This document shows positions 1-64,000 of a stretch of DNA of 64,000 bases, piece after piece. Source of the stretch: Methanococcus voltae (lineage in GTDB: Archaea > AGJL01 > Methanococci > Methanococcales > Methanococcaceae); assembly GCF_017875395.1 (NCBI RefSeq), contig NZ_JAGGMO010000001.1, positions 310,001 to 374,000 of the forward strand, given 5' to 3'. Within the stretch, counting starts at the first letter, position 1, and each line of letters opens with the position of its first letter. The notes under the pieces are model-generated. The model was not told the origin of the DNA. It saw only the letters and a list, made by a program, of their open reading frames with translations, and searched no databases. Both the position numbers and the translations under genes were made by a program.

Positions 1-57
1 TATTTTTTTATAAAATTTTATAGAATTTATAACTTAATCAATTTTATTTGTGATATT

Positions 58-1140
58 ATGGATTTAAAACGTTCAAAAATTTCAGTTTCCATAATTGGTG
101 GAACCGATGGTCTTGGAAAATGGTTTGCCAAATTTTTAAAAGAAAAAAATGACAATTTTAATTTTGAAATAACCGTTACAGGTAGAAATAAAGAAAAAGG
201 CAGTGCTGTAAGCCAAGAACTCAGCGTAAACTATTGTTCGGATAATATTAATGCCGTAGAAAAAGCAGATATTGTGATAATAGCAGTACCCATTAGTCAT
301 ACCCTGTCAGTTATAGAAGAAGTAGCCCCCCATGTACCAAAAGGTAGCATATTAATGGATATGACTTCAGTTAAGGAAAAACCGTCTTTAAAAATGATAG
401 AATTTACAAAAAAAGGTGTTTCTGTTATTCCAACCCACCCAATGTTTGGACCTTCAGTACCTTCAATTGCTGAACAAGTTGTAATTCTTACACCCGTGGA
501 GAAGTGTGATAATAAGCACTTTGAGAGAGTTAAAGAGTTCTTAGAAAATGCGGGGGCGAAGGTAATCGTCGTTACCCCCCAACAGCATGATGAAATTATA
601 AGCGTAATTCAAGGTTTAACTCACTTTGTCCATATTTCATTAGGCTCTACCCTTAGAGAGCTTGGCGTAAGTATTAAGGACTCCAGGAATTTTGCATCTC
701 CGATTTATGAAATGATGATTAATATGGTCGGTAGAATCGTAGGGCAAAATGCAAATTTATACGCCGATATTCAAATGAACAATGACCGGGTTACAAACGT
801 TCACGACACTTTTATAAATGAATGTATTAAATTACGCGATACAGTTGCAAATAAAGATAAAAAAGCATTTATTGAAGATATGGAATTGACTTCTGCTTAT
901 TTTGGTGAAGAAACTAAAAAAGGTCTGTATTATTCAAATAAAGCCGTTAATGCCATAGTTAATGAGAATATGGCACTAAAAGAATCTATTGGTAAAGAAA
1001 TTACTTTAAAACATATATACACTGGTAAAATTTATAACGGAATCCTAAATAATATTATTGACGATAAATTAATTCTTAAAGACCTTAAAAATGATAAAAA
1101 AGAATATGAATTAAATATTTATGAATTTAATTTGCTATAA
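58..1140 (+). CDS. tyrA: Prephenate dehydrogenase (archaeal TyrA)
   Basis: Converts prephenate to 4-hydroxyphenylpyruvate with NAD(P), in tyrosine biosynthesis in the cytosol. The 360-residue product opens with a Rossmann dinucleotide fold (GGTDGLG, residues 14-20). It has the hydrophobic strand with AVP near residue 77 and the HPMFGP motif at 127-132, which carries the substrate-binding/catalytic His region of the TyrA family. The C-terminal half is the helical dimerisation domain. The last ~45 residues form a short basic/acidic tail I cannot assign, and no chorismate mutase domain is visible. The ATG follows a GTGAT ribosome binding site. The gene is convergent with scpA, 57 bp away. Family identity is secure; preference for prephenate over arogenate is inferred. 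Confidence 0.88.
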   Translation: MDLKRSKISVSIIGGTDGLGKWFAKFLKEKNDNFNFEITVTGRNKEKGSAVSQELSVNYCSDNINAVEKADIVIIAVPISHTLSVIEEVAPHVPKGSILMDMTSVKEKPSLKMIEFTKKGVSVIPTHPMFGPSVPSIAEQVVILTPVEKCDNKHFERVKEFLENAGAKVIVVTPQQHDEIISVIQGLTHFVHISLGSTLRELGVSIKDSRNFASPIYEMMINMVGRIVGQNANLYADIQMNNDRVTNVHDTFINECIKLRDTVANKDKKAFIEDMELTSAYFGEETKKGLYYSNKAVNAIVNENMALKESIGKEITLKHIYTGKIYNGILNNIIDDKLILKDLKNDKKEYELNIYEFNLL

Positions 1141-1197
1141 CTTCACTATTTTATTTTTTCTATTTCTTAGTTTTTAGTTTTTCTGTTTTCTTTTTAT

Positions 1198-1908
1198 TCA
1201 TTGTTTTGATTTTAATTGAACATATAATTTTTCAAATAATTCTTCCTGTAATAAATCTATTTTACCGTCATTTGCTAAATACAGGGATGGTAAAAAGTTT
1301 TTTATAACTTTTTCTCTCGTATCAAATTTTTCTTGGAATATAAAATTTCCATCTTTTGAATTTTCCAATTCTTCGATTATATAATCCATAATATCTGAAA
1401 TATCGTCTTCTTCAATCATTTCTTCGATTAAATTATTTAAATTGGTTGCAATGGTACCGGGAGATTGAGTTCTTTTTTTTCTAGGTTTTTTGGATTTTAT
1501 TTTATTAAGTTCCGATTGTAACGTAGTTATAAGACCATCTAAAGTTACAGTGGTTTGTTTTGTAGGTTTCTCATTTGTTTTTTCGTCCATTATTACAGGG
1601 ATAGGTTGAGTTTCTAAATCGTTGTATTCTTCATCCCTTCTATCATCCTCGTTGATTTCCTCTTCCCCTTCCTCTTCTTCATCATCGAAAGCATTCTCGC
1701 ATTCCCCGTATAAAATTTCAGATTTCATCCTTAGCAAAATGCTAGCTACTAAAACGACATCTGCAGAGAGTCTTATGTCAAATTTTCGTAACTCTTTAAT
1801 CGTTTCTAGATATTCATTTGCAATATCTGAAATATTGATATTCCAAGGGTCTACTTGCTTTTTAGAAATGTTTTCTTTAATAATCCGTACCCATAACTCA
1901 AATTCCAT
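1198..1908 (-). CDS. scpA: ScpA-like kleisin, chromosome segregation/condensation
   Basis: Predicted kleisin that bridges the heads of an SMC dimer in chromosome condensation. The N-terminal block (MEFELWVRII, then DPWNINISDIANEYL) and the conserved LSADVVLVASILLRMKSE segment are typical of ScpA. The middle is a long acidic, low-complexity linker rich in Glu and Asp followed by a basic KKPRKKRTQ patch. The C-terminus is a winged-helix-like segment. I place the start at the ATG at 1908 because a GGGGAT ribosome binding site lies just upstream. An upstream in-frame start at 1962 would overlap the preceding gene and has no such site. The product is 236 residues. It lies 40 bp downstream of the site-2 protease gene and probably shares its transcript. 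No ScpB or SMC gene is visible nearby. Confidence 0.82.
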   Translation of the reverse strand: MEFELWVRIIKENISKKQVDPWNINISDIANEYLETIKELRKFDIRLSADVVLVASILLRMKSEILYGECENAFDDEEEEGEEEINEDDRRDEEYNDLETQPIPVIMDEKTNEKPTKQTTVTLDGLITTLQSELNKIKSKKPRKKRTQSPGTIATNLNNLIEEMIEEDDISDIMDYIIEELENSKDGNFIFQEKFDTREKVIKNFLPSLYLANDGKIDLLQEELFEKLYVQLKSKQ

Positions 1909-1948
1909 AAAATCCCCTAATTTTATATTTTTTCTAGATTTAACCACA

Positions 1949-2569
1949 TTATAATAATGCACTGATTATTGTATTTACAATTGTACTATTGAATAACCAG
2001 AAGATTGTAAATACTCCGAAAACTCCTATCCATATGCCTTTATTCCAACTTAATACTTTTGAACCATCAAATGGTGGGATAGGTAGCATATTAAACCATG
2101 CAAGTGTTATGTTTACCAAAAAGCCCATAATTCCTAAATTTACTAAATATATATTTTGCATTTTCATACCTAAAATTAACGGGATTAGGAATACAAATGC
2201 CAATCCGAAGTTTATTAAAGGTCCTATTATTGAAATTTTACCATTTTCCTCGTAGGTAAGGTACTCTTTACTTATATAAACTGCACCCGGGGCTATGAAA
2301 GTTATTCCGATTAATATTCTTAATATTAAAGCTATTGCTAAACCTTCATACCAAGCTCGGTATTCACTCCAAGCGCCATAATGTTTTGCCACAGTTCTAT
2401 GACCTAATTCGTGGAATATAAAACCAGTACCTACAGCTATTAAAGCGATTAATAAGTCTATCAATCCCGCTTGGTTTAAATTTAAAGGCCATGCGAATAT
2501 AATTGCTATTGCAAATGTTGAAATTAATATTTCTTTAATCTCTTCTGCACTAAAATCAAAATAATTCAT
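1949..2569 (-). CDS. Site-2 protease family (M50) membrane metalloprotease
   Basis: Putative intramembrane zinc protease of the M50/S2P family, 206 residues, almost entirely hydrophobic with about five to six membrane segments. The zinc-binding HELGH motif is at residues 53-57. The second metal ligand lies in NMLPIPPFDG (160-169), where Asp168 corresponds to the conserved Asp of the NPDG-type motif. Its substrate is unknown; family members process membrane-anchored regulators. The GGTGA ribosome binding site and ATG at 2569 are well spaced. It is followed 40 bp later by scpA on the same strand. There is no PDZ domain and no CBS domain, so this is a minimal member. Confidence 0.85.
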   Translation of the reverse strand: MNYFDFSAEEIKEILISTFAIAIIFAWPLNLNQAGLIDLLIALIAVGTGFIFHELGHRTVAKHYGAWSEYRAWYEGLAIALILRILIGITFIAPGAVYISKEYLTYEENGKISIIGPLINFGLAFVFLIPLILGMKMQNIYLVNLGIMGFLVNITLAWFNMLPIPPFDGSKVLSWNKGIWIGVFGVFTIFWLFNSTIVNTIISALL

Positions 2570-2646
2570 TATTTCACCGCGTAAATGTGTAAATTTATGT
2601 AGACTAATTTTAAATTTTATATTTTCATATTTCCATATAGTATATG

Positions 2647-2682
2647 TTAATATTTGTTAATATTTATTAATATTTATTAATG
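2647..2682. repeat. 10-bp direct repeats upstream of the M50 protease gene
   Basis: Three near-identical copies of TTAATATTT(G/A) plus a partial fourth lie about 80-110 bp upstream of the protease start codon. The 10-bp period equals one helical turn, so identical faces are presented. This could be a regulator-binding array or just low-complexity DNA. Confidence 0.6.
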
Positions 2683-2740
2683 TATGGAGAATAATGCAAA
2701 TTTAACAAAAAATTAAAAAATCTAAAATAAAGAATAAAAA

Positions 2741-2784
2741 AATAATATAAAAATAATATAAAAATAATATAAAAATATTATAAA
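2741..2784. repeat. 11-bp AT tandem repeat after wtpC
   Basis: Three exact copies and one variant copy of AATAATATAAA lie head to tail, 30 bp beyond the wtpC stop codon. The tract is noncoding. It may mark the transcript end or simply be slippage-prone AT DNA. A comparable 11-bp array occurs at 28841 and a 9-bp array at 11663. Confidence 0.7.
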
Positions 2785-2813
2785 ATAAGATAAAAAAATA
2801 AAGAAATAATATT

Positions 2814-3767
2814 TTAAATACGAATCATATTTTCAAAATCAATGGATACGTTATCGCCCGATTTAATATCAAACTCTTCATCGCAAATACATTTTAAATT
2901 TTTGTTGTTATATGAAACACTTACGGTTTTATAGTATCCAAAATCAATAAAACCATTTACAACACCGTATTTTTTGCCGTTTCTATCACCACTAGTAGAG
3001 GTGCCCGTACTTTCAACAGTTTTAATTTTAACATTCTCAGGAGAAACTGCTAATTTTGCATTATTTTCAGATAATATATTATAACCCAAAAATTTGGCAA
3101 CTTTTTCATTTTTTGGCTTTTTAAATATCTCTTTTGTTCCAAAGTCGTTCAATTCCCCATTAATTACTATGGCAATATGTTCGCCCAAAGTCCTGGCCTC
3201 TACAAAATCATGCGTAATATGTATTATAGGGGTTAATTCACTTATTTTCTTTAATTCATCCATTACAGTATCTTTAATATGAATATCTAATGCGGAAGTA
3301 GGTTCATCGAGTAATAAAAGTTTAGGATTTAATACCAAAGCTCTTGCTAATGCAACTCTTTGTTGTTCCCCACCACTAAGTGTTTTTGGCGTTCTTTCCA
3401 ATATATGGGATATATTTAAAAATTCCGCAATATCTCTTATTTTCTTATCTGCGGTAAGCTTATCAACCTTACGAATAGTCATTCCGTATTTTATATTCTT
3501 ATAAACATTCATATTTGGGAATAATGCATAATTTTGAGGTACATAACCAAAATTTCTTAGTTCGGGTTTCAAATCAGTTATATCTTCATCATCATAATAA
3601 ATTTTACCGTTATCTACATCCAAAATTCCTGCTATACATTGAATAATTACGGACTTTCCAGCACCACTTGGACCCAAAATTACACAATATTTGTCACGCA
3701 ATTCAAATGAAACATTTTTTAATTGAAATTCTTTCCATGATTTGGATACATTTTCTAATTTTAACAT
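2814..3767 (-). CDS. wtpC: Tungstate/molybdate-type ABC transporter ATP-binding protein
   Basis: ATPase subunit of an oxyanion importer, most likely for tungstate/molybdate (WtpC/ModC type). The product is 317 residues. Walker A GPSGAGKS is at 32-39, the Q-loop glutamine at 78 in VPQNYALFP, the signature LSGGEQQ at 130-136, and Walker B LLLLDEP at 150-156 followed by the D-loop and HITHD switch. Residues ~230-317 form a C-terminal TOBE/MOP-like regulatory domain. A GGTGT ribosome binding site precedes the ATG. The permease gene lies 101 bp upstream on the same strand. Substrate assignment rests on resemblance to archaeal Wtp proteins. A sulfate or other oxyanion transporter is the alternative. 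Confidence 0.78.
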   Translation of the reverse strand: MLKLENVSKSWKEFQLKNVSFELRDKYCVILGPSGAGKSVIIQCIAGILDVDNGKIYYDDEDITDLKPELRNFGYVPQNYALFPNMNVYKNIKYGMTIRKVDKLTADKKIRDIAEFLNISHILERTPKTLSGGEQQRVALARALVLNPKLLLLDEPTSALDIHIKDTVMDELKKISELTPIIHITHDFVEARTLGEHIAIVINGELNDFGTKEIFKKPKNEKVAKFLGYNILSENNAKLAVSPENVKIKTVESTGTSTSGDRNGKKYGVVNGFIDFGYYKTVSVSYNNKNLKCICDEEFDIKSGDNVSIDFENMIRI

Positions 3768-3868
3768 CCTTACACCAAATTAATTATGATACATTTATTA
3801 ATGCAATATATTATGCAATTATATGCCATATATTTTTTTTATTTTTTAATCCTATTTTTTATTTTCTT

Positions 3869-4642
3869 TTAATTTTTAACTTTTTTATGCCTTACAAGCC
3901 TAAAGATTGTAAATAACAATATACTTACAATGATCATCAACACGGAAATTGGTTTTGAGGAAGACAAACCGAATTGGTTAAATCTATCCATAATGAGTAC
4001 AGGTGTTGTTTTGGGGAAATAAGCAACTATTAAAATTGCACCTACCTCACTTAAACCTCTCGCATATGTCAAAATACTTCCAGAAACTAAGTTATTTTTT
4101 ATAATTGGTAAGGAAACACTAAAGAACGTTTTAAATCTTGAAGCGCCCAATGTTCTTGAAACGTGTTCTAACTCCTCGTCCACCATTTCAAAACCGTCCC
4201 TTGCACTATTTATCATGAATGGGATTCCTACATATAGCATTACTGCTACAATCCCCCAAAAATTATCAACTATCTTTAAACCTGCGTTAGTTAGAAATTC
4301 ACCGATGGTACTCCCGTAAAAGAATGAAAGTATCATAATACCCACTACGGAGTGGGGTATTGCCATAGGAATATCAATTATACTTTCAATTAAACTCTTA
4401 CCTTTAAAGTCATTTCTTGCAAAAATGTATGCTAAAGGCACACCGAACAATAACGCCAACAACGTACTCATTCCTGCTGCTTTTAAACTTACTTCAAGCG
4501 ATTTGATAACTTCCTTATCCATTATAGCTCCCGAAACATCTCCAGGATTCAATAACATAGTTATCAAAGGCAATGAAACAAATAATAAAATAAATACTGA
4601 TGCAGACAAGAATACTATGTAAAAACTTTTATCTATCTTCAT
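3869..4642 (-). CDS. wtpB: Tungstate/molybdate-type ABC transporter permease
   Basis: Membrane channel subunit, 257 residues, with about six transmembrane helices. An EAA-type cytoplasmic loop that docks the ATPase is visible (EELEHVSRTLGASRFKTF). The family is that of ModB/WtpB/CysT permeases, and pairing with wtpC supports an oxyanion importer. The start is an ATG preceded by GTGAT. The upstream region carries a TATA-like box near 4711-4720 and a 6+6 bp inverted repeat at 4686-4706, placed where a repressor could block initiation. The periplasmic binding protein (WtpA), usually adjacent, is not found anywhere in this window. Confidence 0.8.
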   Translation of the reverse strand: MKIDKSFYIVFLSASVFILLFVSLPLITMLLNPGDVSGAIMDKEVIKSLEVSLKAAGMSTLLALLFGVPLAYIFARNDFKGKSLIESIIDIPMAIPHSVVGIMILSFFYGSTIGEFLTNAGLKIVDNFWGIVAVMLYVGIPFMINSARDGFEMVDEELEHVSRTLGASRFKTFFSVSLPIIKNNLVSGSILTYARGLSEVGAILIVAYFPKTTPVLIMDRFNQFGLSSSKPISVLMIIVSILLFTIFRLVRHKKVKN

Positions 4643-5026
4643 ATTATCACAAATAAAGGGGATTAAATGAGTAATGCAAATAATACCTAATGTAAATTTT
4701 ATTAGGAATCTAATATATATTGGAAATGTATTTGCGTAATTATTTTTAATAATATAATTTTTAAACTATATGAAAGTTTAGTATTTATAATTAATTTTAA
4801 TGGTATTTTAACAGGATATAATTAATAATATTATTAAATACATTGATTATATATAAAATAAAAACTAAGATAGTTAAATGCCTAAACTAAATATTAAATA
4901 CTCTAATAACTAATTTAATAATTAATTGAATAAATAGGTGAATAAATATCTAATAAATATTTAACAAACTAAATATAAATAAATACATAAATTATTTGGA
5001 TTACTAAATTTAAATTTGGTGATATA
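4643..5026. other. Divergent promoter region wtpB/hypB
   Basis: This is a 384-bp AT-rich noncoding stretch between the divergent wtpB and hypB genes. The wtpB side holds a TATA-like box and an inverted repeat. The hypB side ends in a GGTGAT ribosome binding site. I see no small gene or other structured element here. Confidence 0.6.
4686..4706. promoter_or_regulatory. Inverted repeat, putative operator of wtpBC
   Basis: CCTAAT and ATTAGG arms are separated by 9 bp. The TATA-like element for the minus strand (about 4711-4720) would place the transcription start near 4690, inside this palindrome. That position is typical of a repressor operator, plausibly metal/oxyanion responsive. The regulator itself is not identified. 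Confidence 0.45.
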
Positions 5027-5695
5027 TTGCACTTTGTTGATGTTTTGACAGTTGGGAAAGATTTATTAAAAGCGAACAAAAAAAATGCCGATAAAAATAG
5101 AAAATTATTAAAAGAAAATAATGTCGTGGCTTTTGACTTCATGGGGGCAATTGGTAGTGGTAAAACATTATTAATTGAAAAATTAATTGAAGATTTAAAA
5201 GGGGACTATAATGTCGCTTGCATTGCAGGGGATGTAATTGCAAAATTCGATGCTGGTAGAATGGAAAAACATGGCGCTAAAGTAATTCCATTAAATACCG
5301 GCAAAGAATGCCACTTAGATGCACACCAAATCGGTCATAGCTTAGGGGACTTAGATTTAAAAGATATAGATATCGTATTTATTGAAAATGTGGGTAATTT
5401 AATATGCCCTACAGACTTTGATTTAGGAACTCATAAAAGAATAGTTGTAGTTAGTGCTACAGAAGGTGACGATACTGTTGAAAAACACCCTGAAATATTT
5501 AAAACAGCTAATTTAACAATTATTAATAAAATAGACCTTGCTGAAGCAGTTGAAGCAGACCCTAAAAAGATGGAAGCTGACGCGAAACTAATAAATCCTG
5601 AAATGGACGTTTTGTTGACTGCCGTTAAGAAAGATATTGGATTTGATGAAGTTGCCAACTATATAAGAACTAATGTAAAAGAACAACGAAACTAA
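5027..5695 (+). CDS. hypB: Hydrogenase nickel incorporation GTPase HypB
   Basis: GTPase that helps HypA insert nickel into [NiFe] hydrogenases in the cytosol. The P-loop is GAIGSGKT (residues 40-47), and IINKID supplies guanine specificity. The metal-site residues Cys95-His96 (in ECHLDAH) and Cys127 (LICPTD) fall at the positions known from the M. jannaschii HypB dimer interface. The N-terminal His-rich nickel store of some bacterial HypBs is absent, as in other methanogens. The start is a TTG, fixed by the GGTGAT ribosome binding site at 5018-5023; length is 222 residues. hypA (60894-61274) and hypF (49423-51870) are elsewhere in the window, so the hyp genes are scattered. Confidence 0.95.
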   Translation: MHFVDVLTVGKDLLKANKKNADKNRKLLKENNVVAFDFMGAIGSGKTLLIEKLIEDLKGDYNVACIAGDVIAKFDAGRMEKHGAKVIPLNTGKECHLDAHQIGHSLGDLDLKDIDIVFIENVGNLICPTDFDLGTHKRIVVVSATEGDDTVEKHPEIFKTANLTIINKIDLAEAVEADPKKMEADAKLINPEMDVLLTAVKKDIGFDEVANYIRTNVKEQRN

Positions 5696-5874
5696 TTAGT
5701 TGCTAAAATTAGCATACTATTTTCATACTTTTAATTTTTTATAATTCTAGATTACAACTTATTTTTTAATAAGTTACTAGTTATTTTTAAAAATAATTGA
5801 CTTAAAATAATAACTTAAACATACATATTAATTTATAAATTTAAATTAATAAATATATTTGCCTAAAATAAAAA

Positions 5875-5951
5875 TGGTGGACCTAGCCGGATTCGAACCG
5901 GCGACCCTCGCCTTGTAAGGGCGATGTCATAGCCAACTAGACCATAGGTCC
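5875..5951 (-). tRNA. tRNA-Val (anticodon UAC), copy 1
   Basis: A complete cloverleaf on the minus strand: 7-bp acceptor GGACCTA/TAGGTCC, D arm, anticodon stem TCGCC/GGCGA with loop CTTACAA (anticodon TAC), and T arm with GGTTCGAATCC. The discriminator A is followed by an encoded CCA. It reads valine GUA codons. It is identical over 77 nt to the second copy 51 bp upstream. A TATA-like TTTATAAAT near 5992-6000 suggests it has its own promoter. Confidence 0.95.
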
Positions 5952-6002
5952 TCTTTTGCTTATTTATTATTTTGCAATCGTATGAATATTCTATTTATAA
6001 AA

Positions 6003-6079
6003 TGGTGGACCTAGCCGGATTCGAACCGGCGACCCTCGCCTTGTAAGGGCGATGTCATAGCCAACTAGACCATAGGTCC
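6003..6079 (-). tRNA. tRNA-Val (anticodon UAC), copy 2
   Basis: Identical in all 77 positions, including the encoded CCA, to the tRNA-Val at 5875-5951. It is the first of the tandem pair in the direction of transcription. A consensus methanococcal box TTTATATA (minus strand, 6126-6133) lies about 25 bp before a TTGCA likely start near 6101-6105. Tandem duplication with perfect identity implies a recent duplication or ongoing gene conversion. Confidence 0.95.
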
Positions 6080-6125
6080 CATTTATTTCATCAAATTAAT
6101 TGCAAAATAACAAAGGTAATTATAG

Positions 6126-6133
6126 TATATAAA
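6126..6133 (-). promoter_or_regulatory. TATA box of tRNA-Val copy 2
   Basis: On the minus strand this reads TTTATATA, the classic stable-RNA promoter core of Methanococcus. It lies ~25 bp upstream of a TTGCA initiator-like sequence and ~50 bp upstream of the mature tRNA 5' end. Confidence 0.65.
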
Positions 6134-6265
6134 TGTTTCGGTTTTGTCTATATAAATAGCTATTCAATGTATAACCAAGATATTTAGATATATTATGATT
6201 AAAAATAAAATAAACATTATATAATCGGATTAACTAAAAATATACAAAGTTTGGAGTTAGATATT

Positions 6266-7414
6266 ATGGATATGGACTTTAATTTGAAAAATTTTGAAAA
6301 TTATGAGAAAGATAGAAATAATATCATTGATGATGCTAATTATGCCAAAAATTTAAAAAAGGAATCAAATCTAAACTTAAAATCAGACTCCAAACTAAAC
6401 GAAATTATTGAAGAACTTAAAGCTTTTAAAAATGAAAAAAACGATGCAATATGTAAGGGTAATGGATATAAAAACGACTCCATTGTTGTTGATTTTACAG
6501 AATACAACCCATTGCATAATGGACATAAATACTGCATGGATTTTGCAAAGAAATTTGGAATATTTATCTGTGTCGTTCCAGGACCTCTTGAAAGAAGTGG
6601 TAGAGGAGTTCCCTATTTATTAAATCGTGAAATACGTGCTAAAATGGCAATTAAAGCAGGTGCTGATTTAGTTGTGGAAGGTCCACCCATGGGAATTATG
6701 GGCTCAGGTCAATACGTACAATGTTTAATTAGAATGTTTTATAAATTAGGGGGCGAAGTGATACCTCGAGGATATATAGAAGAACAAACGATGAATAAAG
6801 TAATATCCTGCATTATAGATGGGCACCACATAAAAATAAAGCCTTATAAAATATCTTGCATAGAAACAGGCGAAGTTTTAGGGGAAAAATTAGAAATAGA
6901 CAATTATGTAATAGCTTCTATGTCATATACGATTCATAAACTTAGAAATGTGCTTAATAACTATGAGCCAAAATTTAAATTCTTAGAAAGAATTGAAGGT
7001 ATTAGTGGTACAAAAATACGTGAAGGAATATATGATGGAAATTTTGATATTTTAAAAACCATGGTGCCTGATACCACAATTGAGATTATTGAAAACTTAT
7101 TTAAAAATTATGATATGGACGAAATAATTTTAAAAAGATACGAAGATAGGATTTTAGACACCGTTAACAATGATAAATACGATATTCGAAACATAATCCC
7201 TGAAAAAATGGCTAATACAATATATTCTCGTTCTGAACATTACGAAAGTATTGAAGAACTTAAAAAAGCATTACCTTATGGGTTTACGAAAAATAATAAC
7301 GATAGAATACTTACAAAATTAGAGGCAAGGATAAATAGTGAAGATATTTCAAATTATATTGATTTTTATCCTAGAAATGTAAAAATTCTTGAAAACTCAT
7401 TAGATTATGTATGA
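6266..7414 (+). CDS. HIGH-motif nucleotidyltransferase family protein
   Basis: Predicted nucleotidyltransferase of the HIGH superfamily, 382 residues. The signature NPLHNGHKY lies at residues 81-89, and a matching ISGTKIRE motif (ISxTxxR type) is near residue 245. This architecture resembles the COG1323/TmcAL group, whose bacterial members act on tRNA-Met wobble cytidine. The archaeal substrate is unknown to me. The first ~75 residues are a charged, low-complexity extension rich in Lys, Asn and Asp. I choose the ATG at 6266, nine bases after GGAG (6253-6256); an upstream TTG at 6251 overlaps that site. The nearest neighbour upstream is the divergent tRNA-Val pair. Confidence 0.7.
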
Positions 7415-7825
7415 TTTATAATATTATTATACTAAAATAACTATTATATTTTTTTACACGATATATTTATATATTTATATATGGGTATATTTATATTTTA
7501 AAATCAATTTAAAAATTAGATAAATAGGTAAAATTTTAATATAATTTAAATATTACCTAACAATAAGTTAATACAGTTTAGCAGAATAATAGCAAGTATT
7601 TTATATATAAAATTCCAAAGATAAATAAACTAATAGATAGTTAAAAATATTTAGACATACTTAACATACTTAAATAAATTTGAATATTGAAAATAAAATA
7701 ATATAAAATTAAAATAGAAATGATTGACTTTAATATTTTTTATTTTTATTTTATTTTTATATATAGGTTAAGACGAAATAAAATAGATATTACTTCGCTT
7801 AATCGAACTAAACACGGTGAAAAGA
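7415..7825. other. AT-rich noncoding stretch
   Basis: These 411 bp lie between two same-strand genes. Only AT-rich DNA with scattered TATA-like strings is visible. A GGTGA ribosome binding site at 7816-7820 belongs to the next gene. I see no RNA fold or small ORF worth naming. Confidence 0.6.
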
Positions 7826-8257
7826 ATGGTATTGTTACTTATAAGGGGAGACAGCTACGAAAAAATAAAAAACGCCTTAGCAGATGTACATAGGCACGCG
7901 AAACTAACGATTGTTGGAAAGCCAAGAATCATGGTACCAGAAGCTGCTGATGAAATTTTAGAATACATCGTTGGAAATATTAAAAAACCTTGTAAAAAAG
8001 CTTGTCTTGTGAAAATTGAAGAGAATGCCCCACGTTCAATCGATAGGATTAGGAAAATACACCCTCCTGCGCATATTGTAATACTTAGCGAAAGACACGA
8101 ACCTTATTCTTTCTTAATTGACGATTTTCCTAAGATGCCCATGTTAAAAGGATATTATAAAAGTAAAGCCATACTTGATAGCGAAGATGAAGAAAACAAT
8201 GAAAAATCTGAAAAAAATACAAAATCTAAACAAAAAAATAAAGGTAACAAAAAATAA
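7826..8257 (+). CDS. Conserved methanogen-type protein of unknown function
   Basis: 143 residues; I do not recognise a characterised function. It reads like one of the small proteins found across methanogens (methanogenesis-marker/DUF2113-type group), but I cannot assign the exact family with certainty. Visible are a globular N-terminal part with a conserved-looking pair Cys56 and Cys60 (KPCKKAC), a following ENAPRSIDRIRKIHPPAHIV block, and a highly charged Lys/Glu/Asn tail from about residue 118 that is probably disordered. The ATG at 7826 is chosen because GGTGA at 7816-7820 is its ribosome binding site; the upstream GTG at 7817 is part of that site. It precedes ileS by 155 bp on the same strand. 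Confidence 0.6.
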   Translation: MVLLLIRGDSYEKIKNALADVHRHAKLTIVGKPRIMVPEAADEILEYIVGNIKKPCKKACLVKIEENAPRSIDRIRKIHPPAHIVILSERHEPYSFLIDDFPKMPMLKGYYKSKAILDSEDEENNEKSEKNTKSKQKNKGNKK

Positions 8258-8412
8258 TAAAAATAGTAAATAAACTAAGTATATTATTTTTTTAATTTTA
8301 TAAGTTTTTAATAATATTAAAATATTAAAATATTTTTGTATAATCAAATATTATAATTATTACATTTACAAATGACTAATTTATTATAATTAAAAATTAT
8401 TAGGTGATTTTA

Positions 8413-11400
8413 ATGAAATCAGTAGGTGAACTAGATTTTGTTGAAATGGATAAGTCCGTTAAAGAATTTTGGGAAAAAAACAACATATATAAAAAAGTTA
8501 AAGCTTTAAATGCAACAGCTCATAACCCTGATTATTATTTTGTTGATGGTCCCCCATACTGTTCCGGTGCTATACACTTAGGTACTGCTTGGAATAAAAC
8601 TATAAAAGATACTGTTTTAAGATTTAAAAGAATGGAAGGTTTTAACGTTTCAGATATGGCAGGCTGGGATATGCACGGTTTACCTATCGAAGTTAAAGTT
8701 GAAAACGAGTTTAAACTTTCATCAAAGAAAGATATTGAAACAAAAATCGGAACACAAGTATTTATTGATAAATGTAAAGAATTCGCACTTATGCACAAAG
8801 CAAACATGGAAAAACAATTTAAAAACTTGGGTGTTTGGTTAGATTGGGAAAATGCGTACATGCCAATCAAAAAGGAATATATGGAAATGGGTTGGTGGAC
8901 ACTTAAAAAAGCTCATGAAAAAGATCTTTTGGAAAAAGACCTTAGAGTCGGATACTGGTGCCCAAGATGTGAGACTTCACTTGCTGAGCACGAAGTTAGG
9001 GGAGAATATAAAGACGTTGTTGACCCTTCAGCTTATGTGAAATTCCAATTACAAGAAGCAGAAAACGAATACATAGTTATTTGGACAACTACGCCGTGGA
9101 CTTTACCTTCAAACTTGCTCGTTGCTGTTGGAAACGATTTCGATTATGCAAAAGTAGAAGTTGTAAGAACAGAAAATGAGACTGCTGAAACAAGTAAACA
9201 AATTTGGATTGTTGCTGAAGCTTTAGTTGAAAGTGTAATGAAAAAAGCTATTAGTACAGCAGAATACCAAGGTAAAACACTTGAATACAACGTAGTAGAA
9301 ACCTTTAAAGGTAGTGAATTAGTTGGCAAAAAGTACGTTCATCCATTTATGGAAGAAAACGAAAGACAGAAAGAATTCGCTGAACTTGAAAATGCTCACA
9401 TGATTGTAGAGGGCGACCACGTGACAACTGAAGGTGGTACTGGTTTAGTACACACCGCTCCAGGATTTGGGGAAGATGATTTTGCAGTAGGTACAAAATA
9501 CGGATTACCTGCTTACGCTCCATTAGACGACAATGGAAAATACACAGAATCCATTTGGAAAGGTTTATTCATTAAAGATATGGATGATAAAATAGTTGAC
9601 TTGTTATCTGAAAAAGATTTATTAGTAAACTATGGTAAATCAAAACACTCATATCCGCACTGCTGGAGATGTAAAACACCTTTATTATTTAGGTCAACTG
9701 AACAATGGTTCTTATCAATCTCTAAAATTAAAGATAGCATCATAGAACACGGTAAAACTGTTGGATGGACACCTAATTGGGTTGAAACTAGATATGTAAA
9801 CGGTGTTACCTTTGTAGGGGACTGGAACATTTCAAGACAAAGATACTGGGGTATTCCTTTGCCTATTTGGGTATGTGAAGAATGTGGTAAATACGAAGTT
9901 ATTGGAAGTATTGCCGAACTTGAAGAAAAGTCAATCGAACCGGTAAAACTCGATGATATTCATAAACCATCCGTAGACCCAGTTAAAATTAAATGTTCTT
10001 GCGGTGGCGTTATGAGCAGAGTACCTGATGTTTTAGACGTTTGGTATGATAGCGGTCTTGCACCATATGCAAGTATTGGTTCAAAAGAGCTTAAAAAAGC
10101 TGATTTCATTACAGAAGGACACGACCAAGTTACAAAATGGTTCTATTCACAACATGCACTTAGCGAACTTGTATTTGGAGATATTCCTTACAAAAAATGT
10201 TTAATGCACGGTTTTACCTTGGATGAAAAAGGAGAAAAGATGAGTAAAAGTCTTGGTAACATTGTTAGCCCTGATGATGTTATTGCGAAATACGGTGCAG
10301 ATATCCTTAGATTCTACCTATTAAGTGCAAATAAAGCATGGGAAGATTTAAGATTTGCTTACTCGGAACTTGAAGAAGTTAGAAGTATGTTAAACACCCT
10401 CTGGAACTCATATTCATTCTCTGTAAACTACATGACACTTGACGATTTCGTTCCAAATATGGATTACCTTGAAAACTGTAGAGTTGAAGACAGATGGATA
10501 TTAAGTAAAGTAAATTCACTCGTTAAAACGTCTATGGAAGCTCTTGAACAACCATTCTTACACACATACACATGGGCAATCAGAGACTTTGTATTGAATG
10601 ATTTAAGCAGATGGTATATCAAATTGATTAGAGATAGAACCTGGCAGGAAAAAGATAGTAAGGACAAATTAGCAGTTTACCAAACTTTGTACTACGTATT
10701 ATTAAAGTTAGTAACTGTTATGGCTCCGGTTGTACCACATATCTCTGAAAAGATTTATCAAAACCTTAAATTTGAAGAATTAGGTATGCCTGAAAGCATT
10801 TCAATGTTAACCATTGAATACGACGAGTCAATGATTAATGAAGAACTTGAAAACGATATTTCATTGGTTAGGGAAATTGTAGATGGTTTATTAAGAGGTA
10901 GGGATAAAATTAAATACACCCTTAGATACCCAATTTACAAAATAACATTACCTGAAGAAATTAAAAATTCAGTTGAAAAATATGATTATATTATCAGAGA
11001 ACAAGGTAACGTTAAAGAAATTGAATTTAAAGAATTTGAAGGAAATATAATTGTAAAACCTAACTTCAAAGAACTTGGAAAAGTTTTCAGAAGTGACGTT
11101 CCAAAAGTAGTTAAATTCATAAATTCAATTGACGGAAAAGAATTAAAAGATGCTCTTAAAAACGGTTCATATATGGGCGAATTTGAAATTAAACCTGAAT
11201 ATGTTGAATTTAGAGTTGAAATTCCTGAAAATATTATAGGTATTGAATTCTCAAAAGGAAACTTCTACATTCACAATGAAATTAAACCTGAATTAATTAA
11301 AGAAGGTTTAGCAAGAGAAGTAATTAGAAGAATTCAATCTATGAGAAAAGATCTTGATTTAGAAGTAAATGAAAAAATAAGTGTATTATACTCAGGAATT

Positions 11401-11574
11401 GAATTTAGTGAAGAATTATTGTCTAGAATTGCCAAAGAAGTTAGAGGAAACTTTGTAGGTGATTCCGACATTGATAGTAATGATTCATCAGTATATAATC
11501 AAGAATGGACCATTAAAACACCTAACGAAGAAACCTATGACTTAAAAATAAGTGTTAAAAGGAGTTCCCAATAA
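8413..11574 (+). CDS. ileS: Isoleucyl-tRNA synthetase
   Basis: Charges tRNA-Ile with isoleucine in the cytosol. The class Ia catalytic fold carries the HIGH-type motif HLGT (residues ~55-58, within PYCSGAIHLGT) and KMSKS (~609-613). Between them is the CP1 editing domain with the TTPWTLPSN signature. Zinc-binding Cys clusters are visible (CPRCETSLAEH; CEECGKYEV with CSCGG). A C-terminal anticodon-binding region completes the 1053-residue product, usual for archaeal IleRS. The first ATG after GGTGAT (8403-8408) is at 8413; the GTG at 8404 lies within the ribosome binding site. The gene stands alone and is followed by a 9-bp tandem repeat tract. Confidence 0.97.
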   Translation: MKSVGELDFVEMDKSVKEFWEKNNIYKKVKALNATAHNPDYYFVDGPPYCSGAIHLGTAWNKTIKDTVLRFKRMEGFNVSDMAGWDMHGLPIEVKVENEFKLSSKKDIETKIGTQVFIDKCKEFALMHKANMEKQFKNLGVWLDWENAYMPIKKEYMEMGWWTLKKAHEKDLLEKDLRVGYWCPRCETSLAEHEVRGEYKDVVDPSAYVKFQLQEAENEYIVIWTTTPWTLPSNLLVAVGNDFDYAKVEVVRTENETAETSKQIWIVAEALVESVMKKAISTAEYQGKTLEYNVVETFKGSELVGKKYVHPFMEENERQKEFAELENAHMIVEGDHVTTEGGTGLVHTAPGFGEDDFAVGTKYGLPAYAPLDDNGKYTESIWKGLFIKDMDDKIVDLLSEKDLLVNYGKSKHSYPHCWRCKTPLLFRSTEQWFLSISKIKDSIIEHGKTVGWTPNWVETRYVNGVTFVGDWNISRQRYWGIPLPIWVCEECGKYEVIGSIAELEEKSIEPVKLDDIHKPSVDPVKIKCSCGGVMSRVPDVLDVWYDSGLAPYASIGSKELKKADFITEGHDQVTKWFYSQHALSELVFGDIPYKKCLMHGFTLDEKGEKMSKSLGNIVSPDDVIAKYGADILRFYLLSANKAWEDLRFAYSELEEVRSMLNTLWNSYSFSVNYMTLDDFVPNMDYLENCRVEDRWILSKVNSLVKTSMEALEQPFLHTYTWAIRDFVLNDLSRWYIKLIRDRTWQEKDSKDKLAVYQTLYYVLLKLVTVMAPVVPHISEKIYQNLKFEELGMPESISMLTIEYDESMINEELENDISLVREIVDGLLRGRDKIKYTLRYPIYKITLPEEIKNSVEKYDYIIREQGNVKEIEFKEFEGNIIVKPNFKELGKVFRSDVPKVVKFINSIDGKELKDALKNGSYMGEFEIKPEYVEFRVEIPENIIGIEFSKGNFYIHNEIKPELIKEGLAREVIRRIQSMRKDLDLEVNEKISVLYSGIEFSEELLSRIAKEVRGNFVGDSDIDSNDSSVYNQEWTIKTPNEETYDLKISVKRSSQ

Positions 11575-11662
11575 TTTGCAATTTATTGCAATAAATTGAT
11601 TATTTAAATAATCCTTAAATTTTTATTTTTTTTGTAAATTTTAAATAACTTTTTATTTTTTT

Positions 11663-11711
11663 ATTATTTTTATTATTTTTATTATTTTTATTATTTTTAT
11701 TATTTTTATTA
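11663..11711. repeat. 9-bp T-rich tandem repeat after ileS
   Basis: Five exact copies of ATTATTTTT plus ATTA lie head to tail, about 90 bp downstream of the ileS stop. The transcript would contain repeated U runs, which matches the U-rich termination used by archaea, so it may act as a terminator. Alternatively it is neutral slippage DNA. Confidence 0.75.
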
Positions 11712-11819
11712 GTATTTTATAGATTTATTCAAATAGTACCATTGCTATTATATTATTGAAATACTATGTTATTGTACTATTATCAGTTATATTTTTAGAA
11801 ATTAAAAAAACGTGAAATT

Positions 11820-12554
11820 ATGAAAACTATAGTTATACTTGTAAATCCAAAATATAGTGGAAATTTAGGAGCTATTGCAAGAAATATGATGAATTTTGAT
11901 ACATACGACTTAAGAATAGTTCAAAATAGAGATGATGAAAAACCGGAAACCGTTTTGAATGACGAAGCTTTCATACGTGCTGTTCATGCTAAGGAAATAC
12001 TAGAAAACGCCAAATTTTATAAAACACTTGAAGAAGCGTCTTCAGATATTGATTATCTTGTAGCTACCACTGGTGCAGTCTCAGGGGGCGATAAAAACAT
12101 TAAAAGGATACCAATGACGCCTCGAAAATTAGCGGAAAAAAGTATTAGCCTTAAAGGTAACATAGGTATTGTTTTTGGAAGAGAAGATGATGGACTTAGA
12201 AATGAAGATGTTGAACTCTGCGATTTATTAGTTTCAATCCCTACATGTTCTAATTATCCAATAATGAATTTATCGCATGCGGTAGCTGTTATTTTATATG
12301 AATTATATAATATAAGGATTGATGAGAGCATACCGTATGATACCAATGTTAAAGAAGCATCAAAAGAAGATAAAGACATATTACTTAACATATTTAATGA
12401 TTTCGTAGACAAATCATTGATACAAGACCATAAAAAGCCAATTTGTAAAACCATATTTAAAAGAGTAATTTCTAGAGCTTTTATAAGTGGTAGGGAAGCT
12501 AATTCACTTATGTGTGTATTTAAAGATAAAATAATTGGTTCAAATAAAAAATAA
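11820..12554 (+). CDS. trmJ: SPOUT-class RNA 2'-O-methyltransferase, TrmJ-like
   Basis: Predicted SAM-dependent 2'-O-methyltransferase of the SpoU/TrmH class. It is closest to archaeal TrmJ, which methylates cytidine 32 of tRNA. SPOUT motif 1 is NLGAIARNM with its Arg, motif 2 is IGIVFGREDDGL, and motif 3 is PIMNLSHAVAVILYEL, which builds the trefoil-knot SAM site. The C-terminal ~70 residues are the helical extension typical of TrmJ. Length is 244 residues. The ATG follows a weak GTGA. It is convergent with the DUF378 gene 64 bp away. The exact target nucleotide is inferred. Confidence 0.85.
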   Translation: MKTIVILVNPKYSGNLGAIARNMMNFDTYDLRIVQNRDDEKPETVLNDEAFIRAVHAKEILENAKFYKTLEEASSDIDYLVATTGAVSGGDKNIKRIPMTPRKLAEKSISLKGNIGIVFGREDDGLRNEDVELCDLLVSIPTCSNYPIMNLSHAVAVILYELYNIRIDESIPYDTNVKEASKEDKDILLNIFNDFVDKSLIQDHKKPICKTIFKRVISRAFISGREANSLMCVFKDKIIGSNKK

Positions 12555-12618
12555 AAAATAAAAAATATTTCAATATCATCAATAATTTTTAAGTATTTCA
12601 ATCTAATCTATTCTTAAA

Positions 12619-12858
12619 TTATTGGCTTGTTTTATATGCGTAATATATCATATAAAGGGCAGATAAACCAACAAGGATGTAAATAGTTCTTGCTACTAAC
12701 GAATTACCTAATGAAATAATTTGTACGAGGTCTATGTTTAGTGCTCCCACTAACCCCCAGTTTAAACCCCCAATTATTACTAAAAAGATAGCAAGTTTAT
12801 CCAACCATGTTTTATGATTTGCCATATTTCGCATTTTTGATTCCACTTCCATATCCAT
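12619..12858 (-). CDS. DUF378 small membrane protein
   Basis: 79 residues with two transmembrane helices. The first contains the family-typical IGGLNWGLVGAL, and the second ends in a short basic/polar tail. It matches the DUF378 (YuzA-like) family, whose function is unknown. A strong GAGGGGAT ribosome binding site precedes the ATG at 12858. It stands alone; the nearest genes are convergent trmJ and divergent pyrD. Confidence 0.8.
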   Translation of the reverse strand: MDMEVESKMRNMANHKTWLDKLAIFLVIIGGLNWGLVGALNIDLVQIISLGNSLVARTIYILVGLSALYMIYYAYKTSQ

Positions 12859-13195
12859 AATATCCCCTCTCTAACAATGTTTAGTAATATATACAAATTA
12901 ATACCGATAGTTAATTTTGAGATAGGATTATCTATTAAATAGTTAAGTTAGTTTCATTATAATTTATAAAAATTATTCTTTAAGTAATTATCTATTCAAA
13001 TATATTGATATTTTATGAGGACAGATGAGTATAATTTAAAATAATCAACCTAGTTCATAGATCATTTATCAAATAATTATAAAAATAAATAGTGTTAATA
13101 CAAATAAATACAAATAATAAGTAAAATTTAAATTTATTAAATAAGTTATAGAATCTTAAAATTGTAGGTTTAAAACTTTTCAATTGGGTGAAATA
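12859..13195. other. Divergent promoter region DUF378/pyrD
   Basis: This 337-bp AT-rich region presumably carries promoters for both flanking genes. A short GATA...TATC inverted motif occurs near 12920, but nothing strong enough to name as an operator. The GGGTGA at 13187-13191 is the pyrD ribosome binding site. Confidence 0.5.
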
Positions 13196-14152
13196 TTGTC
13201 TAAATTTGGTGTGCATGATAAAAATGATAAAAATGATATTTTAAATTTAAATTTATTTGGAATTGATTTCAAAAACCCCGTATTTCTAGCAGCAGGCGTT
13301 ATGGGAGAAACTGGTTCTGCTATGCGTAGAATTGCTAAAAATGGAGCCGGTGCAGTATGTACAAAGTCCATAGGTCTTGAAAAAAAGCCCGGACATAATA
13401 ATCCAACTATGGTTGAAGTAGATGGTGGATTCTTAAATGCTATGGGATTACCCAACCCTGGAATTGACCAATATATTGATGAAATAGAATATATTAAAAA
13501 AAAAATGAAAGAATTGGATGTAAAAGTTATAGGTTCGATATACGGCAAAAATGAAAAAGAATTTGAAAAAGTTGCTGAAACAATAACTGAACATGTGGAT
13601 TTAATTGAATTAAACATATCTTGCCCTCATGCAGGTGGTGGTTATGGGTCATCAATTGGTCAAGATTGTAATTTAAGCCATAAAGTGGTTTCTACAGTGA
13701 AAAATATAGCAAAAGTACCTGTTATAGCTAAATTAACCCCTAATGTAACAGATATTAAAGAAATTGCCACCAGTGTTGAAGATGCGGGTGCTGATGGTAT
13801 TACAGCTATTAACACACTTGGTCCTGGCATGGTTATTGACATAGAATCCAAAAAACCAATATTGGGAAATATTTACGGCGGAATGTCTGGAAAAGCTGTT
13901 AAACCTATTGCAATCAAGAATGTATATGACATATACTCAGCTGTTGAAATTCCTGTAATTGGTGTTGGAGGTATTACGACAGGTTCTGACGCAATTGAAT
14001 TTATGATGGCAGGCGCTTCAGCCGTTCAAGTTGGTACAGGCGTTTATTATAGGGGCTACGAAATATTCAACAAAATAAATGATGAAATCAGCGAATACTT
14101 ACTTAAAAAAGAATTAAAAATGAGTGACGTTGTTGGATGCGTCCATAACTAA
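13196..14152 (+). CDS. pyrD: Dihydroorotate dehydrogenase, class 1B type
   Basis: Oxidises dihydroorotate to orotate in pyrimidine biosynthesis, using FMN on a TIM barrel. The catalytic base is Cys143 in LNISCPHAGGGYGS, which marks a cytosolic class 1 enzyme; class 2 enzymes have Ser. FMN-phosphate motifs GVGGIT and AVQVGTG are near the C-terminus. Length is 318 residues from a TTG start at 13196, set by GGGTGA just upstream; an earlier TTG at 13184 overlaps that ribosome binding site. Class 1B enzymes work with a PyrK iron-sulfur flavoprotein, which is not in this window. Confidence 0.92.
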   Translation: MSKFGVHDKNDKNDILNLNLFGIDFKNPVFLAAGVMGETGSAMRRIAKNGAGAVCTKSIGLEKKPGHNNPTMVEVDGGFLNAMGLPNPGIDQYIDEIEYIKKKMKELDVKVIGSIYGKNEKEFEKVAETITEHVDLIELNISCPHAGGGYGSSIGQDCNLSHKVVSTVKNIAKVPVIAKLTPNVTDIKEIATSVEDAGADGITAINTLGPGMVIDIESKKPILGNIYGGMSGKAVKPIAIKNVYDIYSAVEIPVIGVGGITTGSDAIEFMMAGASAVQVGTGVYYRGYEIFNKINDEISEYLLKKELKMSDVVGCVHN

Positions 14153-14223
14153 CTATAACTTGTCTTTAAGTTATAATGTAAATAAATTAAAAAAATAAAA
14201 ATAATTAATTATTTATTTTTTAT

Positions 14224-15120
14224 TTAAATTCCGTAGGTTTCTTTATATTTAGCCTTTGCTTTTCTTTTAAGATATATATTACCAGCTACCCCTGCTAAAA
14301 GTGGTAATGGCGTTCCAATATATGCCATACCACAAAATGCACCCAAACATTTCTTAAATCGCGTAGTTTGGTACTTTAAGATATTATCTTCTTTTTTACG
14401 GAATGCTGAATTAAATAAAGCTTTTTCGGAAGCATAAACAATATTATAGCTCCATAAAATTATATCGGATAATGGAGTAGGCGCCCCATGGAATGACGTC
14501 TTTCTGGATTTTATAGAAGCATATAAATCTTCTGCAGTCTCTCCGCTAAATTTGGTATGACCATTACCTACCATTCTTGCAATGTGTGCGTCACTATTTC
14601 CCAAAAATGCAAAAGACTTTTTATGATAGTTCTTAAGTACTTTATCCAATGCAATGTTGTTAACAATACCATCCCTATGGTATGCGTTGTATACCTCAAC
14701 ACCGTCTAAATCTAAGTCAAATATCTTGTCACCAACTGCATGGCATATTGGACTATATGGGTGGGGGCATACTGCTAAACCACCCTGTTCGTGTATTAAA
14801 TCGATTGTTTCTTCAGCACTTAAGAATTTAGGGATTTCCTCATTTAAATATAGTCCTAAAATTTCCCCATCATTCGTCATTACTTCGCTACCTACAACCA
14901 CGTCGACATTGTATTTTTTTGCAAACTCTGTTGCTTTTAATCCGCCCTGTATAGTATTGTGGTCAGTAACTGCAACCACGCTTAAACCACGCTTAGCTGC
15001 ACATCTTACTATCTTTTCTGGTTCTTCAACTGAATCAGGGAATTTTAATCCCATATATCTCATTAAACCGGAATATTTAGAGTGTGTGTGCAAATCCGCT
15101 AATGAATTATAATCTTCCAT
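14224..15120 (-). CDS. PHP-domain metal-dependent phosphoesterase
   Basis: Predicted metal-dependent phosphoesterase of the PHP superfamily, 298 residues. Metal-ligand motifs are in order: DLHTHS (9-14), VTDHN (51-55), GSEV, CPHPYSP and GNSDAH. The C-terminal ~70 residues follow the barrel and include a short hydrophobic, Gly-rich segment, possibly a membrane anchor, then a basic tail. The substrate is unknown; relatives hydrolyse nucleotide or nucleoside phosphates, and some RNA ends. A GAGGGAA ribosome binding site precedes the ATG. It is convergent with pyrD. Confidence 0.82.
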   Translation of the reverse strand: MEDYNSLADLHTHSKYSGLMRYMGLKFPDSVEEPEKIVRCAAKRGLSVVAVTDHNTIQGGLKATEFAKKYNVDVVVGSEVMTNDGEILGLYLNEEIPKFLSAEETIDLIHEQGGLAVCPHPYSPICHAVGDKIFDLDLDGVEVYNAYHRDGIVNNIALDKVLKNYHKKSFAFLGNSDAHIARMVGNGHTKFSGETAEDLYASIKSRKTSFHGAPTPLSDIILWSYNIVYASEKALFNSAFRKKEDNILKYQTTRFKKCLGAFCGMAYIGTPLPLLAGVAGNIYLKRKAKAKYKETYGI

Positions 15121-15436
15121 AAATTCCCTCTTTTTGTAAATTAAAATTATTTATAATATAAATTAATTTAGTTTAAAAATTTAAATTATTCCTTGTATCG
15201 TAAAGCGTTTGTTATTTTATTGTAATTAATATCATTTTTTACTTTTTATTTTTACTTTTTAATTATTTTTTTTAGTTTTAATATTATATCCTATTTATGA
15301 TTATTTGTCGATTTTACTATATATAATATATAGATGTAAAAATAAGCGTGATAATCGATAGAAAAATAAAAAATAGAATTAAAAAAATTAAGTGATTATA
15401 GGTTAAATTATTAAAATATTAACGGATTAGGCTTGG
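15121..15436. other. AT-rich noncoding stretch
   Basis: These 316 bp separate nnr from the PHP gene on the same strand. T-rich runs near 15235-15275 could end the nnr transcript, and the rest likely holds the PHP promoter. No small gene or strong hairpin is visible. Confidence 0.5.
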
Positions 15437-17122
15437 TTAAAAATCCAAATAATTATGTAAAATTTTAGGCATTACTTTTAAAATATCTCTCGAATTATAA
15501 TTATATCCAATTTCTTTATATAAGTAATCACCTGCGAGTCCATTTATAAATACTCCCGCACAAGCGGATACGTAAGGGTCATTTTTAGCGGAAAAACCTG
15601 CGATTAATCCTGCAAGGATATCTCCAGTACCCCCTACAGTCATTCCCACATTTCCCGTCATGTTTAATTTTATGTTATTTTTATTAAATACCATATCTAT
15701 TTTACCCTTTAAAACTATATTTGATTGGTAAACGTCCGATAATTCTTCCAAAATTGGTTTTATGTACTCAAACTCTCCCTTATGAGGTGTAAATACAATA
15801 TTTTTATTCGTAAACAATTTTAGATATAATTCTTTATTTTTTTCTTTTAAATTTTCATTTAAATCATCGGTATTTAATGGATTAATCAATTTTATGGCAT
15901 CGGCATCTATTATTAATTTAGGCATAGCCTCCTTTTCACTTAAAATTTTATTTAAATATTTTTCCAAAAACTCTTTTGTATCGGGATTTAAGCCAATTCC
16001 ACAACCTAAAACTATAGAATCGTAATTTTTAGAGATGGATGCCAATTCTTCGACATGATGTTTGTTAAAACACCCCCCATTAAACTCTTTAATCATTAAT
16101 TCAGGATAATTTTTTAGAGCAGATGCTACAGGATTAACGGTCGCTACAGTTACTACATCCACAATCTTTGAAGCGGCTACTGCTGAAAAAATTGGAGCCC
16201 CATAATAATCTTTAGAGCCCCCTATTATTAATGTTCTACCATTATTTCCCTTGTGGGAATCCTCTTTAGTCTTTGAAAGACTTTTTAACTCACCCATACC
16301 TATTACATAGTTAATATAATCAGGAATACCTATTTCTTTTAATACAGTTTTGTTTTTATTGGTCGATTTTTCGTTTAAATTTAAATTGTTGGATTTATCT
16401 TCTTTATAATCATCTTTGTAATTATGAAATGTAATTATCTTATCGGAGATTAAACCTTTCGTTTCAGTATCTAAACTAATTATATCCACATAATTATTAT
16501 AATTAACATTATTTTTTAACAAATTTAGGGATTCCATACATTTATCATATGGATGTCTTAAATTACCAGATATTCCAGTCCCTAACATTGCGTCTACTAA
16601 TAAAATCTTCTTTTTAGAATCATCTTTGTTAGCAATTGTATCTAATTTATAAGATATATTCAAAAATAATTTTTCAAAATCCTTTTTTAGAGTATATATA
16701 TTAATATTTCCAAATTTATAAATATTATGTATTATGTCAAAATTTTCTTTACTTTCTTGCGTCTTAATTTCATCTTCATTATTTAGTAACACGACATTAA
16801 CTCTATATGATTTCGACAAATGCCGAGCTAGTACAAAGCCATCTCCCCCATTATTTCCCTTACCGCAAAACAAATATATTTCGGCATAAGTTGTATTTTC
16901 ACTCTGTTTTTCATGATTGATTACTTCATTATATGCCTGTATTCCTGCATTTTCCATTAATATACGTTTAGATATTCCATAATATTCACAATTATTATCC
17001 AATATATTCATTTCAGCAGTAGTTATGTATTTTTTTTGAATTATTTTAAATTTTTGCTCAAAATTTTTCAATTGATTTATTATATTATTACCTAAATCTA
17101 ATTTAGTATTGTTTAAATCCAT
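15437..17122 (-). CDS. nnr: Bifunctional NAD(P)H-hydrate repair enzyme Nnr
   Basis: Repairs hydrated NAD(P)H. The N-terminal YjeF_N domain epimerises NAD(P)HX (GNNGGDG at residues 89-95). The C-terminal ribokinase-like domain is the ADP-dependent dehydratase (IIGGSKDYYGAP; catalytic GGTGD near residue 497). The 561-residue fusion matches the bifunctional form found in many archaea. An Asn/Lys-rich linker around residues 215-265 joins the halves and is unusually long and low in complexity. A GGTGG ribosome binding site precedes the ATG. No partner gene is adjacent. Confidence 0.92.
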   Translation of the reverse strand: MDLNNTKLDLGNNIINQLKNFEQKFKIIQKKYITTAEMNILDNNCEYYGISKRILMENAGIQAYNEVINHEKQSENTTYAEIYLFCGKGNNGGDGFVLARHLSKSYRVNVVLLNNEDEIKTQESKENFDIIHNIYKFGNINIYTLKKDFEKLFLNISYKLDTIANKDDSKKKILLVDAMLGTGISGNLRHPYDKCMESLNLLKNNVNYNNYVDIISLDTETKGLISDKIITFHNYKDDYKEDKSNNLNLNEKSTNKNKTVLKEIGIPDYINYVIGMGELKSLSKTKEDSHKGNNGRTLIIGGSKDYYGAPIFSAVAASKIVDVVTVATVNPVASALKNYPELMIKEFNGGCFNKHHVEELASISKNYDSIVLGCGIGLNPDTKEFLEKYLNKILSEKEAMPKLIIDADAIKLINPLNTDDLNENLKEKNKELYLKLFTNKNIVFTPHKGEFEYIKPILEELSDVYQSNIVLKGKIDMVFNKNNIKLNMTGNVGMTVGGTGDILAGLIAGFSAKNDPYVSACAGVFINGLAGDYLYKEIGYNYNSRDILKVMPKILHNYLDF

Positions 17123-17525
17123 TTGACCACCTTACATATATGATTGCGTATTTTATTCGTCATTTCACGATAATTAGGTCTTGAAAGCCATAAATAAAGC
17201 TTATATACTAAGTAATACTATCTAAAAATACATATGTAATTCATGCTATATTATACCATATATCTATACGATAATTGATTATAACGTTAGAATTTTAAAT
17301 TGAAAATACAAAATGAAATTTTAATATGGAGTTTTGAATAACCAAAAATTTTAGCAAAGGATAAAGCTAAATAGTCCGCGAGGGCATAACAATATAATAA
17401 ATTATACAATAATACAATTGAATATTTAATTTAATATCGCATGAATAAATATCTCGACAATTATTATACGACCAACCAAATTAAAGTATTAGAATTAAAA
17501 ATATTAACCCAATATGGTGAGATTT
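17123..17525. other. Divergent region nnr/acd with a small GC-richer patch
   Basis: 403 bp upstream of both nnr and the acyl-CoA synthetase. Most is AT-rich. Around 17350-17392 there is a TTTAGC/GCTAAA 6-bp stem followed by a GC patch (CCGCGAGGG), on the acd side about 135 bp before its start. It could be a leader structure, but I recognise no riboswitch. Confidence 0.4.
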
Positions 17526-19637
17526 ATGAATAATGGACTTGAAGCAATTTTCAACCCAAAATCAGTTGCAGTAATAGGCGCTACTGAAATAGAAGGAAAA
17601 GTTGGACAATCTTTGATGAAAAACTTAAAAAGCTTTATGGAAAAAGGCGGTAATGTATACCCAATTAACAAAAAATATGAAGAAGTGTATGGTTTAAAAT
17701 GCTATGGTTCTGTTTTAGATGTTCCTGGTGACATCGACCTTGTTTTAGTTTCAATCCCTGCTAAATTCGTTCCTGAAACAATGGAAGAATGTGGAAAAAA
17801 GGGTGTTAAAGGCTCAATTATTATTACTGCGGGTTTTTCAGAAGTTGGTGACCACAGTCTCGAAGAAAAAACCATCGAAATTTTGAAAAAATACAATATT
17901 AGAACAATTGGCCCTAACTGTCTCGGTGTAATCAACATGCACGATGACTTAAACGCTTCATTTAGTAAAGATTTCGACCAAAAAGGTAATATCGCATTTA
18001 TCTCACAAAGTGGTGCTATTATGACCGCTTTAATGGATATTTCAATCCCATTAAACTTAGGTTACTCAAAAATCGTAAGTATGGGTAATAAAATAGATGT
18101 TCAGGAAGATGAAATTTTAGATTATCTCGCAGACGATGAAAATACAGATGTTGTTGTTTTATACGTAGAAGGACTTAAAAACGAGAAATTCATAGACTCT
18201 GCACGTGCTTTATCTCACAAAAAACCAGTTATTGTTTTAAAAAGTGGTAAATCGGATGCAGGAGCTAAAGCTGCATCGTCACACACAGGAAGTCTCGCAG
18301 GTAATGCACAAATGTACGAAGCTGCATTTAAAAAAGGAAGAGTATTCAATGTTGAAACTTTCGAGGAAATGGTTGACTTATTAAAAATATTCTCAACACA
18401 ACCTGTTATGAAAGGTAACAATGTAGGTATTATCACAAATGCAGGTGGATTTGGAGTTCTTGCTACCGATATGGTAAGTAAATACGGCTTAAATATGGCT
18501 GAATTCGAAGAAAAAACAATTACTGAACTTAAAAAATACTTGCCTGATACATCAGGTGTTTCAAACCCATTGGATTTAATCGGAGATGCCGATACAGAAA
18601 GATACAAACACGCATTTGAAGAATTAGCAAAAGATAGCAATGTAGACGGTATCGTTGTAATATTAACCCCTCAAGGAATGACTGATGACATTGGCGCTGC
18701 AAAAGAATTGGTTAAATTCCAAGATACACTTAGAGCAAAAGGAGAAACAATCCCAATTGTTGCTGCTTGGGTTGGTGGTAACTCAGTTTCAGAAAGTGCT
18801 GAGTACTTAAAAGAACACGAAATACCTACATTCATGTGCCCAGAACTTGCGGTTAAAGCGTTATCTGCAACATACCAACAGTACTTAAACCAAAATGTTG
18901 TTGATGATGGAGAATACCTTAAAAAAGTTCAAGAAGAAATATATGCAATCAAAGCAGAAAAAGGCGATGAATTAAGGGAATTACTTGCAAATCCAAATGA
19001 AAACAATGCAAAAGAATTCTTAAAAATTAACGGAGTTCCTACACCGGGTAGATACGTAGCTACAAGTGCAGAGGAAGCTGTAAAATACGCTTCAACAATG
19101 GATAAAGTTGTAATGAAAGTTGTTTCAGCTCAAATATTACACAAGTCAGATGCGGGTTGTGTTATCATTGCCCCATCAGACATTGAAGGTGCATACAATA
19201 CAATTATCGAAAACGGTACAAAATACCTTGCAAAAAAAGGCGAAACTGGCGTTATCGATGGAGTATTAATTGAAGAATTTGTAGAAGGTAAAGAAATTAT
19301 CATCGGCGGTAAAAGAGACGAAGTATTTGGCCCTGTTATCATGACTGGTCTTGGTGGTATCTTTGTAGAAGTTATGAAAGATGTTACCTTTGGAGTACAT
19401 CCAATAACCAAAAACTACGCTGAAGAGATGTTACAACAACTTAGAACATATAAAATCCTCGAAGGTGTAAGGGGAGAACCTAGAAGAGATATTGAATTTA
19501 TTAAGGAATTAATCGTAAGAGTAGGTGTAATTATGGAAGCTTACGATGAAATTCAGGAAATTGACATAAATCCTGTTTTCGTTAAAGAAGACGGTAAAAA
19601 AGGTGTGATAGGAGACGCTCTTATCATGACAAATTAA
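17526..19637 (+). CDS. acd: Acetate/acyl-CoA synthetase, ADP-forming (fused alpha-beta)
   Basis: Makes ATP and acid from acyl-CoA, ADP and phosphate, or the reverse, in the cytosol. The first ~460 residues are the alpha part: CoA-binding Rossmann domain and ligase domains, with the phosphohistidine at His253 in SHTGSLAG. Residues ~480-703 are the ATP-grasp beta part (VVMKVVSAQILHKSDAGCV; IGGKRDEVFGPVIMTGLGGI; EIDINPV). The 703-residue fused form occurs in methanococci, whereas Pyrococcus has separate subunits. The start at 17526 follows GGTGAG; the ATG at 17514 overlaps that site. Acetate versus another acyl substrate cannot be told from sequence. Confidence 0.9.
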   Translation: MNNGLEAIFNPKSVAVIGATEIEGKVGQSLMKNLKSFMEKGGNVYPINKKYEEVYGLKCYGSVLDVPGDIDLVLVSIPAKFVPETMEECGKKGVKGSIIITAGFSEVGDHSLEEKTIEILKKYNIRTIGPNCLGVINMHDDLNASFSKDFDQKGNIAFISQSGAIMTALMDISIPLNLGYSKIVSMGNKIDVQEDEILDYLADDENTDVVVLYVEGLKNEKFIDSARALSHKKPVIVLKSGKSDAGAKAASSHTGSLAGNAQMYEAAFKKGRVFNVETFEEMVDLLKIFSTQPVMKGNNVGIITNAGGFGVLATDMVSKYGLNMAEFEEKTITELKKYLPDTSGVSNPLDLIGDADTERYKHAFEELAKDSNVDGIVVILTPQGMTDDIGAAKELVKFQDTLRAKGETIPIVAAWVGGNSVSESAEYLKEHEIPTFMCPELAVKALSATYQQYLNQNVVDDGEYLKKVQEEIYAIKAEKGDELRELLANPNENNAKEFLKINGVPTPGRYVATSAEEAVKYASTMDKVVMKVVSAQILHKSDAGCVIIAPSDIEGAYNTIIENGTKYLAKKGETGVIDGVLIEEFVEGKEIIIGGKRDEVFGPVIMTGLGGIFVEVMKDVTFGVHPITKNYAEEMLQQLRTYKILEGVRGEPRRDIEFIKELIVRVGVIMEAYDEIQEIDINPVFVKEDGKKGVIGDALIMTN

Positions 19638-19851
19638 TTATATTATTATGTTTATTAAGAAATATAATAATATATCTTTATTTTAATTTTTTAAACTACT
19701 ATATTGCGTATACGATTATTATATAGCCTATTTTAAATTGATTAAATCATTCAAAAAAGTATTAAAATATTTTATATAATATGCGACAATCATATAAAAT
19801 TAAAAATAAATTTGTTATTTTGTATAATTAATATATAATACGATGTTTAGA

Positions 19852-19884
19852 TAAGATTTAATCCATTTTGGTTCTTAAATCTTA
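19852..19884 (-). ncRNA. Archaeal SECIS element overlapping the hesB stop codon
   Basis: On the minus strand the RNA folds as follows. A 10-bp perfect lower stem (UAAGAUUUAA with UUAAAUCUUA) leads to an asymmetric internal loop with GAA on the 5' side and A on the 3' side. Above it are a 3-bp upper stem CCA/UGG and an AAA apical loop. This matches the known archaeal SECIS layout: 3'-UTR hairpin, GAA...A internal loop, short GC-containing upper stem. The first three bases of the stem are the UAA stop codon of the upstream selenoprotein reading frame. Confidence 0.9.
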
Positions 19885-20181
19885 ACAACATCCACCTGCT
19901 CCTTGTATGGCAAGATATTTTCCACTGAATACTGACTTTTTTAATACAATGTTTACACTTTCGAGCACTTGTTTTGCCATTTTGTCAATGTAAACCTTAA
20001 ACTCTGGTTCTTCGTGTATTAATTCATCTGTATCCATTATTTTATCCACTAAATCTACTGAAAATTTAGGCCCTCCTCAACCAAATCCTTCAAATACTAC
20101 AATGAAGTCCTTTGAAGTTGCTTGAGGTAGTTTTTCCATGATGAATTCTCTAGCATCATCTGATATGGTAACTGGTATCAT
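19882..20181 (-). CDS. HesB-like selenoprotein (in-frame UGA = selenocysteine)
   Basis: 99-residue HesB/IscA-fold protein read through a UGA at 20077-20079. Residue 35 is therefore selenocysteine in the motif GFG-U-GGP. The frame is otherwise open and continues to a UAA at 19882-19884, ending in GAGGCC with Cys98-Cys99. IscA/HesB proteins carry iron-sulfur or iron with three Cys; here Sec35 replaces the first and the C-terminal CC supplies the others. The HesB-like family is an established archaeal selenoprotein of Methanococcus/Methanocaldococcus. The exact role is unknown. A very strong AGGAGGTGT ribosome binding site (20186-20194) precedes the ATG. A SECIS hairpin follows directly. Standard gene finders would split or miss this gene. 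Confidence 0.93.
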
Positions 20182-20185
20182 CTTA

Positions 20186-20194
20186 ACACCTCCT
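20186..20194 (-). promoter_or_regulatory. Strong Shine-Dalgarno of the hesB selenoprotein
   Basis: AGGAGGTGT on the minus strand is nearly full complementarity to the archaeal 16S 3' end, four bases before the ATG at 20181. It fixes the start and implies high translation. Confidence 0.85.
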
Positions 20195-20461
20195 GTGTAA
20201 TTCTATATAATTATTAAATATATAGGTTTAACTCACAACTATATTTATAAGGTTATTAGATATCTTAATACCTAATTGATAAAAAAAGAAATTATAACGA
20301 CGTATACTGTAAAAAAATTAAAAATAGAAATAAAAGTACAATAATAAGCAAGTAAAAATTTAAAAATTTAAAAATTTAAGTAAAATAAAAGATTTAGTTT
20401 TAAGTTTTAGGTATAAAAAATTAGAATAATAAATCCAATAATATTTTTCAATATTATTAAA

Positions 20462-21610
20462 TTATTCTAAGTCTCCTCTATCGGTAACTTTTTCTAATTT
20501 ACAGTTGTTTTCTGGAATTTCTTCGAATCTTGATTCTAAAGCTTTTAAAACTTTAGGTACTGAGGTATATTCCATCATTGATTCTGGTAATCTGTGAGGT
20601 TGGAATGGACCCATGCTTCTCATCATGTCAGCCATTTCTAAAGCTTTATCTCTTGCTTTATCGAATGCTTTGTCTGCGAATAAGTCATTTGGACCAACTA
20701 ATCTTCCTTTTGATAATTGGAATCCTAAAGCCATAATTCTTGCAGGACCATCGAATCTTGAAGGCATAGCGTCTTCTTCTCCAACTGGCATCATTGGACC
20801 CCAGTGGCATCCTCTCATCCATCCTGATACTAAGTGTGGGTTAGCGAAAGCTTCTAAAAGTTCACCAACTGCAGGGAAACCGCTTTGAGCTCTTACGATA
20901 GCTACAGGGTCGTCTTTACCAACGTATTCTCCTGCCATCATGTTTAATTTTTCTGAACTTGCAACAGCTGCAATTTCGTTGTCGTATCCCCTGTAAACTC
21001 TCTTAATTGCGTATCTTTCTAAGTTTCCGATTAAAGCTAATAAGGAGTATGTTTCAGCAGGTGTGCTCATTAAAACTCTTTTGTGGTCGATAATGTCCAT
21101 AACTTCGTATTTGAAACCTTCTGTCATTGATGGGTCAAATACTAAACCTGGTGTGTTGAATGGACTGCTAAACATTTTGTAGAATGGCAAGTTAAATGCT
21201 GCAGGGTCTGTTTTATCACAGCAAAATACAACTAATGGTTCGCTTCTTCTTTCTACGAATTCCATTTCTGCACATCCTGGACCTAAACCTTTAACGTTTC
21301 CTGAAAATGAGTCTGATAATAAATCTTGACCTGCACCGTATAATTTTAACTCTTTTGCAACTTCTGTTGCATCGGTTAACGCATCCCAAGCTAATTTGTG
21401 TACTTCATCGTTGTCTGTACCTTTGTTGTGAGTCATAACGATATCGATGTCGTCACCACAGTTTGTAACGTAGTAATCGATTAATGTTTCATCAACCGCG
21501 TTTTCAACTACGTATTCAACAGCGTCTAATAATTCAATAGGAGCTAATGTGTGACCGCATAAACCGCCCACATCTGCTTTAATAACACTTACAGTTACTT
21601 TTTCTTCCAT
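20462..21610 (-). CDS. fbp: Fructose 1,6-bisphosphate aldolase/phosphatase (class V FBPase)
   Basis: Bifunctional gluconeogenic enzyme that condenses triose phosphates and then dephosphorylates fructose 1,6-bisphosphate. The 382-residue sequence has the Mg ligands of the family (Asp13 and His20 in ADVGGLCGH; Asp53-Asp54 in CGDD). The Schiff-base pair Tyr229/Lys232 is in EYVGKDDP and swaps roles between the two reactions. This is the standard archaeal FBPA/P. A GGTGT ribosome binding site precedes the ATG. It stands alone, downstream of shikimate kinase by 304 bp. GAPDH, another gluconeogenic enzyme, is 4 kb away on the same strand. Confidence 0.96.
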   Translation of the reverse strand: MEEKVTVSVIKADVGGLCGHTLAPIELLDAVEYVVENAVDETLIDYYVTNCGDDIDIVMTHNKGTDNDEVHKLAWDALTDATEVAKELKLYGAGQDLLSDSFSGNVKGLGPGCAEMEFVERRSEPLVVFCCDKTDPAAFNLPFYKMFSSPFNTPGLVFDPSMTEGFKYEVMDIIDHKRVLMSTPAETYSLLALIGNLERYAIKRVYRGYDNEIAAVASSEKLNMMAGEYVGKDDPVAIVRAQSGFPAVGELLEAFANPHLVSGWMRGCHWGPMMPVGEEDAMPSRFDGPARIMALGFQLSKGRLVGPNDLFADKAFDKARDKALEMADMMRSMGPFQPHRLPESMMEYTSVPKVLKALESRFEEIPENNCKLEKVTDRGDLE

Positions 21611-21914
21611 AATTACACCTACTTAGAGATATTGGATATTGGGTATTAATAGTAGTATCTAATTTAGATATCATTAAATAAATAGTGATAAATAATTAGC
21701 AAATAATAGTATGATATTCAATAAATATTTTATCTACATTCTATTATTTATAAATTTAATTAAAGACATTGATTAAAATAATTATCTGATAAATCAATAT
21801 CATAAAGCACCATATATTATAAATTTCACTTTTATATAATTATCGCATGATTGGGATAAAATACAGTTGAAGATTAAAATATGATAACATAAATTAAGAA
21901 AATAAAAAAATTTA
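21611..21914. other. Upstream region of fbp
   Basis: 304 bp between shikimate kinase and fbp. TATA-like sequence near 21811-21825 (minus strand) could drive fbp. The rest is AT-rich with repeats of GGATATTGGGTATT type near 21630. No gene is seen. Confidence 0.45.
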
Positions 21915-22811
21915 TCATTCTAAATTAGTTATTTTAGATTTTGAATTACAAGCTTCTGTAATATATACTTTTCCGTATTTTTCAAGAGATTTTACGATAT
22001 TTGAAACATTTTCGGCTTTACAAAGACCTATGTAAGAAGGTCCTGTTCCAGAAAGCCCAAAAGTTAAAGCTCCCGACTCTAATGCTTCTATAGATATGCT
22101 TGTAGGAAAATTCAACGTAGACGCATAAAATAATCCGTTCATAAAAAGGGCTTCATAGTAATTACCTATTAAACAGTTATGAAATGCTATTTCAACATAA
22201 TTTTTAATTAATTTCATACGTTCTTTGTTTAAATTTTTTTGATAATCTTTTGGAATTAAAACGATTACTTTCAAATCTTTATCATTAAATGTGTCTCTTT
22301 TTAAAATTTTTCTATTTTTATTATCCGTTATTGTAATTCCGCCGTAGTAAGAGGCTGTTGCATCATCATAAGCTCCTGTAATTGTTAAATTTTCATCAAA
22401 ACAGGATTTTATACCTAAATTAATTATTAAATCATCTAATTCATCGATAATTTTTTCATTAGCTTTGGTATATTTTCCTAAAACTCCCATTGTAGCGAGA
22501 GTGACTGCGTTAGCTGTTGCACTACTACTGCTTAAACCAGATTTTATCGGCAGATTAGATTTTGTAATTACATTTGCAGAGTAATCTAATTTATAATAAT
22601 CTAAAATATTTTTTACACAAGTTTCTATTAACTTAGAGGAAATTCCATTTTGCCCTTCAATTTTTCCTTTTATGATTTTTTTGTGGTCGTCTATTAACTC
22701 CACAGTTGCTTCAACCCCTAAGTTTATACCGAATGCAGAGCCTTTATTTGTAGCAATGGCGTTTATTATAGTCCCTGAACCGTGAGATATTGCAGTACAT
22801 TTTGAATACAT
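21915..22811 (-). CDS. aroK: Shikimate kinase, archaeal GHMP type
   Basis: Phosphorylates shikimate in aromatic amino-acid synthesis. It belongs to the GHMP kinase family, unrelated to bacterial AroK. The nucleotide loop is SGLSSSSATA at residues 91-100, and the C-terminal GHMP motif is LSGTGPSYIGL. Length is 298 residues, normal for archaeal enzymes. A GGTGA ribosome binding site precedes the ATG. It is divergent from the DUF447 gene. Together with tyrA at the window start this gives two aromatic-pathway genes, not linked in an operon. Confidence 0.9.
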   Translation of the reverse strand: MYSKCTAISHGSGTIINAIATNKGSAFGINLGVEATVELIDDHKKIIKGKIEGQNGISSKLIETCVKNILDYYKLDYSANVITKSNLPIKSGLSSSSATANAVTLATMGVLGKYTKANEKIIDELDDLIINLGIKSCFDENLTITGAYDDATASYYGGITITDNKNRKILKRDTFNDKDLKVIVLIPKDYQKNLNKERMKLIKNYVEIAFHNCLIGNYYEALFMNGLFYASTLNFPTSISIEALESGALTFGLSGTGPSYIGLCKAENVSNIVKSLEKYGKVYITEACNSKSKITNLE

Positions 22812-22961
22812 TTGTTCACCAAATTATAAATATTTAAAAATTACAAAATCTTTATTATATAATTCTTATATAGTGATATGTAATTAAAATAATTATTGAA
22901 TAAATAATCCAATAAGTATTGTAATGTAACTTAATTCTAAAAAATTTAAAGTAGCGATATT

Positions 22962-23549
22962 ATGAAATACGAGTATGTTTTAACGTCTTCTTTATTAAAT
23001 AGGGCCCCGATTGGAGCAAAAACTTCGGATTTTAAAAATTTTATAATTAATTTATTTGAAGGCTCTCACACTTATGAAATGCTTAAAAATGAAGATATTA
23101 TAATTTTAAATGTATGTAATCCATTAATTATTGCAGAATCTGTAATTGACGATGTAGGAAACTATGAAAAATTAGAATATAATGGAAAAATTTATTATTA
23201 TATTAAAGAATCTGAAAAAATTGATATAATTAAAATTAAAAATCGTAAATTTAGTAGTTTTAAAAATGAATATGGTACCTCCCATATAATGAATTTAGAA
23301 TGTGAAAAAATAGATGAAAAAATCATTGAAACTAATATAAAGTATCAGAATGAACTTAAACCATTTAACAGAGCCGATGGTTTACTTGTTGAAATTGCAG
23401 TTCTTTATTCCCGTATAAATTTAGTTTCAGAAGCTGAAAAAATTAAAATGATAGAAAAAATTAGAGAATATGCGAATATAATAAAAAAAGTAGGTTCTAA
23501 AGAGCATGTTTTAGTATTAAACAAATTTAAAGAACATATTGACTTTTAA
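22962..23549 (+). CDS. DUF447-family protein
   Basis: 195-residue protein of the archaeal DUF447 group (split-barrel flavin-reductase-like fold). I recognise it by the opening block NRAPIGAKTSDF and the C-terminal FNRADGLLVEIAVLYSRI. Function is not established; FMN binding is likely from the fold. The upstream sequence gives only a weak GCGAT site. The gene ends convergent with trm5b, 56 bp away. Confidence 0.72.
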   Translation: MKYEYVLTSSLLNRAPIGAKTSDFKNFIINLFEGSHTYEMLKNEDIIILNVCNPLIIAESVIDDVGNYEKLEYNGKIYYYIKESEKIDIIKIKNRKFSSFKNEYGTSHIMNLECEKIDEKIIETNIKYQNELKPFNRADGLLVEIAVLYSRINLVSEAEKIKMIEKIREYANIIKKVGSKEHVLVLNKFKEHIDF

Positions 23550-23605
23550 ATTCTTATTTCTATTTTTTATTACGTTTATTATTTCTATTTTTATTTTTAT
23601 AAATA

Positions 23606-24760
23606 TTATTTATTCGTTTTATTGATTTTAAAATCAATTACAAAGACATATTCACGTGGAGAATAGGACTTTACAACCCTGCTTTCCAAAACTTCACAAT
23701 CACATTTTGATTTAAATAAATTTATGCCCTCATTTACATCTGCCCCGACCATGTAATAATGTATTGTTCCACCTTCTTCCACTAAATCCAAAGCTTTATC
23801 GACAAATTGATTTGCATATTTTGGTAAATTCATAATTATTCTATTACCCTTTAAATCTACCTTTCTAACGTCTTCTAAGATAGGAACTATTTTATTTTCC
23901 AAGTTATTAAATTTTATATTCTCTTTTAACAATTTTATAGCTTCAGGGTTGACGTCTATAGAATATATCTTTTTTGCATCCTTGCACGCAATTGAATAAG
24001 GTCCTACACCACAAAACATGTCTATTATTACGTCATCCTTTTCGACTTTCTGCATTATTCTATTTCTTTCCCAGCTCAGACGTGGTGAAAAATACACTTT
24101 TGCGACGTCTACGTATAACTTATAGCCGTTTTCCTTATAAAGTGTTAAAGTTTCCCCTTCTCCGGCTAAGTGCTCTAAATCTCTTACACGATATTCTCCT
24201 TTTACGTCACTTTCTCGCCTAAAAACAGCTCTTACAGAAGGTATCAATTCTTTAGCCTTTTCTCCAAGCTTTAAACGTTCTTGTTTATCTATTTCATCAG
24301 AAATTTGCAATATTACAACATCTCCAATAATATCGTATGCGTGTGCTATTTTTCCATTTGTTAATTCGTCACCGTAGTTATTTAAAAGATAATCTTTAAA
24401 ACTTGGATTTTTTTTACCATTTGACTTTTCAAAATCGGCTTCTTTTGTGATTATAAGTTCAAAATCTACATCTTCAATTTTATTTTGACTTTGACTTTGG
24501 TTTTGATTTTGACTTTTAAGTATAACGTTTTTTAAGGTATTTTTTAAGTCTTCTTCACTTATGTCTTCAATTTCTTCATAATTTAATGGTAAATATAATT
24601 TATTATCCATTTTTTTTAATTTGTAGTCCTTATTCAACAAATTATAATCTAAAAGAATTCTTCGTATAAATTCCCCGTTTTTCAAATCGGTCTTTATTGC
24701 TTTTAAAATTGGATTATTTTCACTTTCTTCAGCATTTATTTTTTCAGTATTTATTTTCAA
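23606..24760 (-). CDS. trm5b: tRNA (guanine-37-N1)-methyltransferase Trm5b
   Basis: Methylates N1 of G37 next to the anticodon, using SAM. This prevents frameshifting and starts wyosine synthesis in tRNA-Phe. Features: RVRDLEHLAG at 191-200, SAM-binding DMFCGVGPYSIA from 247, the catalytic-site NLPK at 311-314, and a C-terminal SYSPREYVFVIDFK very like M. jannaschii MJ0883. At 384 residues it is longer than the ~336-residue relative, with an N-terminal extension and a Gln/Asn/Ser-rich linker at ~84-93. The start is TTG with GGTGA upstream. Taw3 (56678-57265) acts later in the same tRNA modification route. Confidence 0.9.
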   Translation of the reverse strand: MKINTEKINAEESENNPILKAIKTDLKNGEFIRRILLDYNLLNKDYKLKKMDNKLYLPLNYEEIEDISEEDLKNTLKNVILKSQNQNQSQSQNKIEDVDFELIITKEADFEKSNGKKNPSFKDYLLNNYGDELTNGKIAHAYDIIGDVVILQISDEIDKQERLKLGEKAKELIPSVRAVFRRESDVKGEYRVRDLEHLAGEGETLTLYKENGYKLYVDVAKVYFSPRLSWERNRIMQKVEKDDVIIDMFCGVGPYSIACKDAKKIYSIDVNPEAIKLLKENIKFNNLENKIVPILEDVRKVDLKGNRIIMNLPKYANQFVDKALDLVEEGGTIHYYMVGADVNEGINLFKSKCDCEVLESRVVKSYSPREYVFVIDFKINKTNK

Positions 24761-24882
24761 AATTTCACCATATGTGACGCATAATAAAATAATACATATT
24801 GTTTATTCATTTTACTTTTAATTTATTTTAGTCATATTATTTTTTTATTAATTTTGTTTATTTTATTTTTAGATATATTATT

Positions 24883-25332
24883 TTATTTATTTTTTAATTT
24901 ATAATAATGGTATTCTACAGTTTTTAAATTAATCCCCGTGGTACTTGCTATTTCTTTGGGAGTTTTACCTTCTTCCATTTGTTTTTTTATAATTCCTTTC
25001 TTAGTTGTAGGACGACCTTTTTCAGTCATTAAGGGCTTTACAGTAATTCCTATCTCACCTAATGCTTCTAATATCTTTTTATTAGTCCTATTATACTTTG
25101 AAACGGGTAGGTATATTTCTTCCACATCACAAACTTCCAAAAGCTCAATTATTAAGGATTTTGTTAGTTCTTTGTTTAAATAAATTCCTTCTTCTTCCTC
25201 ATTTAATTCATCTAACCTATCAACTAATTCTTCGATGGACTTCGCCCTTAATTCTGTTACATTTAATTTCTTTTTTAAATTTTTCAAACTTTCTAAATTT
25301 GTGTTAGTTGATTCACTTAAATTTACATCCAT
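24883..25332 (-). CDS. Small helix-turn-helix protein (DUF1699-like)
   Basis: 149 residues from the ATG at 25332; the upstream GTG at 25341 has no ribosome binding site. The middle (VEEIYLPVSKYNRTNKKILEAL) resembles DUF1699. The C-terminus, residues ~110-149, looks like a helix-turn-helix (MEEGKTPKEIASTTGINLKTVEYHYYKLK) of the LuxR/GerE or sigma-4-like kind. A DNA-binding regulator is therefore likely, but the target is unknown. It lies 122 bp upstream of trm5b on the same strand and may be cotranscribed. Confidence 0.55.
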   Translation of the reverse strand: MDVNLSESTNTNLESLKNLKKKLNVTELRAKSIEELVDRLDELNEEEEGIYLNKELTKSLIIELLEVCDVEEIYLPVSKYNRTNKKILEALGEIGITVKPLMTEKGRPTTKKGIIKKQMEEGKTPKEIASTTGINLKTVEYHYYKLKNK

Positions 25333-25537
25333 AAATACCACTTTAAATTATATTATTATGAGTTAGTACTTCCTATATTTTATAATTATTTGTGATTATA
25401 AAAGATAAAAAAATAAACAGTTTACGTATAAAATTATTAAAGTTAATAAAATTAATAAAAAAAATAAAATAAATTAAAATAAAAATATAAATAAAAAAAT
25501 TAATATTTGGTAAATTCTATACGTAGTATATAATTGC

Positions 25538-26560
25538 TTACTTCATTAAACCCATTGCTTTGTTTGTCATTTCAATGGATTTCATGTTATCTTCTTCCAT
25601 TTGTAACATAGCTCTTATACAATCTACGTTTTCAGGTATAACGTCACTTTCTTGATGAACTGCTTGCATCATGAAGATTTCATTGTCAATTACATTGATA
25701 CTTTCTTCCCATACTGGAATTTCGTTTAAATCGTATCTTAATCTACCCATATCTCTTGACATTTCGATTAAAGCTGCTGTTGAATCTAAACCTTCTGAAG
25801 CTTTTACCGTAAAAATCCTTGGTGTTTTAGCAATTGCATCTAATAAATCATCTTTTGTAGTTCCTGTTGTTTCAACCATTAATGAATGCATGTGCATTAA
25901 TGTTGTAGGCACAATAACAGCTGAAGAAATAATTTTTCCCTTGAATTTGTCGATTACTGATTCTACATCTGGACCATGGTGTGAAGGTACGTCTGTTGAT
26001 GGTATGATTGCATTAACTGGACCTTTTTTAGAGTCGTTAGGGTCTACAGCTCTTCTTACTAATACAACTCTTGCTTTTAAAACATCTGTTACGGAATCTA
26101 TTGCGTAAAGTGACCTGCATAATCCTGTTGTGTTACATGAAACTAATCTAATAGCATCTTTTCCATAACATCGGTCATAGCTCCATAATGAGTTAAATGA
26201 ATCTTCTGCATCGGTTGCTTTTTCTCCACCTTGTATAATAGATTTAACATTGTTTTTTTTGTAGATTGTTTCCAAATTTTGTTTACCTATTTTCTTAGGT
26301 GCTCCGTCAACCACTAAATCAGCATCTTGAATTACATCGTCAAGTGTACCTGATATTTCCAATCCTGCTTCTTCAAATAAGTGAGCTCTTTCAGGTACTG
26401 CTGCGTATAATTTGTAACCTTTCTCTAATGCCATTTTTGCTTCAAAATCAGGCTTTGTTTTTGTTACTCCAATAACTTCCATATCCTTCTGACAAGCTAC
26501 TGCGTCAGCTACTCTTTTACCTATCGACCCATACCCATTTACCAATATTTTTGCCGTCAT
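25538..26560 (-). CDS. gap: Glyceraldehyde-3-phosphate dehydrogenase (archaeal, phosphorylating)
   Basis: Interconverts 1,3-bisphosphoglycerate and glyceraldehyde 3-phosphate, mainly in gluconeogenesis in methanogens. The 340-residue archaeal class II form has the Rossmann motif GYGSIG (9-14) and the nucleophile Cys142 in SCNTTGLCR. Archaeal enzymes prefer NADP; that is inferred here. GGTGAT precedes the ATG. It stands alone, with T-rich sequence before the upstream psmA promoter region. Confidence 0.96.
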
Positions 26561-27076
26561 AACATCACCATATCTGAATTTTTTTTATATTTATTTTTTT
26601 TATTATTCATTTTTTATTATTAATATTATTAATATTATCATTTATTCTTATTATGTTGTTTCTTAGTTATTTTAACTATCGTATTATATATAATAATTTG
26701 TAACCTATGATATTAATATTTTATATTATTTTGTATTATTCCCTATTTATTGTAGATAAATACTTATTAAATACGTATTAGATACCAATTAAGTAATATT
26801 GAAATGCAAATAAAAATATTAAAGTATAATATAGATGATACACATATAATCTAATAAATAACTTTAAAATATAAAATTATATAAAGGAATATATTCAATA
26901 TTATATGATATTTACGAAAATAAAAATAAATTATTAAATTAAAAATAAAATAACTAAAACTTAAAGTAATAAGATGAATATATGACTATATGAATACAAT
27001 ACATAAAAAGTGTATTATTACAAATTATAGTTTAATTTTCTCAATATGAAAATAGTGCTTAGAAAGGAGGATAATT
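26561..27076. other. Long divergent promoter region gap/psmA
   Basis: 516 bp of very AT-rich DNA between divergent gap and psmA. The psmA side ends in a strong AAGGAGG ribosome binding site (27064-27070). TATA-like sequences occur near 26870-26910. I see no structured RNA and no credible small ORF. Confidence 0.5.
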
Positions 27077-27841
27077 ATGCAAATGGTTCCAGGAGCATCA
27101 GGATACGATAGAGCAATCACAATATTCAGCCCAGAAGGTAGATTATACCAGGTTGAATACGCAAGAGAAGCAGTTAGAAGAGGTACTACCGCCGTAGGTA
27201 TTAGATGTAAAGATGGGGTAGTTTTAGCAGTCGATAGAAGAATTTCAAACAAATTAGTAGAAATATCATCAATCGAAAAAATATTCCAAGTTGATGACCA
27301 CATTGTTGCTGCTACGTCCGGATTAGTTGCAGATGCTAGAGTATTAATCGATAGAGCAAGAACAGAAGCCCAAATAAACAGAATCACATATGGTGAAAAA
27401 ATTACTGTTGAAGCTCTCTCCAAAAAAATCTGTGATATTAAACAAGCTTATACACAACACGGTGGAGCAAGACCATTTGGTTTAGCACTTTTAATTACGG
27501 GAATCGATAAGCATAGTGCTAGATTATTTGAAACAGACCCAAGCGGTGCTTTAATCGAATATAAAGCTTCTGCAATCGGTTCAGGAAGACATGTTGCAAT
27601 GGAACTTCTCGAAGAAAAATACAATGAAGATATCACTGTTAACGAAGGTATGGAATTAGCAATATACGTTTTAAACAAAATAAACCCTGAGTTAAATGCT
27701 GTTAGCGTAGATATGGCAATTGTAAAAGATAGTGAAAAATTAGTTGAGAAAAAATCAGTTGAAGAAATCGAAACAGTTATAGAATATGTTTCAAAAGTTA
27801 TTGAAGAAGAAAATAAAATTGAAGAAGGAAATGAAGAATAA
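27077..27841 (+). CDS. psmA: Proteasome alpha subunit
   Basis: Outer-ring subunit of the 20S proteasome, gating entry to the proteolytic chamber. The N-terminal gate and H0 helix are visible (YDRAITIFSPEGRLYQVEYAREAV), followed by the alpha-type sandwich (GTTAVGIRCKDGVVLAVDRR). The 254-residue length is standard. The acidic tail is rich in Glu. The ribosome binding site AAGGAGG is one of the strongest in the window. It is the first gene of the conserved archaeal superoperon that continues with SBDS, rpl37Ae and rpoP. Confidence 0.97.
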   Translation: MQMVPGASGYDRAITIFSPEGRLYQVEYAREAVRRGTTAVGIRCKDGVVLAVDRRISNKLVEISSIEKIFQVDDHIVAATSGLVADARVLIDRARTEAQINRITYGEKITVEALSKKICDIKQAYTQHGGARPFGLALLITGIDKHSARLFETDPSGALIEYKASAIGSGRHVAMELLEEKYNEDITVNEGMELAIYVLNKINPELNAVSVDMAIVKDSEKLVEKKSVEEIETVIEYVSKVIEEENKIEEGNEE

Positions 27842-28080
27842 ATAATAAATAATTAGTTTAGGTGCAAATCATATATTAAAGTATGAATTAACCAAAGAAA
27901 TACTATCAAAAGCTAAATTGTAGTTAAAACTAAAATTAATTACCCAATTATTTAATTAATTAAATAATTGGGTAATTATTTTTAATTTGACTATTTTAGA
28001 TTATTCATTTATTTTCATATTTCATATATTATTATTGTTTTGGTAAGGTATTAACACAAAATATATTAAAAAGGGGTATT

Positions 28081-28785
28081 ATGGCATCATTAGATAATGC
28101 GGTTATGGCTAGATTACAATCACACGGTGAAAAATTCGAAATATATGTTGACCCGTATTTAGCAGCCAAATTTAAAGAAAATAAATCATCTGTGGATATT
28201 TCTGAGATATTAGCATCAGAAAATATTTACAAGGATATTTCAAAAGGGGAAAAAGCTCCAGAAGAGCTATTAATGAAAGTATTTGAAACTTTAGATAGCA
28301 AAAAAATTGCTGAAAGGATCATACTTAAAGGACAAGTTCATTTAACATCAGAACAAAGAAAGGAAATGCAAGAGCAAAAAAAGAAGCAGGTTATATCCAT
28401 TATTGCTAGAAATACCATCAATCCACAAACAGATACCCCTCACCCGCCTAAAAGGATTGAAAATGCCATGAACGAGGCTAGAGTTACAGTTGATTTATAT
28501 AAGAGTGCCGAAGAACAGATCAACGATGTAATAAAAAAACTTAGATTAATTTTACCTATGAAATTTGAAAAAAGAGAGGTAGCAGTTAAACTTGGGGGAG
28601 AATACGCTGGTACAGTTTACCATTCTTTGTCAGAATATGGGACTATTAAAAAAGAAGAATGGCTTGGAGATGGGTCACTCGTATTTGTAATTGAAATTCC
28701 GAGTGGTATTGAAAATGAATTTTACATGTTTTTGAATAAAATAACAAAAGGATCTGTGCAAACTAGAGTCTTGAAAAGACTCTAA
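28081..28785 (+). CDS. SBDS/Sdo1 ribosome maturation protein
   Basis: Archaeal homologue of Shwachman-Bodian-Diamond protein, which in eukaryotes releases the anti-association factor (eIF6) from the large ribosomal subunit. The 234 residues show the N-terminal FYSH domain (NAVMARLQSHGEKFEIYVDP), the central helical domain (IIARNTINPQTDTPHPPKRIENAM) and the C-terminal ferredoxin-like domain. Position immediately after psmA is the conserved archaeal arrangement. In many archaea exosome genes follow; here a 612-bp gap follows instead. Confidence 0.95.
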   Translation: MASLDNAVMARLQSHGEKFEIYVDPYLAAKFKENKSSVDISEILASENIYKDISKGEKAPEELLMKVFETLDSKKIAERIILKGQVHLTSEQRKEMQEQKKKQVISIIARNTINPQTDTPHPPKRIENAMNEARVTVDLYKSAEEQINDVIKKLRLILPMKFEKREVAVKLGGEYAGTVYHSLSEYGTIKKEEWLGDGSLVFVIEIPSGIENEFYMFLNKITKGSVQTRVLKRL

Positions 28786-28840
28786 ATTCGATTTATGATT
28801 TATGAAATATACTAAATTTTTTATTTTTTTAGTAATTTTA

Positions 28841-28923
28841 TCTTATTATTATCTTATTATTATCTTATTATTATCTTATTATTATCTTATTATTATCTTA
28901 TTATTATCTTATTATTATCTTAT
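28841..28923. repeat. 11-bp tandem repeat, 7 copies
   Basis: TCTTATTATTA is repeated seven times exactly (28841-28917), with a partial eighth copy. It starts 55 bp after the SBDS stop codon. The tract is noncoding and T-rich on the coding strand, so it may end the psmA-SBDS transcript. Perfect copies suggest recent slippage expansion. Confidence 0.95.
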
Positions 28924-28955
28924 TTTTCTACTAATTTTTAGCCATAATATATAGG

Positions 28956-29032
28956 TTTATATATTAAAAAACAATACTAATTTTAGATATATCTCATAAT
29001 AGTTTCAGGGCAAATAACCCAAAATTATGAGA
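28956..29032 (+). ncRNA. Candidate small RNA or structured leader with own TATA box
   Basis: TTTATATA at 28956-28963 is followed about 30 bp later by a hairpin with a perfect 9-bp outer stem (TCTCATAAT at 28992-29000, ATTATGAGA at 29024-29032). It encloses an inner GGG/CCC stem (29008-29010, 29018-29020). TATA plus start spacing fits transcription beginning just before the hairpin. It could be a free small RNA or the distal leader of rpl37Ae mRNA. No known RNA family is recognised. Confidence 0.4.
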
Positions 29033-29397
29033 CGATACTTGGAATATTTTATACCATAGATAACTTTATATTGTAGTATGGGATATTCTATAAAGTAAAT
29101 ATATCGTGGATATGTGTAAAACTTAATTTAACATACAATATTAAAATGCACATCGAATTTGTATTTTTTAGAATTCAATGTGACTAATTATTGAATGAAA
29201 ATAATTTCATTCTAAAAGGATTATCGTTTAAATTTATAAAATTTAGAAATAAATCCAAAAGCGATGAAATAACCCATATTAATTAATATATGAATAAAAT
29301 AATGTTTATAAACAAAGTTAAATCGAAAACACATGAAATTACAATTTAAAGATAATAAATCGTAGTTTCAAATATTTTTAAATTATTAGGTGATAAC

Positions 29398-29688
29398 ATG
29401 GTAGAATACAGCCACACTAAAAAGGTTGGTTCAGCTGGTAGATTCGGACCAAGATACGGTAGAAAACTCAGAGTAAGATTAAGAAACGTAGAAATGAAAC
29501 AGAAAAAAGCATACAAATGTCCTGTATGTGGATTCCCTAAATTAAAAAGAGCAGGAACCTCAATTTGGGTATGTTCAAAATGTAATGCTAAATTAGCTGG
29601 TGGAGCTTACACCCCTGAAACAGGTTCAGGAAAAGCTGTTACAAAAGCTATCAGAAGAGTTATTGACAGCAAAAACAGACAAATTTAA
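29398..29688 (+). CDS. rpl37ae: Ribosomal protein L37Ae (eL43)
   Basis: 96-residue large-subunit protein with a C2-C2 zinc ribbon: Cys41, Cys44 (CPVC), Cys59 and Cys62 (CSKC). The N-terminus is basic and Gly/Arg-rich (GSAGRFGPRYGRKLRVR). GGTGATAAC precedes the ATG. It is followed by rpoP, the conserved order in archaea, though the 330-bp spacing here is long. Confidence 0.97.
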   Translation: MVEYSHTKKVGSAGRFGPRYGRKLRVRLRNVEMKQKKAYKCPVCGFPKLKRAGTSIWVCSKCNAKLAGGAYTPETGSGKAVTKAIRRVIDSKNRQI

Positions 29689-30018
29689 TTTATTAAATAT
29701 TCTTACTTATTTTATTTTAATTTTAGAGATTTAAAGATAATTAACCACTTTTAATAATTAGGTTATACTGATTATATGGATTATATATGAATTTATTTTA
29801 TGATTATTTTAGATTTTAATTGATTATGGGTATTATTGACCATATGACTGGATAATATGAATAATAGGATTGTATTGATATATTATTTATAAATGAATAA
29901 AAATATATAATTTAAGTTACTATGTATAAAACTCATAAGGTAAATTAAAATTAAAGATTATTGTAATTTATTTATTATTTCAAATTAAATATGGAAAATA
30001 TACGATTATGGTGATAAT
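29689..30018. other. AT-rich gap between rpl37ae and rpoP
   Basis: 330 bp with TATA-like strings near 29775 and 29885-29910, so rpoP may have its own promoter. Nothing else is visible. Confidence 0.45.
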
Positions 30019-30159
30019 ATGGTAGAATATAGATGCTCAAATTGCCAAAGAATAATAACTATCGATGATATAGGTTCAAAAGCTAAATGTCCTCACTGTA
30101 GTAACAGGGTATTGATAAAATTAAGACCTAAAATAGTTAAAAAAGTTCAGGCAAGATAA
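30019..30159 (+). CDS. rpoP: RNA polymerase subunit P (Rpo12)
   Basis: 46-residue zinc-ribbon subunit of archaeal RNA polymerase, homologous to eukaryotic Rpb12. The four Cys are Cys6, Cys9, Cys24 and Cys27, and the C-terminus is basic (RPKIVKKVQAR). Length and pattern match the family exactly. GTGAT sits just before the ATG. It is followed 25 bp later by the Brix gene, part of the same transcription unit. Confidence 0.96.
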   Translation: MVEYRCSNCQRIITIDDIGSKAKCPHCSNRVLIKLRPKIVKKVQAR

Positions 30160-30184
30160 TTAAAAGGTTAAGTAGGTTAATAAA

Positions 30185-30727
30185 ATGATAATAACCACAT
30201 CTAGAAAACCTTCACAAAGAACTCGTAGTTTAGCAAATGATTTGTCAAGAGTTTTTAATGTAAAAACTGTTAATCGAGGTAAAACTTCGGCTTCAGAATT
30301 ACTCGAAAAATACAAAAATCTAATGGTTATCGAAGAACTAAAAGGTAATCCAAATAAATTAAAGATATATGATGTTGAGAATAACAAGGTTTTTTCAGTA
30401 ATCATAGCGGCTAAATTACAAAGAGAGATAATCTCTGAAAAAATAGACATTCAAAATAGTATTGTTTATGATTTTGAAGACAATTGTGGAGAATTTAGAA
30501 AATTATTTACAAAATTTTTGTTTAACAACATAAAAAAGCCAATTTATGCTATTAATACCAATAAAAAAGATAACATAAATTATACGCTATTAAAATTCAA
30601 TAAAGGTTGTGAAGGAGTATACTTTTTAGATTTTTACGATGTTAATGAATCCACAACTACACATATGGGACCTAAATTAAAAATTACAGGTCATAAAATC
30701 TTTGATATTTTTGAAGATGAAGAATAA
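30185..30727 (+). CDS. Brix-domain ribosome biogenesis protein
   Basis: 180-residue single Brix/Imp4-like domain, opening with the typical IITTSRKPSQRTRSLANDLSRVF. Brix proteins bind pre-rRNA during subunit assembly; the archaeal target is not established. The gene lies between rpoP (25 bp upstream) and pcc1, as in other archaea. The ribosome binding site is weak, which fits translational coupling. Confidence 0.9.
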   Translation: MIITTSRKPSQRTRSLANDLSRVFNVKTVNRGKTSASELLEKYKNLMVIEELKGNPNKLKIYDVENNKVFSVIIAAKLQREIISEKIDIQNSIVYDFEDNCGEFRKLFTKFLFNNIKKPIYAINTNKKDNINYTLLKFNKGCEGVYFLDFYDVNESTTTHMGPKLKITGHKIFDIFEDEE

Positions 30728-30746
30728 ATTTATTATTCGTGAAATA

Positions 30747-31010
30747 ATGGAAAAAAATAACGAAAATCCATATTTTGAACTTGAATTAAAGTTTGAAGAT
30801 GATGAAATGGCTAAAACTATTTACAATAGCATATATGTTGAGCATTGTGATAGTCAAATTCGTTCAAAATGTGATATGAGCATTGTGGACAATGTCATAA
30901 AAATATGCGGAAGTGCTGAAGAGGTAAGTATATTAAAAGCTTCAGTTTATTCTTATATCCGATGGATAAAAACCGCTGAAAATATATACGAAATTATAAA
31001 TAAAAGATAA
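30747..31010 (+). CDS. pcc1: KEOPS complex subunit Pcc1
   Basis: 87-residue small alpha/beta protein of the Pcc1/CTAG family. It dimerises within KEOPS, the complex that makes N6-threonylcarbamoyladenosine on tRNA. Typical features are FEDDEMAKTIYNSIYVEH, RSKCDMSI and LKASVYSYIRWI. The ATG at 30747 is chosen because GTGA (30739-30742) precedes it. In-frame starts from 30702 would overlap the Brix gene by 26 bp. It sits between Brix and prefoldin beta, a conserved archaeal order. Confidence 0.85.
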   Translation: MEKNNENPYFELELKFEDDEMAKTIYNSIYVEHCDSQIRSKCDMSIVDNVIKICGSAEEVSILKASVYSYIRWIKTAENIYEIINKR

Positions 31011-31070
31011 TATTAAAGTTTGAATAATATACTTTAGAATATACTAAACAGATTAAAGAGGATTGATAAT

Positions 31071-31412
31071 ATGGATATTCCTGCAGATGTTCAAAACCAA
31101 ATTGCACAATTTCAACAATTGCAACAACAATTGCAAATGATTATGATGCAAAAACAACAATTCGAAACACAAATGAAAGAATTTGAAAAAGCAATTGAAG
31201 AAATGGCAAAATCAGAATCTGACGAAGTTTTCAAAATGGCTGGCGGAATCTTAATTAAAAGAAACAAAGATGAAGTTAAAATTGAATTAGAAGAAAAATT
31301 GGAAACTTTAGGCATTAGAGTTGCTACATTCGCTAAGCAAGAAGAAAAAATGCAAAAAAGATACGAAGAACTCCAAGAAACATTACAAAGAGCTCTTGAA
31401 AATACTCAATAA
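31071..31412 (+). CDS. pfdB: Prefoldin beta subunit
   Basis: 113-residue coiled-coil chaperone subunit that forms the jellyfish-like hexamer with prefoldin alpha and passes unfolded chains to the thermosome. The N-terminal helix is Gln-rich ([17 protein letters not shown]). The central beta hairpin is [16 protein letters not shown], and the C-terminal helix is again a coiled coil. GAGGATTGAT precedes the ATG. Same operon as pcc1, 60 bp apart. Confidence 0.95.
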
Positions 31413-31643
31413 TTCAATATCTTAATAATTCAATAAATACGGTAAGAACATACAATTATAGTTCTTATCCTTATTATTTTACTATCATTTTTTAATTAAA
31501 TGATGATAATTACTCAAATATTTAACTCTATTTTACAAACATTTAACAATGTTAATTACATATTAATACATTATTACTTTACAATTGGATATGTATTAAG
31601 GAAAATTAAATTTATAAAATTTAAAAGAAAAGACGATGATTTT

Positions 31644-32720
31644 ATGAATAATAAATACAATATAGAAAAATTAAAGGAAATTCTAAAATCCGACGAAATT
31701 TTATTTTTATGTCATCATAATGCAGACCCTGATGCAATAGGTGCATGTATAGGCCTTAGATTTTTAGCAGAGCATTTAAACAAACCTAAAAAATCAAAGC
31801 AGAATGTTGACGTGGACGATAAAACTAACGATGAAAAAAGCCAAAGTATGGGAAAATACAAAATTTCAGCAAATTCAATTAGCAAGATATCACGCAACAT
31901 ACTTGAAGAATTGCCATCTTTGAATTACGATATTGAAATTTTAGAATATCCCAATATTCCTAAAAAGGTTTTTTTAGTAGATACATCTTCAATTAACCAA
32001 ATAACCGTTAATGAAGAAAAATTATATGGATCATTTCTTACTATGGTGGACCATCACAAAAAAACGGAATTATCTGACAAATGCGATTTTTTAATAGTTA
32101 ATGAAGAATCTACATCTACTTGTGAAATGGTTACGCGAATACTTAAGGATATTAATTTATTTCCCCCAAAAAGTGTTAGAACCGCATTACTTTGTGGTAT
32201 AGCATACGATACAAAACATTTGAAACTTGCTAGTGAAGAAACCTTTAAAATGATTACATGGTTGATTAAAGATTTAAATTTTCAGAGAATACTCTATCTT
32301 TTAAGCCAAGAAAGTGAAAAAGGGAAACGAATTGCACACTTGAAAGCATGCAGTAGAATGCAGATTGAAGAAATAAACGGCTTAATAGTCACCATATCAA
32401 ATGCAAGTTCTTATGAAGCATCCTGTGCAAAAACTGCGGTTAGTATTGGTGCAGATTTAGCCTTAGTTACTGCAGTTCGAAAGAGAGATAGGCAAATAAG
32501 AATAAGCTCACGTTGTAGGAAATCGGTTTCTAAAAAACTCCATATGGGCGAACTAATGGAAGAAGTAGCTCACAAAATACATGGTCAAGGTGGAGGACAT
32601 GCAGAAGCTGCAGGTTTAAACGCCAATTGGGATAAAACTACTTCAAAAGATGAAGCAGTTTCCAAAATAATTAAAATTTGTTTAGATACGATTAAGGAAA
32701 AATTAAACTCTAATAGCTAA
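31644..32720 (+). CDS. DHH-family phosphoesterase
   Basis: Predicted metal-dependent phosphoesterase of the DHH/DHHA1 superfamily (RecJ/NrnA relatives), 358 residues. The metal motifs are HHNADPD (24-30), DTS (113-115) and the DHH signature (136-138). The C-terminal DHHA1 motif GQGGGHAEAAG is at ~314-324. The substrate is unknown; short RNA or cyclic dinucleotide hydrolysis is typical of relatives. The ATG at 31644 is chosen over the frame's first ATG at 31500. It follows a GATGAT-like site, and the extra 48 residues are hydrophobic and unlike the family. It is at the end of the superoperon, as in other methanogens. Confidence 0.82.
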   Translation: MNNKYNIEKLKEILKSDEILFLCHHNADPDAIGACIGLRFLAEHLNKPKKSKQNVDVDDKTNDEKSQSMGKYKISANSISKISRNILEELPSLNYDIEILEYPNIPKKVFLVDTSSINQITVNEEKLYGSFLTMVDHHKKTELSDKCDFLIVNEESTSTCEMVTRILKDINLFPPKSVRTALLCGIAYDTKHLKLASEETFKMITWLIKDLNFQRILYLLSQESEKGKRIAHLKACSRMQIEEINGLIVTISNASSYEASCAKTAVSIGADLALVTAVRKRDRQIRISSRCRKSVSKKLHMGELMEEVAHKIHGQGGGHAEAAGLNANWDKTTSKDEAVSKIIKICLDTIKEKLNSNS

Positions 32721-32780
32721 TCATAGAATTATTAAAATTATAATATAATATAATATACTAAAAATAAATATGGTGTGTTT

Positions 32781-33155
32781 ATGGATAATTTAAATGAAAA
32801 AAGATTGGAACAAGATGAGATATTCGATAGTTACTTTAAAAATTTAACTGAAAAAGAAAGAGCAGTATTTGAAGGCGGTATTTCCATGGGTGCGTTATTC
32901 CATCAGTTTGTAGGAACTCCCATAAGCATGAATTCAAAAGGGTGTTTAGAAGAGGCCATAAAAAGCGCTATGGAAAACCAACCCTTCATAAAAAAGGCTC
33001 TTATAAATATTAACTTAGAAATTGCAGAAAATGATTACGTATCACTAACTGGTGAAATGTTAGATGTCACATTAATTGTAGGACAAGAAAAAGAATACAA
33101 AATAAGATTAAATTACATACCTGAATTGAATTATCCGTTGATGTATGTTGAAGAT
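32781..33155 (+). CDS. mptD: Dihydroneopterin aldolase MptD (DUF381)
   Basis: Archaeal dihydroneopterin aldolase, a step in methanopterin synthesis, unrelated to bacterial FolB. I recognise the family by FEGGISMGALFHQFVGTP (residues ~30-47). The 125 residues start at the ATG at 32781, which follows GGTGTG; a GTG at 32775 is part of that site. The stop codon occupies 33156-33158. The presumed preceding enzyme of the pathway, an MptB-like HD hydrolase, is encoded at 43277-44161. Confidence 0.8.
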
Positions 33156-33334
33156 TAAATTTAACATTCTTTTTAATCAAATTACAATTACTTTTTTTAC
33201 TTTTTTTACTTTTTCTTTTTTATACTATTTTAAAAACAATTTAAAATTTAATTTAAAACTATTAATATCGAATCTAAAATTAAGTAAATAAAAAGAATTA
33301 AAAAATAAAAAAATAAAAAATAAACTATATTAGA

Positions 33335-35137
33335 TTATAGGTAGGAAGATACGGTAATTCCATAACCCCAATTTGAATTATTTAAACCTGTTAACATATC
33401 TACTATCGAAGGACTTGTCGGGTTTTCTACAAATACGGCATTTGAACCGCCTATTTCATATTTATCTGAAGAAGTAGGTGGTGAAATATAAATTAAATTA
33501 TTTCCTAAGGTACTTCCTGAAACGTACGGATCCAATTGTGCATACTTTCTTACTCTAAAGTTATCATAGTAAAGCTCAGGATTATTTAAGTTATCACCAT
33601 TTGAACTTCCTAGTATGAAATAAGAATCTCTAGGTCTATAAGTCCCATATTGTGCATAATTATGATATATTTTATTATTATAGTGGATATAATCATCCAA
33701 TGTAGCCACTTGTATCCTAGTATCGCCTGTAACGTGGTTCATCATCACTTTAAGTCGATACCAGGTGTCCTCAGAAGGACTATATCCTGAATCAACACCT
33801 ATCCATTCTTTATCATTTTGTAAAATATAACTATCTGCAATATAACTATAGTAATACTCTTCGTAGTATTCTCCGAGCATTAAATAATTCTCATTTAATG
33901 GAATATCCCCATAGAAATTGTTAGTGGTAAAGTAGTATATATAATCACGAGAGCCACCCAATTCAGCAGTATAATACCCTAATTCATAAATACCATTGTA
34001 ATCCCCGTAAAAACCCATTAATAATTGAGGGGATGAGTAACCATCCTCTTTACCTTTTAAATCCACTTCTGCAATATATGGTTCTCCCCATATTGGGTGG
34101 TATATATCATCTCCGACAACTGAACTTAGTGGGTCATAAGTAATCATTCGCGGAGGCTGGTAATCTGCAAGTGAATAAGTCATATTGCTATTATATAATG
34201 GATTGGAAAATGGACTCGTGCTTGTATCATAATCCCACTCATTATTATCTTCAAATATATATTTCTTAAATATTGTATCGTTACTATTCTCAAAATCATC
34301 AAACATGGTGAATACTTTCTTACCATCTGATATTCCCGTACCATCATAATGGATATCCACCTGCTGAACAGAATTAGCGCTTAAATTCATTTTTAACCAT
34401 AAAAATGCCTTAGGTCTTAGTGATGATGAATTCCAGTATTCGACCCAGTAATTTAATTTTGCACCATTATGGTAAAAGTCTAATCCTTCACCATTGTTAT
34501 TCCTATCAAAATTATAATTTGAGTTATTTAATATAATAAATACTGGGAAATTCTCTAAATCTTGAGCATTCGGATTTTTAATATATAAAGAGTCTTTTTT
34601 ATCACTCATTACATAATGATAAGCACTGATTATTGTTTTAACAGTTACGTTTTTTGAATCCTCGTAAGATTTACTTCTCAAAGCCCCAGATTTTGACAAA
34701 TTATAATCTAAAGTATATTGCAAATTGAATGTAAATCCATTTACCATTGAAATATTTGTTATTTCAAAATTGTAATCCAAATCATAACCTGAATTCTTAT
34801 AAGTAGTTTTGACGGCCTCTAAATTATTATGAACCTCAGTTTCCATATGATTATCCAGATAAGTTAACACACTATCAGTATTATCAAAAAATGGGTCATC
34901 ACTACCCGAATTATGACTATTTATAACCTGGAATTCTGCATCATTTAGAACTTTGTTAAAAACTTTGGGTATAGAATTAGAAACCATTATTTCTAAAGAA
35001 TCCGCTTTCAAACCCAATGTATTAGCACTAGCTTCCTCTAAAGCACTATTCTTATACGTATCTAGCATTGTAAAAGAAATAACGCCGAATAGCATTATCA
35101 AAAGTACTAGAGTTGTTGTAGAGTGGGAAAGATACAT
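33335..35137 (-). CDS. DUF2341-type secreted/membrane-anchored protein of pilus locus
   Basis: 600 residues. One N-terminal membrane helix (about residues 8-25) is followed by a large extracellular part. Residues ~185-280 look like DUF2341 (hydrophilic NYNFDRNNNGEGLDFYHNG..., then FLWLKMNLSANSVQQVDIHYDG). Next comes a Tyr/Asn/Asp-rich beta-sandwich region resembling concanavalin-like domains. Such domains suggest surface adhesion. It is the last gene of the 33.3-42.4 kb one-strand locus that ends in EppA-type peptidase, so a pilus-associated surface protein is likely. GTGAT precedes the ATG. An interrupted TTA repeat lies 37 bp upstream of the start. Confidence 0.6.
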   Translation of the reverse strand: MYLSHSTTTLVLLIMLFGVISFTMLDTYKNSALEEASANTLGLKADSLEIMVSNSIPKVFNKVLNDAEFQVINSHNSGSDDPFFDNTDSVLTYLDNHMETEVHNNLEAVKTTYKNSGYDLDYNFEITNISMVNGFTFNLQYTLDYNLSKSGALRSKSYEDSKNVTVKTIISAYHYVMSDKKDSLYIKNPNAQDLENFPVFIILNNSNYNFDRNNNGEGLDFYHNGAKLNYWVEYWNSSSLRPKAFLWLKMNLSANSVQQVDIHYDGTGISDGKKVFTMFDDFENSNDTIFKKYIFEDNNEWDYDTSTSPFSNPLYNSNMTYSLADYQPPRMITYDPLSSVVGDDIYHPIWGEPYIAEVDLKGKEDGYSSPQLLMGFYGDYNGIYELGYYTAELGGSRDYIYYFTTNNFYGDIPLNENYLMLGEYYEEYYYSYIADSYILQNDKEWIGVDSGYSPSEDTWYRLKVMMNHVTGDTRIQVATLDDYIHYNNKIYHNYAQYGTYRPRDSYFILGSSNGDNLNNPELYYDNFRVRKYAQLDPYVSGSTLGNNLIYISPPTSSDKYEIGGSNAVFVENPTSPSIVDMLTGLNNSNWGYGITVSSYL

Positions 35138-35173
35138 AATATCACAACATTATCTTCTTATATTCATGTTCTT

Positions 35174-35202
35174 TTATTATTATTACTATTATTACTATTA
35201 TT
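35174..35202. repeat. Interrupted trinucleotide repeat upstream of DUF2341 gene
   Basis: TTA units in the order 4xTTA, CTA, 2xTTA, CTA, TTA lie 37-65 bp upstream of the DUF2341 start codon (minus-strand gene). The tract is in leader or promoter DNA. Length change by slippage would alter spacing there. Confidence 0.8.
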
Positions 35203-35363
35203 CTTCGTAATTTTTTTAATAACTCTCATATCATAAATTATAGCTTATTAATTATAGCTTACAAATTAAAGGTAAATATGAATATACTAACTATAAAATT
35301 AAAATTAAAATTAACAAATAAACATATTAAATGTTTTTATCAATTATTTAAGTGGTTGATTAA

Positions 35364-35903
35364 TTATTTGGAATATAGTGTTAAGGATGCATTTACCGGC
35401 AATCCTGATTTATGATAATACAATACTTTTTTACGATCTGCAGATATGGAATCAGACGCTCTAAAAGCCGTATCTTCATCAGAAAATGGACCCATTGTAT
35501 TTATATTTTTAGAACCAAACTGGGTGTTCCAATATATTACATACCAACCGCTTGAACGGTTCATTTGAACAACTGTGTGGACTATTGCAAAATTTTCGTT
35601 TACCGTGCCTTTCGAGTAACTATAATTGCCAACCACCAAGTTATAATCACCATAATTTATCCGGCTATCCAGGTACGAATCAATTATTGACGATTCAATA
35701 TCTGTATTAAGCAACACTATCACATTTTCCAAAGTACCTTCAGATAATAATGATTCCATAGCAGATATTGCCTTATTATTTAAAACATTGAATTCTACTG
35801 CTTCAGTGTACCCTTCTGTATCTTCAAATACTGCAACAGTGTAAATAGACGTCCCTACAATTAAAATTAAAATTGCAAAAAGAACATCATAGTCAAATAT
35901 CAT
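35364..35903 (-). CDS. Pilus-locus protein with N-terminal membrane helix
   Basis: 179 residues, not recognised as a named family. A hydrophobic helix begins almost at the N-terminus (residues 8-27, VLFAILILIVGTSIYTVAVF), with no positively charged leader and no clear Gly cleavage site. It is thus a pilin-like but non-processed or bitopic protein. The remainder is a polar extracellular-type domain. GGTGAT precedes the ATG at 35903. It lies in a tight same-strand series of similarly built proteins, implying a shared surface structure. Confidence 0.55.
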   Translation of the reverse strand: MIFDYDVLFAILILIVGTSIYTVAVFEDTEGYTEAVEFNVLNNKAISAMESLLSEGTLENVIVLLNTDIESSIIDSYLDSRINYGDYNLVVGNYSYSKGTVNENFAIVHTVVQMNRSSGWYVIYWNTQFGSKNINTMGPFSDEDTAFRASDSISADRKKVLYYHKSGLPVNASLTLYSK

Positions 35904-36009
35904 ACTTAAATCACCGATAGTATCTTTATTACCTTTTTAATACCATATTTGGTTATTTGTTATAAGTAATATAATTTTATAAATTATATATGGATATGAT
36001 TTAATCAAA

Positions 36010-36918
36010 TTAAGCGCCTATACTTAATGTAACATTTTGAGATTCCATTTTAAGACCGTAATTCACTAAATTATAATCATTTGTAACTGTGAAATAAATA
36101 TTATTAGTTTCTGGATTATTAACTACACTTAATAATTTAATTTCTAAGTAATTTCCATTGTTATAATCTAAAAATTTTTCAAATTCGGAACTTGATTCTG
36201 TGGTAGATAATGTTCTATTCGTTAAAACACCATTTATTTCAAATATGGCATTTGTTGGAACATCCGAACGTATTGTAACGTTACCTAAAGCACCCTCGTC
36301 ATTATTTTTGTAGTAAAATATTTGACCTTGATTCATTGTAAAGTAGTACTTGTATCCAATTAATTTAGATAGTGAGATAGGCACCAATTTTTTGCCATTA
36401 AAATTATAAACTTTTCTACTAAAAATCCCTTGGTGTTTTGAATTGTTTATCACCAGGAAATTAATATCTGAAACCGATATGTCCGTAAATTGATATTCAT
36501 ACTCATAATTATACGTATCATCACAATTAGGGTCATAACTACCCTTTATTTTTTCAGTACCATAATAATGTCTTGTTAAAGACGTTAAAAAATTATGATA
36601 ATCTACTTCGTAATTATCTGAAGGAAATTCGTAATCCTTGTATATTTTTGCTGCAAGTAAATTAACTTTTTGCACTTCTTGAGTATCCTGTACTTCATTT
36701 TGGGAGGTCAATAAAGAATTAAACAAATTAGAGGTAATTATGAAAAAAATGATTAAAAATAGCATAATTACAATTAATGCTTCATAGCTAAATATATAAC
36801 CTTTTTTTGACCGCAATTTGCGGGTTAAGATATTTTGACCATTGGATTTAAATTGGTCAGAATTTCTAGCTACGCCTCCCACTTTTGCCAAATTTTTACT
36901 TTTTTTAATAATCTTCAT
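36010..36918 (-). CDS. Pilin-like surface protein, pilus locus
   Basis: 302 residues. The N-terminus has a basic leader (RKLRSKKG) and then YIFSYEALIVIMLFLIIFF. A Gly is followed five residues on by Glu within a hydrophobic helix. This fits a class III (type IV pilin-like) signal with Tyr rather than Gln at +1. The extracellular part is Tyr/Asn-rich beta-type sequence. It is longer than a standard pilin and may be a minor or tip subunit. GGTAA precedes the ATG. An (ATT)10 tract lies 64-93 bp upstream. Confidence 0.55.
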   Translation of the reverse strand: MKIIKKSKNLAKVGGVARNSDQFKSNGQNILTRKLRSKKGYIFSYEALIVIMLFLIIFFIITSNLFNSLLTSQNEVQDTQEVQKVNLLAAKIYKDYEFPSDNYEVDYHNFLTSLTRHYYGTEKIKGSYDPNCDDTYNYEYEYQFTDISVSDINFLVINNSKHQGIFSRKVYNFNGKKLVPISLSKLIGYKYYFTMNQGQIFYYKNNDEGALGNVTIRSDVPTNAIFEINGVLTNRTLSTTESSSEFEKFLDYNNGNYLEIKLLSVVNNPETNNIYFTVTNDYNLVNYGLKMESQNVTLSIGA

Positions 36919-36981
36919 AATTTACCTTTCAAACGTTCTAATCGTATAGAAAATACCATAATTATATTTATTATTGATATA

Positions 36982-37011
36982 ATTATTATTATTATTATTA
37001 TTATTATTATT
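36982..37011. repeat. (ATT)10 microsatellite between pilus genes
   Basis: Ten uninterrupted ATT units lie between two same-strand pilus genes, 64-93 bp upstream of the start codon at 36918. On the minus strand it reads as AAT repeats. Change in copy number could affect promoter spacing of the downstream gene. Confidence 0.95.
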
Positions 37012-37038
37012 GTTAGTATTAGTATTGGTAATACTATT

Positions 37039-37473
37039 TTACGCTAATTCTACATTTAACTCTTTTGAGACGTAAAAATCATCAACTACTACTTTTAAAG
37101 AGTTTCCCATATCTATGCCGGATGATTCAGCATTTTTAGTCATTACTCTGGTACCGTTTTTATAAAATGTTATAGTTGTTTTTCCGGTGATATGTATTAC
37201 CTTATTTGCGTAAAATATATCATAATTTTTTCCATATATTCTATCAAAACTTGAATTTAGTACTAAATCTTTATTATAAGCCACTATTGCAGTATTTTCA
37301 AATATATTAAGTACTGCATCTGCTGAATTAACTATTTCTGCCTTTTTAAATTCATTTGCAGTATTTATAACAATATTTCCAATTATTGAAAATGTTATGA
37401 TGATTAACAGCATAGCTATTAAAAAATCATAAGCAATTTGCCCCCTATTTGTTTTAAAACTACCTATTTTCAT
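37039..37473 (-). CDS. Small pilin-like protein
   Basis: 144 residues. The leader KTNRG is followed by QIAYDFLIAMLLIIITF: a G|Q class III-like processing site, but Asp where most archaeal type IV pilins have Glu at +5. The mature part would be ~130 residues. Probably an EppA substrate and minor pilin; major-pilin status cannot be inferred. Its ribosome binding site is weak. Gene symbol not assigned, because Epd numbering differs between species. Confidence 0.65.
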   Translation of the reverse strand: MKIGSFKTNRGQIAYDFLIAMLLIIITFSIIGNIVINTANEFKKAEIVNSADAVLNIFENTAIVAYNKDLVLNSSFDRIYGKNYDIFYANKVIHITGKTTITFYKNGTRVMTKNAESSGIDMGNSLKVVVDDFYVSKELNVELA

Positions 37474-37717
37474 AGTATCGACTTTTTAACCGCAGAAATT
37501 TTAAATTTTAAAATGTTGGTTTATAATATCAAATATATTGAGTATGTTGAATATATTGATTAATTAAGTAATAATTTTAAAATTGTTTTAATATGTTATT
37601 CTCATAACTAATTCTCTACTTTATAATATTAAATATATTCGAAAAAATATATAATTTTATGGATTAATCATAAGAAAAATATTGAATAAATTAAAAAAGA
37701 AATAATTTAAATTAGTT

Positions 37718-38197
37718 TTAAGGTATTAATTCAATCTTTACTTTATTATCTTCATTTAATAGTTTGAAAGATAACAATTTAGACGTGTTTACATAAAAAG
37801 AATTGCTATTGAGCATTTCTATATCCGTATCTAGACTTGCACTTACTTCATATCCATCCCCTGAAACGGAAATATTACGCGTTGCAAAGCTCCAAGTTGA
37901 TTCAGATGGAGATTTTACCCTTACTAATTTATAAGAACCTTCATCAAGACTAGCTATCATATGGATATTTGACTTTAGATTTGACAAACTACCATGTGCT
38001 AAACTAGCTTTAGCAACTTCAGTGGTTTTATCTAACCCGAATAAGCCTGGAATTATAGTTGCCACTACAACAGATGCCAATAGCGCCAAAAATAATATTG
38101 AAAATTCCATAGATATTTGACCTTTGACCCCCCTAAATTTTCTACCAAATATTTTTTTTGAATTATTATTGGGCTTAGATTTGGATTTAATTGTCAT
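37718..38197 (-). CDS. Type IV pilin-like protein with class III signal
   Basis: 159 residues. The leader GRKFRGVKG then QISMEFSILFLALLASVV is the canonical methanococcal class III signal (G|QxSxEF). EppA-type peptidase should cleave before the Gln, leaving a hydrophobic helix for filament assembly. The rest is a soluble beta-rich head. The ribosome binding site GGGAGGAT is strong, the best in this locus, suggesting high translation. Likely an Epd-family pilin. Confidence 0.8.
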   Translation of the reverse strand: MTIKSKSKPNNNSKKIFGRKFRGVKGQISMEFSILFLALLASVVVATIIPGLFGLDKTTEVAKASLAHGSLSNLKSNIHMIASLDEGSYKLVRVKSPSESTWSFATRNISVSGDGYEVSASLDTDIEMLNSNSFYVNTSKLLSFKLLNEDNKVKIELIP

Positions 38198-38370
38198 ATT
38201 ATCCTCCCATTTAATTTTGGCAACTTAATATAAAATTAATAAGCGTAACAAGATTTTAAAAGTGATAAACATTATAAAAGTGATAAAATATAGATAAGAA
38301 TTAATTAATAAATAAAATTATATTTTTATTATATAATATATTCTATTTATTCTATTCATTTTTAAAATAA

Positions 38371-39399
38371 TTAAATAAATAAATCTTCAACCTCTAAATC
38401 TGAAGATTTTGGCTCCCATTTTACTACATAATAAAATCCGACTTCTTCAGGTGAATCTGTAGTATATGCAAATGCAGGCACATCTAAAGAATTACTGTTT
38501 ATTGAATAATCAGTGAGTGTAGGTAGTAAAAAACTATCAATGTGGTTATGTTTACTAGATAATTCTTTAAATTGACTTATCCAAGTATTGTAAGAATCCA
38601 TCCAAGCTTTTGGACCATTTATAGCTTTATACGTATTTATTTCCGAATAACCATTTAATATAATTGGTGCTGGCATGACTATAGATATGGTGCCACCCGC
38701 TAAATTAACCAAATTGCCACGTACATAAAGTCTCACATTGCTCAACCCTATGCCGTTATTTTTATATGCAGGTATAAATTCATTCATATCAATTACTTTG
38801 ATATTTGATAGAACCATTGGCCCAACAATTTCCATTTTATCTTCGGTATAATCCAAACCTAAATCATCGCCCCTAGTTATGTTAACGATAATTTTTGGGA
38901 TGCTAGATTGTATTGTATCGCCATTGTCATCTTCTTCATCATTGTCGTTTTCCTCTTCGTCTTCTTCATAATCTACAACTAGATAGTCAATACCTGCGCC
39001 ATAAAATTTAAAAGTTACCTTTGAATATGGTGGTATCCAAAACCCAGTTCTACCATTTAGTTCAGATAATGGATCTACGTCCACATTTAACATGTCATAC
39101 TCGTAACCATTATCATCATAATCATCATAATCTAATGTTTTAAAATATTGAACTTTCTTTAATTCTTTAATTTCATATTTAACTTCCGTTGGAACATTTA
39201 CAAAAACCGAATAAGGGTTATTATTCGTCATATCTCCCTTAAATTCCCAATTTGTATTTATAGAAGCTATATTGGTCTCCGCAAATGTTGTATTTACGGA
39301 TAATAATATAAATAATATGAAAAAGAAGAATATGGGAATTTTAAAGTTAATATTCCCTTTCAAAGTGTTAACATCTCTGCCTTTAGAGTTAGACCTCAT
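38371..39399 (-). CDS. Secreted acidic protein of pilus locus
   Basis: 342 residues from the ATG at 39399, set by AGGTGGT; the GTG at 39408 overlaps that site. A conventional class I signal peptide is visible (basic start, hydrophobic IPIFFFFILFILLSV, then TTFAET). The mature part contains a long Asp/Glu tract near residue 145-160. No family is recognised. The gene overlaps the 3' end of the upstream gene (39389-40543) by 11 bp, so the two are translationally coupled and probably act together. Confidence 0.6.
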   Translation of the reverse strand: MRSNSKGRDVNTLKGNINFKIPIFFFFILFILLSVNTTFAETNIASINTNWEFKGDMTNNNPYSVFVNVPTEVKYEIKELKKVQYFKTLDYDDYDDNGYEYDMLNVDVDPLSELNGRTGFWIPPYSKVTFKFYGAGIDYLVVDYEEDEEENDNDEEDDNGDTIQSSIPKIIVNITRGDDLGLDYTEDKMEIVGPMVLSNIKVIDMNEFIPAYKNNGIGLSNVRLYVRGNLVNLAGGTISIVMPAPIILNGYSEINTYKAINGPKAWMDSYNTWISQFKELSSKHNHIDSFLLPTLTDYSINSNSLDVPAFAYTTDSPEEVGFYYVVKWEPKSSDLEVEDLFI

Positions 39400-40543
39400 C
39401 CAAACCACCTAATGTTCTTACAATTACAAGTTCTTCACTATTCTTCGAAATAAGCATTGGAATTTGCTCTGAAGGTATTGACACAATTAATACATAATTG
39501 ACATTATCGTCAAATATTTGAGTTTTTTCTTCAATTTCATTTAGTTTTTGCCCATAACTTGAAAATTTATTACTTACGCTACCATAATCCAATTTTCCTG
39601 CTACTGTAGCGTGCAATATTCCTGGTACGTTGTCCAATGTATAGGATACAGAAGAGCTACTTTCTAAAGTATCTTCGTTACCATCATCTTCTACTACGGA
39701 GGATACACGTTTAGTTTCGGAATATTCCAAGTTAGATAATGCCATGTATGAATTATCTACAATTGCATATGTTAAGAAATTAGTGTCATTCTTTGAATAT
39801 ATTTTAATAAATTCGCCAATTTCTGGTAATTTACCACATTGGTCCGAATTTAACATTAGGGTTACTTTATCCATTCCTTTAACGGAAGTTACTGAAAATC
39901 CATCTAAACTTCCTAAATTTAATGATTCTACGTATTTCTTCAAATTATCTCTATTTATAAATATCCTAGTGGTTTTTGTTTTGACATAATAGTATTCGTC
40001 ACCAGATGATAGCTGATAATCCACGTAACTATTCAATACAGTTGTTATTTCAGATTTTATATCAATGGTACTGAAATATTCATCTATTTCATCAATACTA
40101 TTTGCACTTTGTATTTTACGAACCAATTCTGGCGCCCTACTACTGTAATCATAATAAGAACCATACATGGCGATAATTTGACCTATGGACGAATCTTTAT
40201 ATTCCTTGACCTGTATATAATCAGTAGCTTCATCGACTACTTCGTTAACTTCCGATATAGATTGACTATTTTGTATTTTGGCAATAAAAGATAACCTTCG
40301 ATGGTCTGATGGATAAGCTTCAAACAGATTATTTACAGTAATTATGGATGATTCCTTGGTTTGCTCCAGCCTGACCTGATCTTCAGCTTTTATATTGGTA
40401 TATATGTAGTAAGAACTAACAATAATAACTGTTATCAGTGCCAATATCAAAACCGAACGAAGGTGCCTATAATAAATTCTTGAAGATTTTTTTGATTTTG
40501 ACTTCAAAGACTTTACTTTATCGCTATACTCCTCAGCAGACAT
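39389..40543 (-). CDS. Membrane-anchored protein of pilus locus
   Basis: 384 residues. A basic cytoplasmic start is followed by one membrane helix (about residues 29-48, VLILALITVIIVSSYYIYTN) and a mostly helical then beta extracellular domain. Unlike its pilin-like neighbours it has no class III cleavage site. No known family recognised. A strong AAGGGGG ribosome binding site precedes the ATG at 40543. It is coupled by overlap to the secreted protein downstream, so a role in anchoring or assembling the filament is possible but inferred. Confidence 0.6.
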   Translation of the reverse strand: MSAEEYSDKVKSLKSKSKKSSRIYYRHLRSVLILALITVIIVSSYYIYTNIKAEDQVRLEQTKESSIITVNNLFEAYPSDHRRLSFIAKIQNSQSISEVNEVVDEATDYIQVKEYKDSSIGQIIAMYGSYYDYSSRAPELVRKIQSANSIDEIDEYFSTIDIKSEITTVLNSYVDYQLSSGDEYYYVKTKTTRIFINRDNLKKYVESLNLGSLDGFSVTSVKGMDKVTLMLNSDQCGKLPEIGEFIKIYSKNDTNFLTYAIVDNSYMALSNLEYSETKRVSSVVEDDGNEDTLESSSSVSYTLDNVPGILHATVAGKLDYGSVSNKFSSYGQKLNEIEEKTQIFDDNVNYVLIVSIPSEQIPMLISKNSEELVIVRTLGGLDEV

Positions 40544-40766
40544 TATTTCCCCCTTAAATATAACAATATTGTCAATAATTAATGATAAATAATGGGTATC
40601 ATAAATAAAATTAAATATAATAAAAATTTGAATAATTTGAATAATTTAAATATAATGTACCAAGTACAAAATACTCTTTTTATAATGTACTCTATCTTTT
40701 ACATTTTATATTAATTTATGGGTTTAGATTAGCGATAAGTACGAGGTAATTTACTCATAAATTGGT

Positions 40767-41177
40767 TTAATTTTCAAATTGTAAGGTAACTGTAGCATTT
40801 GCAGATAAATTATCCGTAATATAATCTCTTAAATATTCTTTATCAGATTCGGAAATTGGCGTATCGTTTGCCAATACGATTGTTATATCATATTGACCTT
40901 CACGGTTGATTATCTCAGAACGTATGAAGTATAATCTTGCATCTGAACCATTATAACCTGCATTTAGAAAATTTACGGCAGATTTTGCAAGTATATCCAC
41001 ATCACCCACATTTTTAACCTGTTGGTTTAAAACATCGTTCATGAAATGGGAAGTCATAGCATAAGAAATTACAAGTATTGCCAATACCATAACTGAAAAT
41101 TCCAAAGATAATTGACCTTTTTTACCCCTTTTTCGACGATTATTCATTTTAAAAATATTATTTTCTATTTTTTTCAA
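40767..41177 (-). CDS. Type IV pilin-like protein with class III signal
   Basis: 136 residues. The basic leader (MNNRRKRGKKG) is followed by QLSLEFSVMVLAILVIS, the typical class III signal with Glu at +5. After predicted cleavage the product is a small pilin. The start is TTG at 41177, supported by GGTGA just upstream. First gene after the peptidase in the transcription direction. Likely an Epd-type pilin, major or minor unknown. Confidence 0.8.
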   Translation of the reverse strand: MKKIENNIFKMNNRRKRGKKGQLSLEFSVMVLAILVISYAMTSHFMNDVLNQQVKNVGDVDILAKSAVNFLNAGYNGSDARLYFIRSEIINREGQYDITIVLANDTPISESDKEYLRDYITDNLSANATVTLQFEN

Positions 41178-41397
41178 AGTTTCACCGAATAATGTGAAAT
41201 TATTGAGAAATTATTTTTATACAAGTATATTTAATTCATAGATTATTTCACATAATATATCATATTTTTTTTATGATATATATGAATATAGTAATTATTG
41301 ATGATAGTAATTATAAATGAATAACTGAAATCATGTCATGATAAATTAAACCATAAAATAAGAATAATAAAATAGAAAATAAAAATAAGAATAAAAT

Positions 41398-42414
41398 TTA
41401 AATTGGGTAAATATTTAAGTATTTTACAACTAAAATTGTTATATAACTTAGCAATACAAAAGGTACGAAAGGATAAGTTTTTAAAATATTTAATTCATCC
41501 AATTTACCTTTAGAATTTAAATCCCTTATCAATTCCATTTCTTCATTGGATATACCTTCGCCATCTAAATTAATAACTTTGCCTTCTATTTTTCCAATTT
41601 GGGCATTAAACATTATTTTTATACGTTTTAAAAGTCCAGAATTTTCAACAGTGACATTTTCACCGTTTATGATAATTATATCCCGTATAATATCGCCTTC
41701 ATTTAATTCAGAAACGGGCTTTTTCGTAGATATTTCTTCACCAGTTAAAGCATACAATACTACTGAAAGTAAGCATAATTCTAGGCCATAAACTATGAAA
41801 GTCATTAGTACATTTTGAGTTACGAAATAAGAGCTATCTACCAAATATATTATAATAAGATATAATGGTGATAAATAACCCAAATATTTTGATAAAGTTC
41901 GATAACCTGAAAATTTCCTAATTGATATTATTGATAAAATTGCAAAACCCCAAACAAACAAAGTTTTGAAAGGTAAACCATAAAAAGTTACCAAATAAGT
42001 AATAAAGCCAATTATCATTGCCATATATCCTGCAGAAGGTACGATTTCTTTCCAATATTTTATAAATATGGATTTCATTGGCCAAATACTTGCAAATATG
42101 AAACTTAACAAGATTATTGCAAAAATTGGGATGGGGATGTATAAAAAGCTAGAATATGCAAATATGGGCGCCAATGTGGCAAAAAGCTTAATATCTCCTC
42201 CCCCCATACCTACACCAAGTATTAAGCCCAAAATTAGCGTAGATATTAATGCAGTTATCGAATCAAAGCCGAAATAATAAAATCCAACAGAAATGTTTAT
42301 CAAAAACATAAAAATTGTGATATAATGAGGTATTATCTTTTCCTTTATATCGGTGTAAGTAGCCAAACCAATTAATAATCCATTTAAAATGTATGCAATA
42401 ATCAAAAAATCCAT
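41398..42414 (-). CDS. eppA: Prepilin peptidase EppA (GxGD aspartic protease)
   Basis: Cleaves class III signal peptides of type IV pilin-like proteins at the membrane. 338 residues with about eight membrane helices. The catalytic aspartates are Asp22 (TDIKEK, after helix 1) and Asp74 in the GxGD motif GGGDIKLFA. A long C-terminal extension (~100 residues) is beyond the FlaK size, as in EppA. Location at the head of a row of pilin-like genes supports EppA rather than the archaellin peptidase FlaK. GTGGA precedes the ATG. Confidence 0.88.
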   Translation of the reverse strand: MDFLIIAYILNGLLIGLATYTDIKEKIIPHYITIFMFLINISVGFYYFGFDSITALISTLILGLILGVGMGGGDIKLFATLAPIFAYSSFLYIPIPIFAIILLSFIFASIWPMKSIFIKYWKEIVPSAGYMAMIIGFITYLVTFYGLPFKTLFVWGFAILSIISIRKFSGYRTLSKYLGYLSPLYLIIIYLVDSSYFVTQNVLMTFIVYGLELCLLSVVLYALTGEEISTKKPVSELNEGDIIRDIIIINGENVTVENSGLLKRIKIMFNAQIGKIEGKVINLDGEGISNEEMELIRDLNSKGKLDELNILKTYPFVPFVLLSYITILVVKYLNIYPI

Positions 42415-42554
42415 AATTCCACGTTTAAATCCATATAGTTCTATATTTTATTTAATTATTTAAAATATAGTAGTTATTTGGTTATTATTTTAATTTATCT
42501 TATTTTTATCTTAATTTATCTTAAGTATTTTATATATTACTTATTTTAATTTCA

Positions 42555-42923
42555 TTAGTCATTATTCTTTCCAAGTTTATTTTCTACATTCTTTTTAATA
42601 TTTTCCAATATAGATGGGTCTTCGTCTAATTTCTTAACAGCTTCTTCAATAGTATCCATTTGCGTGATTTCTAATATTTGTTTCAAAACTTCAGAAGCTA
42701 TTTCGGGTTTATGAATCCATTTACATTTCATACAGCTCCATATTTTAGAACCATCCTTTCTTGTAATGCAATCTCCCAACTCTTCATCATTACAGGGGTA
42801 AAATGGACAATAGCACCATAAACACGATTGGCCTTCATAATGGCAAGGGTAATATTCGCAGTTTGTATTTGAACCAGATGTTTCCAATACTTTTTTTAAA
42901 TGTTGTTTTGCAAGTTCTATCAT
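42555..42923 (-). CDS. Cysteine-rich small-domain protein
   Basis: 122 residues with an N-terminal half containing about ten Cys (CEYYPCHYEGQSCLWCYCPFYPC ... CITR ... CMKC). This resembles the 'cysteine-rich small domain' found in archaea, sometimes beside cobamide genes. It presumably binds zinc or an iron-sulfur cluster. The C-terminal half is helical and acidic. GGGTGT precedes the ATG. It lies next to eppA on the same strand, but a functional link is not evident. Confidence 0.65.
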   Translation of the reverse strand: MIELAKQHLKKVLETSGSNTNCEYYPCHYEGQSCLWCYCPFYPCNDEELGDCITRKDGSKIWSCMKCKWIHKPEIASEVLKQILEITQMDTIEEAVKKLDEDPSILENIKKNVENKLGKNND

Positions 42924-43276
42924 ATTATTACACCCATATCTAAATAATATATACGCTTTAATTAATTTTATTTACTCTAAGTTATATTTACTTATTTTAG
43001 TTACGTTATTTACGTTATTTATTTTTTATTATAGTATAATTTATAACTATGTTTACGTATTTAGAATATATCATTCTAAATTATTTATTAATTGCCATTT
43101 TATTTTTGGTAATTTATATTTGTCATTGTAGTTCATAGCAGATTAATATTAAAATTTTAATTAATTCTAAAATGGGTCATAATGATATATTTATTACACA
43201 TGTGTGACATATGAATATTGAATTAAAATAAAAATATTAAAAAATTGCAAAAATTAAATAATAATTGAGGAACAAT
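42924..43276. other. Divergent promoter region with palindrome
   Basis: 353 bp between the divergent Cys-rich gene and the HD phosphohydrolase gene. A TATA-like GATATATTTA (43184-43193) is followed by a perfect 10-bp palindrome ACACATGTGT (43196-43205). Otherwise it is AT-rich, with a GAGG ribosome binding site at 43267-43270. Confidence 0.5.
43196..43205. promoter_or_regulatory. Perfect palindrome, putative operator
   Basis: ACACATGTGT sits directly downstream of a TATA-like box and upstream of the likely start of the HD gene transcript. The placement suits a dimeric regulator that would block polymerase. Similar Cys-rich metal genes flank it, but the regulator is unknown. Confidence 0.4.
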
Positions 43277-44158
43277 ATGGTAAATCATAAAAATAATATG
43301 GATAACTTAAGCATTGAAAGCCTATTTGATGAAACAAAGAAAATAAAAGACCCCGAACTTAGAGAAAAAACAATTGAATTTATAAAAAATCCGATTCCAA
43401 CACATTGTGAAATAGAAAATTCAAATGTTTCCTTGGAAGAATCCCCTGCGAGTGTTAAAAGACATCATAAATATCCAAAAGGACTTTTAGAGCATACTAT
43501 GGCAGTTACTAAACTATCCTACAATATTGCGACAGCTTTAGAAGATGTTTATGGATTAGAACTGGATAAAGATTTAATAGTTTCGGGAGCCTTACTTCAT
43601 GATATCATGAAACCCCAAAACTACGTATTAAAAGAAGAAATAAAAGAATATAAAGTTAGAAATAACGAAAATAAAGAAAGTAACGGAAACAAAAATAATG
43701 CAGATTGTGAATCTGAGAAACCTGGATACACGATTGAAACGAAAGTTATTAGAAGATTTGACCATACTTCAGATTTCCATTTGGAACATTTGACATTGGC
43801 GGTGTCAGAATTATATAAAAGAGATTTTCCATTGAAATTGATTAAAGTAGTTTCGAGTCACCATGGTGATTTTGGGTCTTCACGTCCTGATTCTATAGAA
43901 GCTTGGATTATACACCTTGCTGATAATATGGACGCTAATTTAAACGATATAGCAATTAGAATCGGAAATTCAAGGGCAAGAGACTTAAATATTGAAGATA
44001 ATAAATTATACGAAAAAATAACTCCTTTGAAAATTTATGAATTACGTTCACATATTGGAAAAGACAATTTAATTGAATATTTAAAAGAGTTAATGGAATT
44101 AAACCCAAAAAATGAAAATGACGACACAGTTGAAAATAATAATAATAATGCTAAAAAT
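43277..44158 (+). CDS. mptB: HD-domain phosphohydrolase, probable MptB
   Basis: Probable Fe(II)-dependent cyclic phosphodiesterase acting on dihydroneopterin 2',3'-cyclic phosphate in methanopterin synthesis. Metal-binding motifs: His73 in GLLEHTMAVTK, His108-Asp109 in LLHDIMKP, then SSHHGDFG and HLADNMDA. KRHHKYPKGLLEH resembles M. jannaschii MptB. The 294-residue protein has a Lys/Asn-rich insertion around 125-150. The ATG at 43277 follows GAGG; an upstream TTG overlaps it. The stop codon is 43159+1000 region, at 44159-44161. Alternative: another HD nucleotide hydrolase. Confidence 0.62.
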
Positions 44159-44240
44159 TAAATTAAAATAAATTAATTTAAACCAAATTAACGGTATAAT
44201 AATATAAAAATATGGTTTATTTTTATATTTTAGGGATACT

Positions 44241-44912
44241 ATGCTAAAAAAAACAGTTAAAAAAGGTATTTCGAAGAGCAAACTATTAAAAAATATTCTT
44301 TCAAACGTTTTAAATCCAAAAGAATTTGAAAAACAGGCTAGGACTAAAAAACCCTTGGTTATAGAGTGTTTAGCTTGTGGATTATGTGAAAAAGCTTGCC
44401 CCACTGAATCAATAACCGTATTCAAATTTAAAGATGTTATTTGTGAAAATTGTGGAGCTTGTGCAAATGTATGTCCAGTAGACGCAATACATGAAAATAG
44501 GTTTGATATAGATTCTGAAAAATGTATAAAATGCGGTTATTGTGCGTTATTTTGTACAATTCCTATAATTATGAATGAAATACCTGTGATAAAAACACCA
44601 TACATTACTAGGGAATGCAACGATTGTGGTCTTTGTATTCCAAAATGCCCCGAAAAAGCCATATACTACGATAAAAAAGGTAAAATTACAATATCTGATA
44701 ATTGTAGTTATTGTAATATTGGCAATAATGTTCAAAATTCAAAAAACGAATGTATGATTTGTAAAAATTATTGTCCAATGAATGCTATAATATTGCCCAA
44801 AGATTACAACAAGTCATGTATTATAAAATTAGATATCAATTCGTGTATATTTTGCAAAGATTGCCAATATATATGCCCACTAGATGAAAATGGGATAGAA
44901 TTTAACGAATAA
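44241..44912 (+). CDS. Polyferredoxin, about six 4Fe-4S motifs
   Basis: 223 residues with repeated 4Fe-4S patterns: CLACGLCEKACP, CENCGACANVCP, CIKCGYCALFC, CNDCGLCIPKCP, CSYCN...CMICKNYCP and CIFCKDCQYICP. This suggests about six clusters, with one motif interrupted by a short insertion. Its role is electron transfer; the partner is not known. The N-terminus is a basic ~45-residue helix. It lies 79 bp after the HD gene and 45 bp before the DUF2117 gene, so an operon is likely. Confidence 0.88.
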   Translation: MLKKTVKKGISKSKLLKNILSNVLNPKEFEKQARTKKPLVIECLACGLCEKACPTESITVFKFKDVICENCGACANVCPVDAIHENRFDIDSEKCIKCGYCALFCTIPIIMNEIPVIKTPYITRECNDCGLCIPKCPEKAIYYDKKGKITISDNCSYCNIGNNVQNSKNECMICKNYCPMNAIILPKDYNKSCIIKLDINSCIFCKDCQYICPLDENGIEFNE

Positions 44913-44957
44913 AACTAAATAGTTAATAAAATTAAATAGTTAATTGAAAGTGAAATT

Positions 44958-46235
44958 ATGGAAAACAATTTTTGTAAAAATGTTTTAAAAATAGGAATTG
45001 TAGTTCATGGGCCCGAGATTATCGACAGTGGATATGCAAAAAAAATAATTGATATAATTAAAAATTATCAAGTTTCCGCTGAAAATTATGTTGAAAAAGA
45101 AATATTTGTAAAATTAGGCGGTACTATGGGTAGGGTTGCTGTTATAGATAATAATTTAGAAGAAATTATTGACATTTCTGAAAAATTAGTACCCTCTAAA
45201 TCGATTCAAAAACTTGGGGAATTCAATGACGTCTTATTTTTGCTCAATTATGGAAAATCAAAAATTACAGGACATACATTCGGTAAAATAGTCATAAATA
45301 ACTCCAAAATCCACAAACCAATTGTTCAAATTGAAAGACCTGGCGAAAAAGATGGAACAATAATATTATGGAATAAAAAGTTTTTAAATGACGTTGATTT
45401 AGAAAATAAAGATAATGAAGATATAGCTAAGGACAATACCTGTGATGATATAGAACACTTTATTGACGAGTTGATCGAAACTATCAGTCAAAAATTTGAT
45501 ATCGCCGTTGAAAATTGCATAAGTGAAGGCATGAATGTCTATTACGATGAATTAGGGAATCAATATCGTAAAATACATGGTGTAAGCCCTGATGAATCAA
45601 TTATGGTTAATGGTATAGTAGTAGGGCGCTCAAAAGGAGAAGAAGTTACGATCATTTGTAAAAATGGAAAACTTGTAGATATTGAAAATGCAAATGTCAA
45701 ATGGCATGGTGTTGAAAAACTAGGAGATATTGATTTAAATAAAATAATTATAAAAACCGGTATGTTAAGACGGCACAGCAACTTTTGTAAAAATAATGAT
45801 GAAACTAGTGAAATTAAAAATAAGATAGATAGTAAAGACATTGAAAATGTGCAAAATGTTGGAAATCTATTATTTATACACCATGCTGGCGAAAATACAT
45901 TGGAAATGTTAAAAAATGGTCCTGTTTCAGCAGTTGTAACCATTGGTGATGATACAACCACTGTTTGTGGGGACATACTTGCAAGATTTAATATTAAGAT
46001 AATTGGCATTACTGACGGAGATAAAGACGAAATTCTCGATAATCCTAGATTAACCAAAGGCTCAAAAGTTTTTAAAATATTGAATGCTAAGGATGACGAT
46101 GTAGGCGACTACATTATTGAAAATTCAAAATTTGAAGATTTTAAAACTTTTGAGGAATATTTTAACCATGTTTTTAAATTATTAGCTAATTATTCCCCCA
46201 AATTGGAATATACTCTTGAAGAAATTAACAATTAA
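44958..46235 (+). CDS. DUF2117-like conserved methanogen protein
   Basis: 425 residues. The opening IGIVVHGPEIIDSGYAKKIIDIIK and LGGTMGRVAVID resemble the archaeal DUF2117 family. The C-terminal third holds a nucleotide-binding-like segment (AVVTIGDDTTTVCGDILARFNIKIIGITDGDKDE). Function is unknown. A Lys/Asp/Asn-rich insert separates the two. GTGAA precedes the ATG. It lies 45 bp after the polyferredoxin gene and is followed by a TPP enzyme, hinting at a redox-linked function, which is inference. Confidence 0.6.
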   Translation: MENNFCKNVLKIGIVVHGPEIIDSGYAKKIIDIIKNYQVSAENYVEKEIFVKLGGTMGRVAVIDNNLEEIIDISEKLVPSKSIQKLGEFNDVLFLLNYGKSKITGHTFGKIVINNSKIHKPIVQIERPGEKDGTIILWNKKFLNDVDLENKDNEDIAKDNTCDDIEHFIDELIETISQKFDIAVENCISEGMNVYYDELGNQYRKIHGVSPDESIMVNGIVVGRSKGEEVTIICKNGKLVDIENANVKWHGVEKLGDIDLNKIIIKTGMLRRHSNFCKNNDETSEIKNKIDSKDIENVQNVGNLLFIHHAGENTLEMLKNGPVSAVVTIGDDTTTVCGDILARFNIKIIGITDGDKDEILDNPRLTKGSKVFKILNAKDDDVGDYIIENSKFEDFKTFEEYFNHVFKLLANYSPKLEYTLEEINN

Positions 46236-46303
46236 ATAATATAAATTTTACAGATTTATAATTTTATATATGGTTATTAGCCATATATTTATTAACATAA
46301 ATT

Positions 46304-46351
46304 TATTAACCTAATTATTAACCTAATTATTAACGTAATTATTAACGTAAT
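46304..46351. repeat. 12-bp direct repeats upstream of TPP enzyme gene
   Basis: Four head-to-tail 12-bp units, TATTAAC(C/G)TAAT: two with CC then two with CG. They end 43 bp before the start codon at 46395. The placement between genes and their regular spacing suggest a binding-site array, or recent tandem amplification. Confidence 0.85.
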
Positions 46352-46394
46352 TAGCAATATAGATATTGAAAATAAAACTTAAATGAGGGATTTG

Positions 46395-48053
46395 ATGGAT
46401 AATTCAAATTCTAAAGAATTTGTAGACAAATTGATTAATTTTCTAGAATATAATGATATAAAAACGATATTTTCTTACCCCGGTGAACAAATACTTCCAT
46501 TTTATAGGGCTATTGAAAATTCAAATATTAATCTAGTAAATGTTAAACACGAACAGGCTGCTGCACACATGGCCGATGGTTACTCCAGGATTACTAACGA
46601 AACGGGTGTTTGTTTAGTAACTGCAGGACCTGGCGCAACAAACATAACCACAAGTGTCGCTACAGCATTTCGGGATAATTCATCTATTGTGTGTTTTACA
46701 GGGCGTTGTTCTTCAAAATATATCGGTACTGAATTTTTTCAAGAAATACCCATGGATTTCCTAGATTTCGAAGAAGGTAGTTATATTTTTGAATCAGACG
46801 ACAAAAACTTGTCTACTATAAAAAATGTATTTGAAAAAAGTTTTTTCAACCGAAAACCCATACAAATTAATATTTCCAAAAATGTCTATAATTCACTAGA
46901 TAAATCTAGTAGTTTATTAAAAATTACAAAGAATTATAAATCTTATGAAAAGTATATTAATAATTATAACAATAGTGAATTATGTAACAATATACATGCT
47001 ACATATAAAATAAATAATATGAATACTACTAAAAATTCTAAAAATCTTGAAATTAATGAATATTTTGAGACTTTAAAAAATAATGAAATCGTTCAAAATT
47101 CTAAAAACCCCATATTACTTGTAGGGCAAGGTATTTTTGGACAACTGAACTATTCTGAAATACTTCAAATTAATAACATGTTGAACAGTTTAAAAATCCC
47201 TATTGTCACCACGTACCCTGCAAGGGGCATTATTTCGGAAGAAAACGAAAAATGTTTGGGCATGATTGGTAGAAGAGGGTATTTTGCAAACGAACATTTG
47301 AAAAACTGTGATTTAATAATAAACTTAGGTTCAAGTTTATCATATAATACAATCCTTGAATCCTGGGACGATATTAAATCAAAAATTGTTGAGTTAAATG
47401 TGAATATCAACAATATTTCAGATATTGAATTAATCGTTAGAAATATTAACGATATTTTTGAAAAATGTGACATTTTTAAAAAGTACAATAAAAACTACAA
47501 AAATAGTAGCCATAGTTTAAACAATATAATTAAATTTGGAGACTACTCCAAAAAAGTTAAAGAATTAATAGAATCAATCCCTAATGATTCAATTATTGTA
47601 ACAGATGCTGGGAATCATACTGTATTTACGTCACTATTTAAGACATGTATGCTACCTAAAAGTATAATTTCCTCCCACAGCATGGGTACCATGGGTTTTG
47701 GACTTCCTTGCGCCATCGGCGTAAAGTATGGATGTATTGATAAAAGCATAGATAGGGAAGTCATAAATATTAATGGGGATGGCGGAATTCAGATGAATAT
47801 CCAAGAATTAGCTACTGTTGCCAAAAATAACTTAAAAATATTAATCGTAATTATGAAAAATAGTAGACTAAATATTTTTTGTGATTTAGATAACCCAGAC
47901 TATGTAAAGCTTGGAGAAGCCTATGGAATAACATCCAAATTGGTTAAATCCGAAAATGAAATAAAAAAATGTGTAAATGAATATTTAGAAGGTAGTGGTC
48001 CTTTAATTTTAGTAATCGAATGTGAAGATGAAAGTTTACCGAAACCTGAAAAT
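46395..48053 (+). CDS. Acetolactate synthase-like TPP-dependent enzyme
   Basis: 553 residues with the three-domain TPP fold of the acetolactate synthase/benzoylformate decarboxylase superfamily. The catalytic Glu53 lies in VKHEQAAAHMADGYSR. The TPP diphosphate motif GDGGIQMNIQELATV starts near residue 460. The middle FAD-like domain is short and carries an Asn/Lys-rich insert. It resembles the stand-alone ilvB-like paralogue found in methanococci rather than the ilvBN synthase; no small regulatory subunit is adjacent. The start at 46395 follows GAGGGA; an ATG at 46383 overlaps it. The substrate is unknown. The stop codon is at 48054-48056. Confidence 0.75.
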
Positions 48054-48292
48054 TAAATATCTAAATTAACCAGCCATTTAATTAACTAATTATAAAATTA
48101 AAATTCTAAAAAATACCAAATAGTGCTCAATTAACTTATAAAATAGTACTATACAATATTAAAAACATAACTTAAAAATAAACTTAAATTAGACTTAATT
48201 GAAACAACAAAACAAGAATATAGGTTGGATATATAAAAGTAATAATAATTTAAAACTTATTTTATATATTTTAATCATACCTCGGTGAAAAA

Positions 48293-49162
48293 ATGGGGCA
48301 CGACTTATTCAAGGAATTAACAAAAAATATACACTTTAACGTAACAGAATTAGATAAAAATAACTTTGGTCAAGATTGGCAAGTTCCAGAATGCTTGGTT
48401 TCGATGATTGGAATTAAAAACGGTAAAAAACCAGTTTTCTATTATGGAATTACTCAGAACTATAGAACCTCTTTCATAATTAAAAAAGGAAAATCTGAAA
48501 ACGGAAATAACTTTATAAATGCAAGAGTTTATTTGAAATTTGATAAAGATTCATTAATAGAAAAAGAAAAATATATCGTAGGCAATGGATTCAATGGATT
48601 ATTATTAGCAGTTAAAATTAGCAAACCAGAATTTATAGCTACTTTTAAAAATCTATTACTTGAAGACTATTCAAAGAACGATATTCATGTGAAAGATGTA
48701 CTTGACAGGATTAAAGACAGAAATGAATTAAAATCCATAGAAGAAAGTGCAGAATATATCGCAAATAGAGACTATGAATGGTTAATAGGTAGAATTAAAT
48801 ACATGTCCAAGATGTTTAATTATTCAGGCGAAGGATTTTGGTTATTACCCTTAAAAACAGAATCTGAAATAACCAAAGGTTTATGCCATAAAAATGATGA
48901 ATTAATCATTGATTTGGAAAATGCAAAGTTGTTCGAAAACTACTTAGTTTACGTTGATGTAGAAAACGAAGTTATACGATATAATGGCGACAGATTGTGT
49001 AAAAACAAAAATACATTAACCGACGAATTAAAAAATAGAAGCGATGATGTATGCCCATGGTGTGGAAGTGCTTTAAGAACCATTAAAACCAAAAAAGGAG
49101 AATTTTTGGGGTGTACTGACTATCCAAAATGTTTATACAGAAGATATTTAAATAAAAAGTAT
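48293..49162 (+). CDS. Protein with C-terminal topoisomerase-type zinc finger
   Basis: 290 residues. The N-terminal ~240 residues are an unrecognised globular domain. The C-terminus carries a topoisomerase I-type C4 zinc finger (CPWCGSALRTIKT...FLGCTDYPKC). Such fingers bind single-stranded DNA or RNA, so a nucleic-acid role is likely. GGTGA precedes the ATG at 48293. It stands alone between the TPP enzyme and hypF. The stop codon is at 49163-49165. Confidence 0.68.
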
Positions 49163-49422
49163 TAATAAATAAACTAATAAATAATTATAATTAATTTATT
49201 TTTCTATTTTAAACTTATTTTTGCAATTATTATTACAATTTTAGATTATAAACTAAAATGAATATATAAGCCTTTTTTTAAAGTTAATAATTTAATAATT
49301 TAAATTTATAGATATATTTAAACTAATTGAAAAGTAATTAATAAAATCATATCAAGATATATATTGAACTTTAACTAATTTATGAATATACTACACATTG
49401 TTTTATTTGATTAAGTGATAAA

Positions 49423-51870
49423 ATGCTAAAAAAAATTTTTGTAAGTGGGATTGTTCAAGGCGTTGGTTTCAGACCTTTTGTATATAATATTGCAAAGAAG
49501 AACAATTTGACAGGATATGTTAAAAATAAAGGAAATTTTGTAGAAATAGTGATAAATGGGAATTTAAACGATATAAATAATTTTTTAAGAAGTTTAGAAG
49601 GGGAAAAACCAGTGTTATCCAAAATAAATAAATTAGAAATAGAAGATATGGATTTAAAAGATTTAAAAGATAATAATTTAAGTGAATTGAACGAAATAAT
49701 AGAATTAAATGAATTAAAAAACGAATTTAAGATATACACAAGTCAAAATGTGGATAACGAAGTAGCTGGTACGATACCTCCCGATGTGGCGTTATGTGAG
49801 GATTGTATTAGAGAACTTAAAGATAAAGAAGATTTTAGATATAATTATCCTTTTATTGCCTGTGTAAACTGTGGTCCAAGATTTACGGTTATAAAAAAGC
49901 TACCTTATGACAGAGAAAACACCTCTATGGACAAATTTCCATTATGTGAGGAATGTGAAGAAGAATACAAAAATCCAAATGATAGAAGATTTCATGCACA
50001 GGCCAATTGTTGCCAGAAATGTGGTCCAAAAGTATTTTTAACCGATTCAAAGGGTAAAGAGTTATTTGAAAAAGAATTAGCCATTAAAAAAACCGTTGAA
50101 TTGTTAGAAAATGGCAAAATAATTGCAATTAAAGGTATAGGTGGCACACATTTAGTTTGTGATGCCAATAATGATGAAGCAGTTTTAGAACTTAGAAAAA
50201 GGCTTAATAGACCAACACAAGCCTTTGCAATTATGACTACCGAAGAAAAGTACAAATTATTTTCAGAACCTACAAAAATGGAAGATGATACTTTAAATTC
50301 ATATCGAAAGCCAATAGTAGCCTTAACAAAGAAAAAAAATGATTACGAAAAATATATATCAAAAAATATATCTAATTTAGATACTATAGGCGTTATGCTA
50401 CCTTATTCTGGGTTACATTATTTGTTATTTGACAAATGTACTGCATATGTTATGACTTCTGCAAATCTACCAGGTTTGCCCATGGCAATTACCAATGACA
50501 AAATTATCGAAAGCTTATGCGATATTGCGGATTATTTCTTATTACATGACCGAGATATTGTAAATCGGTGTGACGATAGCGTTTTAAAACATATTTCCGG
50601 TAGAATGATGTTATTAAGGCGTTCGAGAGGTTATGCTCCCGAACCTATAGAAATAGATTTTTCAAAAAGTGGGCTTTCAAATAATAAGAATAATAAGAAT
50701 AATAAGAATAATAATATATCAAAAAATATATTATCTGTCGGAGCAGAATTAAATTCAGTAGCTTGCTTATCAAAAGGAAATAAGTTTTATATGACTCAAT
50801 ATATTGGAAATACGTCCAAATATGAAACTTACAACTACCTAAAGGATGCAGTACATAATATCCTAAGGTTAACAAATACCAATAAATTATATACAATTGT
50901 TTGTGATTTGCACCCTCAATTTAACTCCAAAAAATTTGCGAATGAACTATCAAAAGAATATAATACGAAATTATATGATATACAACATCATGAAGCTCAT
51001 GTTTATTCGTTAATGGGGGATAATGAATTTTTTGAACCAAATATAACTATTGCACTTGATGGACTCGGATATGGGAAAGATGGCAATATTTGGGGCGGTG
51101 AGCTACTTTATTGTGATGAAAAGTATGATATACACCGTATAGGTCATTTAGAAGAACAAATACAATTGGGTGGTGATTTATCCACCAAATATCCTATTAG
51201 AATGCTATTCTCGATACTTAGTAAAAAAATAGGGCTTGAAAAATCTTTTGAATATATAAAAGGATATATTGGAGCATATCCCGAATTAAATGAAAAAGAA
51301 TTGAAATTAATTAAAATGCAAATAAAAAGTGGTTTAAATACTTCAATTACCACATCCACGGGTAGGTTTTTAGATAGTATAGCTTCTTTATTGTCTGTTT
51401 GCTTTAAAAAGACTTATGACGGGGAACCATCCATAAGGTTAGAAGCCTTTGCGAATACTTGCGATATTGACGAAAAAAATCAAGTTTTAAAACTTGTTGA
51501 AAATATGGATTATTCAAAATACATTGATTGTGAAAATAATATAATTAATACTACAGAAATAGTCTATGATTGTTACGAAATGCTACAGAACAGTATGTTT
51601 AGTAAAAATGGAATAGCATATTATGCACATTTAGCTTTATCAAATTGTTTAGTAACTATTAGCTTAAAATGTGCTGAAAATTTGAATATTAATACTATTG
51701 GACTCACAGGCGGGGTTACATATAATAAAATAATAACTGAGCATATTGTAAATAAGTTGAAAAATAAAGGATTTAATGTAATTTTACATAAAAACGTACC
51801 TAATGGAGACGGCGGAATTGCTTTTGGTCAAGCTTTAGGTTATATTTTGAAAAATGAACTACAAAACTAA
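49423..51870 (+). CDS. hypF: Carbamoyltransferase HypF
   Basis: Makes thiocarbamoylated HypE, the source of the CN ligands of [NiFe] hydrogenase. The 815-residue protein has an N-terminal acylphosphatase domain (GIVQGVGFRPFVY), two zinc fingers (CEDCIREL...CVNCGPR; CEECEEEY...CCQKCGP), a YrdC-like domain (KGIGGTHLVCDA), and a Kae1-like carbamoyltransferase domain (HHEAHVYSLMGDN; ALDGLGYG). A linker near residue 420 is encoded by a 9-bp repeat giving Asn-Asn-Lys units. GTGAT precedes the ATG. It stands alone. Confidence 0.96.
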   Translation: MLKKIFVSGIVQGVGFRPFVYNIAKKNNLTGYVKNKGNFVEIVINGNLNDINNFLRSLEGEKPVLSKINKLEIEDMDLKDLKDNNLSELNEIIELNELKNEFKIYTSQNVDNEVAGTIPPDVALCEDCIRELKDKEDFRYNYPFIACVNCGPRFTVIKKLPYDRENTSMDKFPLCEECEEEYKNPNDRRFHAQANCCQKCGPKVFLTDSKGKELFEKELAIKKTVELLENGKIIAIKGIGGTHLVCDANNDEAVLELRKRLNRPTQAFAIMTTEEKYKLFSEPTKMEDDTLNSYRKPIVALTKKKNDYEKYISKNISNLDTIGVMLPYSGLHYLLFDKCTAYVMTSANLPGLPMAITNDKIIESLCDIADYFLLHDRDIVNRCDDSVLKHISGRMMLLRRSRGYAPEPIEIDFSKSGLSNNKNNKNNKNNNISKNILSVGAELNSVACLSKGNKFYMTQYIGNTSKYETYNYLKDAVHNILRLTNTNKLYTIVCDLHPQFNSKKFANELSKEYNTKLYDIQHHEAHVYSLMGDNEFFEPNITIALDGLGYGKDGNIWGGELLYCDEKYDIHRIGHLEEQIQLGGDLSTKYPIRMLFSILSKKIGLEKSFEYIKGYIGAYPELNEKELKLIKMQIKSGLNTSITTSTGRFLDSIASLLSVCFKKTYDGEPSIRLEAFANTCDIDEKNQVLKLVENMDYSKYIDCENNIINTTEIVYDCYEMLQNSMFSKNGIAYYAHLALSNCLVTISLKCAENLNINTIGLTGGVTYNKIITEHIVNKLKNKGFNVILHKNVPNGDGGIAFGQALGYILKNELQN
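50682..50717 (+). repeat. In-frame 9-bp repeat inside hypF
   Basis: AATAATAAG is repeated three times and followed by AATAATAAT, coding Asn-Asn-Lys units in the linker between the YrdC and Kae1-like domains of HypF. The 9-bp unit keeps the frame if copy number changes. Confidence 0.85.
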
Positions 51871-52540
51871 ATTTTAGATAAATATGCCAAATATAAAATA
51901 CGAAATATGAAATATGAAATATCAAAAATACAATAACAAAATTATTTTTTAATATTTTTAATATTTTAATATACATAATATGTACTAATATTTGCAATAA
52001 GTTTATTTTTTTACCGCTTAGTATTTAATAATTTGATACCTACCCATTATTTTATTAGCTCGAATTTCAGTTTTTTAAACATTTTAACCCATTTTTTGGA
52101 TTCTAAATAATACGCTAATTACCTCAATATTAAATCGTAAGCTATATATATTACGTAAGTACTATAATGTAATGTGCATTAGTTGCACATAACCACTTAA
52201 TTAAGGTCACCCTATTAAATACCAGTATTTAATAATTTGAATTCATTTAGTTGATATTTTAAAATATATGGATTATGTTATATGTTAATACTTGATAAAA
52301 CACCGTTATATTTACCAAGTTTGCATGAACGATTTATATAAGCTTAAATCTTATTTAATAAAAATATTATCATATATTTTTATTAACCGTTAGATATTTT
52401 TTAAATTATTTGAATTTACTAAATTCTTTTAATGTTTTAAATTTTAATTTTAGTTAAAATTATCCAAGGTTAATATCTATTTTAAAAAAACTAAAAATTT
52501 AAAAAAGTTAAAATTTATATTGATATTTTATTTAAAAATT
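51871..52540. other. 670-bp convergent intergenic region
   Basis: Lies between the 3' ends of hypF and dys, so no protein-gene promoter is needed here. Other convergent gaps in this window are mostly 50-250 bp. It holds a 17-bp direct repeat (52020-52036 and 52224-52240), a TATA-like CTATATATA (52142-52150), a 7-bp inverted repeat (52172-52190), a second TATA-like TTTATATAAG near 52333 and an 11-bp AT hairpin (52357-52384). A small RNA gene is a reasonable suspicion. Confidence 0.6.
52172..52190 (+). ncRNA. Candidate small-RNA start: hairpin after TATA box
   Basis: A TATA-like CTATATATA at 52142-52150 is followed by ATGTGCA TTAGT TGCACAT, a 7-bp stem with 5-nt loop, at the distance expected for a transcript 5' end. 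No open reading frame follows on this strand. The transcript could run to the AT hairpin at 52357-52384. Unverified. Confidence 0.3.
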
Positions 52541-53566
<1,026 letters not shown>

Positions 53567-53727
53567 TCACCCGATTATTTTTAACGTAATATTTGTTAAT
53601 TTGTATATAACATAGCGTATTTTATTATGAATTATACGTTATAATTATAATAATTAGCTTTAAAAAATAAAATAAAAACAAATCAATATTATTTAAAAAA
53701 ATTAAAGTTATTTAAGTATTTATTTGA

Positions 53728-54942
53728 TTATTCTTCAATTACTTTTCTTAAGACTTCCATGTCGCATTCAATTTCAGATGGTAAGATACTTGCTTTAATT
53801 GCTGCGTCAGGGTCTTTTAAACCGTTTCCTGTAGTAATACATACAATTTTACCATCTTTATCAACTGCTCCCATGTCTAACAATTTTATTAAACCTGCGA
53901 TTGATGATGCAGATGCTGGTTCTACGAAAATACCTTCCGTTTGAGCTAATAACTTTTGAGCCGCTGTTATTTCTTCATCAGTTACGAATTCAGCTAAACC
54001 GTTTGATTGATTGATAGCTTCGAGAGCTTTTACAGCGTTTACAGGGTTTCCGATTCTTATTGCTGTAGCAATTGTTTCAGGGCTTTCTTCTGGGATAATG
54101 TTATCTTTTTGAGCTTTGTATGCTTTAACGATTGGTTGAGCACCTTCTGCCTGGATACCAATCATTTTAGGTAAGCTATCGATTAACTCTGTTTCTTTAA
54201 ACTCTTTGAAACCTTTCCATATTGCACTTATGTTTCCTGCATTACCTACGGGTAAAATAACAGCACTTGGAGCCTCAAAATCTAATTGATCGCAAATTTC
54301 GAAACCAATTGTTTTTTGACCTTCTAATCTGAATGGGTTTACAGAGTTAAGTAAGTAAAGTTTATTTTCAAGAGCTAAGTTTTTAATCATAACTAAAGCT
54401 TGGTCAAAGTTACCGTTGATTTGGACAACTTTTGCACCGTAAAACATTGCCTGAGCTAACTTACCGAGTGCTACTTTACCACCAGGTAATAAAACGATAC
54501 ATTTTTTTCCAGACCTTGCTGAGTAAGCTGCCAATGATGCTGAAGTGTTACCTGTTGAAGCACAACCAACTACAGGAGCGCCTAATTCGTTCGCTCTTGT
54601 TACACCTACAGTCATTCCCCTATCTTTAAAGCTACCGGTTGGGTTTGCACCTTCATTCTTAACGTAAAGTTCCTTTAAACCTAATTTTTTAGCTAAGTTA
54701 TCACATTTGTATAATGGAGTTCCACCTTCCCAAAGGCTAACTATTTTATTAGTATCTTTAACAGGTAAATATTCTAAGTATCTCCAAACTCCACTTCTTC
54801 TTTCTCTTAATTTTTCCTTTGAAACTTCGCTTTTAATTTTTTCGAGGTCGTATTTAATCTCTAAAAGACCGCCACATTCACAGTTGTAAATAATTTCGTC
54901 AACGTCGTATTCTTTTCCACATTCTCTGCATTTTTGTATCAT
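53728..54942 (-). CDS. thrC: Threonine synthase
   Basis: PLP enzyme converting O-phosphohomoserine to threonine. The 404-residue archaeal form starts with a zinc-ribbon-like CxxC pair (Cys5, Cys8, Cys21, Cys23). The PLP-binding Lys106 is in GSFKDRGM, and phosphate-binding GCASTGNTSA follows. GTGAA precedes the ATG. No threonine operon genes are adjacent; dys follows 165 bp downstream on the same strand. Confidence 0.95.
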   Translation of the reverse strand: MIQKCRECGKEYDVDEIIYNCECGGLLEIKYDLEKIKSEVSKEKLRERRSGVWRYLEYLPVKDTNKIVSLWEGGTPLYKCDNLAKKLGLKELYVKNEGANPTGSFKDRGMTVGVTRANELGAPVVGCASTGNTSASLAAYSARSGKKCIVLLPGGKVALGKLAQAMFYGAKVVQINGNFDQALVMIKNLALENKLYLLNSVNPFRLEGQKTIGFEICDQLDFEAPSAVILPVGNAGNISAIWKGFKEFKETELIDSLPKMIGIQAEGAQPIVKAYKAQKDNIIPEESPETIATAIRIGNPVNAVKALEAINQSNGLAEFVTDEEITAAQKLLAQTEGIFVEPASASSIAGLIKLLDMGAVDKDGKIVCITTGNGLKDPDAAIKASILPSEIECDMEVLRKVIEE

Positions 54943-55168
54943 AATTTCACTTTTAAGAATTTGTAATTGATAGTAGATAAATGTATAATTTCGTAATTGT
55001 ATACATAGTTAATTCAGTATATAGTATTAAATAATAGGATATAAAGCTTACCTTAAAATGTATTGAAAAATTAAAATTAGATATAAAAATTAGATATAAA
55101 AAATAATAAAATAGTAAAATATTAAAAATTATTTAAAAAATATGATGTAAAAATAAAAAAATATCAGA

Positions 55169-55951
55169 TTAACTCATTGCTTCTTTTCTTAACTCCTGGG
55201 GCATTTTTTCAATTGCATACCTTAAAGTAGTTCGAGTCATCTTTTCCTTATTAGTTAAAACATAATTATAAACATCTTGTTGATAGCTATCTGCAGTAAC
55301 TTTTAAAAGCCATCCTATGCCTTTTTCCACCATATCGTCACGTTTTAAGATTAAAACGTCTGCGGTTTTGAATACTCTATCCCTAATATCCCCTCTTTTT
55401 ATGTGAAATATTAAAGTAACTGCACTCGACCTTTGCATCCAACGGTTTTCCGAATCTGTAAGTTTAAATAAGTCATCTAGTAATTCAGGATATTTATTAG
55501 TCAATTCATAGAATGCGTGTATAGAAAATTCGTCACAAAATGCCCAATTCGTTATATGATTAGATAACAATTCTGAAAAAAATTCAAAATCTTCTTTTTC
55601 ATAATACTTTTTAGCACTATGTAATAGTATCAATGATAGATACCCATAATCATGAACTTTTTCTTCGAGAAGGGCATTACAAATGCCATAAATATCATTT
55701 TTTATCAAACGATTAATCTCATCTTTATCGTTATTTTTGCATGATTCTTTATAATATCCCTTTAAAAATTTTTCTAAATTACGATAGTATGTTTTAGAAA
55801 TTTTTCTTAGAGTAGGAGTTCTAACACCAATTATTTCCCCCAATTGTTCTTTAAAAAAGTTCTGCGTAGATTCTTTATATTTTTGGCAAGAATTTGCCAG
55901 TATTTCATTTTTTAAACCGATAGTCCATTCTTTTATAAATTCATCTTTCAT
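55169..55951 (-). CDS. DNA alkylation repair (AlkD-like) HEAT-repeat protein
   Basis: 260-residue all-helical protein resembling the AlkC/AlkD superfamily of HEAT-like DNA glycosylases. The recognisable parts are VRTPTLRKISKTYYRN near residue 45, WAFCDEFSIHAFYEL, WMQRSSAVTLIFHIKRGD and KGIGWLLKV with the TRTTLRYAIEKMP tail. Likely removes alkylated bases. The start at 55951 follows GAGGGGG; an ATG at 55963 overlaps it. It stands alone. Confidence 0.82.
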   Translation of the reverse strand: MKDEFIKEWTIGLKNEILANSCQKYKESTQNFFKEQLGEIIGVRTPTLRKISKTYYRNLEKFLKGYYKESCKNNDKDEINRLIKNDIYGICNALLEEKVHDYGYLSLILLHSAKKYYEKEDFEFFSELLSNHITNWAFCDEFSIHAFYELTNKYPELLDDLFKLTDSENRWMQRSSAVTLIFHIKRGDIRDRVFKTADVLILKRDDMVEKGIGWLLKVTADSYQQDVYNYVLTNKEKMTRTTLRYAIEKMPQELRKEAMS

Positions 55952-56023
55952 ATTCCCCCTCATAAAAATTTAAAAAAATATGGAAAAAGTAATAGTATTA
56001 AATTATTTTTAAATTATATTATT

Positions 56024-56467
56024 TTATTTTTTATCTTCTAAACCTTCCAAGAATAAAGCTATTTTTTTAACGATTACTTTTGCATCCTCTTCAGATTCAG
56101 GATATTCTAAATTTAATATTGGCACTTCGGACCTCCTAACAAGGTATTTTGTTAATTCGTTTGTTCTTTCGCAACCGACACAACCGAAACCCATTGGTGC
56201 TTTGTTCATTATGATTGCTGCTTCTGCTTCATCGATGAGTGGTCCAATCATTGACATTCTACCCCTAACGCCAGATGGAACTTCGATAGCTGCATATTTT
56301 AACCCTTTTTTCGGATCCTCGTCAGTAATATTCATTGGCGGATGGTCAATTTCTGCATTCCTTACCTTTTCACCAATTGCGTTGTTAATCATTAATGGTT
56401 TGTGCCCAAATCTCTCCACTAAATCTGCTAAGATAAGGCTATTTGTAGGATAAATAAATACTTTCAA
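56024..56467 (-). CDS. Probable methanogenesis marker protein (Mmp5-like)
   Basis: 147 residues. I associate YPTNSLILADLVERFGHKP, IDHPPMNITDEDP and EVPSGVRGRMSMIGPLIDEAEAAI with a methanogen-restricted family (methanogenesis marker 5). A paired FGCVGCERTNE motif supplies Cys residues that may bind a cofactor or cluster. Function unknown. The start is TTG with GGTGAG upstream. Flanked by AlkD-like and taw3 genes, no operon is apparent. Confidence 0.6.
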   Translation of the reverse strand: MKVFIYPTNSLILADLVERFGHKPLMINNAIGEKVRNAEIDHPPMNITDEDPKKGLKYAAIEVPSGVRGRMSMIGPLIDEAEAAIIMNKAPMGFGCVGCERTNELTKYLVRRSEVPILNLEYPESEEDAKVIVKKIALFLEGLEDKK

Positions 56468-56677
56468 ACTCTCACCATTTTAAACTTAATATCTATTGGC
56501 ATTCTGATAATATATAATCATATTAATTATCATTTATTTATATCTCTATCTTAACTTATAATATACTTTTTAATTGTTTTTAATTTTCTAATTTTCTAAA
56601 TTGTTAATTTTTTAATTAATCAATTAATAAATAAATTAGTAATATAAATACATAAAGAATAAATCTAAAATTTAAAT

Positions 56678-57265
56678 TTAAAGATTAAATTCTTCATCAA
56701 ATTTTAAATAAACCTTGTGCAACATATCTCTTGCTTTCATAAGTTTTAAATTTCCTTCATCTAATAAAATATTTAAATAATCATTATCTACGACCAATTT
56801 TCCATTATAACCAATTGGAGCATCTAATCTCATTGTTGTTAAAAATTCCACAATATATCGCTTTTCAGATAGTGATTTTACAGATGAGGCCTTTAAACCG
56901 TTGTGATAAGCTATTTCCAAAAGTTTCTTAGCAGAAACTGCATCTTTACAAGCTATGTGCATTATAGGGGAGTTTAAAACGAAATAAAGTCTATCGTAAT
57001 TATCCGAGGCATCTTCTAAGGCTTCCATCATTTCTTCGGATGTTGCATAATGGTGCCATTTACCCAACCAACGTGAATAAATCTTCGTATTTACGTTTTT
57101 TGGAAATTCCATAATTCCACAACGTCCTATACAACTACTAGTTGTATAATAATCATCTTCTTCATTTATACGGTCTACAAAGTACATTATTTCTTTATCC
57201 ACTAAATTATTATCCACTGCATATTGTAATTTTTTTAAAGTATTGTATTTAGATTCTAAAAACAT
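56678..57265 (-). CDS. taw3: tRNA-wybutosine methyltransferase Taw3
   Basis: SAM-dependent methyltransferase of the TYW3 family, acting on the wyosine-derivative at G37 of tRNA-Phe. 195 residues. The signature TTSSCIGRCGIMEF (usual SSCSGR) and KWHHYATSEEM are visible. Trm5b, encoded at 23606-24760, supplies the earlier m1G37. GGTGA precedes the ATG. It stands alone. Confidence 0.88.
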   Translation of the reverse strand: MFLESKYNTLKKLQYAVDNNLVDKEIMYFVDRINEEDDYYTTSSCIGRCGIMEFPKNVNTKIYSRWLGKWHHYATSEEMMEALEDASDNYDRLYFVLNSPIMHIACKDAVSAKKLLEIAYHNGLKASSVKSLSEKRYIVEFLTTMRLDAPIGYNGKLVVDNDYLNILLDEGNLKLMKARDMLHKVYLKFDEEFNL

Positions 57266-57521
57266 GATTCACCAAATTAAATAATTTATAATTATAATTA
57301 AATTGTAATTAAATTGTAATTATAACATATTCTTATTTTAGATATGAATATGCACATTTGGATATAAAAAATTGATTATAAACATATCGATTGATATAAT
57401 ATTTGGATATAAAAAAAATCTAAAAGTAAAAAATAGGATAATAAACTAAAATAAAATAAAAGTAAAAAATATAAAATGAAAATAATTATTGATTAATCAT
57501 ATGATATGATATGATTTAAAA

Positions 57522-57863
57522 TTAAAAGGTAATTGTTCTATCAGAATCTTTAACGAAATCTACTAAATCATGCATTGTAGCTAATTGAACGCCTTCAATT
57601 AAATCTTCTGAAAGACCTCTTGCTTTTGCACAAGGTCCACAAGCTTTAACAACAGCTCCTGCGTCAATTGCACCTTTTAAAAGTTCTAAATAATTTGGAA
57701 CATCTACTGGATTTTGAGTATCTTTTGCGACATAAACGCCATCTTCTAATAAGAAAATATTTACGTCAATTCCTTCTACGAGTGATGTAAGAGCAAATCT
57801 TAATGCAGAATATGCTCTTTCTTGACCATACGGTGCAGTTGTGATAATTACAGCAAATTTCAT
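57522..57863 (-). CDS. DsrE-family sulfur-transfer protein
   Basis: 113 residues of the DsrE/TusD fold, with a CxxC-type pair Cys75-Cys78 in ACGPCAKARG that may carry persulfide sulfur. It lies 19 bp downstream of the TusA-like gene on the same strand, a common pairing for sulfur relay. Methanococci obtain sulfur for cofactors and tRNA in unusual ways, so a sulfur carrier role is plausible. GAGGT precedes the ATG. Confidence 0.82.
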   Translation of the reverse strand: MKFAVIITTAPYGQERAYSALRFALTSLVEGIDVNIFLLEDGVYVAKDTQNPVDVPNYLELLKGAIDAGAVVKACGPCAKARGLSEDLIEGVQLATMHDLVDFVKDSDRTITF

Positions 57864-57882
57864 AAGGATACCTCTTATCTAA

Positions 57883-58098
57883 TTAATTTTTTAAAATAAC
57901 TACTTTAAAACCGTCAGAATTTCCGTCTGCTGAAAGTACTTTGTGTCCTTTTTCTTCTACAAATCTTACGATATTTTGTAAAGCAGGTTTATAATCTCCT
58001 GTTACAGTTAATTCTTCCCCTGAGCTCATTGAGTCTAATGCTTTTTTAGTTTTTAAAACCGGCATTGGACATACAGTTCCGCTAACATCTAAATCCAT
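57883..58098 (-). CDS. tusA: TusA-family sulfurtransferase
   Basis: 71-residue TusA-like protein. The persulfide-accepting Cys10 is in the family motif GTVCPMPVLKTKKAL. It probably passes sulfur to the adjacent DsrE-like protein. GGTGAT precedes the ATG at 58098; the DsrE start is 19 bp past the stop. The sulfur donor and acceptor are unknown. Confidence 0.88.
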   Translation of the reverse strand: MDLDVSGTVCPMPVLKTKKALDSMSSGEELTVTGDYKPALQNIVRFVEEKGHKVLSADGNSDGFKVVILKN

Positions 58099-58292
58099 TT
58101 TATCACCAATATTAACATTATTAATAATAACTTGGTTATTAAATTATATAATACATAGCCACACAATAATCCATTATTTGGTGGACATAGTACAGGTATT
58201 ATAACATAATATAATTTATAACACTATTTTTTATGACATATTAATTATATAAATATATTCATTAGGTAATCTAATGATTAACAATACATTAA

Positions 58293-59078
58293 TTAATCTA
58301 ATAAGTAATAATATTCATTATCGATTATGTAATCATTAACCATCCACAAATCAGCTTTGGATTTAGACACTTTTAAAAGTTCTGTGATATATAATTCATT
58401 TTTACGCTTAAATATCTCAGATACTAAGCTATGAAGTATTTCTTCATAATATTTTTCTTCAATGTCATGAGCCATTTTTGAATTTAGGAAGTATTTTATA
58501 AACTCCAAGATTTGTTCTTCAGTTGCTTTATTGAGGAATTCATTCGATAAATAAGATTTAAATGTGAATATGTTTTTTCGTTCTAAATTTACTAATTTTA
58601 GCATTTTTTTAGCAAGTTCTAACTCATTTTCTTCGATCAAATGATCATCCCATAAATAATTATCCACAATTAAATCCTTTAAAAGTATTAATAAATCTTC
58701 CTTTGGCATACAATCTAATTTAGACAATAATTCTAAACCATTGATATAATTGCCATTGAAATAAGATAGAATTAGTGCATATGCGTGTTTACAGTTGTTT
58801 TTATACCCACAAGTGCAGTCACCCGTTAATGTTGTCAAATCCACCTTAACTTTGTATTTTTTACCCCCTGAAACCATCCCGTATAAAAAATTATTGTATT
58901 TTATCGAATAAATAATATTTCGATTTAAATAGTATTGGTTACCCCTTTCAATTACTCTTTCGTTATATAATTTATTCAACTTATTTTTGTTCAATGTCAT
59001 ATTTTTTTTAAAATCATTTTTTTCAATATTTTCAATATTTTCAATAAATTTAGTATCATAACCTTGAAAATTATTCAT
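58293..59078 (-). CDS. SWIM zinc-finger protein
   Basis: 261 residues. The SWIM motif CxCx5CxH lies at residues 88-98 (DCTCGYKNNCKHAYAL). The N-terminal part is basic and the C-terminal ~150 residues are helical. SWIM proteins bind DNA or proteins; the role here is unknown. GGGAT precedes the ATG. It is divergent from the AGOG glycosylase gene. Confidence 0.78.
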   Translation of the reverse strand: MNNFQGYDTKFIENIENIEKNDFKKNMTLNKNKLNKLYNERVIERGNQYYLNRNIIYSIKYNNFLYGMVSGGKKYKVKVDLTTLTGDCTCGYKNNCKHAYALILSYFNGNYINGLELLSKLDCMPKEDLLILLKDLIVDNYLWDDHLIEENELELAKKMLKLVNLERKNIFTFKSYLSNEFLNKATEEQILEFIKYFLNSKMAHDIEEKYYEEILHSLVSEIFKRKNELYITELLKVSKSKADLWMVNDYIIDNEYYYLLD

Positions 59079-59368
59079 TATATCCCATTTATAGTTTAAT
59101 TTTTTAATTTATTTTTTTTACTTATTTTTAATTTATTTTTAATTTATTTTTTATTTTCTTAACTTTTTAAGCTAGGTAATATATAGTTCATACACATATA
59201 TACAATATGAAAATTATGAAAATAATTTATATATTTAAATATATTTGATGAGAAAAATTATTACGTATATTCCTCTCACAATAGCACCGAGTATATAATT
59301 CGGAAAACACATAATATATTTTATTAAAATTATACTATTAAGTACAGTAGTCTGAAGTGTGTGATATT

Positions 59369-60271
59369 ATGAAGAAAATTACAAGTGGCAAGGCAGTGAA
59401 GAATGGTGGAGAAGATAAAAAAAATGAATTGATTAAATTACTTAAAAACTTTGATATTAATACCGCAAGGAAATTTGAAGAAGAAATTGACGTTCAATAT
59501 CAGATGCTAACTAATTTACACAATAGCCTAATAGAACAAGTTGAAGATGAAATTAAGGACTTTTACAAAGATTTAGCCATAGAAGTTTTTGTTAAATTAG
59601 TGGTTATGAATTCGCTTATTAGTTACCAGCTTTCCAGTACGGGCGAAGCCTGGTGGACTGAATTCAGCAAATACTGGTCCAATAAGGAAAATAAAATATT
59701 AGAGAAGTATTCGGGCAATAAGGAACTATTACTTGATGAATTTGTTAATTTTTTGAAAAATTCTAAAGGAAATAGGAGATTTCATATTACTAAAATAAAA
59801 AGACTTGAAAAAATATATGAATTTTTAAAAGATTTGACATTTGAAGAAATAAAATATTATTACGAAAATATGGACGAATTGAGAAATATTATATCTAAAA
59901 ATTTAGATACTCAAAAAAGTGCTAAAACAGTTGTATTTTCAATTAAAATGTATGGATATGCTTGTAGAATTTCATTTAACCAATATATTGCTTACCCTAT
60001 GAATATAGAAATACCATTAGATAGTAGAATTGAAAAATACACTAAAAAAATATTGGATATGGATTTAAAAAGTCCTAAAAAAATACAAGGTATTAAATTA
60101 ACCGACAAATATATGTTGGAATTCTGGAGAGATGTTTCCGAATCAGCGGAAATTCCTCCGTTACATATTGATTCAATATTATGGACTGCTTTGGGTGCAT
60201 CATTCGATAAAACAAAGTTAACAGAAGAAGAAAAAGCCAATATTGAAAAATTAATATTATTTAATCAATAA
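59369..60271 (+). CDS. 8-oxoguanine DNA glycosylase/lyase AGOG
   Basis: Archaeal GO glycosylase, which removes 8-oxoguanine and cleaves the strand. 300 residues with the HhH-fold signature VVMNSLISYQLSSTGEAWW, candidate catalytic Lys193 in AKTVVFSIKMYG and Asp217 in IPLDSRIEKY. It resembles M. jannaschii MJ0724. The ATG at 59369 follows GTGTGAT; a GTG at 59357 overlaps that site. Followed 160 bp later by a mini-rubredoxin gene, so oxidative-stress links are possible. Confidence 0.85.
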   Translation: MKKITSGKAVKNGGEDKKNELIKLLKNFDINTARKFEEEIDVQYQMLTNLHNSLIEQVEDEIKDFYKDLAIEVFVKLVVMNSLISYQLSSTGEAWWTEFSKYWSNKENKILEKYSGNKELLLDEFVNFLKNSKGNRRFHITKIKRLEKIYEFLKDLTFEEIKYYYENMDELRNIISKNLDTQKSAKTVVFSIKMYGYACRISFNQYIAYPMNIEIPLDSRIEKYTKKILDMDLKSPKKIQGIKLTDKYMLEFWRDVSESAEIPPLHIDSILWTALGASFDKTKLTEEEKANIEKLILFNQ

Positions 60272-60431
60272 TGTAGTTAAAACTTCAATGATAATTAACA
60301 TTTACGTGGCGGGGTAATAATATAATTAAATAATTAAATAATTAAATATATATAAGATTTTAATGATAATTTAAATATATAATATAAAAGATAAAAAAAA
60401 GCTAAAAAAGCTAAATTTGAGGGGTGTTACT

Positions 60432-60566
60432 ATGGCAGTTTGGCAATGCACTGTTTGTGGGTACAAATACGATGAGGATAAAGAAAAAAAGAAATTTGAA
60501 GACCTTTCACCAGATTGTAAGTGTCCTGTTTGTGGCGCAAAAAAAGAAATGTTTAAAAAATTATAA
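60432..60566 (+). CDS. Short rubredoxin-like protein 1
   Basis: 44-residue rubredoxin, shorter than the usual ~53. The Cys pairs are CTVCGYKYD (Cys6, Cys9) and CPVCGAKKEMF (Cys31, Cys34), with an extra Cys just before the second pair (CKCPVC). One iron is bound by four Cys. GGGGTGTT precedes the ATG. It carries electrons, probably to peroxide- or superoxide-detoxifying proteins; the partner is not in the window. Confidence 0.82.
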   Translation: MAVWQCTVCGYKYDEDKEKKKFEDLSPDCKCPVCGAKKEMFKKL

Positions 60567-60661
60567 AATCTAAGATATCATAAAACATAAAATAAATTAT
60601 ACTAAATATTTAAGTACAAACTACTTACCTATAAAGCTATAGTTAATTAAAGGGGTATATT

Positions 60662-60799
60662 ATGGCTATCTGGGATTGTACCATTTGCGAATACTTTTAT
60701 GATGAAAAAGTAGAAGAAATTCCTTTTGAAGAACTACCTGAAAAATGGTATTGTCCAATTTGCGGAGTTTCAAAAAAGTTATTCGAAAAAAGAGAATAA
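60662..60799 (+). CDS. Short rubredoxin-like protein 2
   Basis: 45-residue rubredoxin-type protein: Cys6, Cys9 (CTICEYFYDE) and Cys31, Cys34 (YCPICGVSKKLF). It lacks the usual Gly after the first pair (CTICE rather than CxxCG), an unusual substitution. It lies 95 bp after the first rubredoxin on the same strand, probably a duplicate pair. AAGGGGT precedes the ATG. It is convergent with hypA. Confidence 0.8.
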   Translation: MAIWDCTICEYFYDEKVEEIPFEELPEKWYCPICGVSKKLFEKRE

Positions 60800-60893
60800 A
60801 TCACTTCAATAAGGTTTAATACTCTTTATTTACATAATTTTATCATATAAATCTACTTTATTTTTTTTATTATATTATTCTTTATTTTTTGAA

Positions 60894-61274
60894 TTATTCT
60901 TCATCATCAAATTCAAGTATTGCATTCTTTATGTTAAATTCTTTTCCACCCTTTATTTTAAGATGCATACTATTACATTTCGGGCAGTAAACTCCAATTT
61001 CGTCTTTAGGTACCACATCACCCTCATAACCGCAATCTTTACACTGCACTTGAGGTTTTATATACTCTATATTAAATTTCATACCATTGCATATTGTATC
61101 TTCAGCAATTACCTCAAAAGCAAATTTTAACTGCTCCATTTGTATTAAAGTTAATTCTCCGACTTCCAGGTTTATTTCTGAAACTTTCAATGGCTTTCTG
61201 CCAAGTTCTTTTTGATTTTCGACAGCTTCTAAAAGTGAATTTAATATTGAAGTAGCGTATGATAATTCGTGCAT
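60894..61274 (-). CDS. hypA: Hydrogenase nickel chaperone HypA
   Basis: Delivers nickel to hydrogenase precursors with HypB. 126 residues. The N-terminal MHEL motif gives nickel ligand His2. The zinc site is Cys78, Cys81 (CKDCG), Cys97 and Cys100 (CPKC). A GGGGGTG ribosome binding site is present. It is downstream of the RNA-binding protein gene on the same strand by 110 bp. Confidence 0.96.
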   Translation of the reverse strand: MHELSYATSILNSLLEAVENQKELGRKPLKVSEINLEVGELTLIQMEQLKFAFEVIAEDTICNGMKFNIEYIKPQVQCKDCGYEGDVVPKDEIGVYCPKCNSMHLKIKGGKEFNIKNAILEFDDEE

Positions 61275-61384
61275 CGTGGCACCCCCGACTAAATACTAGA
61301 TTGAATAAATTAGTAGATTAATAGATTAAGTTAATAAATTAATAAATTAATAAATTATAGCTTAAATATTAAATTTATAGATTA

Positions 61385-61846
61385 TTAAAATACAGATTTA
61401 GATTCTAAACGCTCTAAAATTATTCTTTTAACTTCTTCTTCTTTCCCACTTGGTTTGAAAAGCTTGAATTTTATTAAAACTCTCACGGTGTCATCACCAT
61501 CTGAAAGAACACATTCGTTTAAATATGCTTTTTGTTTATCAAACCTTAAATATAAAGCATTCTTCTCAATTCTTAAATCTACATCATTTTTTAAATTTTC
61601 AACATTCTTTTCATTTTGTTTTAACATGTTGATTATGTAATCGTAAGTCATTTTTGCTTTCTTATTTTTAAGTTTAGCAGAGTATATATTTATTGGATTA
61701 CCAAAACAGCCCTCTGTTTCAGTTACCTCTAAATCGATATCTTCTTCATCGATTACTTCAGGTATGAAAAATGAAATAGCGTCGAGAATCTTTTCTTCGT
61801 CTTCTGTTGCATTTGAAATTGTAGATATTTTTATACTGTTAATCAT
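61385..61846 (-). CDS. Archaeal RNA-binding protein (COG1325-like)
   Basis: 153-residue archaeal RNA-binding domain protein, recognised from the opening INSIKISTISNATEDEEKILDA and the conserved GCFGNPINIYSAKLKNKKA. This family has an L5-like fold and is sometimes labelled exosome-associated. In this exosome-poor genome its role may differ. GGGGAT precedes the ATG at 61846. It is adjacent to hypA on the same strand. Confidence 0.75.
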   Translation of the reverse strand: MINSIKISTISNATEDEEKILDAISFFIPEVIDEEDIDLEVTETEGCFGNPINIYSAKLKNKKAKMTYDYIINMLKQNEKNVENLKNDVDLRIEKNALYLRFDKQKAYLNECVLSDGDDTVRVLIKFKLFKPSGKEEEVKRIILERLESKSVF

Positions 61847-62128
61847 CGTATCCCCAAAAATATTGTTAATATATTGTTTAATATTTAAATATAAAATAGT
61901 ATTCTTTTAAATTTAAAAATAGTTTATTAATTTAATATCTTATATTATCATAAAATAGCTATTATTATGTGTATTTATAAATTAGATATTATATCAAAAT
62001 ATAATTTCAACGTTGACTTAGTTGTATAAAATAAAAATAAAATAAAAATAAATTTAAAACTAAAACTAATAATTAAAAAATATTAAAAATAATATAATTT
62101 ATCTTATATTACTTAACTAATGATTTAA

Positions 62129-62713
62129 TTATTTTGTTTTCTTTTGGTTAGCTCTTACGCCAGGTCTTACTTTTTCAGCACCTTTACCTTTGTACATAAG
62201 ACCTCTACCTTTTTTACCTGCTGAGGTTAATCCTCTGTAAACTCTACACTTGTTAGCGCCATCTGCTAAGAAGCTGTACTTCTTATCGTTTTTGATGGTT
62301 GAACAGTTTACATCTACTAAGATTACTTCGAACCATTTTCTTTTACCGTCTTCGCCTACCCAGTATGAGTTTAAAACTTCCATGTTAGGGTATTTTTTAG
62401 CAGCTCTTTCCTCAGCAATTCTTTGAATTGATTTTGCCATTGTAATTTTCTTAACTGCTAATGTTGCTGGTTTTTTAGAGTGTTTTGGCCTAGGTTTTCT
62501 TAAACCTCCTCTTCTTACAGCAACTCTAACTACGATAATTCCTTGTTTTGCCTTGTAACCTAAGTTTCTTGCTCTGTCGATTCTTGTAGGTTTTTCTAAT
62601 CTTACAACTGTTGGTTCTTTTCTCCAATCTTGCATTCTTGCCCATTGTAAGTCCTTAACATATGATTCAGCAGGTTTTTTCCATGCTTCTTGGATATGTT
62701 TGTACATACTCAT
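62129..62713 (-). CDS. rpl15e: Ribosomal protein L15e (eL15)
   Basis: 194-residue large-subunit protein starting [11 protein letters not shown]. The basic, Arg/Lys-rich sequence has the family's [14 protein letters not shown] and C-terminal [17 protein letters not shown]. The ATG at 62713 is chosen because GTGAT precedes it; the frame-earlier GTG at 62722 belongs to that site. It is preceded by a ~100-nt leader with at least two hairpins, which could give autoregulation. Confidence 0.95.
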
Positions 62714-62759
62714 TTTTATCACTCACTGTAGTCAGTATTTTGTTTCCGGGTTCAGCATT

Positions 62760-62815
62760 CGCTACATTCCCTACGGGATTACTCCCGTTGATGTGAGAAC
62801 CTTTTCGGTTATCTT
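62760..62815 (-). promoter_or_regulatory. Structured leader of rpl15e mRNA
   Basis: On the minus strand the leader contains AACC-GAAAA-GGTT (62798-62810) and ACGGGA-GTAA-TCCCGT (62773-62788). GGTTC and GAACC segments can also pair around the second hairpin. Base composition is clearly more GC-rich than the flanking DNA. A TATA-like TTAATATAC (62835-62843) would start the transcript near 62815, including these hairpins. Possible autoregulatory leader; also possibly a small RNA. Confidence 0.5.
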
Positions 62816-62963
62816 ACCTAATTAAGACACTCAAGTATATTAAGTTAACTACTACAAAATAACATGTTCAAAAATAAAAAAATAAGGATAGAAAATAATA
62901 TTAAAAAATTATTTAAAAAAAATAAAAAAATAAAAAATAATTCATAATGTATTTAGCATCATA

Positions 62964-63938
62964 TTAAATACCCATTATTGCTAGAATTAAGCCGATTAAT
63001 CCAATTACGGTCCCCAAAAGGGATAACGGATAAACTTGCTTAAATGTCAAAACTGGGGTATATGCACTAATTACTGATGCAGATAGTGGGAATATTAAAG
63101 CTACTGCAAAGTTTAGTACCACAGTTATCGGGTTTAATAAATCAGGTGCAATTCCTAAATATAATGTTGCAAAGAGACTTCCCAATGTTATCATTAACAT
63201 TTCCCTAACTGCAAGATATATTGCTCGATACCTTCCAGAAAGCTCCATTGTAGGGCCCTCCAATACATCCGCCTTTGTGTGCATTATCGAGAATGGATAT
63301 TCTTTTAGCATTATTATATATCCTATGAAATAAGCTATAGCCCCTAATATACCGCCCAAACTGAATAAAAAGGTGTTTCCTACAACTGTGTTCAACATTA
63401 TAGAACCTTGAGGTATGAATGGCAACAATGTAGCGATATAAAATGGAAATGAGCCTACAGTTATCATTTTAAAAGCCCTAACTGCACCCAGTTGCTCTAA
63501 GGTTGTCCTTATGGATAATTTACCCTTTCCACCTTTACAGATATCTTCGAAAGGCATTCTAATTCCCATAACGGTGGATGACAAGGCTCCCATGATGATG
63601 TAAGTCATTTCTTCGATTTTTAAGAGGCCTACGATACCTATTTCATTTGACAATATATGGAAGTGAGTTAAAGAAGTCATTGCCAAAATAATCCATATTA
63701 CTAAAAAACTTAAAATTGGCATAAAATGGTATAATCTAGGCATACTTGAAACAGGTGTTATTGTTTGTTTATAAAGAGCCTTAAAAAATCCCCAATATCC
63801 GATAGAAGCCAAAGATGGACCTTTTCGTTGTTGAATTCTGGCTTGAATTTTTCTTTGAATACCTGGTATCCATGTTGATATTGCAAATGCAATTAAGGGA
63901 ATTCCCAAAATTGATGCCAATTCTTGGAGTAATACCAT
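62964..63938 (-). CDS. ehbO: NuoH-like membrane subunit of energy-converting hydrogenase (EhbO-type)
   Basis: 324-residue integral membrane protein of the NuoH/complex I subunit 1 family, with about eight or nine membrane helices. IPGIQRKIQARIQQRKGP resembles the first cytoplasmic loop of NuoH, and EGPTMELSGRYRAIYLAVREML a later one. In methanogens this is the ion-channel-side subunit of Eha (EhaJ) or Ehb (EhbO) hydrogenase. Being outside an eha/ehb operon here suggests EhbO, which stands apart in some Methanococcus. The start at 63938 follows GGTGG; an ATG at 63953 overlaps it. Confidence 0.72.
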   Translation of the reverse strand: MVLLQELASILGIPLIAFAISTWIPGIQRKIQARIQQRKGPSLASIGYWGFFKALYKQTITPVSSMPRLYHFMPILSFLVIWIILAMTSLTHFHILSNEIGIVGLLKIEEMTYIIMGALSSTVMGIRMPFEDICKGGKGKLSIRTTLEQLGAVRAFKMITVGSFPFYIATLLPFIPQGSIMLNTVVGNTFLFSLGGILGAIAYFIGYIIMLKEYPFSIMHTKADVLEGPTMELSGRYRAIYLAVREMLMITLGSLFATLYLGIAPDLLNPITVVLNFAVALIFPLSASVISAYTPVLTFKQVYPLSLLGTVIGLIGLILAIMGI

Positions 63939-64000
63939 AAAACCACCAAACATAATAATTTGAACATAAATACAATAATTAATTTAAATAAAGATATATG

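Follow-up and report, generated by a model that had tools for sequence, protein, structure and literature searches.

A HesB-like selenoprotein gene (hesB) lies on the minus strand of the 64,000-nucleotide stretch of Methanococcus voltae DNA analysed here (the window). It encodes an A-type, IscA-fold protein in which an in-frame UGA at codon 35 is very probably decoded as selenocysteine (Sec) via a SECIS element. We put the probability of this reading at about 95%; Sec insertion in this strain is the step that we infer. The sequence-only reading, which had proposed a HesB-like selenoprotein with a 3′ SECIS, is borne out by the protein's family, by homologues across the UGA, by a covarying SECIS and by a full set of Sec machinery. 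Its statement that HesB-like proteins are known selenoproteins of methanococci also agrees with the literature, which describes both the family and a Methanococcus member (PMC11097638, PMC2933860, PMC13188914). That member, from M. maripaludis, was found via mutagenesis and 75Se labelling (PMC11097638). With the family known for two decades and a member already known in the genus, the gene in the window is a sound but ordinary one.

A frame interrupted by a single UGA

The hesB frame opens with an ATG at 20181 and continues through 34 sense codons, the UGA, 64 further sense codons and a UAA (Table 1). The UGA sits in the context GFG-U-GGP and is the sole interruption, so that the earlier description of a 99-codon minus-strand frame broken by an in-frame UGA is exact to the base. 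Translation from 20181 gives MIPVTISDDAREFIMEKLPQATSKDFIVVFEGFG-U-GGPKFSVDLVDKIMDTDELIHEEPEFKVYIDKMAKQVLESVNIVLKKSVFSGKYLAIQGAGGCC. A strong Shine-Dalgarno site, AGGAGGTG, stands six bases upstream of the ATG.

The gene had been expected to escape ordinary gene finding, and the standard-code ORF list (>=60 aa) indeed has no entry at the locus. Such a gap in standard gene calling would also be left by a pseudogene, in which the UGA is either a nonsense mutation or an error of sequencing and the product ends after 34 residues. A stop-free run of 64 codons has a chance of ∼0.002 at local composition. The frame is not a product of chance, because homologues run through the UGA in 33 genomes and the codons after it are strongly constrained.

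Table 1. Features of the hesB locus and its neighbours in the window.
Feature	Position	Strand	Basis
HesB-like selenoprotein CDS	19885..20181	minus	99 residues, Sec at 35; stop UAA 19882-19884; Pfam, TIGR01911 and 33 homologues
UGA decoded as Sec (residue 35)	20077..20079	minus	same codon in 33/33 homologues; purifying selection on both sides
SECIS element	19852..19884	minus	overlaps UAA stop; fold, covariation, sole such layout in window
Shine-Dalgarno site AGGAGGTG	20187..20194	minus	sequence
Candidate TATA box TATATATTTAA	20214..20224	minus	sequence alone
Fructose-1,6-bisphosphatase, upstream neighbour, outside the system	20462..21610	minus	Pfam FBPase_3, 586.8 bits
CoA-ligase/ATP-grasp protein (ADP-forming acyl-CoA synthetase type), convergent downstream neighbour, outside the system	17514..19637	plus	Pfam Succ_CoA_lig, ATP-grasp_5, CoA_binding_2

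Homologues and selection across the UGA

The protein matches Pfam Fe-S_biosyn with 31.7 bits (cut-off 26.3). It also matches the NCBIfam family of HesB-like selenoproteins, TIGR01911 (PMC13188914 Table 1), over its whole length (E 1.2e-16, positions 1-91/92), with U-G-G-P at the position of the family's UxGP motif. The TIGR01911 score of 61.1 bits lies just below the curated cut-off of 66.35, as does that of a second genome of the genus, G003 (59.5 bits). Of 22 genomes from the window's taxonomic family, 19 have a TIGR01911 match, and a family profile matches 33 of 36 Methanococci genomes, the 33 spanning five genera; the three genomes that gave no match are drafts (completeness 99, 54 and 86%). 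A separate search for related loci returned none with the single protein and just two, both from Methanothermococcus, with the alignment.

The alignment of the readthrough frame with HesB-like selenoproteins, proposed in the sequence-only reading as a check, extends through the UGA in all 33 homologues and all five genera. Each copy has one UGA, always at this codon, and none has a Cys codon in its place; no Cys-coded isoform was found in the 36 Methanococci genomes searched. Sec is residue 35 in every homologue read with a defined start (whole sequences read, n=33). The M. maripaludis protein (MMJJ_08070; PMC11097638) belongs to the same family as those of the seven Methanococcus genomes compared, in which hesB has UGA at codon 35, an IscA-like sequence, a C-terminal GGCC and a 3′ SECIS immediately at its stop codon; the strain used for the 75Se work lies outside the aligned set.

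The one part of the sequence-only reading that the analysis does not support concerned the metal or cluster site, for which it had joined Sec35 with Cys98-Cys99. Of the 33 homologues, 32 end in Cys, while Cys98 is confined to the genus Methanococcus (7/7 genomes there, 0 outside). As judged from the aligned sequences, the conserved pair is Sec35 and the last residue, rather than Cys98-Cys99. The one exception among the 33, which ends in Tyr (G031, locus L069), comes from a draft genome in which an error is possible.

Strong purifying selection acts on the codons both before and after the UGA. Identity between the window protein and the more distant members of its genus is 67-73%. After the UGA, comparison of the window with G006 gives 18.3 synonymous differences over 39 sites and 8.7 non-synonymous differences over 153 sites (dN/dS 0.08), and the pair G001/G003 gives a dN/dS of 0.04. 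Across six within-genus pairs the value ranges from 0.04 to 0.19, in SECIS-bearing and SECIS-less genomes alike. These values mean that the 3′ part of hesB is translated, and into a protein under constraint.

The SECIS element

The hairpin that had been noticed directly after the frame starts at the stop codon and has a canonical layout and a covarying stem. From the stop codon onward it reads UAAGAUUUAA-GAA-CCA-AAA-UGG-A-UUAAAUCUUA. A basal stem of 10 bp (19884-19875/19861-19852) leads to a kink-turn-like internal loop, in which GAA (19874-19872) stands opposite A 19862, and above this an apical stem CCA/UGG (3 bp) carries the loop AAA (3 nt). The two stems, the asymmetric GAA/A loop, the C-G apical clamp and the location in the 3′ untranslated region are those of methanogen (euryarchaeal) SECIS elements, for which layout and mutational data are available (PMC11881835, PMC13188914).

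Several results set this element apart from background. The folding z of the hairpin is -2.9, with an equally good fold in 2 of 200 shuffles. When both strands of the 64 kb were scanned for a generic methanogen SECIS layout, it was the sole element found (mean 0.2 elements in 20 first-order Markov simulations). In an alignment of the SECIS of 25 hesB genes, standard pairs fill 94.9% of pair cells, and both sides have changed in 70 cells, vs 21 in shuffles. The covariation score is 0.672 vs 0.232 in shuffles, of which 0/500 reach it, and slid versions score at most 0.308. The SECIS model R1 gives the window element 34.5 bits, a score that is partly by construction because the window row is included in the model. 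On whole genomes R1 is specific to the elements of hesB and close ones of vhu. It did not pick up the SECIS of other selenoproteins in the window's own genome and was therefore not used for counting selenoproteins. An Rfam scan of the window gave no SECIS family match. A bacterial-type SECIS within the coding region was considered and rejected, as the 71-nt stretch by the UGA folds like its shuffles (z 0.31).

A hairpin that mimics a SECIS by chance is ruled out by conservation, selection and covariation. The same three lines dispose of the pseudogene, whose probability we regard as negligible: the identical UGA recurs in 33 genomes of five genera, selection continues downstream of it, and the SECIS covaries. 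Reporter assays in M. maripaludis showed that the GAA/A motif, with two invariant adenines, is essential and that the clamp pairs and the loop tune efficiency (PMC11881835). The window SECIS differs from that of the M. maripaludis HesB-like selenoprotein in its 3-nt loop and in having A-U as the third apical pair. Because that pair and the short loop are among the features that tune efficiency (PMC11881835), our analysis suggests a working element of moderate strength.

Selenocysteine machinery

The sequence-only reading had named selB, selD, pscS and tRNA-Sec as genes to look for. In the host genome (1.90 Mb, 97% complete) we found tRNA-Sec (anticodon UCA, 59.3 bits), SepSecS (524 bits), SelB (best PDB match 4ac9, annotated SelB, 3e-210) and SelD, and PSTK (306 bits) besides; together these are the components expected of an organism that makes selenoproteins. 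SelD is of the selenoprotein type, with its own in-frame UGA, and the SelD of M. maripaludis is itself a selenoprotein (PMC11097638). Of the observations that had been named as counting against a selenoprotein, neither a lack of homologues through the UGA nor a lack of tRNA-Sec or SelB was found.

Alternatively, near-cognate suppression might place Trp, Cys or some other standard amino acid at the UGA instead of Sec. A dedicated SECIS and a complete Sec pathway in the genome argue against this, as does the labelling of the M. maripaludis homologue with 75Se (PMC11097638), and we consider it very improbable. For Sec insertion, the PSTK/SepSecS route would make Sec-tRNA(Sec), SelB would carry it to UGA 35, and the SECIS beginning at the stop codon would direct the decoding.

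Fold and candidate role

An AlphaFold model (three sequences) has a mean pLDDT of 84.7 and a pTM of 0.75, with pLDDT <50 in the tail that bears Cys98-Cys99. The solved folds closest to the model are IscA, SufA, HI1723 and AQ_1857 (TM 0.62-0.70; PDB 1x0g, 2d2a and 1r94 for IscA/SufA), and in a profile alignment to HI1723 Sec35 falls where the A-type signature has its first Cys. The IscA fold and the Fe-S_biosyn domain are thus both evident, and hesB is the one Fe-S_biosyn match in the host genome. Identity to IscA/SufA is ∼15-20%, however, and the window protein lacks the C-terminal Cys-Gly-Cys. IscA/SufA have three conserved Cys, the last two in Cys-Gly-Cys; here Sec35 and one C-terminal Cys are conserved. 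The protein is therefore not filed as IscA/SufA and is A-type-like at most, and its site differs from that of IscA because the conserved positions are two, not three.

Sec35 occupies the place of the first cluster-ligand Cys in A-type proteins, and the C-terminal Cys99 is the sole other conserved chalcogen residue. We give roughly even odds to a carrier role in which the two bind an iron-sulphur cluster or a metal ion; such binding would probably be across a dimer. HesB-like selenoproteins have been listed under ‘iron/sulfur cluster assembly?’ (PMC2933860), and the function has been called ‘not clear’ (PMC11097638). A disruption mutant of the M. maripaludis gene still fixes nitrogen (PMC11097638), and the protein therefore has no essential cluster role there.

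Instead of a carrier, the protein may be a redox enzyme that forms a selenenyl-sulphide between Sec35 and Cys99. The fold and the position of Sec35 match A-type cluster proteins, and UxxC and CxxU motifs are absent, both of which speak against such an enzyme. It is favoured by the number of conserved Sec/Cys positions, which is exactly two, with the second closing the protein in 32/33 homologues, and by the view that uncharacterised selenoproteins are mostly redox proteins (PMC13188914). We regard it as a serious contender, at somewhat less than an even chance.

Genomic neighbourhood

In most genomes compared, hesB is a solitary gene, flanked on one side by a divergent proteasome-alpha/SBDS/L37ae cluster and on the other by a convergent gene of the CoA-ligase family. 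In the window's lineage, a rearrangement placed fructose-1,6-bisphosphatase upstream of hesB. As a clue to hesB function, the neighbourhoods of the genomes compared offer no prominent partner gene.

Four Methanocaldococcus loci (L092, L093, L094 and L077) have an inverted repeat, GGTTGTG-N11-CATAACC, upstream of hesB and just before a TATA-like stretch. Kept between species, it is a possible regulator site. Elsewhere in the window are two tandem tRNA-Val (UAC) genes with equal scores (5875-6079, minus strand) and an Rfam eL15-Euryarchaeota ribosomal leader (62744-62787, minus strand; 34.6 bits, cut-off 33.7).

Relatives without a recognisable nearby SECIS

A SECIS is present at the hesB stop codon in 30 of 33 homologues. 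In G004 (L021/L084), AAA/A replaces GAA/A; this variant is natural in fwuB and functional at a reduced level (PMC11881835). The remaining three, all from Methanocaldococcus (G028, G029 and G035), keep the UGA and a constrained frame without a recognisable nearby SECIS. In G028 (L077) the element is reduced to a plain hairpin just after the stop codon (GCTAACT-GGAA-AGTTAGC), and the apical stem is lost. The UGAs of G035 (L076) and G029 (L081) are at oriented positions 8103 and 6103, and the two genes differ after the UGA by 7 synonymous and 0 non-synonymous changes. Apart from a single weak TAA/A candidate in G035, located at +601, no SECIS layout was found in either between 700 upstream of the UGA and 900 downstream of the stop codon, and the covariance model gave nothing >14 bits in the hesB region. 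Their 3′ neighbour of hesB is unlike that of other genomes. In both genomes a SECIS-like element persists next to the vhu hydrogenase genes; in G029 it follows a two-UGA frame.

Because the 3′ SECIS is lost while the UGA and constrained codons are kept, Sec insertion in G028, G029 and G035 may use a remote signal or one of an undescribed kind, which we consider unlikely.

Outlook

The window gene makes small additions to a known family: Sec35 and the final Cys as its conserved residues, the lack of a Cys isoform in 36 Methanococci genomes, and its standing as the sole Fe-S_biosyn match in its genome. It is also a clean case of a gene concealed by standard annotation, in which the recoding is shown to be under selection. 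The relatives without a SECIS would offer a natural experiment on what the element is required for.
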